Positions 1 through 64,000 of a stretch of DNA of 64,000 bases are shown here, in pieces; position 1 is the first letter of the stretch; the number at the start of each line of letters is the position of its first letter. The notes beneath the pieces were generated by a model. That model had not been told where the DNA came from. It made no database searches and saw only the letters and a list, made by a program, of their open reading frames with translations. The stretch covers positions 2,170,001-2,234,000 of the forward strand of contig CP080408.1 of assembly GCA_019448215.1 (NCBI GenBank), in the 5' to 3' direction. A program made the position numbers and the translations under genes. Source of the DNA: Thalassovita mediterranea (GTDB taxonomy: Bacteria; Pseudomonadota; Alphaproteobacteria; Caulobacterales; Hyphomonadaceae).

Positions 1-346
1 CGGTGATGCCGACCGCGCAGCAGGCCCAGTAGATAATCATCCATTCGGGGAAATTGCGCATGGAGATCGCGACGCGGTCGCCGGGCTTCACGCCCTGCTT
101 GAACAGCCAGTTCGCGACCGAGTTGGAGAGCGCGTGCGTCTCGCCATAGGTCAGCTTTTCGTCGTGATAGATCAGATAGTCGCGGTCAGCGAATTCAAGC
201 GTCGAGAGCCAGACTTCACGCACGCTGGGCGGAGCGGTCTTCCAGGCCCGGATCCGGTTGCCGAGAATTTCCTGCTCGACGATTTCAAAGTCGCCGCCTG
301 GGCCGGTGAGTTCGCTTTTGGCCCGCTTGAGTTCCTCGTAGTACAT
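1..346 (-). CDS. Acyl-CoA synthetase / AMP-dependent ligase, N-terminal part
   Basis: N-terminal 115 residues of an AMP-binding (ANL superfamily) ligase; the rest lies beyond the left edge. The translation starts MYYEELKRAKSEL and runs into the family's N-terminal pattern, with LTYGETHALSNSVANWL followed by GVKPGDRVAISMRNFPEW. These enzymes adenylate a carboxylic acid with ATP and pass it to CoA. The nucleotide-binding and hinge motifs are not in the window, so the substrate (fatty acid or other carboxylate) cannot be told. The ATG at 346 is the first in frame and lies downstream of the outer-membrane factor gene on the same strand, 71 bp beyond its stop. The family call is firm; substrate unknown. 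Confidence 0.85.
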   Translation of the reverse strand, partial: MYYEELKRAKSELTGPGGDFEIVEQEILGNRIRAWKTAPPSVREVWLSTLEFADRDYLIYHDEKLTYGETHALSNSVANWLFKQGVKPGDRVAISMRNFPEWMIIYWACCAVGIT

Positions 347-417
347 GTTCCGCCCTGTGTTTTATGTTTCGGCCACTCTTACACTGAGTTGGCCGTCCGA
401 AAACACCGGACGCGGCG

Positions 418-1851
418 TCAGCCTCCGAAGGCGGCGTATATCCCGACGCGGCGGCGGAGCGCTTCGTAGCGGGCCTGAAGTTCTCCGTCCTCAGCTGACA
501 AGGTCTGGCGCTGGGCATCGATCAGGCTCAGCAGGCTCTCGGCGCCTTCGCGGTACCGGATTTCAATCAGGTCGCGGGCGCGCGTGGCTGCCTCGAGAGC
601 GCCAGACCTGAAGGCTGTTTCCTCCACGGCGTAATTATAGCCTAGCAGCGCGGCGTCCGCCTCTGTCAGCGCGTCGAGCACTGTGCCTTCGAAATTGGCC
701 CGAGCCGCTTCGACATCCGCTTCCGCCTGCTCAATCTGTGCACGGGTCAGCGGCAGGTTGAAGATGCCCCAGCTCAGCCGCGGACCGAAATTATAGCCCA
801 GCGCATCGGCGCTGAAGAGCTCGCTGGGCTCGCCAGCCTGGTAGTTTGCCTGCCCGGAGAGTGTCAGGCTTGGATAGAGGTCAGCCGTTTCAATACCGAC
901 CCTGTAGGTCGCAGCAGCAAGCTGGCGCTCGGCCGCGCGGATATCGGGCCGGCGGCGAAGAAGCTCCTTCGGCTGGCCGATCTCGACCGGGCCGAAAGCC
1001 TCCACCGGCTCAAGTGCGTCGGTGCCGCCCGGCTGGAGCGCTGGATACGTCTCATAGAAATCAGGAAGGGTGTAACCGGTGAGGCGTGCGAGCCCAGTTA
1101 CGGTCTGCGCGCGGGCCGCTTTCAGCGCGCTGACCGCCGCCTTGGTCGTCTGCACCAGATTGGTCTGGCGCTCGACATCGATATCGGCCACTTCACCCGC
1201 TTCACGCAGGCGAACAGTCAGGCCAAGCACATCCTCCTGGCGTTCGACATTCCTCTCATTCACTGAAATGCGGGCATCGAGCTCGCGAAGGGTGAGATAG
1301 GTGCGCGCTGTTTCAGCCAGGATCGCGCGCGCCGCATCGGCTGCAATTGCCTCGCGCCCGCCGAGCGCCGCTTCGGCCTGCGCAATGCCGTTCGCCGTGC
1401 GTCCGAACAGATCAGCCTGCCAGCTGAGTTCTGCGCCCGCAGAGTACAGAGTTTGCGCTTCAAACTCGAAAGGTACGTTGGCGCCAAGGCTCGCGGCTGA
1501 CTGCTTCTGGCGTACCACCGACGCGTTGAGGGCACCCATTGGCAAGGCGGCAGAGCGCGCAGCGCCCAGGGCCGCCTGCGCATTGGCGACATTCGCAGCC
1601 GCCTCCTCGATGCTTGGATTGCGAGCCTTTGCGTCCTCGATCAGTGCCGTCAACAGTTCGTCATTGAACGCCGTCCACCAGTCGGACCGGGGCAGCTGGC
1701 CGGGCGCGAGCACATCGGAATCTCCAGCGACCCAACTATCCTGATAGACTTCTGTCTCTGGCGGATCATATTCAGGCCCGACGGTCAGGCACGCTGAGAG
1801 GGAGAGCGCGCAGGCAGCAACTGCCGGTATCCGAAGCAGAGTTTTCATCAT
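418..1851 (-). CDS. RND efflux outer-membrane factor, NodT family lipoprotein
   Basis: TolC-like outer-membrane channel of a tripartite efflux system, 477 residues. A lipoprotein signal with lipobox LSAC is followed by LTVGPEYDPPE, the typical start of mature NodT-family proteins. Two long helical OEP repeats follow, with EAAANVANAQAALGAARS and later RRPDIRAAERQLAAATYRVG, the family's second-repeat signature. An in-frame extension to 1968 would overlap the divergent adaptor gene. I chose the ATG at 1851 because AGGA lies 5 bp upstream and the lipoprotein signal begins there. It is divergent from the adaptor and pump genes at 1947-6310, the natural partners. Substrate unknown. Confidence 0.9.
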   Translation of the reverse strand: MMKTLLRIPAVAACALSLSACLTVGPEYDPPETEVYQDSWVAGDSDVLAPGQLPRSDWWTAFNDELLTALIEDAKARNPSIEEAAANVANAQAALGAARSAALPMGALNASVVRQKQSAASLGANVPFEFEAQTLYSAGAELSWQADLFGRTANGIAQAEAALGGREAIAADAARAILAETARTYLTLRELDARISVNERNVERQEDVLGLTVRLREAGEVADIDVERQTNLVQTTKAAVSALKAARAQTVTGLARLTGYTLPDFYETYPALQPGGTDALEPVEAFGPVEIGQPKELLRRRPDIRAAERQLAAATYRVGIETADLYPSLTLSGQANYQAGEPSELFSADALGYNFGPRLSWGIFNLPLTRAQIEQAEADVEAARANFEGTVLDALTEADAALLGYNYAVEETAFRSGALEAATRARDLIEIRYREGAESLLSLIDAQRQTLSAEDGELQARYEALRRRVGIYAAFGG

Positions 1852-1946
1852 GACAGTCCTGCGGCTCGCTGACCTCTTGTCTGTAACCTGTCGATCTATA
1901 TCCAATCGAACAAGAGACCTAATGCGCCAACAAGATCGAAACAGCC
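1852..1946. promoter_or_regulatory. Divergent promoter region of the RND efflux genes, with nested inverted repeats
   Basis: The 95-bp gap between divergent starts must hold both promoters. It contains CTCTTGT (1874-1880) and its complement ACAAGAG (1910-1916), and inside them TCGAT (1891-1895) and ATCGA (1905-1909) around CTATATCCA. Efflux operons are often controlled by a repressor at such sites, but no regulator gene is adjacent. The operator role is inferred. Confidence 0.4.
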
Positions 1947-3137
1947 ATGTCTGAAGATTACCGATCACAGGAATCTGAAAAGAAGCCGAGCTGGATCTGG
2001 TGGCTCGCAGGTCTCGGGGTGCTTGGCCTTGGTATTCTGATCATGATGCTGGCCGGTGCGGGAAGTGGTCCTGAAGAAGGCGCCGTCGCGCAGGAAGACA
2101 GCATTCCCTATGTCGAGACGGTTCGCCCCGAGCAGGCTGGCTCGACCTTCATGGTAAGGGCGCCGGGCCGTATCCAGCCCCGCGAGCGTCTCGACCTAGT
2201 GGGCGAAGTGTCTGGCAAGGTCACAAACGTCAATCCGGACCTGCAGGCCGGTGGGCGTATCGGCCGGGGTGAAACCATCCTGCAGATCGATGACGGAGAC
2301 CTCCGCGCCAATCTGGAGCGTGCGCAAGCGCAGCTCGCGACAGCTGAAGCACGCCTGAGTCAGGCCGAAGCCGAACGTGATCGCCAGATCAATCTCGCTG
2401 ACATTGGCGCCTCCCCGGAAAAGGCTGCCGAGCAAGCCATCGCCGCCTATGAGGACGCCGAGGCCGGCGTCAGGCAGGCTAGATCCCAGCTTGTGATCGC
2501 AAGACGCAATCTTCAGAAGTCGTCGATCGTTTCGCCTTTCGACGCCATTGTCGTTTCCGAAACAGTTGCGCCGGGCACCTTCGTCTCACCGGGCCAACCG
2601 CTCGCCCGGCTGATCAGCGCAGGCGAGGGCGAGATACAGGCCGGCCTGCCTGCCAAGGATGTCCGGGCTGTGCGCAGTGCACTGGCGGTGCGCGGTGACA
2701 CTCAGCTGCCCGTAAGGGCTGTGCCAAACGCCACTTCACTCAGTGCGACAGATATTGATGGCTATCTCGCTGAATTTTCGCCTGAAATTGATCAGCAATC
2801 GCGCACGGCAACGGTCATCGCCGTCTTCCCGGACGCCTTCGCGCCAGAGAACCAGGGCGACATCTTTGCAGGCGACTATATGGACCTCCTGATCGAAGGA
2901 CGCTCCGATACGCCGATGTGGCGTGTGCCAGACGGGGCGGTCCGTCAGGATGCGTTTGTGTGGGTCGTCGGCACCAATGAACAGATCCGCCGCGTCAATG
3001 TCGAAACGGTTGATCGTGATGAGGACGGTGTGCTGATCCGCGCGCCGGGACTGTCTGCCGGCGACAGTCTGATGCTTACAGTTCTGGCAGAAGAAATCGA
3101 CGGGATGCGGGTGCACCTGCAGGAGACCCAGTCTTGA
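1947..3137 (+). CDS. RND efflux periplasmic adaptor (HlyD/MFP family)
   Basis: Membrane fusion protein linking the inner-membrane pump to the outer-membrane channel, 396 residues. The N-terminus has a polar stretch and one membrane segment at about residues 17-39, so it looks membrane-anchored rather than lipidated. Then come the lipoyl/barrel-sandwich half VTNVNPDLQAGGRIGRGETI, a long coiled-coil hairpin (about residues 117-190, LERAQAQLATAEARLSQAEAERD), and the second lipoyl half IVSPFDAIVVSETVAPGTFV. It overlaps the next gene by 4 bp at TTGA, so adaptor and pump are translationally coupled. Confidence 0.92.
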   Translation: MSEDYRSQESEKKPSWIWWLAGLGVLGLGILIMMLAGAGSGPEEGAVAQEDSIPYVETVRPEQAGSTFMVRAPGRIQPRERLDLVGEVSGKVTNVNPDLQAGGRIGRGETILQIDDGDLRANLERAQAQLATAEARLSQAEAERDRQINLADIGASPEKAAEQAIAAYEDAEAGVRQARSQLVIARRNLQKSSIVSPFDAIVVSETVAPGTFVSPGQPLARLISAGEGEIQAGLPAKDVRAVRSALAVRGDTQLPVRAVPNATSLSATDIDGYLAEFSPEIDQQSRTATVIAVFPDAFAPENQGDIFAGDYMDLLIEGRSDTPMWRVPDGAVRQDAFVWVVGTNEQIRRVNVETVDRDEDGVLIRAPGLSAGDSLMLTVLAEEIDGMRVHLQETQS

Positions 3138-6100
3138 TCCGGATGATCGAGGGCGTCCTTGCCAACCGGGTGGCGGCAAACCTCCTGATGGTCTTCCTCG
3201 TCATATCGGGACTGGCCTCTCTGTCTGCCCTGAATGTACGCGTTTTTCCGCCGATTGAGACCTATACGATTTCCGTCACCGTCCCTTACCCGGGCGCGAC
3301 GCCTGAGGACGTAGAGACTTCCATTGTTCGCCCCATTGAAGAGCGGCTGGAAGGACTTGAGGGGATCGACAAGATCACCAGTCTCGCCGCCTCCGGCGTT
3401 GGCAATGTCGTCGTCGATATTCCCGAAAGCGAAGACATCTCCGAGATGCTCGACGAGGTGAAGAACGAGATCGGCCGGATCACTGTTTTCCCTCAGGCGG
3501 CAGAGGCCCCGCAGATTTCAGAGGTCGAGGCTGACGAGCTGGTCGCCCAGATCATTCTTCATGGCGATACAGATCGGCAGACACTGAAACAGGCCGCCGA
3601 CCGTGTGAGAAGAGAACTCGCAGCCAAGGACGGCCTTTCGCTGGTCGAGATCGGCGGCGTTGCTGACTATCTGATCGAAATCGCCGTTTCCGAAGAAGAG
3701 CTGCGTGCGCGCAATCTCAGCCTCACATCGATTGCGCAGGTGATATCCCAGCAGAGTCTCGATCTGTCCGCAGGCGAGATCGAGAATGACCGCCAGCTTC
3801 TTCGTGTGCGCGCCGTCGGAGAACGCAGAACTGGCGCTGAGTTCGAGAACATCGTGGTTGGCGCAGGCCGCAATGGCGCGCCAATCTATCTCGAGGATAT
3901 CGCAGCCATCCATGACGGACTTTCTGATGATCCGGTAGAGGCCAATTATGCAGGCGACCCGGCGGTCACGGTGTCCGTTTTCAGGGTCGGGCGGGAAAAG
4001 ACGCTCGATAATGCGCAGATTGTCCGTGAGTATCTCGACACTGAGATCGACGCGGCGTTGCCGGGGAATGTCGAGTATGTGCTCTGGCGCGACGAGGCGG
4101 TAAACCTTCGCTCGCGCATCGATCTTCTCGTCCGCAACGCCGTGCTGGGTTTGGTGCTGGTGACGCTGCTGCTCTTACTCTTCCTCGACATCAGGATCGC
4201 TTTCTGGGTTGCGCTGGGGGTGGGTGTCAGCTTTGTCGGCGCTTTCTTCCCGATGCTCATCTTTGGCATCACCATCAACCAACTCTCGCTGTTCGGCTTC
4301 ATCCTGGCCATCGGCATTATCGTCGATGACGCTATCGTGGTGGGGGAGAACATCCACGCCAACTGGCGTGCCGGGGCAGGGCAGATGGAGGCTGCGCGTC
4401 TCGGTGTGACGCGCGTGGCGCGGCCCGTCCTCTTCTCGGTTTCGACTACGATGACAGCTTTCGTGCCGATCCTTCTCGTACCGGGCCTGTTCGGACAGTT
4501 TCTGGGTCAGGTCTCAGCCGTCGTGATCGTGCTGCTCTTTTTGTCGCTGGTCGAAAGCCTCTTCGTGCTGCCGCGGCATCTCTCTCATCTCAGCGATGAG
4601 CCTCCCGGACGATATTCGCCCCGCCGCTTTGCCGACCCGGTGCGCGACCGTGTTGCCGGTGCGCTGCGCAAATTCTCTGCAGGGCCGCTGAAGAAAGCGA
4701 TGCAGTTTGTTGTCCTGCGCCCGGTCATGGTCCTACTGATGGGTTTTGGCATCCTCTTCGCCACGCAGGCGCTGACGGCCAGCGGCTATGTCAAATTCAT
4801 CTTCTTCCCAGCAGTAGAGGGCGACTACGTCACTGCGGAACTGGAGCTTGCTGAAGGCAGCTCGGAAGATCAGACGCGCCGGTTTGCGATGCAGATCGAA
4901 CAGGCCGCCACGCTCGCGATCGAAGATGTAACCAGCCGCGACGACGGCCTCGTGGGTGTGCTGTGGCAGATCGCCGAACCACTCGGCGGTAACGAAGCCA
5001 ACGCCACAGGCGGCGGCGCCGGCGCCATCTCGGGTAACCGCGCTTTCGTCGTCGCCCAGCTTCAGGAGTCGAGCAGCCGCGATTTTGCCGCGCGTGACTT
5101 TGAGCGCGCCTGGCGCGAACAGGTTGGCCGCATCCCCGGCGCAGAAAAGCTCACCTTCACCTCTGACCTCGTCAGTCCCGGCGCGCCTATCCAGCTACAG
5201 ATATCTGCGCGCACAGACGAGGAAACACGCGAAGCCGTGCTGGAACTTCGACGCGCACTCGAAAGCCGCCCCGGCGTCTATGACGTTCGTGACGACCGCT
5301 TCCGGACAACTGAAGAAGTCCAGATCCAGCTGAAACCGCTCGCGCGCAATTACGGCCTCACGCAGAGCGATCTGGCCCGGGAGGTTCGTGCGGCCTTCTT
5401 TGGCGCAGAAGCCGTCCGCATCCAGCGCGACCGCGAGGAAATTCCCGTCCGCGTCCGCCTGCCGGAAGGTGAGCGGGCTTCGCTCGAGACGCTGAAGCGC
5501 CTGCGCGTGAAAGTGGGTGAAGGCTATATCCCTATGGAGGCGCTTGCCGACCTTACCATCGCGCCCGCACCGGCAGCCATCAACCGCGTGAACGGGCGGC
5601 GTATCTATTCGCTCAACGCCTTCGTCGATGAGGACATCACCACGGCTGACACCGTCTCGGCCTATATGTTCGAACAGGCCCTGCCGGAGCTTCAGCAGGA
5701 CTATGAAGACCTCACCATGCAGGTTTCCGGCGATCAGGAGGATCAGGCCGAAGCCCAGCCTGTGCTCGCACGGAACTTCATGCTGGCACTTATCGTGATC
5801 TACAGCCTGCTGGCGCTCAACTTTCGCTCATACAGCCAGCCGCTCGTCATCATGGGCGCCATCCCGTTCGGCTATGTGGGCGCACTGATCGGACATGGCC
5901 TGCTCGGCGCGGACCTGACGCTTCTGTCTTTCTTCGGGATCATTGGCCTCTCGGGCGTCATCATCAACGCGTCGCTGATGGTGACTGACTTCCTCAATGA
6001 GCGGCTTGAGAATGGTGAAGAGCCTGTGGAAGCGGTCGTGTCGGCCATGCTCGACCGCTTCAGGGCGATCCTGCTGACGACGCTCACGACCTTCCTTGGT

Positions 6101-6310
6101 GTGACGCCAATCATCCTCGAGACGAGCATTCAGGCCCAGTTCCTGATCCCGACAGCCATCTCGCTTGGCTTTGGTATCCTGATCGGGACCTTCCTTCTCA
6201 TCTTCATATTGCCAGCCCTGCTGACCATCCATCTGCGCATCTTCGGCGTGCCAGACAGCCGTGTCGAAAATGAAAACGGGCACAGCGATAAAGCTGCGCC
6301 CGCATCCTGA
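3134..6310 (+). CDS. RND efflux pump permease (AcrB/HAE-like)
   Basis: Proton-driven inner-membrane efflux pump, 1058 residues, the usual length, with 12 predicted TM segments and two large periplasmic loops. TM4 carries the proton-relay pair Asp398-Asp399 in GIIVDDAIVVGENI. In TM10 the position of the AcrB lysine (Lys940) is taken by Asn945 in SGVIINASLMVTDF, so this is not a canonical AcrB relay. The TM11 arginine is kept in FRAILLTTLTTFLG. The start may be the TTG at 3134 that overlaps the adaptor stop, or the ATG at 3143. Substrate unknown. Confidence 0.92.
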   Translation: MIRMIEGVLANRVAANLLMVFLVISGLASLSALNVRVFPPIETYTISVTVPYPGATPEDVETSIVRPIEERLEGLEGIDKITSLAASGVGNVVVDIPESEDISEMLDEVKNEIGRITVFPQAAEAPQISEVEADELVAQIILHGDTDRQTLKQAADRVRRELAAKDGLSLVEIGGVADYLIEIAVSEEELRARNLSLTSIAQVISQQSLDLSAGEIENDRQLLRVRAVGERRTGAEFENIVVGAGRNGAPIYLEDIAAIHDGLSDDPVEANYAGDPAVTVSVFRVGREKTLDNAQIVREYLDTEIDAALPGNVEYVLWRDEAVNLRSRIDLLVRNAVLGLVLVTLLLLLFLDIRIAFWVALGVGVSFVGAFFPMLIFGITINQLSLFGFILAIGIIVDDAIVVGENIHANWRAGAGQMEAARLGVTRVARPVLFSVSTTMTAFVPILLVPGLFGQFLGQVSAVVIVLLFLSLVESLFVLPRHLSHLSDEPPGRYSPRRFADPVRDRVAGALRKFSAGPLKKAMQFVVLRPVMVLLMGFGILFATQALTASGYVKFIFFPAVEGDYVTAELELAEGSSEDQTRRFAMQIEQAATLAIEDVTSRDDGLVGVLWQIAEPLGGNEANATGGGAGAISGNRAFVVAQLQESSSRDFAARDFERAWREQVGRIPGAEKLTFTSDLVSPGAPIQLQISARTDEETREAVLELRRALESRPGVYDVRDDRFRTTEEVQIQLKPLARNYGLTQSDLAREVRAAFFGAEAVRIQRDREEIPVRVRLPEGERASLETLKRLRVKVGEGYIPMEALADLTIAPAPAAINRVNGRRIYSLNAFVDEDITTADTVSAYMFEQALPELQQDYEDLTMQVSGDQEDQAEAQPVLARNFMLALIVIYSLLALNFRSYSQPLVIMGAIPFGYVGALIGHGLLGADLTLLSFFGIIGLSGVIINASLMVTDFLNERLENGEEPVEAVVSAMLDRFRAILLTTLTTFLGVTPIILETSIQAQFLIPTAISLGFGILIGTFLLIFILPALLTIHLRIFGVPDSRVENENGHSDKAAPAS

Positions 6311-6325
6311 GTTAAATTTTGAAAG

Positions 6326-6820
6326 CTAGCTGCCGAAGCCGTCGCCAACGCCGAAGTCGCGGCGGGCCGACACGATGCTCACGATCACGCCCACCATGAC
6401 GTCGATGAGGACGAGACAGGTGAAGAGGAAGAAAGTGGCGGTCGCGAAATTGGCGAACAGGATGAAGCATACGATGCAGGTTAGCAGTACCGCCATCGAC
6501 GCCATGTGATTAATCATGGCGCTGGAGCGCGAGCTCGTCGATTTCATGAGTTCGATTGACAGCAGCACCAGCGAGACGAGTAGCAGGATATCCCCAACCT
6601 GCATCTTCCAGCTGACGCCGGACACCATCGAAATCGAGAACAGCGTTGCATTGAGCGTTCCAGCAATCGCTGGCGTCTCGTCCATGTGCTGGCCGCCCGC
6701 AATAACGGCCATGATGACGTAAACTATAAAGGGGAAAACTAGCAGTGGCGTGATCTTTTCGATCCGCCTCAAAGTCCCCACTTTTGGCCGGGATCTGCTT
6801 GATCCTGTTTGATCGCTCAT
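6326..6820 (-). CDS. Small four-TM membrane protein, function unknown
   Basis: A 164-residue protein I do not recognise. A basic N-terminal tail (about 25 residues, SRSRPKVGTLRRIEK) precedes four hydrophobic segments at about 27-42, 78-92, 107-123 and 124-148, and a short Gly-rich end. It is convergent with the pump gene (15-bp gap). The ATG at 6820 has AAGGA about 8 bp upstream, a good ribosome binding site. The many Ser, Met and Val residues between segments and the short loops give no enzyme motif. It may be part of a conserved family of unknown function in related marine bacteria, but that is a guess. Confidence 0.7.
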   Translation of the reverse strand: MSDQTGSSRSRPKVGTLRRIEKITPLLVFPFIVYVIMAVIAGGQHMDETPAIAGTLNATLFSISMVSGVSWKMQVGDILLLVSLVLLSIELMKSTSSRSSAMINHMASMAVLLTCIVCFILFANFATATFFLFTCLVLIDVMVGVIVSIVSARRDFGVGDGFGS

Positions 6821-7042
6821 CCTGATATCCTTTCCAGTAACGGCGTCTCATGCGCAGCCCTGCACAAGTTAGTAACCAAACTTGCCCGGCACGTCGATGC
6901 ATGTCGCCGATTACGCGAATTAGTTAAATGGGCTGACGACGAAGCAATCGACTGTTTCTGCCAATGTTTCTCCCCTTCGCGGATTGGTAAAGCGCCCTAA
7001 ATGAGGCAGTGAGCACGTCTCAGGCGGCAACGGGCAGGATTG

Positions 7043-8260
7043 ATGGCAGAACGCGAATTCAAAGGCTTCGGCGGTCTTCTACTCAGCGCAGACATGCGCG
7101 GATCGGAAGATGACCCGTCCGTTCTGCTGCTTCACGGCGGCGGGCAGACCCGTCACGTCTGGCAGGAAACGGCCGACGCGCTGGTGAAGGCGGGCCGCCA
7201 TGTCATCAGTCTTGATCTTCGCGGCCATGGCCGCAGCGCGCGCTCTGAAGATGCGCGCTATGAATTTGATGCTTGCGTGGAAGACCTGCGCGCCGTGCTC
7301 GCGCAGCTTGCTTCGCGTCCTGTTGTTGTCGGAGCAGGGCTCGGCGGCTGGATCGCGCTGACGGCAATCGGGGAGGACGGGGCCCACCTCGCATCCGGCC
7401 TTGTCCTCGCAGATGCCCCGCCAGAAATTGACCTTCGCACCGCTGGCGCACTCGCGGCCTCTATCCGCTCGGCCCCGGCTCAGACGGAGAATGTCGATCC
7501 GGTCTTCGGTGACGTGATCGATGTCGAAAAGTCGAGTGAGCGTATATCGCTCGCCGCCTCCGGCCTCAAAGTGCCGGTCCTGTTCGTCCGCGGCGCTCTC
7601 AGCAGCTTTGGCAACCGCGACGCCGCAAACCGCTTCGTCGAGAAGGTTGCCACCGCAGAGTTCGCAGAGATCGAAGACGCCGGCCACCTTGCCGTATTCG
7701 ACCGGTCTGATGCATTCAGCGCCGTCCTGCTCGACTTTCTGGAACGCCGCGTCCCGCGCGTGATGCCTGATTACAAGCAGGGATCGGATGCGCGAACACT
7801 GCGTGACGCGCTCGGCTGCTTTGCGACCGGGGTGACGGTCGTCACCACCATGTCGGCAGAAGGTGAGCCAGTCGGATTGACGGCAAACTCCTTTACCTCG
7901 GTCTCGCTGGACCCTCCGCTGCTGCTGGTCTGCATCGCCAAAAGCTCGTCCAGTCTTGAAGCGCTGGAGGCCTCGAAGCGCTTTGCCGTCAACGTCCTGC
8001 ATATTGGCCAGCAGCCTGTTTCCAACACGTTTGCCATGCCGGGCGAGGACAGGTTCTCGCAGACGCCATGGCAGGAAGGTCAGTACGGATCGCCGCTCAT
8101 TTCAGGCGCTCTCGCCAATTTCGAATGTATCAAGTTCGACATGCATGATGGCGGGGACCATGTGATCCTCATCGGCAAGGTGGAGCGCGCAAAGTACGAG
8201 CCGCGCCGCGATCCGCTTCTTTATTTCAAGGGCAAGTACCGCCGGCTGCACTTTGCCTGA
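7043..8260 (+). CDS. Alpha/beta-hydrolase fold fused to flavin reductase domain
   Basis: A 405-residue two-domain protein. Residues 1-240 are an alpha/beta-hydrolase fold: HGGG oxyanion strand-turn near residue 32, LDLRGHGRS, and a C-terminal EDAGHLAVF with the expected His at 215. The nucleophile elbow, normally GHSMGG, reads GAGLGG, so the serine is replaced by Gly99. Residues from about 250 to the end are a flavin reductase (FMN-binding, HpaC/RutF-like) domain starting DALGCFATGVTVVTT, with GLTANSFTSVSLDPPLLLVC. The flavin reductase half looks intact and would make reduced FMN from NAD(P)H for a monooxygenase. The hydrolase half is probably not a Ser hydrolase. The ATG at 7043 follows AGGA closely; a TTG at 7040 is the alternative. 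No monooxygenase lies next to it. Confidence 0.85.
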   Translation: MAEREFKGFGGLLLSADMRGSEDDPSVLLLHGGGQTRHVWQETADALVKAGRHVISLDLRGHGRSARSEDARYEFDACVEDLRAVLAQLASRPVVVGAGLGGWIALTAIGEDGAHLASGLVLADAPPEIDLRTAGALAASIRSAPAQTENVDPVFGDVIDVEKSSERISLAASGLKVPVLFVRGALSSFGNRDAANRFVEKVATAEFAEIEDAGHLAVFDRSDAFSAVLLDFLERRVPRVMPDYKQGSDARTLRDALGCFATGVTVVTTMSAEGEPVGLTANSFTSVSLDPPLLLVCIAKSSSSLEALEASKRFAVNVLHIGQQPVSNTFAMPGEDRFSQTPWQEGQYGSPLISGALANFECIKFDMHDGGDHVILIGKVERAKYEPRRDPLLYFKGKYRRLHFA

Positions 8261-8263
8261 GAA

Positions 8264-10264
8264 CTAGCGATAGTCCGTGAGGGCAGGGCCAAGCGCGTCT
8301 TTCAGCGGGCCGAGATGCGCTTCAAAGTTGCGCCACTGGTCGACGCCGGAGCGGCTGATCGGCTGGCGGACCTGTTCCGAACTTGCCGTGCGGACGGCGC
8401 GCTCTGTCTTGTGGAAGTCGACGCAGGCCTGCTCAAAAGGCAGGCCGCAATAATCCAGGATACGCCGGACCTGACCTTCAAGATCGTCGATGACATCCTC
8501 ATGCTGGACGCGCAGCACCTTGCCCGGAAGCACGCGGTCCCAATGCGCCATCATCTCGATATAGATGCGGTAGTAATTGCCAATATCGTCGAGGCTGTAG
8601 CTGAACTCCTGACCTTCAGCGAAGAGCTGCTTGAAGCCTGAGAAGCAACAGGCCATCGGTTCACGGCGCGCGTCGATGATCTTCGCATTTGGCAGGATCA
8701 GGCTGATCAGCCCGATATGCCTGAAATTATTGGGCATCTTGTCTGTAAAGAAGGGCGCGCCGCGGCGATGGATCGCCGTATTGGCGATATAGTCCTGGCC
8801 GAGGGCTGCCAGCTCCTCATCCGGCAATTCATGCAGAATCCGCGGATAGCGCTCACGGTCTGAAATCTGTTTGCGCCCGCGCAGCCGGTGAGCCAGCGAA
8901 AGGATGTTCGGCAATTCCAGCGTGCCATCGACTTGGCTGTGCGAAGCGAGGATCTGCTCGATCAGCGTCGAGCCTGCACGGGGAAGGCCGACGATAAAGA
9001 TAGGGGCCGGGTCGCCATGGCCAGCACCGGCGCGTTTCTCGAACAGATCGCGCGTACAGTGCTCGATCTGTCCATCGGCCTCGGCGCGCATCTGCTCGGT
9101 CGTGTAGCGGATCTGCGCCTTCTTCAGCCCGTTGCCGCTGCTATAGGCCTCGAAAGCCTCATCATAGGACTTCGCGTCTTCCAGTGCCTTGCCGAGCGCA
9201 AAGGCGAGGTGGACGCGGCCCATGAAGTGCAGGTTGGGATCGGATAGCGCCCCTCGCATGACGTCGATATCGGCGGGGCTGAACTTGTAGGTCTTCAGAT
9301 TGGCGAGGGCATACCAGGCATCGCCGTGCAGCGGGTTTACCTCAACGGCCCGGCGGTAGGATGCAATCGCTTCCTCGGTGCGCGCAGCGGTCTTCAGCGC
9401 GTGGCCTTGCGAGGTCAACGTTGCAAGATCGTCGGGAAGAACGCTGAGTACCTCGTCAAAGATGCCCAGCGCTTCGTTATAATTGCCCGCTTGCATGGCC
9501 TCGATGGCGTAGATCGATTTGAAGACCGGGCTTTCCGGGTCATGCTTCAGAAGTTGTTCGGCCTGCGTGAGGGCCGCTTCGTATTTCTGGCGTTTGCGCA
9601 GCACCTGAACATGGTCGATGCGAAGCTGCGGATTGGCCGGGTCGAGCTCGATCGCTGTCTCCAGAAGAAAGTCTGCATCCTCATGCACACCAAGCCGCGT
9701 GCCGATATCTGCAAGAAGGCGCATGCCTTCAATGTGACGCGGGTTCTTCTGAAGGAAGGCGCGGGCAATCCGCTCTGCATGGATGAGGCGGCCTTCATGC
9801 ACATAGTTGGTGACGGCCAGCAGTTCTGGAGGCAGCCGCTTCAGCCTGTCGGCCTGCGCGCGAGCATGGGCGGCGTCTTCAGCGCGCCCCGATGCGGAGA
9901 GGATTTCGGCCTGCGCCGTCCAGCTGGCGACAAGCGCCGGATTGTAGCGCACGGCGCGCTGATAGGCGGTCAGCGCCGCATCGCCGTGGCCGGTCTTGCG
10001 GTGCAGATGCCCTTCTTCCTGAAAGGCGCGGCCAAAATCAGGTGACAGGTGTTTGAGGTGATCGAGATGACGGAAGGCGGTGTCCGTCTCACCCAGATAC
10101 CGGGCGCAGGCGGCAGCCATATAGATGGCGTCCTGATGGTCCGGTGTGTCCTTGAGGATGATATCCAAAGCATCGGAAGCTGCCTTGAACTCCCCGCGCT
10201 GCATCAGAGCGCGAACCTGTTTCAGCTGATCGGCTGTCGTTTCCGCTTCGGTCATTTCATCCAT
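8264..10264 (-). CDS. TPR-repeat sulfotransferase family protein
   Basis: A 666-residue protein with about ten tetratricopeptide repeats in residues 15-380 (for example GEFKAASDALDIILKDTPD, and NYNEALGIFDEVLSVLPDD near 261), followed by a sulfotransferase domain from about 420. The PAPS-binding loop IFIVGLPRAGSTLIEQ is at 422-437. No signal peptide is seen, so it is probably cytoplasmic. It lies directly downstream of a TonB-dependent receptor on the same strand, a pairing often seen in marine alphaproteobacteria. A functional link, such as sulfation of a glycan or a protein, is not established. The start region MDEMTEAE offers two ATGs, at 10264 and 10255. Confidence 0.88.
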   Translation of the reverse strand: MDEMTEAETTADQLKQVRALMQRGEFKAASDALDIILKDTPDHQDAIYMAAACARYLGETDTAFRHLDHLKHLSPDFGRAFQEEGHLHRKTGHGDAALTAYQRAVRYNPALVASWTAQAEILSASGRAEDAAHARAQADRLKRLPPELLAVTNYVHEGRLIHAERIARAFLQKNPRHIEGMRLLADIGTRLGVHEDADFLLETAIELDPANPQLRIDHVQVLRKRQKYEAALTQAEQLLKHDPESPVFKSIYAIEAMQAGNYNEALGIFDEVLSVLPDDLATLTSQGHALKTAARTEEAIASYRRAVEVNPLHGDAWYALANLKTYKFSPADIDVMRGALSDPNLHFMGRVHLAFALGKALEDAKSYDEAFEAYSSGNGLKKAQIRYTTEQMRAEADGQIEHCTRDLFEKRAGAGHGDPAPIFIVGLPRAGSTLIEQILASHSQVDGTLELPNILSLAHRLRGRKQISDRERYPRILHELPDEELAALGQDYIANTAIHRRGAPFFTDKMPNNFRHIGLISLILPNAKIIDARREPMACCFSGFKQLFAEGQEFSYSLDDIGNYYRIYIEMMAHWDRVLPGKVLRVQHEDVIDDLEGQVRRILDYCGLPFEQACVDFHKTERAVRTASSEQVRQPISRSGVDQWRNFEAHLGPLKDALGPALTDYR

Positions 10265-10275
10265 TCAAAAGTAAT

Positions 10276-10303
10276 GCAGCGTCCCGAATAACCGGGACGC
10301 TGC
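10276..10303 (-). terminator. Hairpin terminator after the TonB receptor gene
   Basis: A perfect 11-bp stem, GCAGCGTCCCG (10276-10286) and CGGGACGCTGC (10293-10303), with a 6-base loop. On the minus strand it is followed by ATTACTTTTG, a short T-run. It lies between the receptor stop and the sulfotransferase start, so it should reduce read-through between them. Confidence 0.75.
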
Positions 10304-10332
10304 GATAGAAGCAAGTTTGGCTCCGTTGACGA

Positions 10333-12912
10333 CTAGTAGTCGTACTTCAGACGGATGCCGATCGTGCGTGGACGGATCGGGGTGACCCGCTCACGGTCGA
10401 AGATGAAGCTGCCGCTAAGCTCGGCATATTCATTGGTGAGGTTGGTGGCGAAGAGTTCCGCGCCCCAATTGTCACCCGTGATGCCTGCGGTGGCGCCGAA
10501 GGTCACATAGCCATCGAGGTCCATCTTGTTGATCTCGATCACGTCGGTGACGGAGTCATCGGAGAAGACCACTTGCGGCATGATGTGAGCCCGCACGCGC
10601 TGACCGGCAATCTCCTGCTCGAGATCCCACTCATAGCGAACGCGCAGATTGCCCTGATAGGCCGGCGCGAAAGCCAGCTCGGAGCCCACGACGACATCGT
10701 CAGTAGGAACAAGAACGTCCGTGATTTCCGAATCCAGGAGCGAGAAGGCGCCTGCAACGGTCAGGCCATCAATGCTTGCCGGAAGCCAGGTGAAGTCACC
10801 CTCGATGCCCTTCAGCTCTGCATTCGCCGCGTTATCGGAGAAGAAGAGGTTGACGATGGACGGGTCGAAAATGGTCGTCTGGAGGCCTTCAATGTCGACG
10901 AAGAAGGCTGCGCCATTGAAGCGAAGCGAATTGTCGAACAGTTCGGTTTTCCAGCCGAGTTCATAGTTCTGAACTTCATCCGTATCGACGGCGTAAGGCA
11001 CGGTGTAATTGTTCGGACCTGCTGCGCCGCCTGGACGGTTGAGAAGACCAGCGCGGTAGCCTTCGGAATACGTCGCGTAGAAGAGCGTATTCTCGGTCGG
11101 CGTCCATTCACCGGTCGCTTTCAGGATAACGCCGTCGGTCGCTGCCTTGTCGGGAGCATCCGCAGGGCCGTTAGGTCCGTACAGGAACGAGATGTTCGTA
11201 CCGAAGACCTGCTGGTCGGTGTCAGCAAACAGGTTGAAGAAGGACGAGTTGGCTGAGCCTTCAAGGTCAACTTCGACATCGTAATACCGTGCGCCCAGCG
11301 TGAGGGCGAACTGGTCTGTGAGGTCGAATGTCGTCTCACCGAAGATACCGATCTGTTCGTCAGTGCGAAGTACGTCATTGCGGAAGATGACGCCTGCCGG
11401 GAACGGACCAGGCTGACTGAAATAGCCTTGCGTCTCATCGCCCACATCGCCCGGCGTCGCCGCGCCATTGGTCAGCGGGAAGTTTGGCGCGAAGCCAACA
11501 GACCCATCGGTGTAAACCACCTGCGTGGAGCCCGGATAGATAAAGTCGTTGCGCTCAGCGAGTTCGAGGTCGCTGTAGAACGCACCGAAGGTTGCGCGCC
11601 AGCGATATTCATCTGGCGTGTTGAAGCGCAGCTCGTGCGTCTGGACCTTCGTTTCCGAGTGCGAACGCACCGAAAGGTTCGGGGCGTAACACGTGCCCGC
11701 AGGCGCAGCGCCCGTCGGATAGGTCACGTCATAGTCACAGATATAATAGGGCAGATACTGGCCAACGAAGAGGTAGTCGGAATAATCGACGACCTGATCA
11801 GTCGTCCGCTCAGTGTACGCACCGGTATAGATCGCTTCGAGCATGCCGAGGCGGCCTTCGAGCGTCCAGGCGGTGGAGTGGAAGTCGTCTTCGATCTTTT
11901 CAGGCGTGAAGCGGACGATGTCGTAATCGTCGAGTTCTGGGTCAGCGAAAAAGACGCCGTCGGCTTCAATGCCCTGTTGCGAGTGCTGGATCAGCAGGTC
12001 CCAGTCCTGATTGAACTCGTAATAGCCGCTTAGACGGAAGCCCTGATACGTCACATCATTGACGTCGTTCTCGGCAATCGTACCGTTATTCGCATCGATA
12101 AAGGTCACGCCTGAAAGGTCAGCGCCGGCCTGGAAGCCTTCGCGCTGTGCAGAGACCGGAACGCCGTTGTCGCGGACGGTGCCTTGTGCACGGAAGCGAG
12201 CGGATTCGCGGGTCGAAAGCGTGCCGCCGACATTGTCGATATAGCCGCCCTGGGTGTCGGTATAGACAACACCGCGCACAGCGAGCTTGTCGGTCACCGG
12301 CAGGTTGATCATCGCTTCGACGCTGTTGCTCATCTCACCGCCATCGGTGAACGCGGTCGATGCCTTGAAGCCGGCGTCAAAGCCAGCAAGCGACGGCTTG
12401 TTGGTGATGAGGCGGACCGTACCTGCCTGCGAGCTCGCGCCGAACAGCGTGCCCTGCGGGCCGGAGAGGACCTCTACGCGCTCAAGGTCGGCTGCGTACA
12501 CATCGAGGTTACGGCCTGGTTGCGCCAGAGGCTGCTCGTCGAGATAGAAAGAGACGTTCGGTGCGAGGCCTGCCACACCAGCAACCGTCAGGTTTGGTGT
12601 CGTGGAGGCGAGGCCGCGGATATAGATCGTGTTCTGGCCTGGACCGGAGCCGCCAGCGGTCACGCCAGGCAGCTGGACCAGATAGTCGCTGAAGTTCTTG
12701 ACGCCGAGGTTGTCGAGCTCCTGCTCGCCAAGCGCGCTGACCGTGACAGGAATATCCTGCGCGCTCTCGGAACGCTTGGTCGCGGTGACCGTTACGGTTG
12801 TCAGACGTCTGTTGTTCTGGGCAGCCGGTTCCTGAGACTGCGCCATTGCCGGAGTGGCAGCTACAATAGTGCCGATGGCGAGCAACGATGCTCCGCCGAA
12901 AAGCTTGTTCAT
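10333..12912 (-). CDS. TonB-dependent outer-membrane receptor
   Basis: An 859-residue outer-membrane receptor. A signal peptide ending near TPAMAQ is followed by TTVTVTATKRSESAQDIPV, the TonB-box region and plug start. The plug domain shows NTIYIRGLAS and VEVLSGPQGTLFGASSQAG, the last a family hallmark, with the barrel reaching the C-terminus at TIGIRLKYDY with a terminal aromatic. These receptors import siderophores, B12, glycans or other large solutes using TonB energy. Nothing here fixes the ligand. A 343-bp AT-rich upstream region is shared with the BCCT gene. Unlike SusC-type systems, no SusD partner is present. Confidence 0.92.
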   Translation of the reverse strand: MNKLFGGASLLAIGTIVAATPAMAQSQEPAAQNNRRLTTVTVTATKRSESAQDIPVTVSALGEQELDNLGVKNFSDYLVQLPGVTAGGSGPGQNTIYIRGLASTTPNLTVAGVAGLAPNVSFYLDEQPLAQPGRNLDVYAADLERVEVLSGPQGTLFGASSQAGTVRLITNKPSLAGFDAGFKASTAFTDGGEMSNSVEAMINLPVTDKLAVRGVVYTDTQGGYIDNVGGTLSTRESARFRAQGTVRDNGVPVSAQREGFQAGADLSGVTFIDANNGTIAENDVNDVTYQGFRLSGYYEFNQDWDLLIQHSQQGIEADGVFFADPELDDYDIVRFTPEKIEDDFHSTAWTLEGRLGMLEAIYTGAYTERTTDQVVDYSDYLFVGQYLPYYICDYDVTYPTGAAPAGTCYAPNLSVRSHSETKVQTHELRFNTPDEYRWRATFGAFYSDLELAERNDFIYPGSTQVVYTDGSVGFAPNFPLTNGAATPGDVGDETQGYFSQPGPFPAGVIFRNDVLRTDEQIGIFGETTFDLTDQFALTLGARYYDVEVDLEGSANSSFFNLFADTDQQVFGTNISFLYGPNGPADAPDKAATDGVILKATGEWTPTENTLFYATYSEGYRAGLLNRPGGAAGPNNYTVPYAVDTDEVQNYELGWKTELFDNSLRFNGAAFFVDIEGLQTTIFDPSIVNLFFSDNAANAELKGIEGDFTWLPASIDGLTVAGAFSLLDSEITDVLVPTDDVVVGSELAFAPAYQGNLRVRYEWDLEQEIAGQRVRAHIMPQVVFSDDSVTDVIEINKMDLDGYVTFGATAGITGDNWGAELFATNLTNEYAELSGSFIFDRERVTPIRPRTIGIRLKYDY

Positions 12913-13255
12913 GAATTACCCCATTTATTCGTGGTCGCGTGTAGACATGCGAAAGGCCCCCTCGCGGGTTTCAGTCTGAAACCAAATCGCGCCCGGGCAC
13001 CGACCCCACATAGGGCGTTAGTTCATCAAATAAAATAAAATAGTCAATAATTTGCCATGTTTGTGGACCCGAACGTATGCTGCGGTGCAAAAAATTCAAT
13101 AATTTCAATATGTTTATGCGTGGTTGCAACATTGCAACATGTTTAGATATTTGTTGAAACCTTGAAAGTCGGCCCCTGATATAAAGATCAGGACTATTCT
13201 AATTATTCGTCTTTCAAACAATCGACGGCGATTTCCATACTGGAGACATTGAATT
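12913..13255. promoter_or_regulatory. AT-rich divergent intergenic region with a 16-bp palindrome
   Basis: This 343-bp gap separates the TonB receptor and BCCT genes. It holds no convincing small gene. Its middle (about 13020-13200) is much more AT-rich than the rest of the window, with repeats of TTCAATAATTTCAATA type. At 13123-13138 is GTTGCAACATTGCAAC, inverted 7-bp arms with a 2-bp centre, a good candidate operator. A partial copy, TTGCAACATG, overlaps its right half. Confidence 0.5.
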
Positions 13256-14851
13256 ATGAGTGAACCTGACGGTGATACTGAGTACACGACAGATTATGAG
13301 GTCGGACAGGACAACGTCGAATGGTTCGGGCTCGACATTCACAACCCGGTCTTTTTCCTGAGCGCCGGTCTTGTTCTTGTCTTCGCTATCACCTCACTCG
13401 TATTCCCGCAGGCCAGCGGCTTTGCCTTGCAGGCTTCCAGAACCTGGACCCTTGAGACGTTCGACTGGCTGTTTGCGCTGACGCCGCCGCTCATTCTTCT
13501 CTTCTGTCTTGCGCTTGCTTTTTCGCCGCTTGGCAAAATCCGTCTCGGCGGACCTGATGCGAAGCCTGAGTTCAGCATCCCCTCCTGGGTTGCCATGCTC
13601 TTTGCGGCCGGTGTCGGCATCGGCTTCATGTTCTACGGGTCCGCAGAGCCGCTCGCCTATTATTCAGACTGGTTCGGCACGCCGCTTAACGTCGAGGCTG
13701 ACAGTGAGCAGGCCCGCAAACTCGCTTTCAGTGCCACGCTGTTCCACTGGGGTGTTGCCCCATGGGGTGTCTACGCTGTCGTCGGCCTCGCCTTGGGTTT
13801 CTTCGCCTACAATAAAGGTCTGCCGCTCACTATCCGGTCAGCCTTCTATCCGATCCTGGGTGATCGCGTCTGGGGCTTCTGGGGGCATGTCATCGACACC
13901 TTCGCCGTCATCTCTACCGTCTTCGGCCTCGCGACCACCATTGGCATCGGCGCCGCGCAAGCCAGCAGCGGCATTGGCTTCCTGACCGGCATGCAGGTCA
14001 GCGTCGGTCTCCAGACGCTCCTGATCGCAGCCATCACAGGCCTTGCCGTCATATCCGTGCTGCGCGGTCTCGATGGCGGCGTGAAGCTTTTGTCGGACAT
14101 CAACATGACCATTGCGGTCATCCTGATGTTATTCGTACTCGTCGCTGGTCCGACGATCGCCATCATTAGCGGACTTGGAGAGAATTTTTTCGCTTACATC
14201 AAGGATGCGCCGGGCCTGACCAACTGGTTTGGGCGTGAGGACACCGCCTGGTTCCACGACTGGACCATCTTCTACTGGGCCTGGTGGATTTCTTGGTCGC
14301 CATTCGTCGGCATGTTCATCGCCCGCATTTCAAAAGGCCGTACGGTCAGGGAGTATTTCTCTGTCGTCCTTCTCGCGCCGGTCGCGATATGCGTTCTCTG
14401 GTTCACGACCTTCGGGGAAACCGCCATCCAGCAATATGAGGCCGGGCAGGGCGAGCTTGGTGATGGCATGACGACCGCCGCGCTGACGCTCTTCCACATG
14501 CTGGACAGCCTGCCATTCTCGATCATTACATCCTGCGCCGCGATCTTCCTGCTCGTTGTGTTCATCGTCACATCGGCAGACTCTGGCGCGCTTGTGATCG
14601 ACAGCATCACGTCTGGCGGCAAGACGGATTCGCCCGTGCCACAGCGCGTCTTCTGGGCGTGCATGCTGGGTGTGACGGCCTCCATGCTTCTCTATGGCGG
14701 CGGGCGCGATACACTAAACTCCCTGCAGGCCGGTACGATCACGGCCGCGCTGCCTTTCACATCCATCCTGCTCGCAAGCTGTATCAGCCTCTTCCTCGGC
14801 ATGCGCCATGAGCACAAGGTGATGAAGGAGCTGAAAGAAGTCGACGCTTAG
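13256..14851 (+). CDS. BCCT-family transporter (betaine/choline/carnitine/ectoine type)
   Basis: A 531-residue secondary transporter with 12 predicted TM segments. It has the family signature around TIFYWAWWISWSPFVGMFIA and the preceding GIGFMFYGSAEPLAYYS, with Trp-rich TM8. BCCT proteins import trimethylammonium compounds or ectoine coupled to Na+ or H+. The charged N-terminal tail (about 30 residues) is short and the C-terminal tail is short too, unlike osmosensing BetP with its long regulatory tail. The start has GGAGA 8 bp upstream. An ectoine catabolic cluster 43 kb away makes ectoine or betaine uptake attractive, but the substrate is not shown by sequence. Confidence 0.92.
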   Translation: MSEPDGDTEYTTDYEVGQDNVEWFGLDIHNPVFFLSAGLVLVFAITSLVFPQASGFALQASRTWTLETFDWLFALTPPLILLFCLALAFSPLGKIRLGGPDAKPEFSIPSWVAMLFAAGVGIGFMFYGSAEPLAYYSDWFGTPLNVEADSEQARKLAFSATLFHWGVAPWGVYAVVGLALGFFAYNKGLPLTIRSAFYPILGDRVWGFWGHVIDTFAVISTVFGLATTIGIGAAQASSGIGFLTGMQVSVGLQTLLIAAITGLAVISVLRGLDGGVKLLSDINMTIAVILMLFVLVAGPTIAIISGLGENFFAYIKDAPGLTNWFGREDTAWFHDWTIFYWAWWISWSPFVGMFIARISKGRTVREYFSVVLLAPVAICVLWFTTFGETAIQQYEAGQGELGDGMTTAALTLFHMLDSLPFSIITSCAAIFLLVVFIVTSADSGALVIDSITSGGKTDSPVPQRVFWACMLGVTASMLLYGGGRDTLNSLQAGTITAALPFTSILLASCISLFLGMRHEHKVMKELKEVDA

Positions 14852-14868
14852 ACCGGCGGCCTGCCCTC

Positions 14869-15693
14869 TTAGCTGGGGCAGGGGCTTTGCGTGTCGAAAG
14901 TCAAGCTTGAGAAGACCGTCTGATAGTCAGCGCCTTCCAGCAGGCCTGCTGCGGCTTCAGCCCAGACAGTGTGGACGAGCCAGCGGCCTTCCGTCAGTGA
15001 CGCTGAGATATCAACTTCTCCCTCGGCGTCGGTCTCGGCGCTGAAGTGGACCGTTTCATCATCGAGATCCGTGATATGAAGCGTCGCGCCTGAGACCGGG
15101 GCGCCGTGATAGTGCACCTTGATTGGCATCACGTCGCCGTCGTCCCACTCCACCGGGTTTGCACCGGGAATGACTTCGAGCGTCAGGCCGAGCTCCTTGC
15201 CCCAGACGTCAGACACTTCCGCCGGGCAGCCCACCTGAACGAGCGCTTTGCCGCGGCGAGAGTAAAGCTCCTTGCCGGGCTGGTCTTCTGCGCGATTGGC
15301 GGCGCGATCCAGCATGATCGGGCGAATGCCTTCTTCCTCGGCATAGTCATTAAACTTGCCCGCTTCGAGTTCGCTGAAGCTGTTCGTTGTTTCGACAGAA
15401 ATGAGGTGCATCCCCGGCGCGTCGAGGGTGACCGAGAGCTCTCCGGTCAGGCTTTCAGCGCCGCGTACCTGACTTTGCGGTCCATTTGGCCCGAGGGTCT
15501 GAAAGCCGATTATGCGGTGCGGGCTGACTGGCCAATCTGATTTGTCGGAGCCATGCCCGACAAAAAGGCTGACGGGCAAGCCCTCACCTTCGGCTGGCGT
15601 GAAGGTTTCTGGCTGGACCCAGAAATCGTGGGCGTGCGCGCTGCCCGCTACCGCCGTGGCGGCTAAAATCGACAGTGAAATCATGCGCTTCAT
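14869..15693 (-). CDS. DUF4198 domain secreted protein
   Basis: A 274-residue exported protein with a cleavable signal ending near GSAHA. The mature protein starts HDFWVQPETFTP, the hallmark start of DUF4198 proteins. The family is periplasmic and often linked to metal (nickel/cobalt) or TonB-linked transport genes. Its C-terminal half (KVHYHGAPVSGATLHITDLD) looks like an immunoglobulin-like/carboxypeptidase-regulatory fold. The start at 15693 is chosen over 15708 because GAGGAG lies 8 bp upstream of it. It is divergent from the DUF4331 gene with a long inverted repeat between them. Confidence 0.82.
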   Translation of the reverse strand: MKRMISLSILAATAVAGSAHAHDFWVQPETFTPAEGEGLPVSLFVGHGSDKSDWPVSPHRIIGFQTLGPNGPQSQVRGAESLTGELSVTLDAPGMHLISVETTNSFSELEAGKFNDYAEEEGIRPIMLDRAANRAEDQPGKELYSRRGKALVQVGCPAEVSDVWGKELGLTLEVIPGANPVEWDDGDVMPIKVHYHGAPVSGATLHITDLDDETVHFSAETDAEGEVDISASLTEGRWLVHTVWAEAAAGLLEGADYQTVFSSLTFDTQSPCPS

Positions 15694-15717
15694 GGTTGTC
15701 CTCCTCAAAATGCAAAA

Positions 15718-15834
15718 CAGTTACGATGGGCGCCCTGAAACGGGTGCAGCGCTTCGACCTCGCAGCGCACGCGGCGCTCCCGCCAGATTTTTTTTGCCGC
15801 CGGCGCACCTTCAAACCTTTCCGGGTCGTAACTG
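15718..15834. promoter_or_regulatory. 9-bp inverted repeat pair in the DUF4198/DUF4331 divergent region
   Basis: CAGTTACGA (15718-15726) and its exact complement TCGTAACTG (15826-15834) flank about 100 bp that include a run of eight Ts at 15788-15795. On the plus strand GTAACT at 15828 with CGAA 17 bp later could be an ECF-type promoter for the DUF4331 gene. The left arm is too near the DUF4198 ribosome binding site to be a -35 box, so an operator is equally possible. Confidence 0.4.
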
Positions 15835-15892
15835 TCCCCGCGTCTGACACGAAAGGGCGCCAGACAAACTTTTCTTGAGAGGGAACGCCGAA

Positions 15893-17449
15893 ATGAAATT
15901 GTCTCATGTCTCCATGGCAGCGTTGACTGTCGCCGCTGCAGGCGCGTTGCTCGCGCCAGCACTGGCGTCCAGCCACCGCGAAGCGCCAGGAATCACCGAA
16001 CAGCCAAAAGTAGATGGCACCGACTTCTACATGTTCCGCAGCTATGAGAATGGCCGGTCGGACTATGTGACCTTTATCGCCAACTATCAGCCGCTACAGG
16101 CGCCATATGGTGGGCCGAACTATTTCACGATGGACCCGGACGCGATCTACGAGATTCACGTCGACGTCGATGGTGACGCCGTTGAGGACCTGACCTTCCA
16201 GTTCGATTTCGAGAACACCCTTCGCGATGGCACTGGTATCACCGTGCCGGTAGGCGACAAGCAACTTTCCATCCCGCTTCGTCAGGCGGGGCAGATTCGT
16301 GCAGGCAATCAGGCCTCGCTCGGCGAACTGGAAACCTATAGAGTTGCGCTTGTAACCGGCGACCGCCGCGAAGGCACACGTACCGAGCTCGGCAGGTTCA
16401 CAAAGCCAGTCGACAATATCGGCAACAAGACGCTGCCGGACTATGCCGGCTACGCAAACAGCTTCATTTCCACGATTGATATTCCAGGTTGCGGCACCGG
16501 CCGGGTGTTCGCGGGCCAGCGTGCCGAGGCCTTCGCCGTCAATCTCGGTGAGGTATTTGATCTGGTGAACCTTGTGCCGATCGAGGGCGACAGCAGTGCT
16601 GGTGCCGGCGATGGCAATGGTTTCCCAGGTGGGATTACGCAGGACCGCGCCAATGACGATCTCGTCGGCAAGGCGAACGTCACCTCACTTGCGCTTGAAG
16701 TGCCGATCAGCTGCCTTGATGAGGATGGCGATGGCATTATCGGCGGCTGGACAACAGCGAGCCTGCCCCAGGCCGAGATTGAAGATCCGTCGCCGACCTA
16801 CAACCAGACATCGCTTTATGGCGGCGCCTTTGTCCAGCAGTCGCGCCTGTCTGCGCCGCTCGTGAACGAAGTCGTCATTGGCCTGCCGGACAAGGATCTG
16901 TTCAACGCAGCTCAGCCAACGCAGGACTCAGCTCTGGCCGACTATGTCACCAACCCGACATTGCCAGTCCTGCTCGATATCCTTTTCCGCGATGCCGTGA
17001 ACGGCACGCTCGGAACGGATTTCGAGACAATCGCGCCAACGAACCTGCCGCGTCAGGACCTGGTTGCCGCATTCCTGACCGGCATTGAAGGCCTGAACCA
17101 GCCAGCCGGTGTGACGCCGTCAGAGATGATGCGCCTCAATATGGGCATTCCGGCAACGCCGCGAGGGTCGCAAAACAATCTCGGTGTGCTGGGCGATGAT
17201 CTTGCTGGCTTCCCGAATGGCCGCAGGCCAGGCGATGACACTGTCGACATCGCACTGCGCGTGGTCATGGGGCGCCTCTGCCATCCGGTAACGATTGGCG
17301 GTACTTCAACGGATCTCGGCTTCTGCGACCCTGAGGATGCGAATGTCGGGACCGCGCCATTCACCGACGGCGCGCCGATCACTGCGGTCGAACTGCAGAA
17401 CCAGTTCCCATACCTCAACACGCCGATCGCCGGCTCACCGAACAACTAG
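15893..17449 (+). CDS. DUF4331 family secreted protein
   Basis: A 518-residue exported protein. The signal peptide ends near LAPALASSHREAP, and SSHREAPGI is the usual mature start of DUF4331 proteins. Further family features are VDGTDFYMFRSYE and the central FDFENTLRDG. It has an Asp/Gly-rich loop EDGDGIIGG that could bind calcium. The biochemical function of the family is unknown. ATG 15893 is preferred over TTG 15875 because GAGAGGG lies 9 bp upstream of the ATG and encloses the TTG. The poly-proline lipoprotein starts 12 bp downstream, so the two are probably cotranscribed. Confidence 0.88.
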   Translation: MKLSHVSMAALTVAAAGALLAPALASSHREAPGITEQPKVDGTDFYMFRSYENGRSDYVTFIANYQPLQAPYGGPNYFTMDPDAIYEIHVDVDGDAVEDLTFQFDFENTLRDGTGITVPVGDKQLSIPLRQAGQIRAGNQASLGELETYRVALVTGDRREGTRTELGRFTKPVDNIGNKTLPDYAGYANSFISTIDIPGCGTGRVFAGQRAEAFAVNLGEVFDLVNLVPIEGDSSAGAGDGNGFPGGITQDRANDDLVGKANVTSLALEVPISCLDEDGDGIIGGWTTASLPQAEIEDPSPTYNQTSLYGGAFVQQSRLSAPLVNEVVIGLPDKDLFNAAQPTQDSALADYVTNPTLPVLLDILFRDAVNGTLGTDFETIAPTNLPRQDLVAAFLTGIEGLNQPAGVTPSEMMRLNMGIPATPRGSQNNLGVLGDDLAGFPNGRRPGDDTVDIALRVVMGRLCHPVTIGGTSTDLGFCDPEDANVGTAPFTDGAPITAVELQNQFPYLNTPIAGSPNN

Positions 17450-17461
17450 GGAGGCGCGATC

Positions 17462-17794
17462 ATGAAAACCAACAGACACTCCTATCTGAAGCTCGCACTG
17501 CTCGCTGGCGTTGCCGCCATGGGGATCAGTGCCTGCGGTGGGGGCGACAATGGAGGTGGCGGCCCGACTGTGCCGCCCCCAGCACCACCCCCTCCGCCTC
17601 CACCGCCACCACCGCCTCCTCCACCGCCGCCGCCTCCGCCCCCGGGAGGGCAGGTCGATCCGGCGTCGAGCTTTGGAGCAGGTTTCGGGGCGGCATTTGC
17701 TACGGCCCGCTTCGGCGCGCCAATTGATCCGGACACGATCACGATCACACCGATTGATCGGACCAGCGACCCCCTCGACGTTCCGAGTAACTAG
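17462..17794 (+). CDS. Small lipoprotein with a run of 20 prolines
   Basis: A 110-residue predicted lipoprotein. The signal ends in lipobox GISAC, and the mature chain begins CGGGDNGGGGPTVPPPA, then exactly 20 consecutive prolines, then a 46-residue C-terminal part with no recognised domain. The proline codons are mixed (CCA, CCC, CCT, CCG), so the run is not a simple one-codon repeat. The rigid stretch probably projects the C-terminal part from the membrane. Translation of such a run should depend strongly on EF-P. It is 12 bp downstream of the DUF4331 gene and followed by a strong terminator. Confidence 0.8.
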   Translation: MKTNRHSYLKLALLAGVAAMGISACGGGDNGGGGPTVPPPAPPPPPPPPPPPPPPPPPPPPGGQVDPASSFGAGFGAAFATARFGAPIDPDTITITPIDRTSDPLDVPSN

Positions 17795-17821
17795 AACGTC
17801 GGCTGGTTGACCGGAAACGAG

Positions 17822-17848
17822 ACGGCGAGGCTTCGGCCTCGCCGTTTT
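17822..17848 (+). terminator. Strong Rho-independent terminator of the DUF4331 operon
   Basis: A perfect 10-bp stem ACGGCGAGGC (17822-17831) / GCCTCGCCGT (17836-17845) with a TTCG tetraloop, followed by TTTTCATTTT. It lies 28 bp after the lipoprotein stop. Confidence 0.92.
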
Positions 17849-17952
17849 CATTTTGCGCCAACGCAATAAACCTCGCGGCAGCTTCGTCCATAATCATTGC
17901 AAAGCGGCGCCTAAGGCGGCAGGCTCACACCAAATAAAAGAGGGAGGGCGCC

Positions 17953-18219
17953 GTGCAGGAAAATACGAGCGCAGATGAAGGCCGCGCCTACTGGCAGGCG
18001 ACGATCAGGCTGACCATCGGTCTGCTGGTCATATGGTTCGCCGTTTCATTCGGCGCAGGCATCCTGTTTCGCGATTTCCTCGACCAATGGGCTGTCGGCG
18101 GCGCGCCGCTCGGCTTCTGGTTTGCGCAGCAAGGCTCGATCTATGTCTTTGTGGTCCTGATTTTCTTCTATTGCTGGGCGATGCGCGAGATCGAGAAGAA
18201 GCATGGGGTGAGGGGCTGA
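17953..18219 (+). CDS. DUF4212 small subunit of a sodium/solute symporter
   Basis: An 88-residue membrane protein with two TM segments (about 20-42 and 60-78) and the family pattern YWQATIRLTIGLLVIWF, then GFWFAQQGSIYVFVVLIFFY. DUF4212 proteins are encoded just before VC_2705-type sodium:solute symporters and are thought to be their small subunit. The start is GTG at 17953 with GGGAGG 5 bp upstream. The symporter gene follows after 1 bp, so the two are surely one transcript. Confidence 0.9.
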   Translation: MQENTSADEGRAYWQATIRLTIGLLVIWFAVSFGAGILFRDFLDQWAVGGAPLGFWFAQQGSIYVFVVLIFFYCWAMREIEKKHGVRG

Positions 18220-18220
18220 T

Positions 18221-19954
18221 ATGCTGGATCCCTGGACACTCTTTTTCGTTGTCACGACCTTCGCGCTCTATATCGGCATCGCCATCTGGGCGCGGGCCGG
18301 TTCGACCGATGATTTCTACGTTGCGGGCCATGATGTTCACCCGACCGTAAACGGCATGGCGACGGCAGCTGACTGGATGTCGGCGGCGAGCTTCCTCTCC
18401 ATGGCCGGGCTCATCGCGTTCATGGGCTATGGCGGGTCTGTCTATCTGATGGGGTGGACGGGCGGCTATGTCCTGCTCGCGCTTCTGCTTGCGCCATTCC
18501 TGCGGGAGTTTGGCAAGTTCACCGTGCCGGACTTCGTTGGCGACCGGTATTATTCTACGACGGCCCGCGTGATCGCGGTCGTCTGCGCACTGTTTGTATC
18601 CTTCACCTATATTGCGGGACAGATGAAAGGCGTGGGTGTTGCCTTCTCCGGCTTCCTTGGCGTGCCGTTCGAGTGGGGCATCATCATCGGCATGGTCATC
18701 GTCTTCTTCTACGCCGTGCTTGGCGGGATGAAGGGCGTCACCTATACGCAGGTCGCGCAATATTGCGTGCTGATCTTTGCCTTCACGGTGCCTGCGATCT
18801 TCATGTCGCTGATCATCACCGGAAACCCTGTGCCGCAGCTTGGCTTCATCGGCGAAGCGAAAGGCGAGGGCATTTCGATGCTCGCTAAGCTCAACACGGT
18901 CGTCACCGATCTCGGCTTTCTGGAATACACAGAGACCAACAAGTCGATGATCGACGTATTCTGCATCACCGCTGCGCTGATGTTCGGCACGGCGGGCCTG
19001 CCGCACGTCATCATCCGTTTCTTCACCGTAAAAAGCGCCGATGCCGCCCGCGTCTCGGCTGGCTGGGCGCTGATCTTCATCGCCATCCTCTACACCACCG
19101 CGCCAGCGGTCGGCGCGTTCGCACGCATCAACTTCATCGATACCGTGAATGAAGCGACCTACATCGCTGACGACGACGACTATGACGCCCGCTCCGCCGA
19201 GATTGAGGCCGCAGGCGGCAAGCCAGTGCCCCAATGGTACAAGGACTGGGAGCCGACAGGGCTCGTCGCCTTCGAAGACAAGAATGGCGACGGTGTCATG
19301 CAGTATCGCGGGCCGAACGCCCCTGACGGCCTTGAGAATGAAGTCAGCCCGAACAACGACATCTTCGTTCTCGCCAATCCGCAGATCGCCAATCTGCCGG
19401 GCTGGGTGATTGGTTTGGTTGTCGCCGGTGGTCTCGCTGCCGCCCTGTCCACCGCGGCTGGCCTGCTCATGGTGATCAGTTCTGCCGTTAGCCACGATCT
19501 TTGCCGGCGGACCCTGTTCAAATCCATGGACGACAAGACAGAGCTCCGCGTTGCGCGCGGCGCGGCAGCGGGTGCCGTCTTTGCCGCCGGGCTGCTTGGC
19601 ATCTTCTCCAATAGCCTGGGTTTTGTCGCTCAGGTCGTCGCGTTCGCCTTTGGCCTCGCGGCGGCGTCCCTGTTCCCGGTGATCTTCCTTGGCATCTTCT
19701 GGAAGCGGATGAACAAGGAAGGCGCCATCGCGTCCATGCTGACCGGCCTCATCACGACGTTCGGCTATATCTACTGGTTCAAATTCGTTGATACCGATCC
19801 GGCGCACTGGCTCTTTGGCGTCTCGCCGGAGGGTATCGGTTTTGTGTTCATGTGGCTGGCCGCAGGTGTTGGCGTGGTCACGACGCTGGCGACAAAGCCT
19901 CCGCCCAAAGAAATTTTAGAACTTGTTCAAAAAATACGCGTGCCGATCTCATAG
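18221..19954 (+). CDS. Sodium:solute symporter, VC_2705/ActP-like large subunit
   Basis: A 577-residue SSS-family transporter with about 13 predicted TM segments. It has TDDFYVAGHDVHPTVNGMA, ADWMSAASFLSMAG and the sodium-site region LAAALSTAAGLLMVISSAVSHD. The nearest known relatives of this DUF4212-linked type include acetate/monocarboxylate carriers. An acidic insert of about 70 residues in a loop (around 295-380, rich in Asp/Glu, EDKNGDGVMQ) is characteristic of this subfamily rather than of ActP itself. RBS GAGGGG is 8 bp upstream. Likely substrate: a short organic acid; not proven. Confidence 0.9.
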   Translation: MLDPWTLFFVVTTFALYIGIAIWARAGSTDDFYVAGHDVHPTVNGMATAADWMSAASFLSMAGLIAFMGYGGSVYLMGWTGGYVLLALLLAPFLREFGKFTVPDFVGDRYYSTTARVIAVVCALFVSFTYIAGQMKGVGVAFSGFLGVPFEWGIIIGMVIVFFYAVLGGMKGVTYTQVAQYCVLIFAFTVPAIFMSLIITGNPVPQLGFIGEAKGEGISMLAKLNTVVTDLGFLEYTETNKSMIDVFCITAALMFGTAGLPHVIIRFFTVKSADAARVSAGWALIFIAILYTTAPAVGAFARINFIDTVNEATYIADDDDYDARSAEIEAAGGKPVPQWYKDWEPTGLVAFEDKNGDGVMQYRGPNAPDGLENEVSPNNDIFVLANPQIANLPGWVIGLVVAGGLAAALSTAAGLLMVISSAVSHDLCRRTLFKSMDDKTELRVARGAAAGAVFAAGLLGIFSNSLGFVAQVVAFAFGLAAASLFPVIFLGIFWKRMNKEGAIASMLTGLITTFGYIYWFKFVDTDPAHWLFGVSPEGIGFVFMWLAAGVGVVTTLATKPPPKEILELVQKIRVPIS

Positions 19955-20044
19955 ATAGACTTCTTTGGACTTCTCAATAGCACTACAAGCATTCACACCT
20001 TAGCGGCAGGCAAAGAATTATTTGAGCCTTGATAAATATAACGG

Positions 20045-20069
20045 GGAACAAAACCTGTTTATTGACGCT
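20045..20069 (+). promoter_or_regulatory. Possible EcfG/SigT-type promoter before the sigma-like operon
   Basis: GGAAC (20045-20049), 16-bp spacer, CGCT (20066-20069) resembles the alphaproteobacterial general-stress promoter GGAAC-N16/17-CGTT with one mismatch in the -10. It overlaps an inverted repeat AACCTGT/ACAGGTT (from about 20052 to 20079). Weak evidence. Confidence 0.3.
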
Positions 20070-20139
20070 TCTACAGGTTAACATATCTGGCGCTGGACCA
20101 GTGGGGAACAGGTGCGGCGGCGTTGGAAACGGTAGGCAG

Positions 20140-20652
20140 ATGAATTCTGGGGCACGCGAACAGTTGAATGACGCCATGCGCGCGCTCGGCCAAGGCCATG
20201 CCGAGGCGATGAAGCAGGTGTTTGCGCTTACCTCTCCGAAAATCTACGGCAAGCTCGTCGCGCTCCTGAAAACGCCGGAGCTTGCGCAGCGCGCACTCAC
20301 CACCACATATCTGCGCTTATGGAAAAATCATGCATCGATACCTGCGTCCGGGTGCGATTACATGCATTTTATTGCTGCAATTGCGCACCAAATAGCGATC
20401 GATATTCGTTTCAGTGATGCAAGCAATGGCGAACTCTTACATCATGTGCCAAACGCGCCCTCTGATGGGGCGCCTCACATGGATATGTCCGCCCTGGAAG
20501 AATTGAGCGAGGCCGACCGGGAGATGCTGACCGCAGCGTATCTCAATTTCGAGAGCATCGAACAGATTGCCAGCCGGACAGGTGTGCCGGTCGCAGACGT
20601 TCGCGCGCGCCTCGCTGAAATCGCCTGCCGCAGATCGGGGGGCGCACAATGA
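20140..20652 (+). CDS. Degenerate ECF sigma-70-like protein
   Basis: A 170-residue protein resembling the ECF sigma factor encoded opposite at 21459-22040. Compare VFALTSPKIYGKLVALLK with VYRLTAPKFFAILKSQLK, and LRLWKN with VSIWKN. In region 2 the usual acidic/Gln pattern is lost (RALTTTYLRLW against DVLQEAYVSIW), and the region 2.4 stretch WMLVIMRNRGLDRLR is replaced by FIAAIAHQIAIDIRF. Region 4 keeps a helix-turn-helix-like IEQIASRTGVPVADVRARL. Start M at 20140 has no long upstream homology. The stop overlaps the anti-sigma start by 4 bp. It may be an active but diverged sigma factor, or a decoy that binds the anti-sigma factor. Confidence 0.7.
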   Translation: MNSGAREQLNDAMRALGQGHAEAMKQVFALTSPKIYGKLVALLKTPELAQRALTTTYLRLWKNHASIPASGCDYMHFIAAIAHQIAIDIRFSDASNGELLHHVPNAPSDGAPHMDMSALEELSEADREMLTAAYLNFESIEQIASRTGVPVADVRARLAEIACRRSGGAQ

Positions 20653-21437
20653 GCGACATGACCCCGAACAAGCGCCAGGAACTCGCCAGCGCTGTCATCC
20701 TCGGGCACGCCGATGCAGGCGAGCTCGCGGAGTTCAAGCGTCTTTACGCTGAAGATCAGAGCTTCCGGACCCTGGTGGCGGAGATGGAGGAATTCCTGTC
20801 GCCGCTGAGCTCGCTGAGCGAAGACGCTGAGCCGCCTGAAGGTTTGCTGGACGACATCATGGTTCAGATCACCGGTGCGGAGCCTGCACCAAGTGCCGTA
20901 GCACCAACGCCCGTGCCTGAAGCGCCTCAGCGTGTCAGGCGGCGCCGCAGCTCCAAAGCCCGCCGCCATCCAGAGCGGCCCTGGCAATATGCGACAGCCG
21001 CGTCGCTCATTCTGGCGGTTGGTTCGCTGGCAGTGCATTCCATTCCGGATGCCGAAACGCCGGCGCCTGCACCTGTAGAAGTCGCCAGCGTCCAGGAAGA
21101 GCTGCTGACGCTGATGACGTCAGGCGAGGAGGCCCCGACCGTTGTCGTGCTCCTTTATGACAAGGACAGCAATCAGATCACGGGCCGCCTGACCAATGTC
21201 CAGCCACCCGCCGATGGCGTGTGGCAGCTTTGGCTTCTGCGCGAAGGGCTCGATGCGCCGCAGTCGCTCGGCCTTCTAACAGAGCTGTCAGATGATGGCG
21301 TCATCAACCTGTCCATCGCGACAGAGCTTGCTGCCGGGTCTGATACGCTCGCAATCAGCGTGGAGCCGGAAGGAGGCTCGCCAGAGGCTGGTCCAACCGG
21401 GCCGGTTGTGTTCACCGGTGCGGTCAGCCCGATCTGA
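20649..21437 (+). CDS. RskA-like membrane anti-sigma factor
   Basis: A 262-residue single-pass membrane protein. The N-terminal 80 residues (ILGHADAGELAEFKRLYAED) match the cytoplasmic anti-sigma helices, without the Cys/His zinc motif. A basic stretch RRRRSSKARRH leads into a TM segment at about 116-133 (YATAASLILAVGSLAV). The periplasmic C-terminal domain VVVLLYDKDSNQITGRL...GVWQLWLLRE is the RskA/anti-sigma-K domain. It should hold one or both adjacent sigma proteins at the membrane until released by proteolysis. It is translationally coupled to the upstream sigma-like gene and convergent with the intact sigma gene (21-bp gap). Confidence 0.88.
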   Translation: MSDMTPNKRQELASAVILGHADAGELAEFKRLYAEDQSFRTLVAEMEEFLSPLSSLSEDAEPPEGLLDDIMVQITGAEPAPSAVAPTPVPEAPQRVRRRRSSKARRHPERPWQYATAASLILAVGSLAVHSIPDAETPAPAPVEVASVQEELLTLMTSGEEAPTVVVLLYDKDSNQITGRLTNVQPPADGVWQLWLLREGLDAPQSLGLLTELSDDGVINLSIATELAAGSDTLAISVEPEGGSPEAGPTGPVVFTGAVSPI

Positions 21438-21458
21438 TTTTCAGTAATCTTTGAAGTT

Positions 21459-22040
21459 TTAGAGTACTGCGCTGACGCTATCGACAGGCATGTCCGCGCG
21501 CAGCTTCTTCAAGCCTCGCCGGACCCAGGCTTTCACCGTATTTGGTGACACTTCCAGGATGTGGCCAATCTCACGGCAGGTCATTCCCTGAACCACATTT
21601 AGCGAGATCGATAGCGAGACCTGCTCAGGCAGCTTTGCCAGATGTCGCTCGAGTAAGAGCCCGAGGTGCTGGGTACGCGCCTGCTGTTCAGGGCGGGCAG
21701 TGCTATCGGGCACGGTTTCCGCAATCTCTTCCGTCACGGGGGCGCGTGCTTCAGCCCGAAGCCGGTCGAGCCCGCGATTGCGCATGATGACCAGCATCCA
21801 CGTAAAGGCGTTGCCCTTGTCGGCATCGAACCGGTGGGCATTCTTCCAGATGGAGACATAGGCTTCCTGAAGCACATCCTTCGCGGCTTCGGCGTCCTTC
21901 AGCTGGCTTTTGAGGATGGCGAAGAATTTCGGGGCCGTCAGACGGTAGACTTCCTTGAACGCCGCAGCATCGCCCTCGGCGCAGGCCGCCAGGGCCATCG
22001 TCAGGTCGAGATTGAGTTTTGCGAACTCTGGTTTGCTCAT
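21459..22040 (-). CDS. ECF RNA polymerase sigma factor
   Basis: A 193-residue sigma-70 family (ECF) factor. Region 2: DVLQEAYVSIWKNAHRFDADKG and FTWMLVIMRNRGLDRLR. Region 4: LSISLNVVQGMTCREIGHIL and EVSPNTVKAWVRRGLKKLR, a clear helix-turn-helix. Start ATG 22040 is chosen because GAGGGG lies 5 bp upstream; a GTG at 22046 overlaps that site. Its likely regulator is the convergent RskA-like anti-sigma factor. Likely targets are unknown; the YadA-like adhesin is divergent from it and shares its 287-bp upstream region. Confidence 0.92.
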   Translation of the reverse strand: MSKPEFAKLNLDLTMALAACAEGDAAAFKEVYRLTAPKFFAILKSQLKDAEAAKDVLQEAYVSIWKNAHRFDADKGNAFTWMLVIMRNRGLDRLRAEARAPVTEEIAETVPDSTARPEQQARTQHLGLLLERHLAKLPEQVSLSISLNVVQGMTCREIGHILEVSPNTVKAWVRRGLKKLRADMPVDSVSAVL

Positions 22041-22327
22041 GGGCACCCCTCACACTGCCCAATGAACTAGATCGTGCGGACAAAAGTAAACCCGTGATTG
22101 GTAACTTTCGGGTGATTGGCGCTGTCGGTGACAGGATGTCAGCGTCTGATAGGCCCGCCACCCGCCTGATCGGCGCGATAAACCAGTCGAACGAAAAAAG
22201 TTCAAAATTTTGCCAATGCCTGCACCCCGCCGCGTCTCTCTGTCGTAGCTGAAGCGTCAGGCGCGCGCCTGAAGCCGGCATGTTACCTCGACCATGCCGG
22301 TCCCAAGAGGAAACAGGGAAGGCAAAT
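22041..22327. promoter_or_regulatory. Shared upstream region of ECF sigma and adhesin genes
   Basis: This 287-bp divergent gap has no small gene that I can support. It contains a direct repeat GTGATTGG (22094-22101 and 22112-22119). Between the copies is GTAACT (22101-22106), the same hexamer as in the DUF4331 promoter region, so an ECF-type promoter for the adhesin is possible. Confidence 0.3.
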
Positions 22328-24040
22328 ATGCGACTCTCCAATCTCAAGAAAACCGTCAGTGCACTCACGCTTGCAGGTGCAAGCTGGGCGGTTCTGCCAA
22401 TCACCACGGCTTCGGCTGATGCGACCCCAGACTGTAACACAGGCGCTGTCGATGCGACCTCGCTTGAATGCGGCGTAAACGCAGACGCTGATGGCTCCGA
22501 CGCCCTCGCCGTCGGTACTGATTCGAATGCAGAAGGCACATCGACCACCGCAGTCGGTGGAGAGTCCAACGCAACGGGTACAGCCGCCACAGCCTTTGGC
22601 TGGCAATCTTCGGCGACCGCTGAGCGCGCGCACGCCATCGGCCATCTCGCGACCGCATCCGGGGTCCGCTCGACGGCTGTCGGTGAAGCGGCCACGGCCA
22701 GCGGTCTTGAGAGCTTCGCCGCTGGCAATCTCGCAAACGCCTCAGGAACCGATGGCGTCGCCGTAGGTACAGAGGCAAACGCGTCAGGCACGTCCTCGAC
22801 CGCGCTTGGCGGTGAAAGTGATGCAACCGCCGCTGGCACAACCGCTGTCGGCTGGCAGTCACAGGCCACCGCAGAACGCGCGCAGGCCTTCGGTCACCTC
22901 GCAAATGCATCCGGCGTCAGATCTACTGCTGTAGGTGAAGCGGCGACCGCTTCGGGTGATCAGTCCGTGGCGCTTGGCAACCAGTCATCCGCGACCGACA
23001 CGAACGCAATCGCCATCGGCAACACAGCCGAAGCGAATGGCGGCGATGCAATCGCAATCGGCGGCAACCGTGACGGTGCAACCGGCCGGGCCACCGTCGC
23101 TAGCGGTCCGTCCACGACGGCTGTAGGTGGTCAGGCCGTGGCAATGGGCCCGGGCGCAAGCGCTTATGGCTGGCGTTCAGAAGCAACAGCAGAGCGTGCG
23201 CAGGCCTTTGGTCACCTTGCCAATGCGTCGGGCGTTCGTTCGCTTGCCGTCGGTGAAGCGGCCACTGCTTCAGGCCTCGAAAGCATCGCACAGGGCAACC
23301 TTGCCGTCGCATCCGGTCAGGACGCGGTCGCCATGGGTACCGAAGCCATTGCAAGCGGCACCTCCTCGACGGCTGTCGGCGGCGAGTCCGTTGCAAATGC
23401 GACGGCGGCAACCGCGTATGGTTGGCGCTCGGCAGCAACGGCTGAACGCGCGCATGCCTTCGGTCACCTGGCCACGGCATCTGGCGTGCGCTCCACAGCA
23501 GTTGGCGAAGCAGCCAATGCCAGCGGTGCGGGCTCCGTCGCTATCGGTAACCAGACCTCTGCAGTTGGTGCCAACTCCATCGCAATCGGTAACGGCGCAA
23601 CGGCAATGGCCGATAACCAGATCGCGATTGGTGGCTCCGATGCGACCTACAATTTCGCGGGTCTGAACTCTGCCGCCAGCACGGCTGCCCAGTCGGGTGA
23701 GCTTGGTGTGGTGACCACCGACCGCAATGGCAACCTCGCGGCTGACTACACCCTGTCTTCGGGGCTCGCGCAGAATACGCGTCTGCTCGGCCAGTACGCT
23801 GACGATATCCGCGACAATCGCGGCGGTATTGCAGCAGCCATCGCGCTCGACACGCCGTTTGTTCCGGAAGGCAAGCAATTCGCTCTCAGCGGTGGCTATG
23901 GTCACTATGACGAGGAAGGTGCGCTCGCCATGGCGGCAGCGTTCCGTCTCAACCCGACCTGGCAGCTTAATGCCGGTATTGCGAAGGGCGTCGACCGCGG
24001 AAGCACGGGGGCCCGCGTTGGCTTCCAGGCCGCCTGGTAA
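22328..24040 (+). CDS. YadA-like trimeric autotransporter adhesin
   Basis: A 570-residue surface protein. A signal peptide ends near TTASADA. The passenger (about residues 45-440) is built from 14-residue YadA-head repeats of type SGxxSTAVGExATA, which fold as a trimeric left-handed beta-roll. The C-terminal about 80 residues, from IRDNRGGIAAAIALD to GSTGARVGFQAAW, match the YadA membrane anchor of four strands per chain ending in an aromatic. There is almost no coiled-coil stalk: the head passes quickly into the anchor. Start ATG 22328 has GGGAAGG upstream. It probably mediates attachment or autoaggregation. A strong terminator follows. Confidence 0.88.
   Translation: MRLSNLKKTVSALTLAGASWAVLPITTASADATPDCNTGAVDATSLECGVNADADGSDALAVGTDSNAEGTSTTAVGGESNATGTAATAFGWQSSATAERAHAIGHLATASGVRSTAVGEAATASGLESFAAGNLANASGTDGVAVGTEANASGTSSTALGGESDATAAGTTAVGWQSQATAERAQAFGHLANASGVRSTAVGEAATASGDQSVALGNQSSATDTNAIAIGNTAEANGGDAIAIGGNRDGATGRATVASGPSTTAVGGQAVAMGPGASAYGWRSEATAERAQAFGHLANASGVRSLAVGEAATASGLESIAQGNLAVASGQDAVAMGTEAIASGTSSTAVGGESVANATAATAYGWRSAATAERAHAFGHLATASGVRSTAVGEAANASGAGSVAIGNQTSAVGANSIAIGNGATAMADNQIAIGGSDATYNFAGLNSAASTAAQSGELGVVTTDRNGNLAADYTLSSGLAQNTRLLGQYADDIRDNRGGIAAAIALDTPFVPEGKQFALSGGYGHYDEEGALAMAAAFRLNPTWQLNAGIAKGVDRGSTGARVGFQAAW
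22613..23686 (+). repeat. Nested tandem repeats in the adhesin head
   Basis: The segment starting ATAERAxAxGHL occurs at 22613, 22865, 23183 and 23435. Copies 1-2 and 3-4 are each 252 bp (84 residues, six 14-residue units) apart. Copy 1 resembles 3, and copy 2 resembles 4, giving a higher-order period of 570 bp (190 residues). This looks like a duplicated two-unit block. Confidence 0.85.
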
Positions 24041-24079
24041 CTCATCGTCCGGCCCGTTTGGGCTCTAGCCAAAAAGAAA

Positions 24080-24103
24080 CCCCCGCATCGCCTGATGCGG
24101 GGG
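24080..24103 (+). terminator. Bidirectional terminator between adhesin and enoyl-CoA hydratase
   Basis: A perfect 10-bp stem CCCCCGCATC (24080-24089) / GATGCGGGGG (24094-24103), loop GCCT, flanked by AAAAAGAAA on the left and TTTTTCTGTTT on the right, so it can work for both convergent genes. Confidence 0.92.
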
Positions 24104-24141
24104 TTTTTCTGTTTAAAAGGTCCGTTTGCGAACCCGCGGCG

Positions 24142-24936
24142 CTATTTGCCTTTCCAGACAGGTGCGCGCTTTTCGAGGAAGGCGCGCGGGCCTTCCTTTG
24201 CGTCTTCGCTTGAGAAAACGATGGCGGACGCCTCGTTGGACGCCTTCCAGAGGTCGCTTTCGGTGCCGTCATAGGCCTGACGCGCGACCTCAAGGCTCTT
24301 GCGAACCGCGAGCGGCGCATTCACGCCGATCTGGGCCGCCAGTGATTTCGCTTCATCCAGCACCTTGTCGGAAGCCACCATGCGGTTGACCAGGCCGAGT
24401 TGGTACAGGCGCTCGGCTGGAAGCGGGTCACCGGTCGCAACGATCTCCAGCGCAATGTTGCGGGGCAGGGCACGTGGCAGGCGGAACACCCCGCCTGCAC
24501 CGGCAAAGATACCGCGTTTCACTTCAGGCAGGCCGAAGCGCGAATTGTCGGCGGCCACGATCATGTCGCAGGCGAGCGGCAGCTCACAGCCACCGGCGAG
24601 CGCATTGCCGCGAACGGCTGCGATCCATGGCTTGGTGCGTGGGAATTTCACAAAGCCCGCAAAGCCGCCCTTCTTGGTCGACAGGGCAGCGCCATTACCC
24701 TTGGAGATTTCCGACAGGTCAGCGCCTGCGCAGAAAGTCGATTCAAGCGACGAGGTCAGGATGCAGGCGCGCACATCGTCATCGCGCTCGGTTTCCTCGC
24801 AGATCCAGCCCAGCGCGGCAGCGACGGCACCATTGACGGCGTTGCGCTTGTCGGGGCGGTTCAGCGTGACCACGGCGACATGATCCTTCACCTCATAGGT
24901 GACTTCGTTGCCAACGCTTTCCGGCTTGTCTGACAT
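24142..24936 (-). CDS. Enoyl-CoA hydratase/isomerase (crotonase family)
   Basis: A 264-residue crotonase-fold protein. It has VTLNRPDKRNAVNG, the oxyanion-hole region STFCAGADLSEI, AAVRGNALAGGCELPLACD and LPEVKRGIFAGAGG. Both acidic residues that activate water in hydratases are present at Glu118 and Glu138, so hydration of a 2-enoyl-CoA is likely. The ATG at 24936 has GAGGAGG about 6 bp upstream; the open frame beyond it is not coding. It may work with the acyl-CoA ligase and P450 genes in degrading a hydrophobic carboxylic acid or terpenoid, but they are not in one operon. Confidence 0.92.
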   Translation of the reverse strand: MSDKPESVGNEVTYEVKDHVAVVTLNRPDKRNAVNGAVAAALGWICEETERDDDVRACILTSSLESTFCAGADLSEISKGNGAALSTKKGGFAGFVKFPRTKPWIAAVRGNALAGGCELPLACDMIVAADNSRFGLPEVKRGIFAGAGGVFRLPRALPRNIALEIVATGDPLPAERLYQLGLVNRMVASDKVLDEAKSLAAQIGVNAPLAVRKSLEVARQAYDGTESDLWKASNEASAIVFSSEDAKEGPRAFLEKRAPVWKGK

Positions 24937-25036
24937 AATATCCTCCTCGGTTGTCTTTCGCCTGAAAGAGCATGGGAGGGGAGCGCTGAACAGGTCTAAC
25001 CTCGGGTCAGGGGCGAGCCTGCAGACTGGCGCGGTG

Positions 25037-26299
25037 TCAGGAGGCGAGGCGCTCGCCATTTACGTCCATGCCGGGAACGCTTTCCAGCTTCTTCCGGCGG
25101 ACCGGCTTTCCGGTGTTGGCCGGACGCTCAGCACATTCGACGCGGTTGCGCCCAAGAGACTTGGCCGCGTAAAGCGCAGCATCCGCAATCGGATAGGCAT
25201 CCTCGAACAGCATGTGGCGGCCAAGTTCTGCCACGCCGAAACTCGCTGTGATTTTCAGCTCGTCAGGAACGCCTTCGAGGGGAAGTTCGGATATAGCGAG
25301 GCGCAGGCGTTCGCCGAGGACCTTCGCGCCGGCCATATCGGTCCCTGGTAGCACCAGGCAGAATTCTTCCCCGCCCATGCGCCCAACCATATCGCTCATG
25401 CGTGTCTTTGCTGAGAGCAGGGTGCCAACCCCGCGAATGACTGTATCGCCGACCGCGTGTCCATACGCGTCGTTCACATTCTTGAAGTGGTCGAGATCGA
25501 TGATCATCACGCAGGCCGCATAATCGCCTGAGCGGGCTTCACAGTAATGACGGGCAGCCTGGTCGAAGGCGCGGCGGCTCTTCAGTCCGGTGAGGAAATC
25601 GCTCTCAGCATCATCGCGCAGCGCTTCCAGCCGTTGCATGACGCAGACGGACACCAGCGCACCGCCCATGGCGAGCACCGAAAAGATGCTGATCAGATTG
25701 ATGATCTGCCAGTAGGCTGACTGGAAGAAGGTGTCATCGCGGATCGTATTGCCAAGCACGGTGATGGGCGAAACGACAATGAAGTTGATGATGCAAAGCG
25801 CCATGGCGGCGAGCACAGCTGTGCCCGTCCATGAACGGCTCCAGATTTCACGAAGTGTCCAGGCAGACACGATCAGCATCAGTCCATGGATGAAGTTGAT
25901 GGTGATAATTCTGACAGAAAGACCGACGAAGCTGAGTTGTATGAACGCGGCGGCGATAACGCTGATCACGCCTAGGGTGGTCAGTGCGCGCCGAGGCGTT
26001 TCCTTTTCGAAGGCGCGGTGAATGCCATCGCTCAGCAGGTACAATCCTGCGGCGTAGCACGCATTGTGGAGCACCGCGTTCGCGAGCGACTCCTTGGCCA
26101 GGAAAAAGTGATTGAGGGTGAAGCCGACCGCACACATCGTGAAGGCGAAGGCGAAAACCAGCGCCGCACGATCTTCGCGGTTATAGTACCAGAAGCACAG
26201 GAATATCGCGCACATCGCAGTCGCGATGGCCGGCACCGTAAAGCCGATTGCAATGGCCTGATCCAAGGCTGATTCTTCCCCACCTCTTTGACGTTTCAA
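25037..26299 (-). CDS. Membrane diguanylate cyclase (GGDEF)
   Basis: Up to 420 residues. The N-terminal half has about seven hydrophobic segments (from about 15 to 222), a membrane sensor module without a named match. The C-terminal GGDEF domain starts at DAESDFLTGLKSRRAFDQ, with substrate-binding DLDHFKNVND and active site GGEEF at 309-313. The RxxD inhibitory site is present (RMSD, 300-303), so product inhibition by c-di-GMP is expected. It makes c-di-GMP from two GTP. No ATG is in place: the frame opens at TTG 26299, and a TTG at 26266 with GGGGAA about 11 bp upstream is an equally good start. The neighbouring adhesin and Tad pilus genes are plausible c-di-GMP outputs. Confidence 0.9.
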   Translation of the reverse strand: MKRQRGGEESALDQAIAIGFTVPAIATAMCAIFLCFWYYNREDRAALVFAFAFTMCAVGFTLNHFFLAKESLANAVLHNACYAAGLYLLSDGIHRAFEKETPRRALTTLGVISVIAAAFIQLSFVGLSVRIITINFIHGLMLIVSAWTLREIWSRSWTGTAVLAAMALCIINFIVVSPITVLGNTIRDDTFFQSAYWQIINLISIFSVLAMGGALVSVCVMQRLEALRDDAESDFLTGLKSRRAFDQAARHYCEARSGDYAACVMIIDLDHFKNVNDAYGHAVGDTVIRGVGTLLSAKTRMSDMVGRMGGEEFCLVLPGTDMAGAKVLGERLRLAISELPLEGVPDELKITASFGVAELGRHMLFEDAYPIADAALYAAKSLGRNRVECAERPANTGKPVRRKKLESVPGMDVNGERLAS

Positions 26300-26369
26300 T
26301 TTCTATCATTCTGACGGAAATCAAACCTTAACAAGCCAAAGAAAATGATCACCCACAGGTTTTGTATAT

Positions 26370-27704
26370 CTACCGCGAAAGCCCCAAGTCTATGCTGAGA
26401 CGCGAGATGGCATGCACGAAATTGTTGGGTGCGATGTCGATATCACCCGTCCACTCGACGTTCGGATAACGGGCCAGAATCTGACGATAGGCAGTTTCCA
26501 GCTGCATGTTCGCAACGCGTTGGCCAAGACAGACATGCGGCCCCATGCCGAAGGCAAGATGGTCCTTGGCGTTCGCGCGGATCACGTCAAACCGGTCCGG
26601 ATCAGCAAAGACGGACGGGTCCCGGTTTGCGGCGCCATAATACATGACGACCTTTTCGCCCTCGGCGATTTTCTGCCCGTTGACCTCTGCATCTGCGCTC
26701 GCCGTACGGCGCATGTAGATGACCGGCGAGACCATTCTGATCGCTTCATGCACCATATTCTGGATCTTTGACGGATCCTCGATAAGCATCTGTTTCTGCT
26801 CTGGAAACTCGGTCAGAAGCTTCATCGTGCCGGACAGGGAATTGCGCGTCGTGTCATTACCCGCAAACACGATCAGCAGCCACGACCCGTCCAGCATCTC
26901 ATCGGACAGGAGTTCGCCTTCGACCCTGGCATTGGCGATGGCGGACAGAAGGTCTGGCTTTGGATTCTTGCGGCGATCATGGAGGACGTGTTTGCCGTAC
27001 TCGAACATCTCCAGCACATTGTTGACGAAGTCGCCGAAGAATTGCGGATCGATCGCTTCGCCCTTGCGCATCGTGTCAGCGGAGACCTCCAGGTAGTGCA
27101 TCCATTTGATGAGCTTGGGTCGGTCGGCTTCCGCGACGCCGAGGATCTCGCACAAGGTGAAGAGGGGAAGCTCGGCAGAGAACGCCTCCACCATGTCGAT
27201 TGGCTTGCCCGTATCGCGCGCCTTCGCCTCCATCGCATCGAGAAGCGCGCTCACCTTGGCATCAACGCGCTCACGTAGCTCTGCCACATAGCCCGGCGTG
27301 AAGAAGGGCATATGCTCACGGCGAAGCGGCATATGGTAGGGTTGATCAAGGTTGATCATGGCGTCGAGCGATGCCCGGTGGAGCAGGGGGTGGCGCGCGT
27401 CGGCATGCCCGTAATTCATCAGGATGCCGCCCTTCTGGGACGAGAATAACTGAGTGTTGAGCTCCGTCGCCCGGACGTCGTGATAGCCGGTAAGGGCCCA
27501 GAAGCCTGCGCCTTCGGCCTCTTCATGCCAGCAGACAGGCGCCTTTTCGCGCATTTCTGCAAAGGCGCTGAACGGCTGGCCTTTCGTGAAGAGATCAAGA
27601 TCAGTGAGGTCGGCCGCCGGGGCGACAGGATAGGCGCGCTCGAACTTGTGGCCGCGCTGGACGCTGGCCTCTTCCTGTGCGGTCTCGCTGACATTGATGA
27701 GCAT
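26370..27704 (-). CDS. Cytochrome P450
   Basis: A 444-residue soluble bacterial P450. The I-helix oxygen-binding motif is AGNDTTRN, the K-helix ExxR is EAIR, and the haem-binding loop is HLAFGMGPHVCLGQR with Cys392 as ligand. The threonine pair and the N-D before it resemble the CYP125/CYP142 and CYP153 groups that hydroxylate sterol side chains or alkanes; the subfamily cannot be fixed by eye. Start ATG 27704 has GGGAGGAG upstream; the ATG at 27722 lies before that site. No ferredoxin or ferredoxin reductase is next to it, so redox partners must come from elsewhere. Confidence 0.93.
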   Translation of the reverse strand: MLINVSETAQEEASVQRGHKFERAYPVAPAADLTDLDLFTKGQPFSAFAEMREKAPVCWHEEAEGAGFWALTGYHDVRATELNTQLFSSQKGGILMNYGHADARHPLLHRASLDAMINLDQPYHMPLRREHMPFFTPGYVAELRERVDAKVSALLDAMEAKARDTGKPIDMVEAFSAELPLFTLCEILGVAEADRPKLIKWMHYLEVSADTMRKGEAIDPQFFGDFVNNVLEMFEYGKHVLHDRRKNPKPDLLSAIANARVEGELLSDEMLDGSWLLIVFAGNDTTRNSLSGTMKLLTEFPEQKQMLIEDPSKIQNMVHEAIRMVSPVIYMRRTASADAEVNGQKIAEGEKVVMYYGAANRDPSVFADPDRFDVIRANAKDHLAFGMGPHVCLGQRVANMQLETAYRQILARYPNVEWTGDIDIAPNNFVHAISRLSIDLGLSR

Positions 27705-27887
27705 CGCGCTCTCCTCCCACATTTATGTTTGACGTCATCGTCTCAGAAATCGGCGGGCTCGTGAAGCAGCCTCAGAGGCGAACGTAGCGTCAACTCAACG
27801 CGTCGTTCAGGTGTCGCTTTACCTCTGACGATTTCGCATGAAATGAATGGGACCACCCATCGCCCGATGAAAGGCTAGTGACCCGAC
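27705..27887. promoter_or_regulatory. Divergent promoter region of P450 and glucosidase genes
   Basis: A 183-bp gap. It holds the 8-bp palindrome TGACGTCA (27730-27737), 26 bp upstream of the P450 start, a possible operator. No small gene is evident. Confidence 0.3.
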
Positions 27888-29504
27888 ATGACAGAAGACA
27901 GTCAGCCCTGGTGGAAGGGTGCCACGATTTACCAGATCTATCCGCGCAGCTTTGCAGACAGCAATGGCGACGGCGTCGGGGACCTTGAAGGCATCATAGG
28001 CGGCCTCGACCATGTCGCATCTCTCGGTGTCGACGCGATCTGGCTGTCGCCCTTCTTTACCTCGCCCATGAAGGATTTCGGCTATGACGTCGCAGACTAT
28101 TGCGGCGTGGACCCGCTCTTCGGCTCGCTGGAAGACTTTGACCGGCTGATCGCCAAGGCGCATGACCTCGGGCTCAAAGTCATTATCGATCAGGTCTACT
28201 CGCACACCTCCGACGCGCATGACTGGTTCAGGCAGAGCCGCGAAAGCAGGCAGGGCGACAAGACTGACTGGTATGTCTGGGCGGACCCGATGCCAGATGG
28301 CTCGCCGCCCAATAACTGGCAGGCCGTGTTCGGCGGTCCGTCATGGGAATGGGATGGACGACGACAGCAATACTACATGCACAACTTCCTCGCCTCCCAG
28401 CCGGACCTCAATGTCCGCAACAGAGCGGTTCAGGATGCGCTACTCGATGCGGCGGCTTTCTGGCTGGACCGGGGCGTTGATGGTTTCCGGCTTGATGCGA
28501 TCAATTTCGCCATCCATGACGCAGAGTTGCGGGACAATCCGCCATCCGGCCTCGCCATGGAAAAGGTGACCCGCCCCTTCGACATGCAGGACCATCTCTA
28601 CAACATGTCCCAGCCGGAAATTCCGGCCTTCCTGGAGCGCGTGCGCGCCCGCCTCGACGCTTATCCTGACCGGTTTTCCGTCGCTGAGGTCGTCGGCCCC
28701 AATCCGGTGCCGGAAATGAAGGCCTTCACCGAAGGCGAGGGGCGGCTGCATTCGGCCTATAATTTCGACTTTCTCTACGCCCAGACGATCAGCCCGTCGC
28801 GCGTGCGCCGCTCACTCGAACAATGGAGCGGTGAGGCTGGCGAAGGCTGGCCAAGCTGGGCGTTCTCAAACCATGACGCCCCACGCGCGGTGTCACGCTG
28901 GGCAAGCTCGCCGCACTGCAAGGCAGCTGCAGACCTGCTCCTTCTCCTGCTTCTGTCGCTACGTGGAAACGCCTTCCTCTATCAGGGCGAGGAGCTGGGC
29001 CTTCCTCAGGGCCAGGTCGGCTTTGAAGACCTTCAGGACCCCGAAGCCATCGCCAACTGGCCGCGCACGCTTGGGCGCGACGGCGCGCGAACGCCCTTTC
29101 CATGGAAGTCGGGTGAGACGAATGCAGGCTTCTCTACTGCCAAGCCATGGCTTCCCGTCGACGCGGCCCATCAGGCGCTCGCCCTCGACACGCAAGCCGA
29201 TGACCCGTCCTCCAGCCTCAACATCACTCGGCGACTCGTAAAGCTTCGGAAGGCCACCCCCGCGCTACGTTTGGGTGAGATCGAGTTCCTGCACGATGAG
29301 GCGCCCGTCCTTGCTTTCATGCGCCGTCATGAGGCCGAGGAAATCCGTTGCGTTTTCAACCTGTCGGACTCGCAAGCCGAGATGCCGGATGAACTTCGTG
29401 CACAGCCTGCCGAGCTGATGGCGTCCTGCAATCTGGAAGGCGCGCCTGACAACATGCCGGACACACTCGCCCCGTGGGCTGGTTTCTGGACGAAGGTGTC
29501 CTGA
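27888..29504 (+). CDS. GH13 alpha-glucosidase
   Basis: A 538-residue glycoside hydrolase family 13 enzyme with a full TIM barrel. The family regions are WWKGATIYQIYPRSF, the QPDLNVRN calcium-independent oligo-1,6/alpha-glucosidase signature, nucleophile Asp203 in DGFRLDAI, acid/base Glu267 in VAEVVG, and Asp330 in SNHDAPR. No signal peptide, so it is cytoplasmic and acts on imported short alpha-glucosides such as maltose, isomaltose or sucrose. The C-terminal about 90 residues form the beta-sandwich. It stands alone, without a sugar transporter or LacI regulator next to it; the convergent RND pump gene ends 1 bp after it. Confidence 0.93.
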   Translation: MTEDSQPWWKGATIYQIYPRSFADSNGDGVGDLEGIIGGLDHVASLGVDAIWLSPFFTSPMKDFGYDVADYCGVDPLFGSLEDFDRLIAKAHDLGLKVIIDQVYSHTSDAHDWFRQSRESRQGDKTDWYVWADPMPDGSPPNNWQAVFGGPSWEWDGRRQQYYMHNFLASQPDLNVRNRAVQDALLDAAAFWLDRGVDGFRLDAINFAIHDAELRDNPPSGLAMEKVTRPFDMQDHLYNMSQPEIPAFLERVRARLDAYPDRFSVAEVVGPNPVPEMKAFTEGEGRLHSAYNFDFLYAQTISPSRVRRSLEQWSGEAGEGWPSWAFSNHDAPRAVSRWASSPHCKAAADLLLLLLLSLRGNAFLYQGEELGLPQGQVGFEDLQDPEAIANWPRTLGRDGARTPFPWKSGETNAGFSTAKPWLPVDAAHQALALDTQADDPSSSLNITRRLVKLRKATPALRLGEIEFLHDEAPVLAFMRRHEAEEIRCVFNLSDSQAEMPDELRAQPAELMASCNLEGAPDNMPDTLAPWAGFWTKVS

Positions 29505-29505
29505 C

Positions 29506-32500
29506 CTATTCGGCAGGCTGCTCCTTGGCCTTGCCGCGCGCTTCTTCCAGCTCGTCCTCAAGCGCCCGCGTCTCAGCGGTGCGCGCCTTGGAGAATTGCG
29601 CGACGCCAAGATAGATGACCGGCGTCAGGAAGAGGGTGAACAGCGCGGCAATGCCAAGCCCGCCAAACACGACCCAACCGATGGAGTTGCGCGACTCCGC
29701 GCCCGCACCGCTTGAAATGATCAGCGGCACCGCGCCGAGCACGGTCGAAATCAGCGTCATCGCAATCGGTCGCAGGCGAATGGTCGCGGCCTCAAAGACC
29801 GCATCGCGCACGCTCCGTCCCATGCCGCGCAGCTGATCGGCAAACTCCACCAGCAGGATACCATTCTTCGCCATCAGGCCGATCAGCATGATCAGGCCGA
29901 TCTGCGAATAGATGTTGAGCGAGGTGCCCGTCAGGAACAGGGCATAGATCGCGGCCGCGAGCGCGAATGGCACGCTGAGCAGGATGACGACCGGGCTGGT
30001 CACGCTTTCGAACTGGGCGACGAGGACGAGGAAAACGATCACGAACGCAAAGCCATAGGTCAGCAGCAAGTCCTGATTGCTCTCTTCCAGTGTCGCGGCC
30101 TCGCCCTGCAGTATCATGCCGAAGCCCGGCGGCAGGATTTCATCTGTCAGCCTGTCTATCTCCGCGATGGCATCGGCCAGCGCAAGGCCGGGCGGGGTGT
30201 CCATCTCGACTTCGATAGCGCGCCGCTGCTCGGTGCGGTCCAGCTCAGCTGCAACGCCTTCTTCCCGGATCGTCGTCAGCGTCGAGATCGGCACGAGGCT
30301 ACCGGTATTGGAGCGTACATAGAGGTTCTGAAGGTCGCCCGGGTCACGGATCGTTCCGGTTTCGGACTCAAGGATAATCGGAATGGCCTGGTCGTTGACG
30401 TTGAGGTCAATGAGGTCCTCGCCGTCTACCATCGCGCGCAAGGTCACGGACAGCTCATCCAGCGGCACATTCAGGTCTGCAGCCCTGCGCCGATCAACCT
30501 GGATGGACAGCTGCGGCTGCGTCGGCTGGTAGGAAATCTCAGGGTTGGACAGGATTTCGCTATCTTCAATGGCGGCCGAAAGCTCACGCGCAACAGTGTA
30601 GATCTCGCTATAATCGCTGCCGGTGATGGCAATCTGCAGGCCGCCGCCGCGTCCACCGCCGCGGCTCGACAGGCTGGAGCGGCCAAAGACCGACACGCGC
30701 GAACCGGGAATTTCAGACATCGGTCCCTGAAGCTGGGAGATGATGTCTTCCTGGCTGAGCGTGCGCTCTTCCCAGGGTGCAAGCCACGCCGTGACACCGA
30801 CGCGGTTCGGGTCATACCGGCCCACAATGGTGAAGAGGGATTCGATGGTGCCGTCGTCGATATAGGGCTGGAGGACCTGTTCGATCTCGTCGGCTTCGCC
30901 TTCCATATAGGCAAGGCCCACCCCATCAGGGCCTGTTGCAAACACTTCGACCACGCCGCGGTCTTCAGGCGGCACGAGTTCCTGATCAATCGACGTGTAG
31001 AGAAGGCCTGCCGCACCCGCGGCACCAAGGCAGACCATGCCAACGATAATCGGGTGAGCGAGGCAGGCGCTCAACGCACTTCCATAGGCGTTGGAAATGG
31101 AGCGGCCGCGCTTCTCCAGCCAGCTATCCTTCCGCTCGGCTGGGTCGCGTGGAATGAAGCGGAATTTCGAGGCGATGGCCGGGGCGAGCGTCAGTGCCAC
31201 GAATGACGAAATCAGCACCGCAATAGACAGCACAAAGCCAAACTCGCGGAACAGTCTGCCAGTCGTCGATGGCAGGAATGAAATCGGGACGAAAACCGCG
31301 ACCAGAACAGCTGTGGTCGCGATGACTGCAAAGAAGACCTGCTGCGTACCCAGCACGGCCGCGGCCCGCCTGCGAATGCCTTCAGACTGTCGCCGCTGGA
31401 TGTTCTCCAGCACGACGATCGCGTCATCGACGATGAGGCCGGTTGCCAGAACAAGCGCGAGCAGGGTGAGCAGGTTGATGGAGAAACCAAGCAGCCAGAT
31501 CCCCGCAATCGTCCCGACAAGAGAGACCGGAATGGCCACTGCGGGAATGATGGTTGCCTTCACGGACCCGAGGAACACCCAGATCGTGATCACCACGATC
31601 AGCACTGTGATGGCGAGACTGGTGAGGACTTCCTCGACAGACTTTTCGATGAAGACGGCCTCGTCCGAGGTGACCTGCAATTCGATGTCGTCGAAGCGGC
31701 GATTGAGCTGGCGAAGTTTGGCTTTCGCGGCCTCTGATATCTGGATCGTGTTCGACGATGCCTGCCGGATGATGCCGAGACCGATGATCGGCTCGCCGTT
31801 CAGACGCAGGAAGTTATCGGCATCAGCTGGGCCAAGCACAGCTTCGGCGACATCCCCGATCTTTGTATTGCCTTCAATATAGATGTCCTTGATGAGCGCA
31901 GGCGTCGCCGCCGTCGCTTCCGCGCGTACGATCAGTTCCTGACTGTCAGATCTGAAACTGCCGACCGGAACATCGAAGGGCGCATCGCGCAGTGCATCGG
32001 CGACGTCGGCAATGGTAAGGCCGAAGCGGTTCAGCCGCAGCGGATCGACCAGCACCCGCATCTGTCGCTCGCGCGTGCCAAATTGCTGTACCGTGGCAAC
32101 GCCATCAATCGACAGGAATTCCGGCATGATGTCGTTCTCGACGATGCGCGTAAGTTCCTCTTCGCTATAGGCGTCACTGATGACCGCGATGGTCAGCACC
32201 GACTGGCCCTGATCATCTGCCTTGGTCACGAACAGGTTCTCTGTCCGGTCAGGAAGCTCACGTGTCACACGGCTGACGGCCTCGCGAACGTCTGACGCTG
32301 CCGTGTCGAGGTCTACGCCCGGATTGAACTCAATCCGCATGCGGGCGCTATTTTCCTCGCTTGAGGACTGGATTTCCTTGACGCCGGATACCGTCGCCAC
32401 GGCGCCTTCAAGGATGCTGGTGACCTCTGCGTCAATCGTCTCTGGCGCCGCGCCTGGAAGGGTCGCGCGTACTGAAACGATGGGCCGGTCCACGTCCGGC

Positions 32501-32625
32501 AATTCGCGCACTTCCACGCCGAGGATAGCCGCAAGACCTGCAATCACGATCAGCAGGTTCAGAACCGCCGCCATCATGGGGCGGCGAACAGCTAGTCCCG
32601 GCAAACCCTGACCCGGCGGTGTCAT
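29506..32625 (-). CDS. RND efflux pump permease (HAE-1 type)
   Basis: A 1039-residue inner-membrane RND pump. TM4 has the Asp pair in GLIVDDAIVVLENI, and TM10 has the canonical lysine Lys920 in LMAKNGILLVEF, so the full AcrB-type proton relay is present, unlike the other pump in this window. The C-terminal tail is acidic and helical (ALEDELEEARGKAKEQ). The start overlaps the adaptor stop by 4 bp. No outer-membrane factor gene is adjacent; this pair may use a TolC-like channel encoded elsewhere, perhaps the NodT-type one in this window. Confidence 0.93.
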   Translation of the reverse strand: MTPPGQGLPGLAVRRPMMAAVLNLLIVIAGLAAILGVEVRELPDVDRPIVSVRATLPGAAPETIDAEVTSILEGAVATVSGVKEIQSSSEENSARMRIEFNPGVDLDTAASDVREAVSRVTRELPDRTENLFVTKADDQGQSVLTIAVISDAYSEEELTRIVENDIMPEFLSIDGVATVQQFGTRERQMRVLVDPLRLNRFGLTIADVADALRDAPFDVPVGSFRSDSQELIVRAEATAATPALIKDIYIEGNTKIGDVAEAVLGPADADNFLRLNGEPIIGLGIIRQASSNTIQISEAAKAKLRQLNRRFDDIELQVTSDEAVFIEKSVEEVLTSLAITVLIVVITIWVFLGSVKATIIPAVAIPVSLVGTIAGIWLLGFSINLLTLLALVLATGLIVDDAIVVLENIQRRQSEGIRRRAAAVLGTQQVFFAVIATTAVLVAVFVPISFLPSTTGRLFREFGFVLSIAVLISSFVALTLAPAIASKFRFIPRDPAERKDSWLEKRGRSISNAYGSALSACLAHPIIVGMVCLGAAGAAGLLYTSIDQELVPPEDRGVVEVFATGPDGVGLAYMEGEADEIEQVLQPYIDDGTIESLFTIVGRYDPNRVGVTAWLAPWEERTLSQEDIISQLQGPMSEIPGSRVSVFGRSSLSSRGGGRGGGLQIAITGSDYSEIYTVARELSAAIEDSEILSNPEISYQPTQPQLSIQVDRRRAADLNVPLDELSVTLRAMVDGEDLIDLNVNDQAIPIILESETGTIRDPGDLQNLYVRSNTGSLVPISTLTTIREEGVAAELDRTEQRRAIEVEMDTPPGLALADAIAEIDRLTDEILPPGFGMILQGEAATLEESNQDLLLTYGFAFVIVFLVLVAQFESVTSPVVILLSVPFALAAAIYALFLTGTSLNIYSQIGLIMLIGLMAKNGILLVEFADQLRGMGRSVRDAVFEAATIRLRPIAMTLISTVLGAVPLIISSGAGAESRNSIGWVVFGGLGIAALFTLFLTPVIYLGVAQFSKARTAETRALEDELEEARGKAKEQPAE

Positions 32626-33728
32626 GGCTGTGCGGCCGCCTGACCGCCCACTGAAAGTCCATCGCCTGCAACGGCGCGGGCACCGCGTCCTGTTGCTGGC
32701 ATGTCGACCGGCGTGCCCTGACGAACTTTCTGGACGCCTTCCTCGACAATCCAGCTGCCTTCAGGGATGTCGCCGCGAACCAGCACCATGCCATCCATCC
32801 GGTTGACAATCGTTACGGGGACGCGTGCGGTTTCGCCGTCTCTGACAGCCCAGACAAAAGCGCCGTCACCGCCCCAGACGATAGAGGCTTCCGGAACGGA
32901 CGGGTATTGCTGTCCCGGCAGTTCGAACCCGATACGGAAACTCATGCCGGGCCGAAGCTGGTCTTCGGAATTGTCGATGGCGGTTCGCACCGTATAGGCA
33001 CGGGTCTGTGTGTCGATGGAGCTGTCGACCGTCAGGACTTCGGCCTCATAGGTCATGTCCGGATTGGAAAACGGCTCGACTTGGAAAATATCTCCGGCGC
33101 TGATGCGGCCGAACGTCTGTTCTGGCACCGGGAAGTCGACATAGAGCACGTCGCGGTCATCCAGACGCGTCAGGACAGTGTCCGGCGTAATGCGCGCACC
33201 GGGGTCGATATCTGTAAGGCCGACATAGCCGCTGAATGGCGCGCGGATCGTACGGTCGTCCAGCGCATCGCGCGCAATGCTCAGCTGGATATCAGCCGCG
33301 TCATAAGCGGCTTCGGCGCGGTCGAGTTCGTTGCCGGCGATCACACCGGGTGTGGACACACGATTGTAGCGATCAATAAGCCGCTGCGCGTCTGCACGCG
33401 CGACTTCAGCCTGTTCGACCGCGAGCTGTTCAGCGCGTGATTCAAGCCGGATGAGGACAGCGCCGCGGGAAACCTTGTCGCCTGCGGTGAAGTTCACCGC
33501 GACGACTTCTCCGGCGACTTCGGCCTGTATCGTCGCTGAGGCGCGGGCTCTCGCCGTGCCGACGGCTTCGACACGTACCGTATCTGTTTCGTATCCGACT
33601 TCGTGCGGAACAATATTGACGGCCTGAGGCGCGCGCTGCTGCGGTGGCTCGCTTCCCTCTTCGCCCTGACAGGCGCCCACGATGAGTGCGGCTGTCAAAG
33701 CGGCAATTCTGATCGAGTTGTTAAACAC
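32622..33728 (-). CDS. RND efflux periplasmic adaptor, lipoprotein
   Basis: A 368-residue HlyD/MFP-family adaptor. Start GTG 33728 is chosen because AGGG lies 6 bp upstream and a lipoprotein signal ending in lipobox IVGAC starts there; the longer frame begins only at a TTG. Then VAVNFTAGDKVSRGAVLIRL (lipoyl half), a short coiled coil (QLAVEQAEVARADAQRLIDRY), APFSGYVGLTDIDPGARI (second half), and the beta-barrel domain with FPVPEQTFGRISAGD. It is lipid-anchored, unlike the TM-anchored adaptor at 1947-3137. Coupled to the pump by a 4-bp overlap. Confidence 0.92.
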   Translation of the reverse strand: MFNNSIRIAALTAALIVGACQGEEGSEPPQQRAPQAVNIVPHEVGYETDTVRVEAVGTARARASATIQAEVAGEVVAVNFTAGDKVSRGAVLIRLESRAEQLAVEQAEVARADAQRLIDRYNRVSTPGVIAGNELDRAEAAYDAADIQLSIARDALDDRTIRAPFSGYVGLTDIDPGARITPDTVLTRLDDRDVLYVDFPVPEQTFGRISAGDIFQVEPFSNPDMTYEAEVLTVDSSIDTQTRAYTVRTAIDNSEDQLRPGMSFRIGFELPGQQYPSVPEASIVWGGDGAFVWAVRDGETARVPVTIVNRMDGMVLVRGDIPEGSWIVEEGVQKVRQGTPVDMPATGRGARAVAGDGLSVGGQAAAQP

Positions 33729-33889
33729 GTCTGACCCTGAGTAGACCGCACGCCGCCAATCGCGGTTGCGCGGAGATACCTGTTTGCACGGCAAAATTGC
33801 GGTATTTTACCTTACACCTTCTGCCACAGCGCCAGATAGGGCAGCTGTGTGAAAAGGCGAGACACGACAACGCTTATTCTGCAGCCATA

Positions 33890-36800
33890 TCAATGGAAGT
33901 CGCGGCTATTGGGAATGATGCGCACATTGCGCGGATGGGTGTGCGCTGGCCGTCGGCCCGGCCCGCGCCGCTCTGGAATGGGTTTGACCACCTCGTCCGC
34001 ATTCGAAAGCACGCCCTTCATTGGATCGCGAAGTGTATTCTCTGACAGCAGGCTGAGATCATCGGTGCGGTCGATCAGCTGTTCTGCGACCAGGTGGGTG
34101 ACCCCTTCGGCCCGCTGGATACGCCCTTTGACCAAGATGATCCGCGCCCCCATGACGACGGCCCGGAACCGCTCAAACACGTTCGGCCAGACGACGAGGT
34201 TTGCGATACCCGTCTCATCCTCGATCGTGATGAAGCAGACCCCGCTGGCAGAGCCGGGTCTCTGGCGCACCAGCACGATACCGGCTGTCTGCACCCGCGC
34301 CCCGTTTGGCAGGTCAGAGGCTTCACGCGTGCTCAGCGTCCGCATGGAGGCATAATGCTCGCGCAGGAAGGACATGGGGTGGGCTTTCAGCGACAGGCGC
34401 GTCGTCTGGTAATCCTGCAGCACGTGTTCTGAAGACGGCATCCGGGGCAGGGGCGTTGCCGCCTCGCCGCCCTGTTCAGCTGTGTCGGCGGCCGCAAAGA
34501 GAGGCAGCGTCTTGCCAGCGGCCTCCCCGCGAGACGCCCATAGCGCCTCACGCCGGTCCAGCCCCATCGACCGGAAGGCATCTGCCGCCGCCAGCAGCTC
34601 CATGGCGCGCCGGGTCATGCCGGACCGCCGGCGAATATCCTCCGGGCGCTCAAACCCGCCGCCACGCACCTCCATCATGGCTTCCATCTCATCCTCACGC
34701 AGCCCGTCAATCTGGCGAAAGCCAAGACGCACGGCGTATTTTTGGTGAGTATGCTCGCAGGCTGTTCCTCGCTTTCGGCTCGGGCCTGCTGCGCCCGGCC
34801 CGGTCGGGCCGTAGAGGTCATCCACCTCACAAGCGACCGCGCAGGCGCAGGGGCCGTCACCTTCAGGTGACGAATAGCCCCGAGCAGAAAGCTCACGAGG
34901 CTCCAAAATATTATCCCAGTCAGACAGGTTCACATCCGCTTCGAGGACTTCGACGCCATGCTCCTGCGCGCAGCGGACAATCTGCGCCGGGGCGTAGAAA
35001 CCCATCGGCTGGCTGTTGAGAAGCGCGGCGCAGAAGACGTCCGGGTGATGGCATTTCAGCCAGGATGAGACATAGACCAGAAGCGCAAATGAGGCTGCGT
35101 GGCTTTCGGGAAAGCCATATTCGCCAAACCCCTTCACCTGGTCGAAACAGCGCTGGGCAAAGGTTCGCTCATAGCCGCGCGCGACCATGCGCTCGACCAT
35201 CAGCTCTTCATAATTCTGGATAGTGCCGACCTTCCTGAAGGTCGCCATGGCACGGCGGAGGCCATTGGCCTCATCGGCAGAGAATTTAGCCGCATCCATT
35301 GCGATCTGCATCGCCTGCTCCTGAAAAAGTGGCACGCCATTGGTCCGCTTCAGGATGGTTTCGAGCTCATCTGCCGGGCCATACTTCGGGGAAGGGGATG
35401 GATAGGTCACCGTCTCCTGTCCGTTGCGGCGGCGCAGATAAGGGTGGACCATATCGCCCTGAATGGGGCCGGGCCGGACAATCGCGACCTCGATGACAAG
35501 GTCATAGAAGACACGCGGGCGAAGGCGCGGCAGCATGTTCATCTGCGCCCGGCTCTCCACCTGGAAGACGCCCAGACTGTCGCCCTTGCACAGCATGTCA
35601 TAGGTCGCCTCATCCTCCTGCGGGACGGTCGCCAGCGAATAGTCGAGCCCCTTGTGAAGCCGCAGAAGGTCGAAGGCCTTGCGGATACAGGTCAGCATGC
35701 CGAGTGCCAGCACATCCACTTTCATGATGTTGAGGGCGCTGATGTCGTCCTTATCCCACTCGATAAAGGTACGCTCATCCATCGCCGCATTGCCGATCGG
35801 CACGGTCTCGACCAGCGGGCCGCGCGTCAGGACAAAGCCGCCGACATGCTGGGAAAGGTGGCGGGGAAAACCGATCAGCTGGCGGGTCAGCTGCACGGCG
35901 CGCCGGATCACAGGATTGGTCGGGTCGAGGCCTGCCTGCCGGATCTGCTTCTCCTTCACATCAGACCCGAAACTGCCCCAAACCGTGCCCGCTAGCGCAG
36001 AGGCAATGTCCTGCGACAGGCCCAGCGCCTTGCAGACTTCGCGCACAGCCGAGCGTGGCCGGTAAGAGATCACTGTCGCCGTCAGCGCCGCCTTGTGACG
36101 GCCATAGCGGCGATAGACATACTGGATGACTTCCTCGCGCCGCTCATGCTCGAAATCGACATCGATATCTGGTGGCTCGCGCCTTTCCTTGGTCAGGAAG
36201 CGCTCAAAGAGGAGGCGCGTCACAGACGGGTCGACGCTGGTAATGCCGAGGCAGTAACAGACCGCCGAATTGGCTGCAGAGCCGCGACCCTGGCAGAGGA
36301 TGCCCTGCTTTCTGGCCCAGGCGACGATGTCATGGACCGTCAGGAAGTAGGGCGCGTAGTTAAGCTCCCCGATCAGGGTCAGCTCTTTTCGGATGGCTTT
36401 TTTTACACCCTCTGGAACACCATCAGGATACCGCCAGGATGCACCGTCCCAGGCCAGTGTTTCGATATGCTCCTGAGGTGTTTTGCCGGGCGGCACAGGC
36501 TCATCGGGATACTCATAGGCAAGCTCATCGAGCGAGAACTTGCACCGCTCTGCAATCTCAACTGTCCTGCGAAGGGCAGGCTCAAACCCCCTGAAAAGGC
36601 GTGCCATTTCTTCTGCGGGCTTCAAGTGCCGCTCAGCATTTGCCTCCAGCCGGAAGCCCGCTTCATCCACGGTGCAATGCTCGCGGATACAGGTCACGAC
36701 ATCCTGCAGCGGACGGCGCTCGGCAGCGTGATAGAGAACATCATTCACCGCCACAATCGGCACCCCGCCAGCCTTGAATCCAAGGTCTGCGAGGCGGGCG

Positions 36801-37291
36801 ATCCGCTCGCGGTTCTGACCCTGAAACCCATAGCGGGCACCGAGATAGAGCCGGTCACCCCACTGGGCGCGCAGCCATTCAAGCCGCAGCCTGTAAGTCT
36901 CATCGGGGCGGGGCGGCGGCATGGCGATGAAGACCTGTCCCTCAGCGTGGGCAATCACATCTTCCAGCGTGATATGGCAGTCGCCTTTCTCCGCCCGCAG
37001 TTTTCCTTCGGACAGCAGCCGGGAAAGACGGCCATAGGCGTCCCTGTCCTGCGGATAGGCGATAAGGTCGAACCCGTCTGTCGTGATAAGGCGCGCACCG
37101 ACCAGAAGGCGCATCTCATAGTCTTTTGCCGCAAGATGGGCGCGCACGACGCCCGCGAGAGTGTTGCGGTCAGCCACCCCGATGGCGTGAAGCCCAAGCC
37201 CCTTTGCCTGCGCGACCAGCTCTTCGGGATGGCTTGCCCCCCGCAGGAAAGAGAAATTCGTGGTGACGGCGAGTTCGGCATATACGGTCAT
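33890..37291 (-). CDS. dnaE2: Error-prone DNA polymerase III alpha subunit DnaE2 (ImuC)
   Basis: A 1133-residue C-family polymerase of the translesion type. It has an N-terminal PHP domain (YAELAVTTNFSFLRGASHPEE is cut here to FSFLRGASHPEEL), catalytic aspartates Asp375, Asp377 and Asp379 in PPDIDVDFEHE and a third in NIMKVDVLALG, the helix-hairpin-helix region, and a C-terminal OB fold (QTAGIVLVRQRPGSASGVCF). It works with ImuA and ImuB in damage-induced mutagenesis. It overlaps imuB by 4 bp at ATGA. A block of about 45 residues at roughly 798-842, Gly/Pro/Cys-rich, has no place in the family between DWDNILEP and KYAVRLGFRQIDG and is encoded by the palindromic element at 34767-34900. Confidence 0.95.
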   Translation of the reverse strand: MTVYAELAVTTNFSFLRGASHPEELVAQAKGLGLHAIGVADRNTLAGVVRAHLAAKDYEMRLLVGARLITTDGFDLIAYPQDRDAYGRLSRLLSEGKLRAEKGDCHITLEDVIAHAEGQVFIAMPPPRPDETYRLRLEWLRAQWGDRLYLGARYGFQGQNRERIARLADLGFKAGGVPIVAVNDVLYHAAERRPLQDVVTCIREHCTVDEAGFRLEANAERHLKPAEEMARLFRGFEPALRRTVEIAERCKFSLDELAYEYPDEPVPPGKTPQEHIETLAWDGASWRYPDGVPEGVKKAIRKELTLIGELNYAPYFLTVHDIVAWARKQGILCQGRGSAANSAVCYCLGITSVDPSVTRLLFERFLTKERREPPDIDVDFEHERREEVIQYVYRRYGRHKAALTATVISYRPRSAVREVCKALGLSQDIASALAGTVWGSFGSDVKEKQIRQAGLDPTNPVIRRAVQLTRQLIGFPRHLSQHVGGFVLTRGPLVETVPIGNAAMDERTFIEWDKDDISALNIMKVDVLALGMLTCIRKAFDLLRLHKGLDYSLATVPQEDEATYDMLCKGDSLGVFQVESRAQMNMLPRLRPRVFYDLVIEVAIVRPGPIQGDMVHPYLRRRNGQETVTYPSPSPKYGPADELETILKRTNGVPLFQEQAMQIAMDAAKFSADEANGLRRAMATFRKVGTIQNYEELMVERMVARGYERTFAQRCFDQVKGFGEYGFPESHAASFALLVYVSSWLKCHHPDVFCAALLNSQPMGFYAPAQIVRCAQEHGVEVLEADVNLSDWDNILEPRELSARGYSSPEGDGPCACAVACEVDDLYGPTGPGAAGPSRKRGTACEHTHQKYAVRLGFRQIDGLREDEMEAMMEVRGGGFERPEDIRRRSGMTRRAMELLAAADAFRSMGLDRREALWASRGEAAGKTLPLFAAADTAEQGGEAATPLPRMPSSEHVLQDYQTTRLSLKAHPMSFLREHYASMRTLSTREASDLPNGARVQTAGIVLVRQRPGSASGVCFITIEDETGIANLVVWPNVFERFRAVVMGARIILVKGRIQRAEGVTHLVAEQLIDRTDDLSLLSENTLRDPMKGVLSNADEVVKPIPERRGPGRRPAHTHPRNVRIIPNSRDFH
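34767..34900. repeat. Palindromic, protein-coding insertion element inside dnaE2
   Basis: Outer arms CCTCGCTTTCGGCTCGGG (34767-34784) and its near complement (34879-34900) pair at 17 of 18 positions with a 4-base bulge. Four perfect inverted repeats lie inside: CGGCCCG-GT-CGGGCCG (34796-34811), GAGGT-CATCC-ACCTC (34814-34828), GCGC-AG-GCGC (34839-34848) and CGTCACCT-TC-AGGTGACG (34855-34872). The whole could fold as a multi-arm cloverleaf. The reading frame stays open through it. It resembles in concept the Rickettsia palindromic elements that insert in frame within genes. Confidence 0.75.
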
Positions 37292-39012
37292 GCGAACAGC
37301 CCATGCATGAACCAGAGCGGCGCGCCGCCACGCCCATCCTCATAGAGGCCTTGCCGGAACAGCCAGAAGCGGCGGCCCTCATCATCCTCGATCCGGTAAT
37401 AGTCCCGTGCCCGCGGCAGGTTGGAGACAGGTTCGCCCGGGTCGGCAGCTTCAAGTTCTGCCCGGATCTTTGCAATCAGCGCCGCATCCGCGCGCGGGTC
37501 GAGCTTGGGCTTCAGCCATTTGCGGTCAATGCCTTCAGGGCTGACAGAGGGCGGCGGCGGAGCCGTCCATGTCCACCACTCAGGCGCAAGCCGTTCTGGC
37601 CCGTCAGCCCGCGTTACGGCATGCGGCACGCGCCGCCAGATAAAGCGCAAGGGCGGCCCATCGGGCACTTCGGCGAGGACTTTTATCTCCTCAGGCGGGT
37701 CTATCAGGCGGATCGGTCTTGGCCCGTGGTCGGCAGGGGCGATGGCAGGGGCTGGCAGCTCACCATCAAAGCCTGCCTTGCGCTCTGCCTGCTCCGGCAA
37801 ATGGCTCTCATGCGCCTCAGTGACTTTCACAGTGCCTTCGCCGAGCTTGGCGGTAATCCTGTCTGCGAGGGCAGAGAGGAGGACAGGGTCTGTGTCGCTG
37901 GCGGCAAGGTCACCGGAAAGCGCGGGCGCGCTGATATCCATCGGCCCGGTCCGTCTTGCCTCCAGCATCAGAAGATCAATGCCAAAGCCGGGGTCGATCT
38001 GGTCCAGCTTTTCCGAAAAGAGCCGCAGGATATGCTTTGGCGTGCGCACGGGCCGGGCAAGCGTGACCGACACAGAGCTCACCTCACCATCGGCGCGAAA
38101 GGCGTGAAAGGCAAAGGCGCGCGCGCCCTGCCCAAGCCCGGTCAGCTTCACACAAAGCTCATCTGCCAGCTGTTCAAGCCCGCTCTGGACGCCTTCGGTT
38201 GCGAGCAATGGCTCCGGGCAGGGCAGGCGGGTGATATGCGAGGGGGCTTCGGTCAGCGGCGTGAGCGGTTCGCGGCGAAGGCCAAGCGCCTGATCGAGCC
38301 GCAGGAGGACCGCATCACCTGCCGCGCGTGACTGGAAACGCCGTCCCAGCGCCTTGCGATCAATTCCGTAAAGCTGGCCGATCCGGCGAAGGCCAAACCG
38401 CTTGAGCAGGGTCTCGGCCTCTTGCGACAGGCGCAGCGCACTGATGGGAAGCTCAGCAAGGCCTGCGGCTTCCTCGCCATCGGCAAGGATGTGTCCCGGC
38501 CAGTCGCGCGCGAGAGCGCTGGCCGCCCCCGGCGTACTGGCAAGGCCGAGCCGGTGGGGGATGGCATTCTTCTCAAGCAGGGCGGCCACAGTCTCCATCA
38601 TGGCTTCTTCTCCGCCATGAAGATGGTCGCAGCCCGTGGTCTCGATCATCAGCCCGTCATCGCCGTCAATGGCAACGATAGGGGAAAGGCGCACCATCCA
38701 GTCGCCAATCCGCTCCAGCGCAGCGCGGTCAGCCTCACGGTCGATATCCTCATGCAGGAGGTCCGGGCAGCGGGCGCGCGCATCGGTAAAGCCGAGGCCT
38801 GCCGATATGCCAAGCGCGCGCGCAGAGGCATTGGCCGCCGCAACGCGCAGGCCATGGCCGCCATCCTCGACGAGGACGAAGGGTTTGCGGGCCGGTTCAG
38901 CCGGTTTTTCGCCGGGGCGGGTCCTGGCTGAGGCCGATGTCGGCTGGCGCCGCGCGCGGCGCAGGCGCGTGAGCGGCCAGCCCGGAAACCACACGGAGAG
39001 ATAGCGTTTCAT
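37288..39012 (-). CDS. imuB: ImuB, catalytically dead Y-family polymerase-like protein
   Basis: A 574-residue Y-family-like protein. The N-terminus MKRYLSVWFPGWPLTRLRR is typical of ImuB, and the polymerase Asp of Pol IV in this strand is absent. The palm/finger part shows ANASARALGISAGLGFTDARARCPDL and IVAIDGDDGLMIETTGCDHL, and the helix-hairpin-helix region RLSQEAETLLKRFGLRRIGQL. The long C-terminal part ends in a region typical of ImuB (RDYYRIEDDEGRRFWLFRQG). ImuB bridges the beta clamp, ImuA and DnaE2. Start ATG 39012 gives the known ImuB N-terminus; the frame stays open upstream because it overlaps imuA by 116 bp in another frame. Confidence 0.92.
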   Translation of the reverse strand: MKRYLSVWFPGWPLTRLRRARRQPTSASARTRPGEKPAEPARKPFVLVEDGGHGLRVAAANASARALGISAGLGFTDARARCPDLLHEDIDREADRAALERIGDWMVRLSPIVAIDGDDGLMIETTGCDHLHGGEEAMMETVAALLEKNAIPHRLGLASTPGAASALARDWPGHILADGEEAAGLAELPISALRLSQEAETLLKRFGLRRIGQLYGIDRKALGRRFQSRAAGDAVLLRLDQALGLRREPLTPLTEAPSHITRLPCPEPLLATEGVQSGLEQLADELCVKLTGLGQGARAFAFHAFRADGEVSSVSVTLARPVRTPKHILRLFSEKLDQIDPGFGIDLLMLEARRTGPMDISAPALSGDLAASDTDPVLLSALADRITAKLGEGTVKVTEAHESHLPEQAERKAGFDGELPAPAIAPADHGPRPIRLIDPPEEIKVLAEVPDGPPLRFIWRRVPHAVTRADGPERLAPEWWTWTAPPPPSVSPEGIDRKWLKPKLDPRADAALIAKIRAELEAADPGEPVSNLPRARDYYRIEDDEGRRFWLFRQGLYEDGRGGAPLWFMHGLFA

Positions 39013-39640
39013 GGTCGAGCTCGATGTTGAACACGCGCCCCGCCATTTGCGGAGCTTGCCTGGACTTCTCCAGGACGGCCTGCCAGCGGCTGGCGCCCGG
39101 AGCGCGGGCATCGAAGGCATTGGGCCCCGATGGCCGCGAAGCGACCCGCCAACGGGCGGTCGCCGCGCTTGTCCCCTCCCGCCGCCAGGGCAATAGAAGG
39201 ATAAGCGGAATGCCATGCCGGCTGGCGGCGAGCGTCAGGCGGCGAGAGGCGGTAAAGTCCAGCGTCTCGATTTCAGCGATGACAAGCCCGACAGCGCCTG
39301 ACGAGATGGCTTCTTCGCTGGCCCAGAGGGCATCGCTCGCCTTCCGGGTCTGCACAGACAGAAGGCCGGCCGGACACTGGGTGAGGCTGGAAAGACCGGC
39401 ATGGAGAAGATCACCATGCTCACGCGCAAGGCCGAACTGACGAACCCAGAAGACCGCGCCTGCGGGCGGGCGCGCTGCAGCCAAGGCAAAGCCTGTCATG
39501 GCGGCCATGTCGCCATGACGCGCTTCGCAGATCTCATGCACGCCCTCACGGCCAAGGTTGAGCGGAAAGCTCTGGTCTGGCTTTCTGCGCGTATCACCAA
39601 GCCGGAAGACGCCGGGAATATCGAGGGCTCTGGACTTCAT
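38897..39640 (-). CDS. imuA: ImuA, RecA/SulA-like mutagenesis protein
   Basis: A 247-residue RecA-fold-like protein. The N-terminus has GVFRLGD, then REGVHEICEARHGDMAAMTGFALAAA, then WVRQFGLAREHGDLLHAGLSS and SLTQCPAGLLSVQTRKASDALWASEEAISSG, shown here in part, as in ImuA. It lacks a normal Walker A, as usual in ImuA. ImuA supports ImuB and DnaE2 in SOS mutagenesis. The LexA box lies directly upstream of its start. The C-terminal 38 codons overlap imuB; the overlap is longer than usual for coupled genes. Confidence 0.9.
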   Translation of the reverse strand: MKSRALDIPGVFRLGDTRRKPDQSFPLNLGREGVHEICEARHGDMAAMTGFALAAARPPAGAVFWVRQFGLAREHGDLLHAGLSSLTQCPAGLLSVQTRKASDALWASEEAISSGAVGLVIAEIETLDFTASRRLTLAASRHGIPLILLLPWRREGTSAATARWRVASRPSGPNAFDARAPGASRWQAVLEKSRQAPQMAGRVFNIELDHETLSLRVVSGLAAHAPAPRAAPADIGLSQDPPRRKTG

Positions 39641-39642
39641 AT

Positions 39643-39674
39643 GTTCTTATTTTGTTCTGGAGCAAAAGAGTCAA
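39643..39674 (-). promoter_or_regulatory. LexA box and promoter of imuA-imuB-dnaE2
   Basis: GTTC-TTATTTT-GTTC at 39643-39657 is a perfect alphaproteobacterial LexA box (GTTC-N7-GTTC). On the minus strand a -35 TTGACT (39674-39669), a 16-bp spacer and a -10 AAATAA (39652-39647) place the start of transcription about at the ATG (39640). The -10 lies inside the LexA box, so LexA would block polymerase directly. The transcript is probably leaderless. Confidence 0.9.
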
Positions 39675-39800
39675 GCTCACCCGTCTTCATGGGGGATAGA
39701 GCTTGTGAATTTCGCATCTCTCAAACACGTCCGAACGGCCAGGCGTTGCCAGCCTGCCGGAAACTATGGTCTCTTCCCTGAAAGGGAGGCGTCACATCAG

Positions 39801-41108
39801 ATGGCGGACACACAAGAGAACATCGAAAACACGACTGTCTGGACAAACTGGTCAGGCAATCAGGTCGCGCAGCCAGCACAGGTGGTCGAGCCTGCCGATG
39901 CTGATCAGCTGCAGGCCCTTCTGAAAACTGCGCCCGGTCCGGTGCGCGTGGTTGGCGCGGGACACTCCTTTACACCGCTTGCCTGCACGGATGGGACACT
40001 GGTCCGGCTCGACCGGATGGGCCTCGTCCATTCTGCCGACAGCGAGAAGAAAGCCGCCTGGGTCAATGCCGGTGCGCGCCTCAAGGATCTCTCGCCTGCG
40101 CTAGGAGCCCATGGCCTCGCTTTCAGAAATCTTGGCGACATCAACGCCCAGTCGCTCGCCGGGGCGACCTCCACGGCGACCCATGGCACGGGCGAGACAT
40201 TGGCTTGCCTCTCTGCTGAAACGCGAGCCTTCAGGCTGCTGACCGCTGGCGGGGATCTCCTCACTGTTTCAAACGACGAAGACCGGGACGTGTTCGAGGC
40301 CTGCCGTGTCTCGCTCGGCGCCATTGGTATCCTCATCGAAGCCGAAATCCAGCTGGTCGCGCCCTACAACCTCCACCGGCGCACCTGGGCCGAGCCGCTT
40401 GGTGAGATCCTGTCGGCGGCAAGGACGCGCTGGCAGTCGCTCAGGAATTACGAGTTCTTCTACATCCCGTTCTCCGGCTACGGCATCTCGATTGCGCATG
40501 AAGAGACAGACGCCCCTGCCACGCCGCGCCCTGAAAGCGATGATGATGATGCTGTCCTCGGCCTCAAGCGCGCACGTGACTATGCCGGGGGCGATGCGCC
40601 CTCGCGCCGTGACTATCTTGCCGGCGCATTTGCCCGGTTTGAAGGCGAGGATGTTGTCGGAAATAGCTGGCAGCTGCTGGCCAGTGAACGCAACGTCCCC
40701 TTCAACGAAATGGAATATCACCTGCCGCAAGAGACAGCGCTCGACGCGCTTGATGAGGTGATCACCTATATCGAGCGTGAGCGCCCTGATGTCTTCTTTC
40801 CCATTGAGGTACGCAAGACCGCTGGCGACGATATCTGGCTGAGCCCATTCAGCGGCGCTGGCCGCATCTCTGTCGCGGTGCATGCCTTCGCTGAAGATGA
40901 GTATGACTTCTTCTTCTCGCACATAGAGCCCATCTTCCGGCGCGCGGGCGGCCGGCCTCATTGGGGCAAGCTGCACAGCCTTCGCTACCGGGATCTTCGC
41001 GACCTCTATCCGCTCTTCGAGCGCTTCTGCGACGTCCGCCGCAGGATGGACCCGGACGGGCGCTTCATGACGCCTTACCTTCGAACCCTTTTCGAGCCGG
41101 AGGCGTGA
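39801..41108 (+). CDS. FAD-dependent sugar-lactone oxidase (aldonolactone oxidase family)
   Basis: A 435-residue VAO-fold flavoenzyme. The FAD-binding domain has VVGAGHSFTPLACTDGTLV and SLAGATSTATHGTGET; the His of GHS is the usual position for flavin contact. The C-terminal ALO domain ends with RPHWGKLHSL, the HWxK motif of L-gulono-/D-arabinono-lactone oxidases, and DPDGRFMTPYL. Such enzymes oxidise aldonolactones or alditols using oxygen or another acceptor. Start ATG 39801 has AAGGGAGG upstream. The next gene starts within its stop codon. The pairing with a DSD1-like PLP enzyme recurs in other bacteria, function unknown. Confidence 0.87.
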   Translation: MADTQENIENTTVWTNWSGNQVAQPAQVVEPADADQLQALLKTAPGPVRVVGAGHSFTPLACTDGTLVRLDRMGLVHSADSEKKAAWVNAGARLKDLSPALGAHGLAFRNLGDINAQSLAGATSTATHGTGETLACLSAETRAFRLLTAGGDLLTVSNDEDRDVFEACRVSLGAIGILIEAEIQLVAPYNLHRRTWAEPLGEILSAARTRWQSLRNYEFFYIPFSGYGISIAHEETDAPATPRPESDDDDAVLGLKRARDYAGGDAPSRRDYLAGAFARFEGEDVVGNSWQLLASERNVPFNEMEYHLPQETALDALDEVITYIERERPDVFFPIEVRKTAGDDIWLSPFSGAGRISVAVHAFAEDEYDFFFSHIEPIFRRAGGRPHWGKLHSLRYRDLRDLYPLFERFCDVRRRMDPDGRFMTPYLRTLFEPEA

Positions 41109-42280
41109 TGCCTCTCACCGCCGACTATTTCGCAAAGCTGCAGGCCGCACTCGTTGAGGCCGGCATTGCCCAACCGACACTCATTATCGACCGGAAGCGT
41201 CTCGACGCGAACATCGAGACCTTCAGAAGCCATCTGCCGCCCGGCATGGCCTATCGCATCGTCGCAAAGTCGTTGCCCAGCCTGCCGCTGCTTGAGCACA
41301 TCCGGCAGAAGACCGGCACCGACCGGATGATGACCTTCAATCTCGACATGCTGCTTGAGATTGCCCGCGCCATGCCGGACGTGAACCAGCTGCTGGGCAA
41401 GCCAATGCCCGTCGCCGCAGCGCGCGCTTTCTACCGCGATGCGCCGCCGGAGGCGAAAGTTCAATGGCTGATCGATACGCCTGAGCGGCTTGATCAGTAT
41501 CTCGCGCTGGCAGCTGAGCTTTCCGTACATCTCGACATCGTGTTCGAAATCGATGTCGGCCTCCATCGCGGCGGTTTTCCTGCAGATGAGAGCCTCAAGC
41601 GTGCCTGGCAGAAGCTGGAAGCCTCCAACAGTGCAAGTTTCATCGGACTGATGGGGTATGAGCCGCACATTGCCAAGATGCCGGAAAAGCATGGCCTCCG
41701 CGAGAAAGCCAAAGCCCATGCCCGCGAAGTCTATGAGGCCGCAAAGACGCTGACTGGATGCAATGAGCGGGACGAGCGCGGCCTGACGCTCAACACGGCC
41801 GGCAGCCCGACTTACCGCCTCTACACCGACACCAGCATGGCGAATGAGGTTTCTGCCGGTTCAGTTCTGGTCAAGCCGACGGACTTCGATACCGACCTTC
41901 TTGAAGACCACCTTCCGGCAACCTTCATCGCCGCCCCCGCACTCAAGGTTCTGGACGGGATCAATGTCGCCGGTTTCGACTTCCTCGAGGGGCGCGAGCC
42001 GGAGATGCCAGAAGGGCATTCCAAGACGATCTACACATTCGGCGGCAACTGGATGGCAAGGCCCGTCTGGCCTGAAGGCATCCTCGTCAATGAAAAGTAT
42101 GGCCGCTCAAGCAATCAGCAGATGCTGACCGCGCCCGGGGATGTAGCGCTCAAACCAGACGATTTCGTCTTCTTCCGACCCACACAGTCAGAAGCGGTCT
42201 TCCTGCAATTTGGCGACATCGCTTTGGTCGAGGACGGCAAAGTCGTGGAGCGCTGGCCCGTCTTCAAAGCCTCGGCCTGA
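41108..42280 (+). CDS. PLP enzyme, alanine racemase N-terminal / D-threonine aldolase-like
   Basis: A 390-residue fold-type III PLP protein annotated in relatives as amino acid deaminase/aldolase. The N-terminal barrel has QPTLIIDRKRLDANIETF and the PLP lysine region YRIVAKSLPSLPLLEHI. The C-terminal domain shows YTFGGNWMARPVWPEGI and LTAPGDVALKPDDFVFFRPTQSE, the D-serine-dehydratase-like end with a probable metal site. Substrate unknown; D-hydroxy amino acids are likely. The ATG at 41108 shares a base with the upstream stop (TGATG), so translation is coupled with the FAD oxidase. Confidence 0.83.
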   Translation: MPLTADYFAKLQAALVEAGIAQPTLIIDRKRLDANIETFRSHLPPGMAYRIVAKSLPSLPLLEHIRQKTGTDRMMTFNLDMLLEIARAMPDVNQLLGKPMPVAAARAFYRDAPPEAKVQWLIDTPERLDQYLALAAELSVHLDIVFEIDVGLHRGGFPADESLKRAWQKLEASNSASFIGLMGYEPHIAKMPEKHGLREKAKAHAREVYEAAKTLTGCNERDERGLTLNTAGSPTYRLYTDTSMANEVSAGSVLVKPTDFDTDLLEDHLPATFIAAPALKVLDGINVAGFDFLEGREPEMPEGHSKTIYTFGGNWMARPVWPEGILVNEKYGRSSNQQMLTAPGDVALKPDDFVFFRPTQSEAVFLQFGDIALVEDGKVVERWPVFKASA

Positions 42281-42416
42281 GCTATCGATTTTTTGCAACC
42301 TTCCTGCCCATGGCCCGGGCAATAATCACCCGCGGGACAGCATTTCCGCTTTCCCGTTCGCGAAACCTCAACATGTGGTCTAGAGAAGAGGGGCGATACA
42401 GTAAGGCAGTTTCTTC

Positions 42417-45400
42417 ATGGCTATTCTCGCCAGCATCTATCACCTCACCCATTACAAATATGACCGGCCGGTCACGCTGGGGCCGCAGATCATCCGCTTG
42501 CGTCCAGCGCCGCAATCGCGCACCCGGATTGTGTCGCACAGCCTGAAAGTCTCGCCTTCCAAGCATTTTGTGAACCACCAGCAGGACCCTTACGGCAACT
42601 GGCTTGCGCGGTTCGTCTTCCCGGAGCCGGTGCGTGAGCTGAAAGTCGAAGTCGACCTTGTCGCCGACATGACGGTCTACAACCCGTTCGATTTCTTCGT
42701 TGAGGAGCGGGCCGAGACCTGGCCGTTCGAATATTCCGAGGAATATGCGCCGGACCTCGAAATCTACCGTCGGCCGGACCGGCTAACGCCGCTACTGAAA
42801 GCCTTTCTCGACACCATCCCCGAAGACCCGATGAACACAGTCGACTTCCTCGTCGATGTGAACCGGCGGGTTGAAAAGGTCGTCGACTATATCGTCCGGC
42901 TCGAGCCCGGCGTGCAGACACCTGAAGTGACCCTTCGCAAGGGCTCTGGCTCCTGCCGGGACTCCTCATGGCTGCTGGTGCAGGTGCTGCGCCGGCTCGG
43001 CTTTGCCGCACGCTTTGTCTCTGGCTATCTCATCCAGCTGAAGCCTGACCTTGTCGCGCTGGACGGGCCGGCGGGGACCGATCATGACTTTACCGACCTG
43101 CATGCCTGGGTCGAAGCCTATATACCGGGCGCTGGCTGGGTCGGCCTCGACCCGACCTCTGGCCTGCTGACCGGCGAAAGCCACATTCCGCTGGCCGCAA
43201 CGCCGCACTATCAGAACGCCGCGCCCATCTCTGGCGGGTTCAGCGGTGACCCTGAGACGGAAACCACGTTCGACTTCGACATGAAGATCAACCGTGTGGC
43301 CGAACATCCGCGCATCACCAAACCCTTTTCTGATGAGAGTTGGTCGGACCTCGATGCGCTCGGCAAGAAGGTCGATGCTGTCCTCGAGGACGAAGACGTG
43401 CGCCTCACCATGGGCGGTGAGCCGACCTTTGTCTCCATCGATGATTTTGAAAGCGCCGAATGGAATACCGCCGCCGTCGGCCCGACCAAACGCGCGCTTG
43501 CTGACCAGCTGATCCGCAGGCTGCGCGACCGGTTCGCGCCTGGCGGCATGCTGCATTACGGGCAGGGCAAATGGTATCCGGGCGAAAGCCTGCCGCGCTG
43601 GACCTTCTCTCTCTACTGGCGCGGCGACCGCAAGCCGGTCTGGCGGGACGCTGACCTCATCGCCCATGAAGGCGAAGACACCGGCGCGACGGCGGAAGAC
43701 GCCCGCAAGATGACCGAAGCGATGGCCGACGAGCTCGGGCTCCCGGACGAAATGGTGCAGCCGGCTTATGAGGACCCGGCAGAGTGGATCCTCCGCGAAG
43801 GCCGCCTGCCTGACAATGTCACGCCCGAAAACTCCAAGCTGAAAGACCCTGAAGAACGCCAGCGTATCGCCAAGGTGTTCGAGCGCGGCCTGACAGAGCC
43901 GGTGGCGTTCGTCCTGCCGGTCCAGCGCTGGCAGGCAAAGGCGGCAACATCGCGCTGGCGCAGCGAGAAATGGTCATTCCGGCGCGGCAAGCTCTTCCTC
44001 GTGCCGGGCGACAGCGCGGCAGGTTACCGCCTGCCACTGGAGTCGCTTCCTCATCTCGCCCCGTCCGCCTATCCATACATGCACGTCACCGATCCGGCAG
44101 AGCCACGCGGGCCGCTGCCAGAGTACTCGATTGATGAGGCGGTCGAGCAGCGCAACGTGCCCGCCGATGCCCGCCAGAATGTCTCCAGCCGCACCGAAGC
44201 GGCTAAGGGGCAGGATGTCCGCCAGCAGCAGATGACCCCGCAGGAGGGCGCAAGCGTGCGAACTGCCCTCAGCGTCGAGGCCCGTGATGGTCATCTCTGC
44301 GTCTTCATCCCGCCGACCGAAGCGCTTGAGGATTATCTTGAGCTGGTCGCGACGGCTGAAAAGGCGGCAAAGGCCGTCGGCAAGCCTGTCCATATCGAGG
44401 GCTACGCCCCACCATCCGATGAGCGCCTGAACGTGATCCGCGTGGCGCCCGATCCGGGTGTCATTGAGGTGAACATTCACCCTGCCCACAATTGGGAAGA
44501 GTGCGTCGCGACGACTGAGGCAATCTACGAAGAGGCGCGCCAGACGCGTCTTGGCACAGACAAGTTCATGATCGATGGCCGTCATACCGGCACGGGCGGC
44601 GGCAACCACGTCGTCGTCGGCGGCGCGAATGTGAATGACAGCCCGTTCCTGCGCCGGCCAGACCTTCTGAAAAGCCTTATCCTTCACTGGCAGAGGCATC
44701 CGAGCCTTTCGTACCTTTTCTCCGGCCTGTTTGTCGGCCCGACCAGTCAGGCACCGCGCATCGATGAAGCGCGCAATGACACGCTTTACGAGCTTGAGAT
44801 TGCGCTCTCGCAGATACCCGCGCCGGGGCAGGGGAACATACCGCCATGGCTGATCGACCGGCTGCTGCGCAATGCGCTGATCGATGTGACGGGCAACACG
44901 CACCGCACCGAAATCTGTATCGACAAGCTCTTCTCGCCCGATGGGCCGACAGGGCGTCTGGGCCTCGTTGAGTTCCGAGCATTCGAAATGCCGCCAAATG
45001 CGCGCATGAGCCTTGCCCAGCAATTGCTAATCCGTGCCCTGATTGCCCGCTTCTGGCAGAACCCTGTCGAGGGCACGCCTGTGCGCTGGGGCACGCGCCT
45101 GCATGACCGTTTCATGCTGCCGGAATTTGTCTGGCAGGACTTCATGGAAGTGCTCGCCGACCTCAAGGCGCATGGCTTCGATCTCAAATCAGAATGGTAT
45201 GAAGCCCAGTTCGAGTTCCGCTTCCCGTTCTGCGGGGAGGTCACTTACGAAGGCACCACGCTGGAGCTTCGTCAGGCGATCGAGCCGTGGCATGTCCTCG
45301 GTGAAACAGGAGCGATTGGTGGTACTGTTCGGTATACGGACAGTTCGGCAGAGCGCCTTCAGGTCAAGCTGCTGTCGGGGGCGCCCGGCCGGTTTGCCGT

Positions 45401-45770
45401 GACCTGTAATGGGCGGCGCATGCCGCTGACCCAGTCGGCTGGTAGCGCAAGCGAAGTCGCCGGCGTGCGCTACAAGGCATGGGCGCCGCCTGAGTCGCTT
45501 CATCCAACCTTGCCGGTAAACACGCCGCTCACCTTCGATATCTTCGATACCTGGAGCGGGCATGCGGTTGGCGGCTGCGTCTATCATGTCGCCCATCCGG
45601 GCGGCCGCAATTATGAGACCTTCCCCGTCAATTCGAACGAGGCAGAAGCCCGAAGGCTCGCCCGGTTCGAGCCGCAGGGGCATAAGCCGGGGAGCTATAT
45701 GCCAGAGGCCGAAAGGGTGCATCCGGAGTTTCCGCTGACCCTCGACCTTCGCAGGCCTCAGGGCGTCTAG
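42417..45770 (+). CDS. Large transglutaminase-like protein with DUF2126
   Basis: A 1117-residue two-part protein. Residues 1-300 are a bacterial transglutaminase-like N-domain ([21 protein letters not shown] is reported here only in part) plus papain-like core with Cys180 in [10 protein letters not shown], His229 in DLHAWVEAY and Asp245 in GLDPTSG. The rest is DUF2126, a large domain with [27 protein letters not shown] and [14 protein letters not shown], thought to be a glutamine-synthetase/COOH-ligase-like fold. This family sits with circularly permuted ATP-grasp and alpha-E proteins and is predicted to make or remove peptide-like amide bonds. First of three closely packed genes. Confidence 0.9.
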
Positions 45771-45773
45771 ACC

Positions 45774-48179
45774 ATGCCCCGGCTCCGGAAGGCAGCAGAA
45801 GAAACACTCTTCCGTCTGCTGGCACACTACAAGCCTGTGCCCGGTGTTCCGGACGAGCTGCTGGACAGCGAGGGCCGCGTCCGTCCTGTCTGGCAGAGCT
45901 TTATCTCGCACCTGTCAGAACAAGACCCGCAAACGCTGCGACAGATGTTTTCACGTGGCGACGCATACCTGCGAAACTCTGGCGTCTTCTTGCGTCAGTA
46001 TACAGAGGATAAGGCAACAGAGCGCCCTTGGCCGCTCAGCCATATGCCTGTTCTGATCGATGCGAAGGAATGGGAGCAGATAGCCGGCTCACTGAAGCAA
46101 CGCGCCGATCTGCTTGAGGCCGTGGTGGCTGACCTTTACGGGCCCAACCAGCTCGTCGCGGATGCGGCCTTACCGGGCCAACTCATCGCGCAGAGTTCGG
46201 AATGGATCCGCCCACTGGTCGGTGTGAAGCCGCGCGGCGGTCATCATCTCAACTTCGTCGCCTTTGAGATCAGCCGCGGGCCAGACGGGACATGGTGGGT
46301 CCTCAATGACAGGACGCAGGCACCATCTGGCGCAGGCTATGCGCTCGAAACCCGTGTTGCGACGTCGCGTATCTTCGCCGAGCATTATGCCGACGCCAAG
46401 GTTCATCGCCTGTCTGGCTTCTTCTCAGAGTTTCGCACCGCGCTGCTCAACATGCGCACTTCGCAGGACGCACATGTTGCCATACTGACGCCCGGACCGT
46501 TCAGCGAGACCTATTTCGAGCAATCCTATATCGCACGCTATCTCGGTCTGCTCCTGGTTGAAGGCGAAGATCTCACCATCCAGCAGGGTAAAGTCTTTGT
46601 GCGGACGGTTTCGGGCCTGCAGCCCGTCGACGTCCTCTGGCGCAGGCTGGACACGCTTTACGCCGATCCGCTTGAGCTTGATGAGGCATCGCAGATCGGT
46701 ACGGCAGGCCTCATCGGGGCCGTGCGCCGGGGCAATGTCTCGGTCGTAAACGCGCTTGGCGCTGGCATACTTGAATCGCGCGCCTTGCTGGCCTTCCTGC
46801 CGCGCATCTCCAGACGGCTCGCAGGCAAGCCGCTCGAAATGCCGAATATCGCAACCTGGTGGTGCGGCCAGCCAGCTGAGCGCGATCATGTCGTCTCAAA
46901 GCTTGAGAACATGCTGATCGCCCCGGCGCTCTCGACGCGCCAGATGTTCGACCCTGACGAGTCGGCCATCATGGGCAGCCAGCTGCGCAAGCAGGGCGTC
47001 GATTTTGCCAAACGGTTGATCGATACCGAAGGCGAACTTCTGGTCGGGCAGGAGACGGTGTCCTTCTCGACTTCGCCAGCCTGGGTAGACGGCGCACTCG
47101 TCCCGCGCCCGATGAGCCTGCGCGTCTTCATGGTCCGCACAGCAGACGGCTGGTGCGTGATGCCGGGCGGGTTTGCGCGTATCGGGACAGAGATCAATAC
47201 AAACGTCTTCAGCATGCAGGCCGGCAGCTCGGTCGCTGATGTCTGGATCGTCAGCGACAAGCCGGTTGATACCGTCACACGCCTCGCCAGCGGGCAGGCG
47301 AGGGCACCGCGCGCGAAGCAGGGCGCGCTGCCCAGCAAGGCCGCTGAGAACCTCTACTGGCTCGCCCGATACATGGAACGCGCAGAAGGCTTCACCCGCC
47401 TCAACCGCGCGCGCCATGAACGGCTCGCCGAGGCAACCTCGCCGCAATCGCCGCTTCTCCTTCACCTGACGCGCTATGGATCCTTCATCGGCTTGGACAC
47501 TCAGTCCTCCATTCCGCCAGCGCTCGAAGGCACGATCCGCTCGGCTCTGCGCGCCGCTGAAGGTGTACGTGACCGGCTCTCGCCCGATGGCTGGGCTGCC
47601 ATGAACCAGCTCAGTGACCGGCTGGATGATGCCCTCTCGCGCAATGTGGCGCCGGGCGATGGCGCAGCGCGCGAGATGGGCGTGCTCCTGCGCCAGTCCA
47701 GCGCCTTCACAGGCCTGTTGCAGGACAATATGTATCGCTTCACCGAGTGGCGCTTCCTCAGCCTTGGCCGCTCCATCGAACGCCTCATGGCGCTTTCTTC
47801 GGCGCTCGCAAGCTTCCTCGCCGAAGATGCCCCGCTCGGCAGTCTCGACCTCGCGCTGGAATATGCCGACAGCTCCATTTCGCACCGCCGCAGATACGGC
47901 TTTCAGGCGAGCGCGCCGTCGGTTGCCGAACTCACCGCCCTCGACGAGCTCAATCCGCGGTCTCTCATCTTCCACCTGGTCGAGCTTGAGACCCATATGC
48001 GCCCGCTTGCAGACCTGATGAAGTCGTCCGGCAGCGAGGAATTGCTGGCCGATTGCACAGCGCTGCGGGAAACGTTCGAGGCGCTCGCGCCAGAGGATAT
48101 CGACCCGGACTACCTCGTCGGCTTCCGCAACAAGGTCGCGGCGATATCCGACAATCTCACCCGCATATTCATGAGCTGA
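45774..48179 (+). CDS. Fused circularly permuted ATP-grasp and alpha-E protein
   Basis: An 801-residue fusion. Residues about 60-500 are the circularly permuted type-2 ATP-grasp domain (DUF404/407), with ADLYGPNQLVADAALPGQL, WVLNDRTQAPSGAGYALE, and YIARYLGLLLVEGEDLTI. From about 505 (SKAAENLYWLARYMERAEG) the alpha-E domain (DUF403) begins, all helical. In many bacteria these are two genes; here they are one. ATP-grasp enzymes couple carboxylate to amine or thiol with ATP, so a peptide ligase activity is predicted. Only 3 bp separate it from the upstream gene and 9 bp from the next. Confidence 0.9.
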   Translation: MPRLRKAAEETLFRLLAHYKPVPGVPDELLDSEGRVRPVWQSFISHLSEQDPQTLRQMFSRGDAYLRNSGVFLRQYTEDKATERPWPLSHMPVLIDAKEWEQIAGSLKQRADLLEAVVADLYGPNQLVADAALPGQLIAQSSEWIRPLVGVKPRGGHHLNFVAFEISRGPDGTWWVLNDRTQAPSGAGYALETRVATSRIFAEHYADAKVHRLSGFFSEFRTALLNMRTSQDAHVAILTPGPFSETYFEQSYIARYLGLLLVEGEDLTIQQGKVFVRTVSGLQPVDVLWRRLDTLYADPLELDEASQIGTAGLIGAVRRGNVSVVNALGAGILESRALLAFLPRISRRLAGKPLEMPNIATWWCGQPAERDHVVSKLENMLIAPALSTRQMFDPDESAIMGSQLRKQGVDFAKRLIDTEGELLVGQETVSFSTSPAWVDGALVPRPMSLRVFMVRTADGWCVMPGGFARIGTEINTNVFSMQAGSSVADVWIVSDKPVDTVTRLASGQARAPRAKQGALPSKAAENLYWLARYMERAEGFTRLNRARHERLAEATSPQSPLLLHLTRYGSFIGLDTQSSIPPALEGTIRSALRAAEGVRDRLSPDGWAAMNQLSDRLDDALSRNVAPGDGAAREMGVLLRQSSAFTGLLQDNMYRFTEWRFLSLGRSIERLMALSSALASFLAEDAPLGSLDLALEYADSSISHRRRYGFQASAPSVAELTALDELNPRSLIFHLVELETHMRPLADLMKSSGSEELLADCTALRETFEALAPEDIDPDYLVGFRNKVAAISDNLTRIFMS

Positions 48180-48188
48180 AGGCGCCCC

Positions 48189-49082
48189 ATGCTCTATGAT
48201 CTCAAACTCAGCATTTCCTACCGCTATGGCGGCATGGTGCTAACCGGCCGCCATCTTCTCCACCTCTGGCCGCTGGACCTGCCGGGCGTGCAGTCAGTAT
48301 CAGGCCAGACCCTGACGGTGACGCCTGAGCCAGCCGAGCGTAGCGGCTTCCGGGACTTTTTCGGCAACTGGACCAGCGAGGTCGTCTTCGCAGAGGCCCA
48401 TCAGCGCTTTGAGGCGAGCCTTACCGCCCGCGTCGAGCGCCACAAACAGCCAGCCCCGCAGGCGGTCTCTGCAAACCTAGAAACGATGCCGGATATTCTT
48501 AGCGGGATCAAAAGCCTCGCTGCAGACTCTCCGCTTCACTTCCTCGGCACCACGCCGCGCGTACGGCCCAATCTCGTCCTGCAGGACTATGTCCGCGACC
48601 TTGTCCCGCTCGATGCCTCCACCCGCCATGTCGTGCACAGGCTGGGGGAGCGCCTGCATGAAGAAATGACGTTTGATCCGTCTGCGACCTCTGTCGATAC
48701 GCGCCACGAAGACGCCTTCGCCGCGCGCAAGGGCGTCTGCCAGGATTTCAGCCACATCATGATAGCGGCGCTGCGCAGCATCGGCATTCCTGCAGGCTAT
48801 GTCAGCGGTTGCCTTCGGACAGAGCCACCGCCCGGAAAGCCGCGTCTCGAAGGGGCGGATGCCATGCATGCATGGGTACGGGCCTGGTGCGGACCAGAGC
48901 TTGGCTGGATCGAGTACGACCCCACCAATGCCTGCGAGGTCGCGACCAACCATATCGTGATCGCCTATGGCCGCGACTATTCGGACGTATCTCCCGTGAA
49001 AGGCGTGCTGAAGTCCGCCTCAGGGCAGGCAGGCTCACAGGCCGTCGATGTCGTCCCGCTCGAAGAAGAGATCCCGGGCTAG
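48189..49082 (+). CDS. Transglutaminase-like cysteine protease family protein
   Basis: A 297-residue protein with the bacterial transglutaminase N-terminal beta-domain (LYDLKLSISYRYGG) and a papain-like core: Cys184 in KGVCQDFSH, His227 in AMHAWVRAWCG and Asp244 in EYDPTN. The intact triad suggests thiol hydrolase or transferase activity, in this family more often an amidase/protease than a crosslinker. No signal peptide. Last of the three-gene cluster; in other genomes the proteasome-related Anbu gene often follows, but here the Tad pilus gene cpaB comes next. Confidence 0.9.
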   Translation: MLYDLKLSISYRYGGMVLTGRHLLHLWPLDLPGVQSVSGQTLTVTPEPAERSGFRDFFGNWTSEVVFAEAHQRFEASLTARVERHKQPAPQAVSANLETMPDILSGIKSLAADSPLHFLGTTPRVRPNLVLQDYVRDLVPLDASTRHVVHRLGERLHEEMTFDPSATSVDTRHEDAFAARKGVCQDFSHIMIAALRSIGIPAGYVSGCLRTEPPPGKPRLEGADAMHAWVRAWCGPELGWIEYDPTNACEVATNHIVIAYGRDYSDVSPVKGVLKSASGQAGSQAVDVVPLEEEIPG

Positions 49083-49085
49083 ATT

Positions 49086-49094
49086 CATGGTTAA
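49086..49094 (-). promoter_or_regulatory. CtrA-like half site upstream of cpaB
   Basis: On the minus strand TTAACCATG matches the half-site recognised by CtrA in Caulobacter-type bacteria. It lies 95 bp upstream of cpaB. No full TTAA-N7-TTAA site is present, so this is weak support. Confidence 0.3.
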
Positions 49095-49188
49095 GCGGAC
49101 CCGTGAAATGGCGCCTTTGCCTTTGCGGAAGGTTTAAGCCCCGGCACGCTATTTTCGGTGGCGAATAGCTGTCTGGGAGGTTCGCCTC

Positions 49189-50070
49189 GTGAAAATGTCT
49201 CCAATCGTCTCGCTCGTCCTGTCGCTCGTGTTTGGCGGCGCCGCCGTCCTCGGTGCGCGCCTCTGGCTTGGCGGCGACAAGGATCCAGCACCGGCCGAAA
49301 TGACCGAAGTGCAGCCGGTCGTTATCGAGACCCGCGATGTGCTCGTCGCCGTGCGCGACATCCCGCGCGGCGTGACGCTCGACCCGGCCTGGTTCGAGAC
49401 AGAAGCAATCCCTGTCACCGATGTCCCCCGCGGCGCTTTCGAAACGCGAGGCGACCTCGAAGAGACGGGGCTGGAGCGCCCGACCCTGATCGAGATCGGC
49501 AGCGGCGAAATCCTGTCAGAGAAGATGCTGCTCGCAGTCGGCATGCGCGCCTCGCTCTCATCAAAGATCCGCCCCGGCATGCGCGCCTATACGATCCAGA
49601 TGAATGACGTTGCGGGCGTGGCCGGCTTCGTCCTGCCGGGCGACATGGTGGACATCATCTTCATGGCCAATGATGGCGCAGCCCTCGTTGACGACCAGCC
49701 CGTGCGCGCGGGCGGGGCCAGCGCCGAAGTCTTGCTTCAGAATGTTGAAGTCATGGCGCTCGACCTTAACGACGATGTCGCCGGAAATGACCCGTCGCCA
49801 TTCCGCACGGCAACGCTCGCCGTTACGCTTGAACAGGCCCAGACGCTCTCCGTCGCAGGCAAGTCCGGTACGCTGTCGCTGGCGCTTCGCGGCAGTGCGG
49901 ACGATGCTTATGAGATGGCCGAAGCCGTGCGCCTGCGCTCCCCAGCGCCCGCGCCGCGCCAGGTCGCAGCAGCGCCGCAGCCAGCTGCCCCCCGTGCGCC
50001 GTCTGGCACGCAGGTCGCCATCATCATGGGCGATCAGGAATCCATGGTCCGGGTCCCGTCCAGCCAGTAA
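49189..50070 (+). CDS. cpaB: CpaB, Flp/Tad pilus assembly protein
   Basis: A 293-residue protein with an N-terminal membrane segment (about 5-24) and an SAF domain typical of RcpC/CpaB: DVLVAVRDIPRGVTLDPAWF, IGSGEILSEKMLLAVGMRAS, and GMRAYTIQMNDVAGVAGFVLPGD is represented here by AGVAGFVLPGDMVDII. It is periplasmic and helps assemble the Tad secretin/pilus. The start is GTG 49189 with GGGAGG 8 bp upstream; ATG 49195 is an alternative. It lies apart from cpaC and is convergent with tadC, which is unlike the usual cpaA-cpaB-cpaC order. Confidence 0.92.
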   Translation: MKMSPIVSLVLSLVFGGAAVLGARLWLGGDKDPAPAEMTEVQPVVIETRDVLVAVRDIPRGVTLDPAWFETEAIPVTDVPRGAFETRGDLEETGLERPTLIEIGSGEILSEKMLLAVGMRASLSSKIRPGMRAYTIQMNDVAGVAGFVLPGDMVDIIFMANDGAALVDDQPVRAGGASAEVLLQNVEVMALDLNDDVAGNDPSPFRTATLAVTLEQAQTLSVAGKSGTLSLALRGSADDAYEMAEAVRLRSPAPAPRQVAAAPQPAAPRAPSGTQVAIIMGDQESMVRVPSSQ

Positions 50071-50133
50071 TCCGGCGGCGATTTTCCGCGCCCGACAGCC
50101 TATCTTGCGCTAGATCCAGCTTTCGCGTTTCAT

Positions 50134-50520
50134 ATGAGGCGCGACAAGCTGGATTTGCGCATGAGCGTCACACTCATCATTCTTCTCTGCCTTGGGGGCG
50201 TCCTGCTTGTCGCTGTCGTCAACGTAGCTTGGGCGGCGGAGAGGCGTATAGTCCAACCAGTTTCCGGTGACGTGACCGACGTGCGCAATCAACCGACCGA
50301 GATACAGCCGACAACGCCAACCCGCACGCCGGCCATGTCTCTAGGTGAGCCCGTTCTCACCCACCCATCCACGCCTTTGCCTGCAGAGGTTTCAGAAACT
50401 CTGGAGGCAGAGTGCGCGCCGATTGCGGCGACGGTGCAGGTCACGGCTTCTGCTTCGGGGGCAGGGCGGTTCACCTATGTTCAGTATACCGAAATCATGG
50501 TCGTACGCCGTCGGGGCTGA
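50134..50520 (+). CDS. Hypothetical single-pass membrane protein in the Tad locus
   Basis: A 128-residue protein without recognised homology. One TM segment (about residues 11-33, SVTLIILLCLGGVLLVAVVN) precedes a Thr/Pro-rich linker (PTTPTRTPAMS) and a small extracytoplasmic part ending TYVQYTEIMVVRRRG. The C-terminus, with two beta-like strands, could be an exported domain. An internal ATG at 50161 is an alternative start and would give a cleavable-looking signal. It lies between cpaB and the convergent tadC, so a Tad role is conceivable. The downstream gap has an imperfect hairpin AGCCCG/CGGGCT (50523-50546). Confidence 0.5.
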   Translation: MRRDKLDLRMSVTLIILLCLGGVLLVAVVNVAWAAERRIVQPVSGDVTDVRNQPTEIQPTTPTRTPAMSLGEPVLTHPSTPLPAEVSETLEAECAPIAATVQVTASASGAGRFTYVQYTEIMVVRRRG

Positions 50521-50545
50521 ACAGCCCGGCTAAGATGCGGCGGGC

Positions 50546-51502
50546 TTAGGACGTAGCCGCCATCACTTCCATCATGCGCACCACGGCAGGCAGCATGAGC
50601 ACCGTCAGAAGCGACGGAAACACGAAGAGGATCAGCGGCACGACCAGCTTGGCCGGAAGCGCCAGCGCCTTCTCCTCTGCATAGAGCATCCGCTTTTCGC
50701 GCATGTCGGTTGCAAAGACGCGCAGTGTTTCACCCACGCTTGTGCCGAGCTCTTCGGACTGGCGCAGCATGGTGGCGAGCGCGCGTGCCTCATCAAGACC
50801 GAGGCGGTCTGCGAAGTTCTTCCAGGCTTCAGTGCGTGCCCGGCCGGCGCGCGTCTCGAGGTTCATGATCTTCAAATGGTCAGCTAGGTTCGGATAACGC
50901 TGCGCCAGTTCTTCGGACACGCGCTGCACTGCGCCGTCGAGGCTGAGGCCGGCCTCAACGCAGGCCACCATCAAGTCCATCATGTCCGGAAAGCCTTCGC
51001 GGTACTGGTCCTGTAGCCGCGAGAGCTTTTTATCCAGTATGAAGGAGGGCGCGACAAAGCTGATGACGGCCAGGCCGCCTGAGGCGAGCATCAGCCCATT
51101 GCCGGGCAGCATATCGCCATAGAGCGGCCAGGTTGCGAGCAGCAGGAGTTGCGGCACTATCAGCGCGATGAAACGGATGCCGATGAAGAGGTAGGGGGCA
51201 GCCTTCGAGTAATACCCCGCCTTGAACAGGCGCGCGCGCAGCTTGCTCAGCGCTTCCGAATTCGGGTCGGAAAAGCGACGTCCGATCTTCTCGATCACCT
51301 GGTCGCGTTTCTGGCTGGCGCTCTGGGACTGCGCACGAACGCGCCGCGCCGTATCGCTCTCCAGCCGCTGCGCCATCTTCTTCTTGGCTTTCAGGCCGCG
51401 GATCAGTTTCACCGCAAGAACCGCAAGCGCAGCCACCGTCACAATGGTCAGGATGGCGACGAGCGCGAGATTCGAGTTCTGGAGAAGGCTGATCGGCATC
51501 AT
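50546..51502 (-). CDS. tadC: TadC, Tad pilus inner-membrane protein (GspF-like)
   Basis: A 318-residue type II secretion F-domain protein with TM segments at about 12-32, 105-130, 140-160 and 285-310. The T2SF domain shows GFPDMMDLMVACVEAGLSLDGAVQRV and LGTSVGETLRVFATDMREKR with AEEKALALPAKLVVPLILF. It forms the membrane platform with TadB and is driven by the CpaF ATPase. Last gene of the minus-strand cpaC-cpaE-cpaF-tadB-tadC run, with 4 bp between tadB and tadC. Confidence 0.93.
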   Translation of the reverse strand: MMPISLLQNSNLALVAILTIVTVAALAVLAVKLIRGLKAKKKMAQRLESDTARRVRAQSQSASQKRDQVIEKIGRRFSDPNSEALSKLRARLFKAGYYSKAAPYLFIGIRFIALIVPQLLLLATWPLYGDMLPGNGLMLASGGLAVISFVAPSFILDKKLSRLQDQYREGFPDMMDLMVACVEAGLSLDGAVQRVSEELAQRYPNLADHLKIMNLETRAGRARTEAWKNFADRLGLDEARALATMLRQSEELGTSVGETLRVFATDMREKRMLYAEEKALALPAKLVVPLILFVFPSLLTVLMLPAVVRMMEVMAATS

Positions 51503-51506
51503 TCTC

Positions 51507-52460
51507 TCAGACCTTGAAACTGATCATCTTGCGCATGACGAGATTGCCGATCACCATCCAGACAAGGCAGCCGCCGAGACCATACTGGACGATCTTTTCA
51601 TTGATGACGCTGCCATAGAAGTGCGGCGTCAGCATGTGCATCGCGCCCATCACGATGAAAGGCGCAGAAGTCAGGATCAGCGCTGATGCGCGGCCTTCGG
51701 ATGAGGCCGCCTTGATCTTGAGGCGCATCTTCTGGCGTGCACGGACGGTCGACGCGTTGACCTTCAGCAAGCTGGCCAGATTACCCCCGGTGCGCGCCTG
51801 CAGGCGCACAGTGGCGGCGAAGAGTTCGACATCTGGCTGTTGGGTGCGCTCAGCCAGCTTCTTCACAGCTTCTTCGAGGCTTGAGCCATAGGCGATCTCA
51901 TCGGCGGCCATGCCGAATTCGGACCCGATCGGGTCCGGCATTTCACGCCCCACCAGTGAGACTGCCGTCGGCACCGGGTGACCGGCTTCGAGGCTACGGA
52001 CGATAATCTCAAGCGCATCGGGCAATTGCTCACCCAGCTGGCGGTCGCGCGCCGCGGCTTTCATCTTGAGGAAAAAGATCGGCAGAACCGTGGATGCGAG
52101 AACACCCGCCACAGGTGTCAGCATCAGATTGGCGGTGAAATAGAAGGTCGCCGCTGCTGCAACGACGCCGACAGCGAGCGCGATCATCGACCAGGTGAGG
52201 GGATCATAAGCGAGGCCGGAGCGGGTCACGAGGTCGTTGAACCAGCGAAGCGACAGGCGGCCATTGCCGTCCTTGTCCTGTCCGCGCTGGCGACGAAGCT
52301 CAATGATGAGGTCAGCAACGCTCGCCTGCTTTTCCTGCACGCGCAGGCGCCGGTTCAGCCGCGTTTTCTCAACCGCGCCCTGTCCAAAACCGAGGACCGA
52401 CTGGGCGGCGAGAAAGGCTGAAGCGAAGGCCAGCACATAGATGACGACCGAAGTCTCCAT
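51507..52460 (-). CDS. tadB: TadB, Tad pilus inner-membrane protein (GspF-like)
   Basis: A 317-residue F-domain protein. A TM segment near 5-20 is followed by a basic cytoplasmic part ([19 protein letters not shown]), two TM segments around 95-135, the T2SF core [23 protein letters not shown] (shown here in part), [21 protein letters not shown] and [27 protein letters not shown], and a terminal TM hairpin. Its stop is adjacent to tadC and its start adjacent to the cpaF stop, so the three are one transcript. Confidence 0.93.
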
Positions 52461-53924
52461 CTATTTCCCCGGCACTTCGAGAAGTGGCTTCGACGGGTCG
52501 AAATACTCCATGGGCAGGTGCACGCCGCGCCGTTGCATCTCATCGAGGCATTTCGGGCGAAGGCCCGTGGCGCGGAACTCGCCGATCACGGTGCCATCCT
52601 CTCCGGTGCGAAGGCGGTTGAACAAGAAGATGTCCTGCATCTGGATGATGTCACCTTCCATGCCCGTCACTTCGGTCACATGGGTGATGCGGCGCGAGCC
52701 ATCCGACAGGCGCTGGGCCTGGATGATGATGCCGATAGCCGAAGAGATCTGCCCACGGACAGCTTCGGACGAGATGCGCAGGCCGCCCATGGCCACCATC
52801 TGCTCAAGACGGCTGATCGCCTCGCGCGGATTGTTGGCGTGGATCGTCGCCATGGAGCCTTCATGGCCCGTATTCATGGCTTGCAGCATGTCGAAGGCTT
52901 CTTCGGAACGCACCTCGCCAAGGATCACCCGGTCAGGACGCATACGCAGCGCGTTCTTCACCAGTTCGCGTTGGCGGATCTCACCCTTGCCTTCAAGGTT
53001 GGGCGGGCGCGTTTCCATGCGCGCGACGTGCGGCTGCTGCAGCTGAAGCTCTGCCGCGTCTTCGATCGTGATCAGGCGTTCCTTGTGGCTGATCGCCTTG
53101 GAGAGCGCGTTGAGGAGCGTCGTCTTACCAGAGCCCGTACCGCCGGAAATGATGCAGGTGACACGGCATTTCACGGCATTGAACAGGAACTCGGCGACCT
53201 CTTTCGGCATCGCGCCAAAGCCGATCAGCTTTTCAAGCGTCAGCGGCTTTTTTGAGAACTTCCGTATGGAAACAAGCGGGCCATCAATCGCGACCGGCTC
53301 CACCGCGGCGTTGACGCGCGAGCCGTCCAGAAGACGCGCATCGACGAGCGGCTGGCTTTCATCGACGCGGCGACCAACGGCGGACACGATACGCGAGACG
53401 ATCCGGCGAAGGTGGGCATTGTCGCGGAACTTGGCTTCTGAAAGCTCAAGCTCACCGCGGCGCTCCACATAGACCTGCTTGGCGCCATTGATGAGGATAT
53501 CCGAAATCGTCGGGTCTGCGAGAAGCGGCTCCAGCGGGCCGAGACCAGTCATCTCGTGATAGACCGAATCTGCAAAATCCAGCACTTCGGCCTGGTTCAT
53601 CGGGATGCGCTCATCACGCACGATCTCGGAAACCAGCCGGCCGACCTGCTTCTTCATTTCTGCTTCATCGAGCTTGTCCAGAACCGAGAGGTCCAGCTCA
53701 TCGATCAGCTTGTTGTGGACGCGCAGCTTGGCTTCGAGCAGGTCGAACGAGGCAGAGCCTGTGCTCTCTTCCGGCTCATCGTCGGCCTCGTTAGCATCAT
53801 CCGCTGCAAACAGCGGACCCTCGTCTTTTGTCGCCTCATCCGCAGTCGCGTCTGGCACGGCGGTTTCAGGCTCGAGCTTTTCGGCGGCGGAGCTATTGCG
53901 AGAGAGAAGGGAGAAACGGGCCAT
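52461..53924 (-). CDS. cpaF: CpaF/TadA, Tad pilus secretion ATPase
   Basis: A 487-residue type II/IV secretion ATPase of the CpaF family. The acidic N-terminal about 70 residues are low-complexity. The body has [19 protein letters not shown], Walker A GGTGSGKT (261-268), the Asp box [13 protein letters not shown], Walker B RVILGEV and the His box [13 protein letters not shown]. It hydrolyses ATP to extend (and perhaps retract) the Flp pilus. No gap separates it from cpaE, and its stop touches tadB. Confidence 0.95.
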
Positions 53925-55112
53925 CTAGGCTTTCTTTCTGCTCGGGGGTGACAGGACCATTGGGGCATTGCCTTCTTCGAGAAGGTCGATGAGGCGGCTG
54001 ATATCCTTGGCGAGGCGATTACCGGGCTTGGCTTCGCTGACCGCCTGGCCGAAGTTCACGGCGGCGAGTGCTGCTTCCCATTCCGACGAGATGGTCGCGA
54101 AGACGGGGCGGCCGATAGCTTCCTCGGCCTGCGACACGGTAACGGTGCCGCCAAACAGCTTCTTGGACATCCGGTTCAGCACGATGCGCGGCTGGACGAT
54201 GCCTTCTGAGGCGTCTTCGAGGTCCTCGGCGCGGTTGCGCGCGGCATGCAGCGCCGGGACGGTCAGCTCGCTCATCACGATGTTTTCGTCAGCACCCGTC
54301 ACGACAGATGCCATCCAGGGCGAGGGCCAACGCGGCAGATCAACGATCACATGATCATAGAGGCTGCAGGCAACCTCGAGCATCTTGAGGATCGATTCCG
54401 GTTTGATCGCATTCCACAGCCGGTGTGAGCGCGGCGCGGCAAGAAGGTCGATGCCATTCTTGTGGTGCGTGATGAAGGCCTGAAGAAGCGCCTCATCAAT
54501 GCGGTCCGCAGACTGTGTCAGCGCGCTCTGATTGAGGTTCGCCGGGCAGTTCAGATAGGACGCACACGCCCCATCGAAAAAGTCGAGATCAATGAGGCAG
54601 ACTTTGCTGCGGGTCTCGCGCTGACTGAGCTGATAGGCGATCTCTACGGCCACCAGCGTCGCGCCGGCACCGCCAACTGACGGCGTCACCGTCCAGCATT
54701 TGCCGGACGAGCTATCCGCCCCCGAACTGTCCTGCTTGCAGACCAGCTCCAGCGCCTCGATCAGCGAAGTCGGCGCAATCGGCGGGGGCAGCATGTCCCA
54801 GCGCTGCAGCGACATCAGCCGCTTCACCGCAAGGATCGGAATATTCTCACCAATCACGATGCCCGGCAGGCTTGGGGCGGTCTCAGAGACGCGGATCAGC
54901 AGTTCGACAAGATCGAACGTGCCGGCATTCTCCAGCACAAGCACGCCGCCGCGCTCAGCCTGCGCCGCTTCGAGCGCGGCGTCCGGGCTCGGATGGCTGG
55001 TGACAGTGACTGTCGGCAGGTTTGCGGTCGCCGCCACCAGCGCCTCGTGCCCACCGGGCGCGAAGACGTGAAGGCGCACTGGCCCCGTCACCTGAAGCGG
55101 TGTGGCGCTCAT
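53925..55112 (-). CDS. cpaE: CpaE/TadZ, pilus localisation ATPase
   Basis: A 395-residue protein with an N-terminal receiver-like domain (residues 10-130, ending RLMSLQRWDMLPPPIAP) and a MinD/ParA-like domain from about 138. Its Walker A is deviant: SVGGAGATLVAVEIA, without the usual Lys, as is often seen in CpaE/TadZ. The switch region KVCLIDLDFFDGACASYLN and DHVIVDLPRWPS follow. It places the Tad machine at the pole in Caulobacter-like cells. It overlaps no neighbour but is 2 bp from cpaC. Confidence 0.9.
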   Translation of the reverse strand: MSATPLQVTGPVRLHVFAPGGHEALVAATANLPTVTVTSHPSPDAALEAAQAERGGVLVLENAGTFDLVELLIRVSETAPSLPGIVIGENIPILAVKRLMSLQRWDMLPPPIAPTSLIEALELVCKQDSSGADSSSGKCWTVTPSVGGAGATLVAVEIAYQLSQRETRSKVCLIDLDFFDGACASYLNCPANLNQSALTQSADRIDEALLQAFITHHKNGIDLLAAPRSHRLWNAIKPESILKMLEVACSLYDHVIVDLPRWPSPWMASVVTGADENIVMSELTVPALHAARNRAEDLEDASEGIVQPRIVLNRMSKKLFGGTVTVSQAEEAIGRPVFATISSEWEAALAAVNFGQAVSEAKPGNRLAKDISRLIDLLEEGNAPMVLSPPSRKKA

Positions 55113-55114
55113 GC

Positions 55115-56563
55115 CTACTCGCCTCCCATTCCCGGCACATAGCCAAGATCAGGGCGTGAGGACTGGGCCACAGGCTGGGCTGCCGCCGGAGACGGCGCGC
55201 GAAGCGTGCCCGTGCCAGCAGACGCGGCGCTCGGGCCATCATCATAGCTCAGCTCACCCAGCAGCAGGCGCTCTGCTTCCGATGGCATCGGGTTGTTCGT
55301 CAGCGGATCGGGGATGCGCGTGCCAGCTGGCGTCGGCAGGACAAGGCGCGGCGTGATGATGATGATCAGCTCTGTCTCATTCTCGCGGAAACGGTTCGAG
55401 CGGAACAGCGCGCCAAGCACAGGCACATCGCCCAGCCACGGCGTCTGCACCGAGGTCGTGTCCACCGTGTTCTGGATCAGGCCAGCAATCGCAAAGCTCT
55501 CACCATCGGCAAGCTCGATGATCGTATTTGCGCGGCGAACGCTCAGCGCCGGGATCTCGACGCTGGCAAGGCGTACCGAATTGCGCGGATCGAGCTGGCT
55601 CACCTCCGGGCTGACCTCGAGGCTCATCTTGTTGTTCGACAGGATGCGAGGCGTGAATTCGAGACTAACACCGAATTCGCGGAACTGGATGCTGATCGTG
55701 TCTTCATCGGCCGCAACTGGCACGGGGAATTCACCGCCCGCCAGGAAGCTCGCCGTCTCACCAGAGCGGGCGACGAGGTTCGGTTCGGCCAGCGTGCGGA
55801 TAACGCCGCGCTCTTCCAGGGCTTCAAGAAAGAAGTCGATATTCACCCCGCCAGACGCACCCAGCAGGCTGAGGATGGATTTCGGCGCGCCGCCGGAGAG
55901 AAGCTCAGAGCCGGTCGCGAAGAGGAAATCGCCCGCGCGGCTGACTTCACCGCCAATGCCAAGCTCTTTCACGTCTTCGCGCGAGGCTTCGACGAAGCGC
56001 ACTTCCAGCATCACCTGCTGCGGGCTGTTCACATCCAGCGCGTCGATCACAGCGTCCGGCGCATAGCTTGCCGCGATCTGCATGATCTCGGCAGCGGTCT
56101 CATCATCCGGCACATTCCCGCGCACATGAAGGCGCTGTGCCACCGTGCGCAGATCGAGGCTGATGTCAGGGAAGAGGGCCGCAATGTCACTCTGGATGGC
56201 GCCCAGATCATGCTCGACGCGTACATCGATAATCTCGATGAGGTCGCCATCATCATCATAGACGAGGATGTTGGTCGAGCCGATGGTGCGTCCACGGACA
56301 TAGAGTCGGTTGTCGGATGTCGGCGCAGCGTCAGCAATCTCCGGCTGGGAGATGGCGATACGCGCAAACGGGCGGCCAACGGCGATGGGGGTGGACCGGT
56401 TCACGACGACAGTCAGGTCGGTCTGCGACGGACCTGCTGGCGAAGTGGAGGCGTGATGGACAGCGCTGCCAGTCTGGCGCGGCGTCGGCTCAGCGACGGC
56501 GCCAGCGGAAAGCCCACAAAACAGGACGGCAACCGAAAAGGCCTGCAAGATGGAGGACGTCAT
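55115..56563 (-). CDS. cpaC: CpaC/RcpA, Tad pilus outer-membrane secretin
   Basis: A 482-residue secretin. After a signal peptide (ending near GAVAEPTP) come the N0-like domain VVNRSTPIAVGRPFARIAIS, then a BON-like domain (AQRLHVRGNVPDDETAAEIM), then the secretin core SPQQVMLEVRFVEASREDVKELG to ELIIIITPRLVLP. The C-terminal Pro/Ala-rich tail may bind other Tad proteins. RBS GAGGG is 6 bp upstream. A stable hairpin lies 9 bp upstream of that site. First gene of the minus-strand Tad operon. Confidence 0.94.
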   Translation of the reverse strand: MTSSILQAFSVAVLFCGLSAGAVAEPTPRQTGSAVHHASTSPAGPSQTDLTVVVNRSTPIAVGRPFARIAISQPEIADAAPTSDNRLYVRGRTIGSTNILVYDDDGDLIEIIDVRVEHDLGAIQSDIAALFPDISLDLRTVAQRLHVRGNVPDDETAAEIMQIAASYAPDAVIDALDVNSPQQVMLEVRFVEASREDVKELGIGGEVSRAGDFLFATGSELLSGGAPKSILSLLGASGGVNIDFFLEALEERGVIRTLAEPNLVARSGETASFLAGGEFPVPVAADEDTISIQFREFGVSLEFTPRILSNNKMSLEVSPEVSQLDPRNSVRLASVEIPALSVRRANTIIELADGESFAIAGLIQNTVDTTSVQTPWLGDVPVLGALFRSNRFRENETELIIIITPRLVLPTPAGTRIPDPLTNNPMPSEAERLLLGELSYDDGPSAASAGTGTLRAPSPAAAQPVAQSSRPDLGYVPGMGGE

Positions 56564-56577
56564 TCTTGACCCTCTTT

Positions 56578-56621
56578 GCTGCTTACTGGTGCCCGCATTT
56601 TGCAGGCGTTCAGTAAGCAGC
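56578..56621 (-). promoter_or_regulatory. Two-tier hairpin in the cpaC leader
   Basis: Perfect 10-bp arms GCTGCTTACT (56578-56587) and AGTAAGCAGC (56612-56621) enclose a second 7-bp stem GCCTGCA/TGCGGGC with one G-T wobble and an AAA loop, giving 17 pairs around a 4x3 internal loop. It lies in the cpaC 5' region, directly upstream of the ribosome binding site, without a T-run that would make it a terminator for the minus strand. It may be an RNA control element or an operator. Confidence 0.6.
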
Positions 56622-56728
56622 CCTAAAAGAGAGACTTGAAGTCCGGCTGAAACGCGCGCGGCAAACTTGAAACAAATTTGCCGCTTCCTAATCAGCCTGT
56701 GTCAGGATTTCGTCCGCGTCCTGTCAGA

Positions 56729-58102
56729 TCAGGCAGGCTTTGCAGGACCGACCCAGACCTGCTGGGCATTGACGAATTCGAGGATGCCGTGCGGCCCAAG
56801 CTCACGTCCGAGACCTGACGCCTTCGTGCCGCCGCTTGGCAGGCGCGGGTCTGTCTTCACAATGCCATTGACGCTGACCTGCCCGGTATCGAGCAAGCTC
56901 GCCATCGCTTCACCGCGGCTCGTCTCGGTCCAGATACTCGCCGCAAGGCCGTAGCGGGTATCATTGGCGAGCTCGACGGCATGGTCGGCGTCGCGTGCCT
57001 TTACCAGAACCCCAACCGGGCCGAACGTCTCCTCATTGAAGGCGCACATGTCCGGGGTGACGTTGGAGAGCAGTGTGACCGGATAGAAATAGCCGTCGCC
57101 GCTCGGCAACTCGCCGCCAAGCACACAGTCCGCGCCCTGTTTGATCGTCTCCTGAACCTGCCGGTGCAGCTCATCGCGAAGGTCCGGGCGTGCAATCGGG
57201 CCGACATCCGTGTCGCCCTCTCGCGGGTCGCCCAGCTTCAGCGCCGCGAGCTTCTCTTTCATCAGCGCTTCGACTTTGTCGTAAACGCTTTCCTCAACAA
57301 TGATCCGCTTGGCCGCGATGCAGGACTGGCCTGCATTGATGATGCGCGACAGCGTCAGCACGTCCGTCGCCTTGTCGAGATCGGCATCGGCCAGAACGAT
57401 GGAGGGGTCAGACCCGCCAAGCTCCAGCACCGCAGGCTTGATCGCTGAGCCAGCAATCCCCGCCACGGCAGACCCGCCGCGCGAAGACCCGGTAAAGGAC
57501 ACGCCGCGAATCCTGTCATCGCGGATTACTGCTTCAACGCTCGGTGTTTCGAGATAGAGGGCCTGGAACAGGCCTTCAGGCGCGCCCGCCTCGCGGAAGC
57601 ATGTCTCAATCGCTTCGGCGCAGCCCGGCACATGCGGGTCATGCTTCATCAGGCAGGAATTTCCCGCCATCAGGGCAGGGGCCGCAAACCGGAAAGCCAG
57701 CCAGAAAGGCGCATTCCAGGGCAGGATGCCGAGAATGGGGCCAATGGGCAGGTGCTGCACATAAGACAGGCTCGCATCGGACTCCAGAACCTGCCGGGAG
57801 AGGTAGCCCTCAGCATGATCGGCATAATGCTCTGCGCACCAGGCTGACTTCTCGACTTCGCCGCGCCCTTCCTTGATCGGCTTGCCCATCTCTTCGGTCA
57901 TGATGGGCGCAAGCGTCTCGACATGCTTGCGCATATGGGCTGCGACGGCCTTCAGCAGTTTGGCCCGTTCGGCGTAGGATTTGGTCTTCCACTCATGGAA
58001 GGCAGCCAGCGACGCCTCGATCTTGGCGTTGACGTCTGCCTCGCTGTCGAGCGCAACTTCACGAACGGTCTCGCCGGTCGCCGGATTGACGGCTTTCAGC
58101 AT
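56729..58102 (-). CDS. doeC: DoeC-type aldehyde dehydrogenase of ectoine catabolism
   Basis: A 457-residue NAD(P)-dependent aldehyde dehydrogenase of the succinate-semialdehyde type. Nucleotide-binding SFTGSSRGGSAVAG, catalytic Glu in LELGGSDPSIVLADAD, and nucleophile Cys in INAGQSCIAAKRI are present. Annotated elsewhere as SSADH, but the position directly after the doeB2-doeD-doeA genes points to DoeC, which oxidises aspartate-semialdehyde to aspartate. An in-frame ATG at 58102 follows GGAGA. It is 33 bp from doeA, on the same strand. Confidence 0.85.
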   Translation of the reverse strand: MLKAVNPATGETVREVALDSEADVNAKIEASLAAFHEWKTKSYAERAKLLKAVAAHMRKHVETLAPIMTEEMGKPIKEGRGEVEKSAWCAEHYADHAEGYLSRQVLESDASLSYVQHLPIGPILGILPWNAPFWLAFRFAAPALMAGNSCLMKHDPHVPGCAEAIETCFREAGAPEGLFQALYLETPSVEAVIRDDRIRGVSFTGSSRGGSAVAGIAGSAIKPAVLELGGSDPSIVLADADLDKATDVLTLSRIINAGQSCIAAKRIIVEESVYDKVEALMKEKLAALKLGDPREGDTDVGPIARPDLRDELHRQVQETIKQGADCVLGGELPSGDGYFYPVTLLSNVTPDMCAFNEETFGPVGVLVKARDADHAVELANDTRYGLAASIWTETSRGEAMASLLDTGQVSVNGIVKTDPRLPSGGTKASGLGRELGPHGILEFVNAQQVWVGPAKPA

Positions 58103-58135
58103 GGATTTCTCCTGATCTCAGATGTGTGGCAGGCG

Positions 58136-59368
58136 CTAGCTCGCAGGCTGGGCCTGTTCGCCATTGGCTTTCTTCGCGGCGGGCGCAGTCGGCTTCCCCG
58201 TCCCGGGCTTCAGCGTGAACTCTTCAGGCAGTGAGAAGAAACTCTCGCAGCCATCTTCAGTCACATAGAAGGTGTCGGAAATACCGACCGTCTTGTCACC
58301 GTCCACGCCCCAGACCCATGGGATGATATGGAAGGTCATGCCTTCCTTCAGAATCTGCGGATCGCCCTGCATGAGCGACAGGATATAGCCTTCATCCCAG
58401 CTCGGCGGAAAAGCGATCCCGATCGAATAGCCAGAGCGCGTGATGAGTGAGCCGCCATGCGAGCCAGCCGAGATAATGTCGCGTACGATCTTGTCGGCGT
58501 CCGAAACCGTAAGACCCGGCTGGACCCGGTCTCGCAGCTCAAGCAGCGCTTTTTGCATTTGCTCTTCTGCACTGCGCATGGATGGGGAAAGCTCATCCTG
58601 CATCACGATCGTGCGCATCATGGCGGTGTGATAGCGCCTGTAGCAGCCGCCCACCTCTAGGAAGACATGCTCGCCTTCCTGAACCGTGCGGCCTTCCCAG
58701 GTCGCATGCCCGATCATGGAGCGCGGGCCTGACGTTACATAAGGCATGACGGCGGGTGGCTCGCCGCCTGCTTCGAACATGGCGGCAGAGATGGCGGCAC
58801 CGATCTCATTCTCGGTAACGCCGGGCTTGGCGATTTCGATACCGGCCTTCATGCCCGCTTCGGTCGCGCGGGCCGCCTTCTTCATGATCTCGATTTCGTG
58901 CTTGGATTTGCACATCCGGCCTTCTTCGACGATGCCGAAACAGTCGAGCAGGCGGCCGCCCGTATAGGCCGAATGGAAGCGGTCCTGCTGATAGGCAGGC
59001 AGGAAGTATGAGTTACGCTCATACCCGACAGTCGAATTATAGAGCCCGGCCTCACGCAGCGCCTCGATCAGGCGCTGGATGGCGTCGCCATTATCGGCAT
59101 AGGGCCGCGTCTTCTCGACCCATGTGCGGGCATGGACGTTCGACTCTTCCATGTTCCGCGTGACCATGAAGCAGTCGCCGTCGAGCGGAACCACAAGGGC
59201 CTGAAAGAAGGAGTACCCCGTCGTCTGATAGTCGGTGAGGTACATCAGGTTTTCAGGGTCGGAGATGACCACGGCATCAAGGCGGCGGCTTCTCATCCGG
59301 TCGCGCAGGTCTTCCAGCCGGCGGACATACTCCTCCGGCGGGAACGTCATGTCATCGCGGTGTTTCAT
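58136..59368 (-). CDS. doeA: DoeA, ectoine hydrolase (M24 fold)
   Basis: A 410-residue creatinase/M24-fold protein. N-terminal domain YVRRLEDLRDRMRSRRLDA and LMYLTDYQTTGYSFFQALVV; the C-terminal pita-bread domain has GHATWEGRTVQEGEHVFLEVGG, YRRYHTAMMRTI and FHIIPWVWGVDGDKTVGISDTF. The metal-binding Asp/Glu/His pattern of true aminopeptidases is not kept, as expected for ectoine hydrolases. It opens the ectoine ring to N-acetyl-diaminobutyrate. The start overlaps the doeD stop by 4 bp (ATGA). The Lys/Ala-rich tail is variable. Confidence 0.87.
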   Translation of the reverse strand: MKHRDDMTFPPEEYVRRLEDLRDRMRSRRLDAVVISDPENLMYLTDYQTTGYSFFQALVVPLDGDCFMVTRNMEESNVHARTWVEKTRPYADNGDAIQRLIEALREAGLYNSTVGYERNSYFLPAYQQDRFHSAYTGGRLLDCFGIVEEGRMCKSKHEIEIMKKAARATEAGMKAGIEIAKPGVTENEIGAAISAAMFEAGGEPPAVMPYVTSGPRSMIGHATWEGRTVQEGEHVFLEVGGCYRRYHTAMMRTIVMQDELSPSMRSAEEQMQKALLELRDRVQPGLTVSDADKIVRDIISAGSHGGSLITRSGYSIGIAFPPSWDEGYILSLMQGDPQILKEGMTFHIIPWVWGVDGDKTVGISDTFYVTEDGCESFFSLPEEFTLKPGTGKPTAPAAKKANGEQAQPAS

Positions 59369-60588
59369 GCCGGCACCAGGACGGCTTCCATCGCCGCCTC
59401 CATGATGTCGAGGCCTTCATTGAGGTCCGCATCGTCAATCGTCAGCGGCGGGATGAGCTTGGCGACACGGCCTTCGCTGCCGCAACCACCGAGAAGCAGT
59501 CCCCTGTTGAAACACTCGGCCACTACCTTCTTGGCGAACGCGCCATCCTTGGTGTCGAGGCCCTGCATCATGCCTTTGCCGCGAACTTCCATGCCCGGAC
59601 GCGCCATTTTCTTGAGTCGACTTTCCATGATGTCGCCCTTGCGGCGGACGTCGGCCATGAAGGCGTCATCCTTGAAATAGTCCATGGCGACCATGCCAGC
59701 GATGAAGGAGATGCCCTGTCCGCGGAACGTGCCGGTATGTTCACCGGGCGACCAGTGCTTGTCGAATTCCGGCTTGTTCAGATTCATGGCGAGCGGCGTA
59801 CCAAAGCCGCCAATCCCCTTGGCCAGCGTGATGATGTCCGGGTCGAGGTCCATGCCGTCAAAGCTGAAATAGGAACCCGTGCGCCCGCACCCGGCCTGAA
59901 TGTCATCCAGGATAAACAGCGCGCCGCGATCCTTTGCGAACTTGCGGATGGCCTTCAGCCACTCGGTATCGGCGACATTGACGCCGCCTTCGGCCTGAAT
60001 GGGTTCGACGAGGATTGCCGCTGGCGGCTCATAGCCGGAGGACGGGTCTGCATAGGCTTCGTCCATGCCTTCCAGCGGATGGCCGAATGGCAGGCGCTCG
60101 ACATGGTTGAGCGGCACACCGGCCGCATTGCGGAAATAGGCGTTCGCTGTCGCCGCGAGCGCGCCAAGCGTCATCCCATGAAAGCCATTGGTGAAGGCGA
60201 TGACCTGCTTGCGGCCGGTCGCGCGGCGAGCAAGCTTCAGGGCAGCTTCTACGGCGTTTGTGCCGGTCGGCCCCGTGAACTGCATCCGGTAGTCCCAGCC
60301 GCGCGGCTCGAGGATCGTTTCGGTGAAGGCTTTGATGAAGTCACGCTTGGTGGTCGTCATCATGTCGAGGCTGTGAGGAATACCATCGGCCTCGATGAAT
60401 TTAATGATCGCCTCTTTCATGCGCGGATTATTGTGTCCGAAATTCAGGACACCTGCGCCACCAAAGAAGTCGATATAGGATTTGCCAGCCTCATCGGTCT
60501 GACGGGCGTTCAGAGCGGACTTGAACACGGTGGGGTAAGTCCGTGCGTAACCCCTGACATTCGATTCCCAGCGCTCAAACAGGTCCAT
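59365..60588 (-). CDS. doeD: DoeD, diaminobutyrate aminotransferase
   Basis: A 407-residue class-III PLP aminotransferase of the EctB/DoeD type. It has SYIDFFGGAGVLNFGHNNP, MQFTGPTGTNAVEAALKLA, the substrate-side VEPIQAEGGVNVA, LDDIQAGCGRTGSYF and the PLP lysine in TLAKGIGGFGTPLA. EctB makes diaminobutyrate and DoeD removes it; the genomic context with doeA and doeC and the absence of ectA/ectC here favour degradation. It transaminates 2,4-diaminobutyrate to aspartate-semialdehyde. RBS GGAGAGACC is directly upstream of the ATG at 60588. Confidence 0.86.
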   Translation of the reverse strand: MDLFERWESNVRGYARTYPTVFKSALNARQTDEAGKSYIDFFGGAGVLNFGHNNPRMKEAIIKFIEADGIPHSLDMMTTTKRDFIKAFTETILEPRGWDYRMQFTGPTGTNAVEAALKLARRATGRKQVIAFTNGFHGMTLGALAATANAYFRNAAGVPLNHVERLPFGHPLEGMDEAYADPSSGYEPPAAILVEPIQAEGGVNVADTEWLKAIRKFAKDRGALFILDDIQAGCGRTGSYFSFDGMDLDPDIITLAKGIGGFGTPLAMNLNKPEFDKHWSPGEHTGTFRGQGISFIAGMVAMDYFKDDAFMADVRRKGDIMESRLKKMARPGMEVRGKGMMQGLDTKDGAFAKKVVAECFNRGLLLGGCGSEGRVAKLIPPLTIDDADLNEGLDIMEAAMEAVLVPA

Positions 60589-60618
60589 GACGGTCTCTCC
60601 TCGGATTCGTGTTTAGGG

Positions 60619-61833
60619 TTAGTCGTTCAGATAAGTTGCTTGGTCGGGTAGGGGCGCGCCTGCGAGACGCGCATAGATGCGGGTCACAATGGGCAGCAGC
60701 CTGTCATTGAAGTCGTATCGGGGTGAATGGCAGGGCTCGTGATGGCCCTTGCCGTCATCGGCGCCAATCAGGGCGAAGGCACCCGGTATTTCCTTGAGAT
60801 AATAAGAGAAGTCTTCCGACGCCATGATCGGCACGGGGATCTGGTCGAAATGCCAGGCTTCGCCCAGATCTGCCGCAATCGCTTCACGCATATGGGCGGC
60901 TTCAGACGGGTGGTTCACAGTTGCGTCGTAACGGGGAAAGACCTCGACGTCGGCCTCGACCCCATACGCCTTCGCCTGCGAGATCGTGATTTCCCTGATG
61001 AGACCCTCGATGAGTGGCCGGTCATCGGCATTCGCAAGACGGATGCTGCCCGCCATTTTGGCGCTATCCGGAATGACGGTCTCACCGCTCGGCGCCTCGA
61101 TTGAAGTCACGCTCACTACGGCGGCATTCTGGGGCGTAATCCGGCGCGAGATGATCTGTTGCAGCGCCATGGTGACGGCAGAGGCGGCAAGAACCGGGTC
61201 GCGTGTATTCTCAGGCTGGCTCGCATGACCGCCTGCGCCGCGCAGCGTGATCCGGAATGTCCCATTCCCCGCCATCACAGCGCCGTCGGGGCAAACCGCT
61301 TTGCCAAACGGGATTGCTGGCCAGTTGTGCCAGCCGAAGATGCAGTCGAGCCCCTCAAGCGCACCGTCTTCGATCATCTTCTTTGCGCCATGCCCGCCTT
61401 CTTCGGCAGGCTGGAAAAGTAAGGTGACGGGGCCGGGCAAGCTGTCCTCATGGCGTTTCAGCCAAGCGGCTGTCGACATCAGTGCCGCTGCATGTCCGTC
61501 ATGTCCGCACGCGTGCATGCATCCGCTGTGCGAAGAGCTGTAATCGAGACCGGTCGCTTCATTGATCGGCAGCGCGTCGATATCTGCGCGCAGCCCCACA
61601 TGTCTGCCGCGCGCATCCGCGGCCAGCGTCGCCACTGTGCCGGTCCCTGCGCAGACTCGGTAGGAAATGCCCAGCGCATCAAGCGATGCCCGAATGACTT
61701 CGGACGTGTCTTTTTCCTGCCAGGTCAATTCGGGGTGACGATGGAGATCGCGACGGAAATCGGTGGAGGCCGCAACAAGCGTCGGCCAATCGGTCTGCAT
61801 CCCTCGGGGCAAGGTGAAGCCTTGTCTCGACAT
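60619..61833 (-). CDS. doeB2: DoeB2-type N-acetyl-diaminobutyrate deacetylase (M20 family)
   Basis: A 404-residue M20D amidohydrolase. It has RRDLHRHPELTWQE, the metal-binding SGCMHACGHDGHAA, FQPAEEGGHGAKKMIEDGAL, and FGWHNWPAIPFGKA; the final metal residues are in SPRYDFNDRLLP. M20D enzymes of this kind deacylate N-acyl amino acids. The position first in the doe operon suggests removal of acetate from N-alpha-acetyl-diaminobutyrate, in place of the aspartoacylase-type DoeB. Without context it would be a generic hippurate/IAA-type hydrolase. No AsnC/Lrp regulator doeX is adjacent. Confidence 0.8.
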   Translation of the reverse strand: MSRQGFTLPRGMQTDWPTLVAASTDFRRDLHRHPELTWQEKDTSEVIRASLDALGISYRVCAGTGTVATLAADARGRHVGLRADIDALPINEATGLDYSSSHSGCMHACGHDGHAAALMSTAAWLKRHEDSLPGPVTLLFQPAEEGGHGAKKMIEDGALEGLDCIFGWHNWPAIPFGKAVCPDGAVMAGNGTFRITLRGAGGHASQPENTRDPVLAASAVTMALQQIISRRITPQNAAVVSVTSIEAPSGETVIPDSAKMAGSIRLANADDRPLIEGLIREITISQAKAYGVEADVEVFPRYDATVNHPSEAAHMREAIAADLGEAWHFDQIPVPIMASEDFSYYLKEIPGAFALIGADDGKGHHEPCHSPRYDFNDRLLPIVTRIYARLAGAPLPDQATYLND

Positions 61834-61922
61834 GCACTGAGCCTAACCACTGATGGGCTTGCTGCAATGGGTGGACTGCTTTCAGGGATAAAATCAGGCG
61901 TTTGCCTGAAAAACGCACAACT

Positions 61923-62111
61923 CTACGCTTTGGCCTTGCGGTCAGCGGCATGCAAAAGTTGCATAAATTCGTCTGGCACCGATTTTTCCGCAACGCGGCC
62001 ATAGGTGCGCTTGAGGCCAGCCGACATTGCATTGCGGAATGCGCGGCGTTGATGGCGCTCTTCTGCGCTCACCTGCGTTGCTTTCTTATGCTCATGCGTG
62101 TCGGTCATCAT
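61923..62111 (-). CDS. nepR: NepR-like anti-sigma factor of the general stress response
   Basis: A 62-residue basic protein. Its C-terminal half RNAMSAGLKRTYGRVAEK and SVPDEFMQLLHAADRKA matches the NepR core (LxxxYxxVxxExVPDxFxxLL). NepR holds the EcfG sigma factor until phosphorylated PhyR takes it away. The short N-terminal tail is not conserved. Two ATGs in a row (62111, 62108) begin the gene. Unusually, no phyR or ecfG gene is next to it. A GGAAC promoter lies upstream. A spurious longer frame to 62177 has no support. The call rests on a short motif. Confidence 0.7.
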   Translation of the reverse strand: MMTDTHEHKKATQVSAEERHQRRAFRNAMSAGLKRTYGRVAEKSVPDEFMQLLHAADRKAKA

Positions 62112-62134
62112 TTTGTCTCGTTGCTCAACCTGTA

Positions 62135-62159
62135 AACAAACAGGCGTGCCGAGCGTTCC
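62135..62159 (-). promoter_or_regulatory. Possible EcfG-dependent promoter of nepR
   Basis: On the minus strand GGAAC (62159-62155), 16-bp spacer, TGTT (62138-62135) fits GGAAC-N16/17-CGTT with one mismatch and puts the start of transcription about 10-15 bp before the gene. The region also has an inverted repeat CCTGT/ACAGG (62129-62144) and, further up, a CtrA-like TTAACCAT half-site (62184-62177). Confidence 0.45.
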
Positions 62160-62291
62160 GATTTTATAGCTGTGCAATGGTTAACATTTTGCAGCGAACC
62201 GTTGACGTTGCGGGGCAGACACACCCGTTAGTGGTGTGGTGACTGGCTTTTTGCACCTCCTGTTTGTCGTGGAAAAATACTGCTGAATTGC

Positions 62292-62321
62292 TTTTACTGT
62301 CGATATGTTCCTGCTATGTTC
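62292..62321 (+). promoter_or_regulatory. LexA box and promoter of the radical SAM repair gene
   Basis: GTTC-CTGCTAT-GTTC at 62307-62321 is a perfect LexA box of the alphaproteobacterial form. A -35 TTTTAC (62292-62297), 17-bp spacer and -10 TATGTT (62315-62320) put transcription start close to the ATG at 62327, so the mRNA is probably leaderless and LexA would cover the -10. Confidence 0.85.
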
Positions 62322-62326
62322 CATCC

Positions 62327-63568
62327 ATGGGAAAGCGCACACTTATCGATCGTCTGGCCATTCTCGCGGATGCCGCAAAGTATGATGCCTCCTGCGCCTC
62401 ATCCGGGTCAGCGAAGAGGAACTCACTTTCTACCAATGGGATAGGTTCGACTGAGGGGATGGGCATTTGTCACGCTTATGCGCCTGACGGGCGATGCATC
62501 TCGCTGCTGAAGATCCTGATGACGAATTTCTGCATCTACGATTGCAAATATTGCATAAATCGGGTGTCCAGCAATGTGGAGCGGGCGCGCTTCAGCGTCG
62601 ACGAAATCGTCAAGCTGACCCTCGATTTCTACAAGCGCAATTATATCGAAGGCCTGTTTCTCTCTTCCGGCATCATCCGTTCCTCGAACTATACGATGGA
62701 CCAGATGGTCGAGGTCGCCCGCAAGCTGCGGGTGGAGCATAATTTCGGCGGCTACATCCACCTCAAATCCATCCCGGAAGCGGATCCGGCCCTGATTGAA
62801 CAGGCAGGCCTGCACGCTGACCGCCTCTCTATCAATATCGAATTGCCGCGTGAGGCCTCGCTCAAATCCTATGCGCCCGAGAAGTCCGGCGCGGTCATCC
62901 GCTCTGCCATGGCGAATGTCCGCCACGGCATCGAGTCGCGCCAGCCTGACCGCAAGGAGCGGGGCAAGGCGCGTCCGCCGCGCTTCATTCCGGGGGGACA
63001 ATCGACGCAGATGATCGTCGGCGCAGACCAGTCCTCCGATAAGGACATTATGACGACCAGCGCCTCGCTCTATTCCGGCTACAAGCTTCGCCGCGTCTAT
63101 TATTCGGCCTTCAGCCCGATACAGGACAGCTCCGGCGACCTGCCGCTCATCAAGCCGCCCCTGATGAGAGAGCACCGCCTATATCAGGCCGACTGGCTGA
63201 TGCGGTTTTATGGCTTCGAGAAGGATGAGATCTTCGAGGCCCGCCAGGACGGCATGCTCGACCTCGATCTGGACCCCAAACTCGCCTGGGCGCTGGAGCG
63301 GCGCGAGCGCTTTCCCGTCAATGTGAACCGCGCTACCCGCGAAGAGCTGCTGCGTGTGCCGGGCTTTGGCACCAAATCTGTGAACCGCATCCTCGCTGCG
63401 CGCCGCCACACAAACCTCCGCCTCGATCATATCGCGCGCATCGTCCGCTCGCTGAAGACCTGCCGCGACTTTATTGAGACGGTGGACTGGCACCCGTCCC
63501 GCGCGCTCGACCTTGTCACCTTGCGCGACAGGTTCGTGCCTCAGCCCCAGCAGCTCCAGCTTCTCTGA
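62327..63568 (+). CDS. Putative DNA modification/repair radical SAM protein
   Basis: A 413-residue radical SAM enzyme. The cluster motif CxxxCxxC is Cys69, Cys73, Cys76 in CIYDCKYCINR. More of the family: GMGICHAYAPDGRCISLLK, EGLFLSSGIIRS, and PGGQSTQMIVGADQ. A C-terminal helix-hairpin-helix (VNRATREELLRVPGFGTKS) suggests binding to DNA. It belongs to the SplB-like family always found before a DUF4130/UdgX-type gene; the exact reaction is unknown but DNA base repair is predicted. The ATG at 62327 lies 5 bp after the LexA box. The next gene shares its stop region (TGATG). Confidence 0.92.
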   Translation: MGKRTLIDRLAILADAAKYDASCASSGSAKRNSLSTNGIGSTEGMGICHAYAPDGRCISLLKILMTNFCIYDCKYCINRVSSNVERARFSVDEIVKLTLDFYKRNYIEGLFLSSGIIRSSNYTMDQMVEVARKLRVEHNFGGYIHLKSIPEADPALIEQAGLHADRLSINIELPREASLKSYAPEKSGAVIRSAMANVRHGIESRQPDRKERGKARPPRFIPGGQSTQMIVGADQSSDKDIMTTSASLYSGYKLRRVYYSAFSPIQDSSGDLPLIKPPLMREHRLYQADWLMRFYGFEKDEIFEARQDGMLDLDLDPKLAWALERRERFPVNVNRATREELLRVPGFGTKSVNRILAARRHTNLRLDHIARIVRSLKTCRDFIETVDWHPSRALDLVTLRDRFVPQPQQLQLL

Positions 63569-64000
63569 TGCACCAGATCAGCCTGTCTTCCGAAACGGAT
63601 TTCGATGGATGGCGCGATGCGGCCCGGCGTCTAGCGGGGCAGGGCGTGCCGCCAGCCGACATTCACTGGTCCGGCAGCACTGCGGGCGGAGACGATCTCT
63701 TTGCCGCCGTTGGCACGCCCGAACCTGCCGCGCCATCCCGGTCTACGCCGCGAGACGTCAAAGTCCCGAAAGCCTTCATCGATATGGCCAGGCGGGTCAT
63801 CTGCCACCGCGATCCGGCCCGTTTCGCCTGGCTCTACCAGCTATTGTGGGACCTGCAGCGCAACCGCGCCGCGCTCACCGATCCCCTCAATGATGCGGCC
63901 CGCTGGGTCAAAGGCGCCGACAAGCAGATCCGCCGCGACGTTCACAAGATGCATGCCTTCGTCCGCTTCCGGAAAGTCGGAGAGCGGGAGGGCCGCGAAG
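63568..64000 (+). CDS. DUF4130 / UdgX-family repair protein, N-terminal part
   Basis: The first 144 residues of the partner gene of the radical SAM protein; the rest lies beyond the right edge. DUF4130 features such as RVICHRDPARFAWLYQLLW, VKGADKQIRRDVHKMHAFVRF and RKVGEREGRE are seen. In full-length members this domain is followed by a UdgX-like uracil-DNA glycosylase domain that crosslinks to uracil in DNA. That part cannot be confirmed here. It begins in TGATG with the upstream stop, so it is coupled to the SOS-controlled radical SAM gene. Confidence 0.88.
   Translation, partial: MHQISLSSETDFDGWRDAARRLAGQGVPPADIHWSGSTAGGDDLFAAVGTPEPAAPSRSTPRDVKVPKAFIDMARRVICHRDPARFAWLYQLLWDLQRNRAALTDPLNDAARWVKGADKQIRRDVHKMHAFVRFRKVGEREGRE

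Follow-up and report, generated by a model that had tools for sequence, protein, structure and literature searches.

We identified a two-gene operon near the end of the 64,000-nucleotide stretch of Thalassovita mediterranea DNA that was analysed as a whole (the window). The operon encodes a radical SAM protein and a fusion of a DUF4130 domain with a UdgX-type uracil-DNA glycosylase domain. With high confidence, the site at 62307-62321 in front of it is a genuine LexA operator, and we regard the operon as being under direct LexA control. The operator, its conservation and turnover among relatives, the gene pair and the UdgX signature are all supported by sequence comparison, which also indicates that the radical SAM protein and DUF4130 form the obligate pair while UdgX is optional.

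The LexA operator and its turnover among relatives

The operator, GTTCCTGCTATGTTC, has the form GTTC-N7-GTTC and lies on the forward strand, beginning 15 bp downstream of coordinate 62292, where the region described by the initial annotation starts. It is separated by a gap of 5 bp from the ATG of the radical SAM gene at 62327, and the perfect LexA box that had been reported 5 bp before this gene was thus confirmed at these coordinates. A perfect LexA box is by itself weak evidence, since the bare pattern is no rarer than chance: it is present three times in the window against 1.55 expected, and at 66 sites in the genome against 69 for a reversed control pattern, which is background level. This frequency favours the alternative that the box is a chance match and that the operon lies outside LexA control in T. 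mediterranea. However, when genome sites were ranked by a weight matrix trained on orthologous promoters, the radical SAM box was fifth of the 66 sites, with 0.26% of random spacers scoring as high. In addition, a genome of the same genus (G664) retains the identical 15-mer amid different surrounding bases. Searches of the window for GAAC-N4-GTTC and for CTGT-N8-ACAG each gave one match, located away from the radical SAM gene.

The authenticity of the box is settled by the orthologues, which were surveyed in the way the initial annotation had proposed. The first sample consisted of 25 alphaproteobacterial orthologues, own genome included, from a draw of 385 genomes, and the 300 bp before the conserved start were searched, with windows from the same loci as controls. 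A perfect GTTC-N7-GTTC was found before 24 of the 25 orthologues, compared with one of 277 control windows. The second sample of 80 loci, nearly all from Alphaproteobacteria (three bear beta- or gammaproteobacterial names), overlaps the first in at least two genomes; here 75 loci carried a perfect box, compared with 22 of 1995 control windows. The five exceptions comprise two loci whose box has one mismatch and three that bear the labels Xanthomonas, Acidovorax and Luteibacter. We also found a perfect E. coli-type CTGT-N8-ACAG, unrelated in sequence to GTTC-N7-GTTC, at the same place in 17 of 20 orthologues against 2 of 661 control windows, these orthologues being classed as beta/gammaproteobacterial from their placement in the same phylum but another class and from their box type. 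Taken together, these three counts point to an operon that is very consistently LexA-controlled.

Because the samples are phylogenetically related, Fisher values for the box enrichment overstate its significance, but in the sequences compared the enrichment is a very large effect that extends across many genera and two unrelated operator types. G198, the only alphaproteobacterium in the first sample that has no box, and another box-less genome (G446) were both searched for a LexA DNA-binding domain, and none was detected in either. The claim of direct LexA control is therefore strongly supported: orthologues carry two unrelated types of box in the same position, and the box is absent from two genomes in which no LexA was detected. 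With the box conserved in place in most orthologues and substituted by the E. coli type in beta/gammaproteobacteria, a chance match is extremely improbable. Moreover, SOS control has survived a complete change of LexA operator sequence, which argues for selection on damage induction itself.

A different palindrome, GTCTCA-N5-TGAGAC, replaces the LexA box before the radical SAM gene at six loci (L159, L090, L179, L184, L185 and L186), which belong to the genomes G463, G657, G739 and Xanthomonas dyei G744. There are only two to three copies of it per genome, with none for the reversed control, and other copies precede uvrA and a DEAD/DEAH-box helicase gene. The lexA-recA locus of G463 was searched for this palindrome and none was found. 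It is possibly a separate DNA-repair operator.

Promoter layout and other SOS sites of the host

A probable -10 element, TATGTT, is located within the operator at 62315-62320 on the forward strand, preceded by TGC as in an extended -10 and followed by 6 nt before the ATG. In the family logo, built from 90 promoters whose box has the majority orientation, the LexA spacer contains a TATNNT hexamer, with a -35-like TTG 17 bp upstream of it. In these promoters the box most often ends 2 bp before the start codon (38/90), so that transcription would be expected to start on the A of the ATG. The family -10 inside the box, the -35-like TTG 17 bp upstream and the ATG at the expected start make leaderless transcription likely, and a leaderless transcript from the radical SAM promoter is a reasonable prediction. 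That the box overlies the -10, as the initial annotation had held, is in line with the family logo and the extended TGC-TATGTT; on the other side, the -35 of the window promoter is weak, and a sigma-70 scan of the forward strand at the radical SAM gene called no promoter. The asymmetric box of the window is flipped relative to most orthologues, but with its 5-bp gap the distance from hexamer to ATG is again 6 nt. Such flipped boxes were present in 9 of 99 orthologous promoters (L051, L052, L058, L072, L114, L118, L120, L025 and the window), and flipping apparently arose more than once in evolution.

The comparison site in the window is the LexA box of imuA, at 39643-39657 (forward strand), which precedes imuA at 38900-39640 on the reverse strand; the ImuA assignment is below its curated cut-off (36 vs 150 bits). 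The imuA promoter has a TTGACT, a gap of 2 bp and a box in the majority orientation, which relative to the gene is opposite to that of the radical SAM box. The similar geometry that had been noted for the two promoters thus holds for spacing and start position, with gaps of 2 and 5 bp, but not for the orientation of the box. Likewise, a common design of SOS promoters in this organism can be maintained for distance and start position and fails for box orientation.

T. mediterranea, which its relatives and kinship labels place probably in the Hyphomonadaceae, encodes its own LexA (PF01726 match at G000:C1:2767940), with a box upstream of the gene. In the regulon of this genome, sampled at 19 stretches around bare-pattern sites, further well-matching sites were found before recN, uvrA, dinB and imuA, as well as before genes for a YifB-family ATPase, a PA0069-family radical SAM protein and a GIY-YIG protein. 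By sequence match, these sites and the box upstream of lexA form a coherent SOS set. Candidate SOS genes were also noted at four loci of the same genome (L002, L003, L004 and L005), where LexA-type sites scoring high or fair lie near the starts of genes for two GIY-YIG-like proteins, a PA0069-family radical SAM protein and a glyoxalase-fold protein, the GIY-YIG assignment being Pfam-confirmed for L002 only. In addition, the radical SAM operon adjoins imuA-imuB-dnaE2 in about 11-12 of the 80 loci, two of which were checked by family search, and this adjacency agrees with a role of the operon in SOS.

The encoded proteins and the obligate pair

The radical SAM gene (62327-63568, forward strand) encodes a protein of 413 aa that matches TIGR03916 with 565 bits against a cut-off of 343.5. 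This family (rSAM_link_UDG), which we take to be the same as COG4277, is described by NCBIfam as a putative DNA modification/repair radical SAM protein. The radical SAM motif CxxxCxxC occupies residues 69-76, and its cysteines 69, 73 and 76 are present in 60/60 homologues. Three extra cysteines, 23, 48 and 57, are also invariant in 60/60. They lie in or beside stretches near the N-terminus where model confidence is low, which would fit a region that owes its order to a metal cluster. A weak match to a helix-hairpin-helix at the C-terminus suggests that this end of the protein binds DNA. In PDB fold matches the protein most resembles enzymes of the HydE, biotin synthase and viperin types. Membership of the spore photoproduct lyase (SPL) family was considered and is not supported by this comparison.

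The start of the second gene at 63568 overlaps the stop codon of the radical SAM gene, and its N-terminal part (63568-64000, forward strand) continues beyond the end of the window. The full gene in the genome (L001:4569-6011) encodes 480 aa, with DUF4130 (TIGR03915) at residues 8-243 and UdgX (TIGR03914) at 245-475; the uracil-DNA glycosylase (UDG) part falls outside the window. The UdgX domain scores 310 bits (cut-off 190) and carries GEQPG, KRRMH with the R-loop histidine, and HPSYLLR, and these motifs with the cross-linking histidine are present in 58/58 homologues. The UdgX assignment was correct, and the protein can now be described more precisely as a DUF4130-UdgX fusion that has the cross-linking histidine. 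Four of the 58 fused UdgX domains (L081, L092, L111 and L115) lack the iron-sulfur cysteines C300, C303 and C394 and keep the cross-linking histidine. In the fold search for DUF4130, UDG structures dominated the matches, and a DUF4130-only profile gave nothing credible in the PDB.

TIGR03916 and TIGR03915 each scored above cut-off in 25 of the same 385 genomes, 24 of them in common, the exceptions being due to a contig edge (G045) and a degraded radical SAM gene (G182). UdgX, by contrast, is fused in 17 of the 24 genomes that have both, separate in two, and in five no UdgX was above cut-off; it is also found without radical SAM-DUF4130 in about 15 genomes. In the second sample, UdgX was fused at 71 of the 80 loci. 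Operons without a fused UdgX, for example L022, L028, L029 and L032-L034, keep the LexA box, and SOS control thus goes with the radical SAM-DUF4130 core. The initial annotation had described a radical SAM/UdgX-type pair; UdgX is indeed present here, but it is with DUF4130 that the radical SAM protein is consistently paired. At the locus of G182 (L046), the radical SAM gene consists of the start and the C-terminal part only, whereas the DUF4130 gene is intact and the LexA box perfect, which probably reflects either decay of the operon or an artefact of sequencing.

Proposed function and comparison with known systems

From this arrangement we infer LexA occupancy, a leaderless start and a reaction on DNA as follows. 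LexA bound at 62307-62321 would cover the -10 and block transcription of the two-gene operon, and RecA-triggered cleavage of LexA would release the promoter. Transcription would begin at or beside the ATG, giving a leaderless mRNA, and the products would be a DNA-directed radical SAM enzyme and its obligate partner DUF4130, here fused to UdgX. Most likely, the radical SAM-DUF4130 core would act during SOS on some damage product within DNA, and uracil would be excised, and the resulting abasic site covalently capped, by the optional UdgX domain. We put this biochemical account forward tentatively, at somewhat under an even chance. It was claimed in the initial annotation that SOS control is direct evidence of a role in DNA damage, but such control shows when the genes are used and not what reaction they perform. 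Since relatives across Proteobacteria keep the SOS switch even where its sequence has changed, the genes almost certainly serve DNA repair.

Two other readings of the function were considered. UdgX may be the main actor, in which case the operon would excise uracil or cap abasic sites arising from error-prone SOS synthesis, and the radical SAM protein and DUF4130 would assist, for instance by freeing the DNA from its covalent adduct with UdgX. The frequent fusion of UdgX, the invariant cross-linking histidine and the SOS role suggested for a uracil-DNA glycosylase operon (PMC8565304) speak for this. We nevertheless consider it unlikely, given that 7 of 24 operons have no fused UdgX, that those checked in genomes with LexA keep the box, and that UdgX also occurs without the other two proteins. 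Alternatively, the radical SAM protein could be a direct-reversal enzyme for a UV pyrimidine lesion, similar to the spore photoproduct lyase SplB, which is SOS-regulated in several species (PMC8565304). A radical SAM core, SOS control and the presumed DNA-binding C-terminus would fit such an enzyme, and a published prediction makes DUF4130 a mutagenesis-related enzyme that goes together with SplB-like radical SAM proteins and with UDGs (PMC3765255). Yet the protein belongs to a separate NCBIfam family with extra invariant cysteines and an obligate DUF4130, there is no SPL among its 50 best PDB fold matches, and the PA0069-family radical SAM gene with a LexA-type box is a separate gene of the same genome, so that an SplB-like enzyme is quite improbable here. 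The most far-reaching reading, held with the same reserve as the biochemical account, is that radical SAM-DUF4130 is a previously uncharacterised SOS-induced machine that repairs DNA lesions by a radical chemistry of its own. The extra invariant cysteines would probably hold an auxiliary iron-sulfur cluster, and UdgX would be an optional addition to this machine, a module for capping abasic sites.

SOS control of a COG1573-COG4277 UDG operon is known from Bacteroidetes (PMC8565304) and was reported earlier in Verrucomicrobia and Alphaproteobacteria, as cited in that paper, and the regulation described here is thus not new in kind. The present analysis adds its quantified conservation, the turnover of the operator between proteobacterial classes, the layout of operator and promoter, and the division into core and optional parts. 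In the literature searched, we found no paper reporting the reaction of the radical SAM-DUF4130 operon. The distinction between an obligate core and an optional UdgX shows which proteins to begin with in purification and opens the substrate question to direct testing.

The operon shares with the COG4277-COG1573 'UDG base excision repair' operon (PMC8565304) its two genes, a protein of the uracil-DNA glycosylase family and SOS control, but its operator is the alphaproteobacterial GTTC-N7-GTTC and its UDG part is fused behind DUF4130. With SplB it has in common a radical SAM core and an association with DNA damage, while the helix-hairpin-helix, the three extra invariant cysteines, the obligate DUF4130 and the different NCBIfam family set it apart. 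The UdgX domain can be aligned over its full length with UdgX of Mycobacterium smegmatis, whose cross-linking properties have been described (PMC10359453), and shares with it GEQPG, the KRR-I/M-H loop with the cross-linking histidine, and HPSxLLR. Unlike the mycobacterial protein, it has Met for Ile in the loop and Tyr in motif B and is fused to DUF4130, and its gene shares an operon with that of a radical SAM protein.
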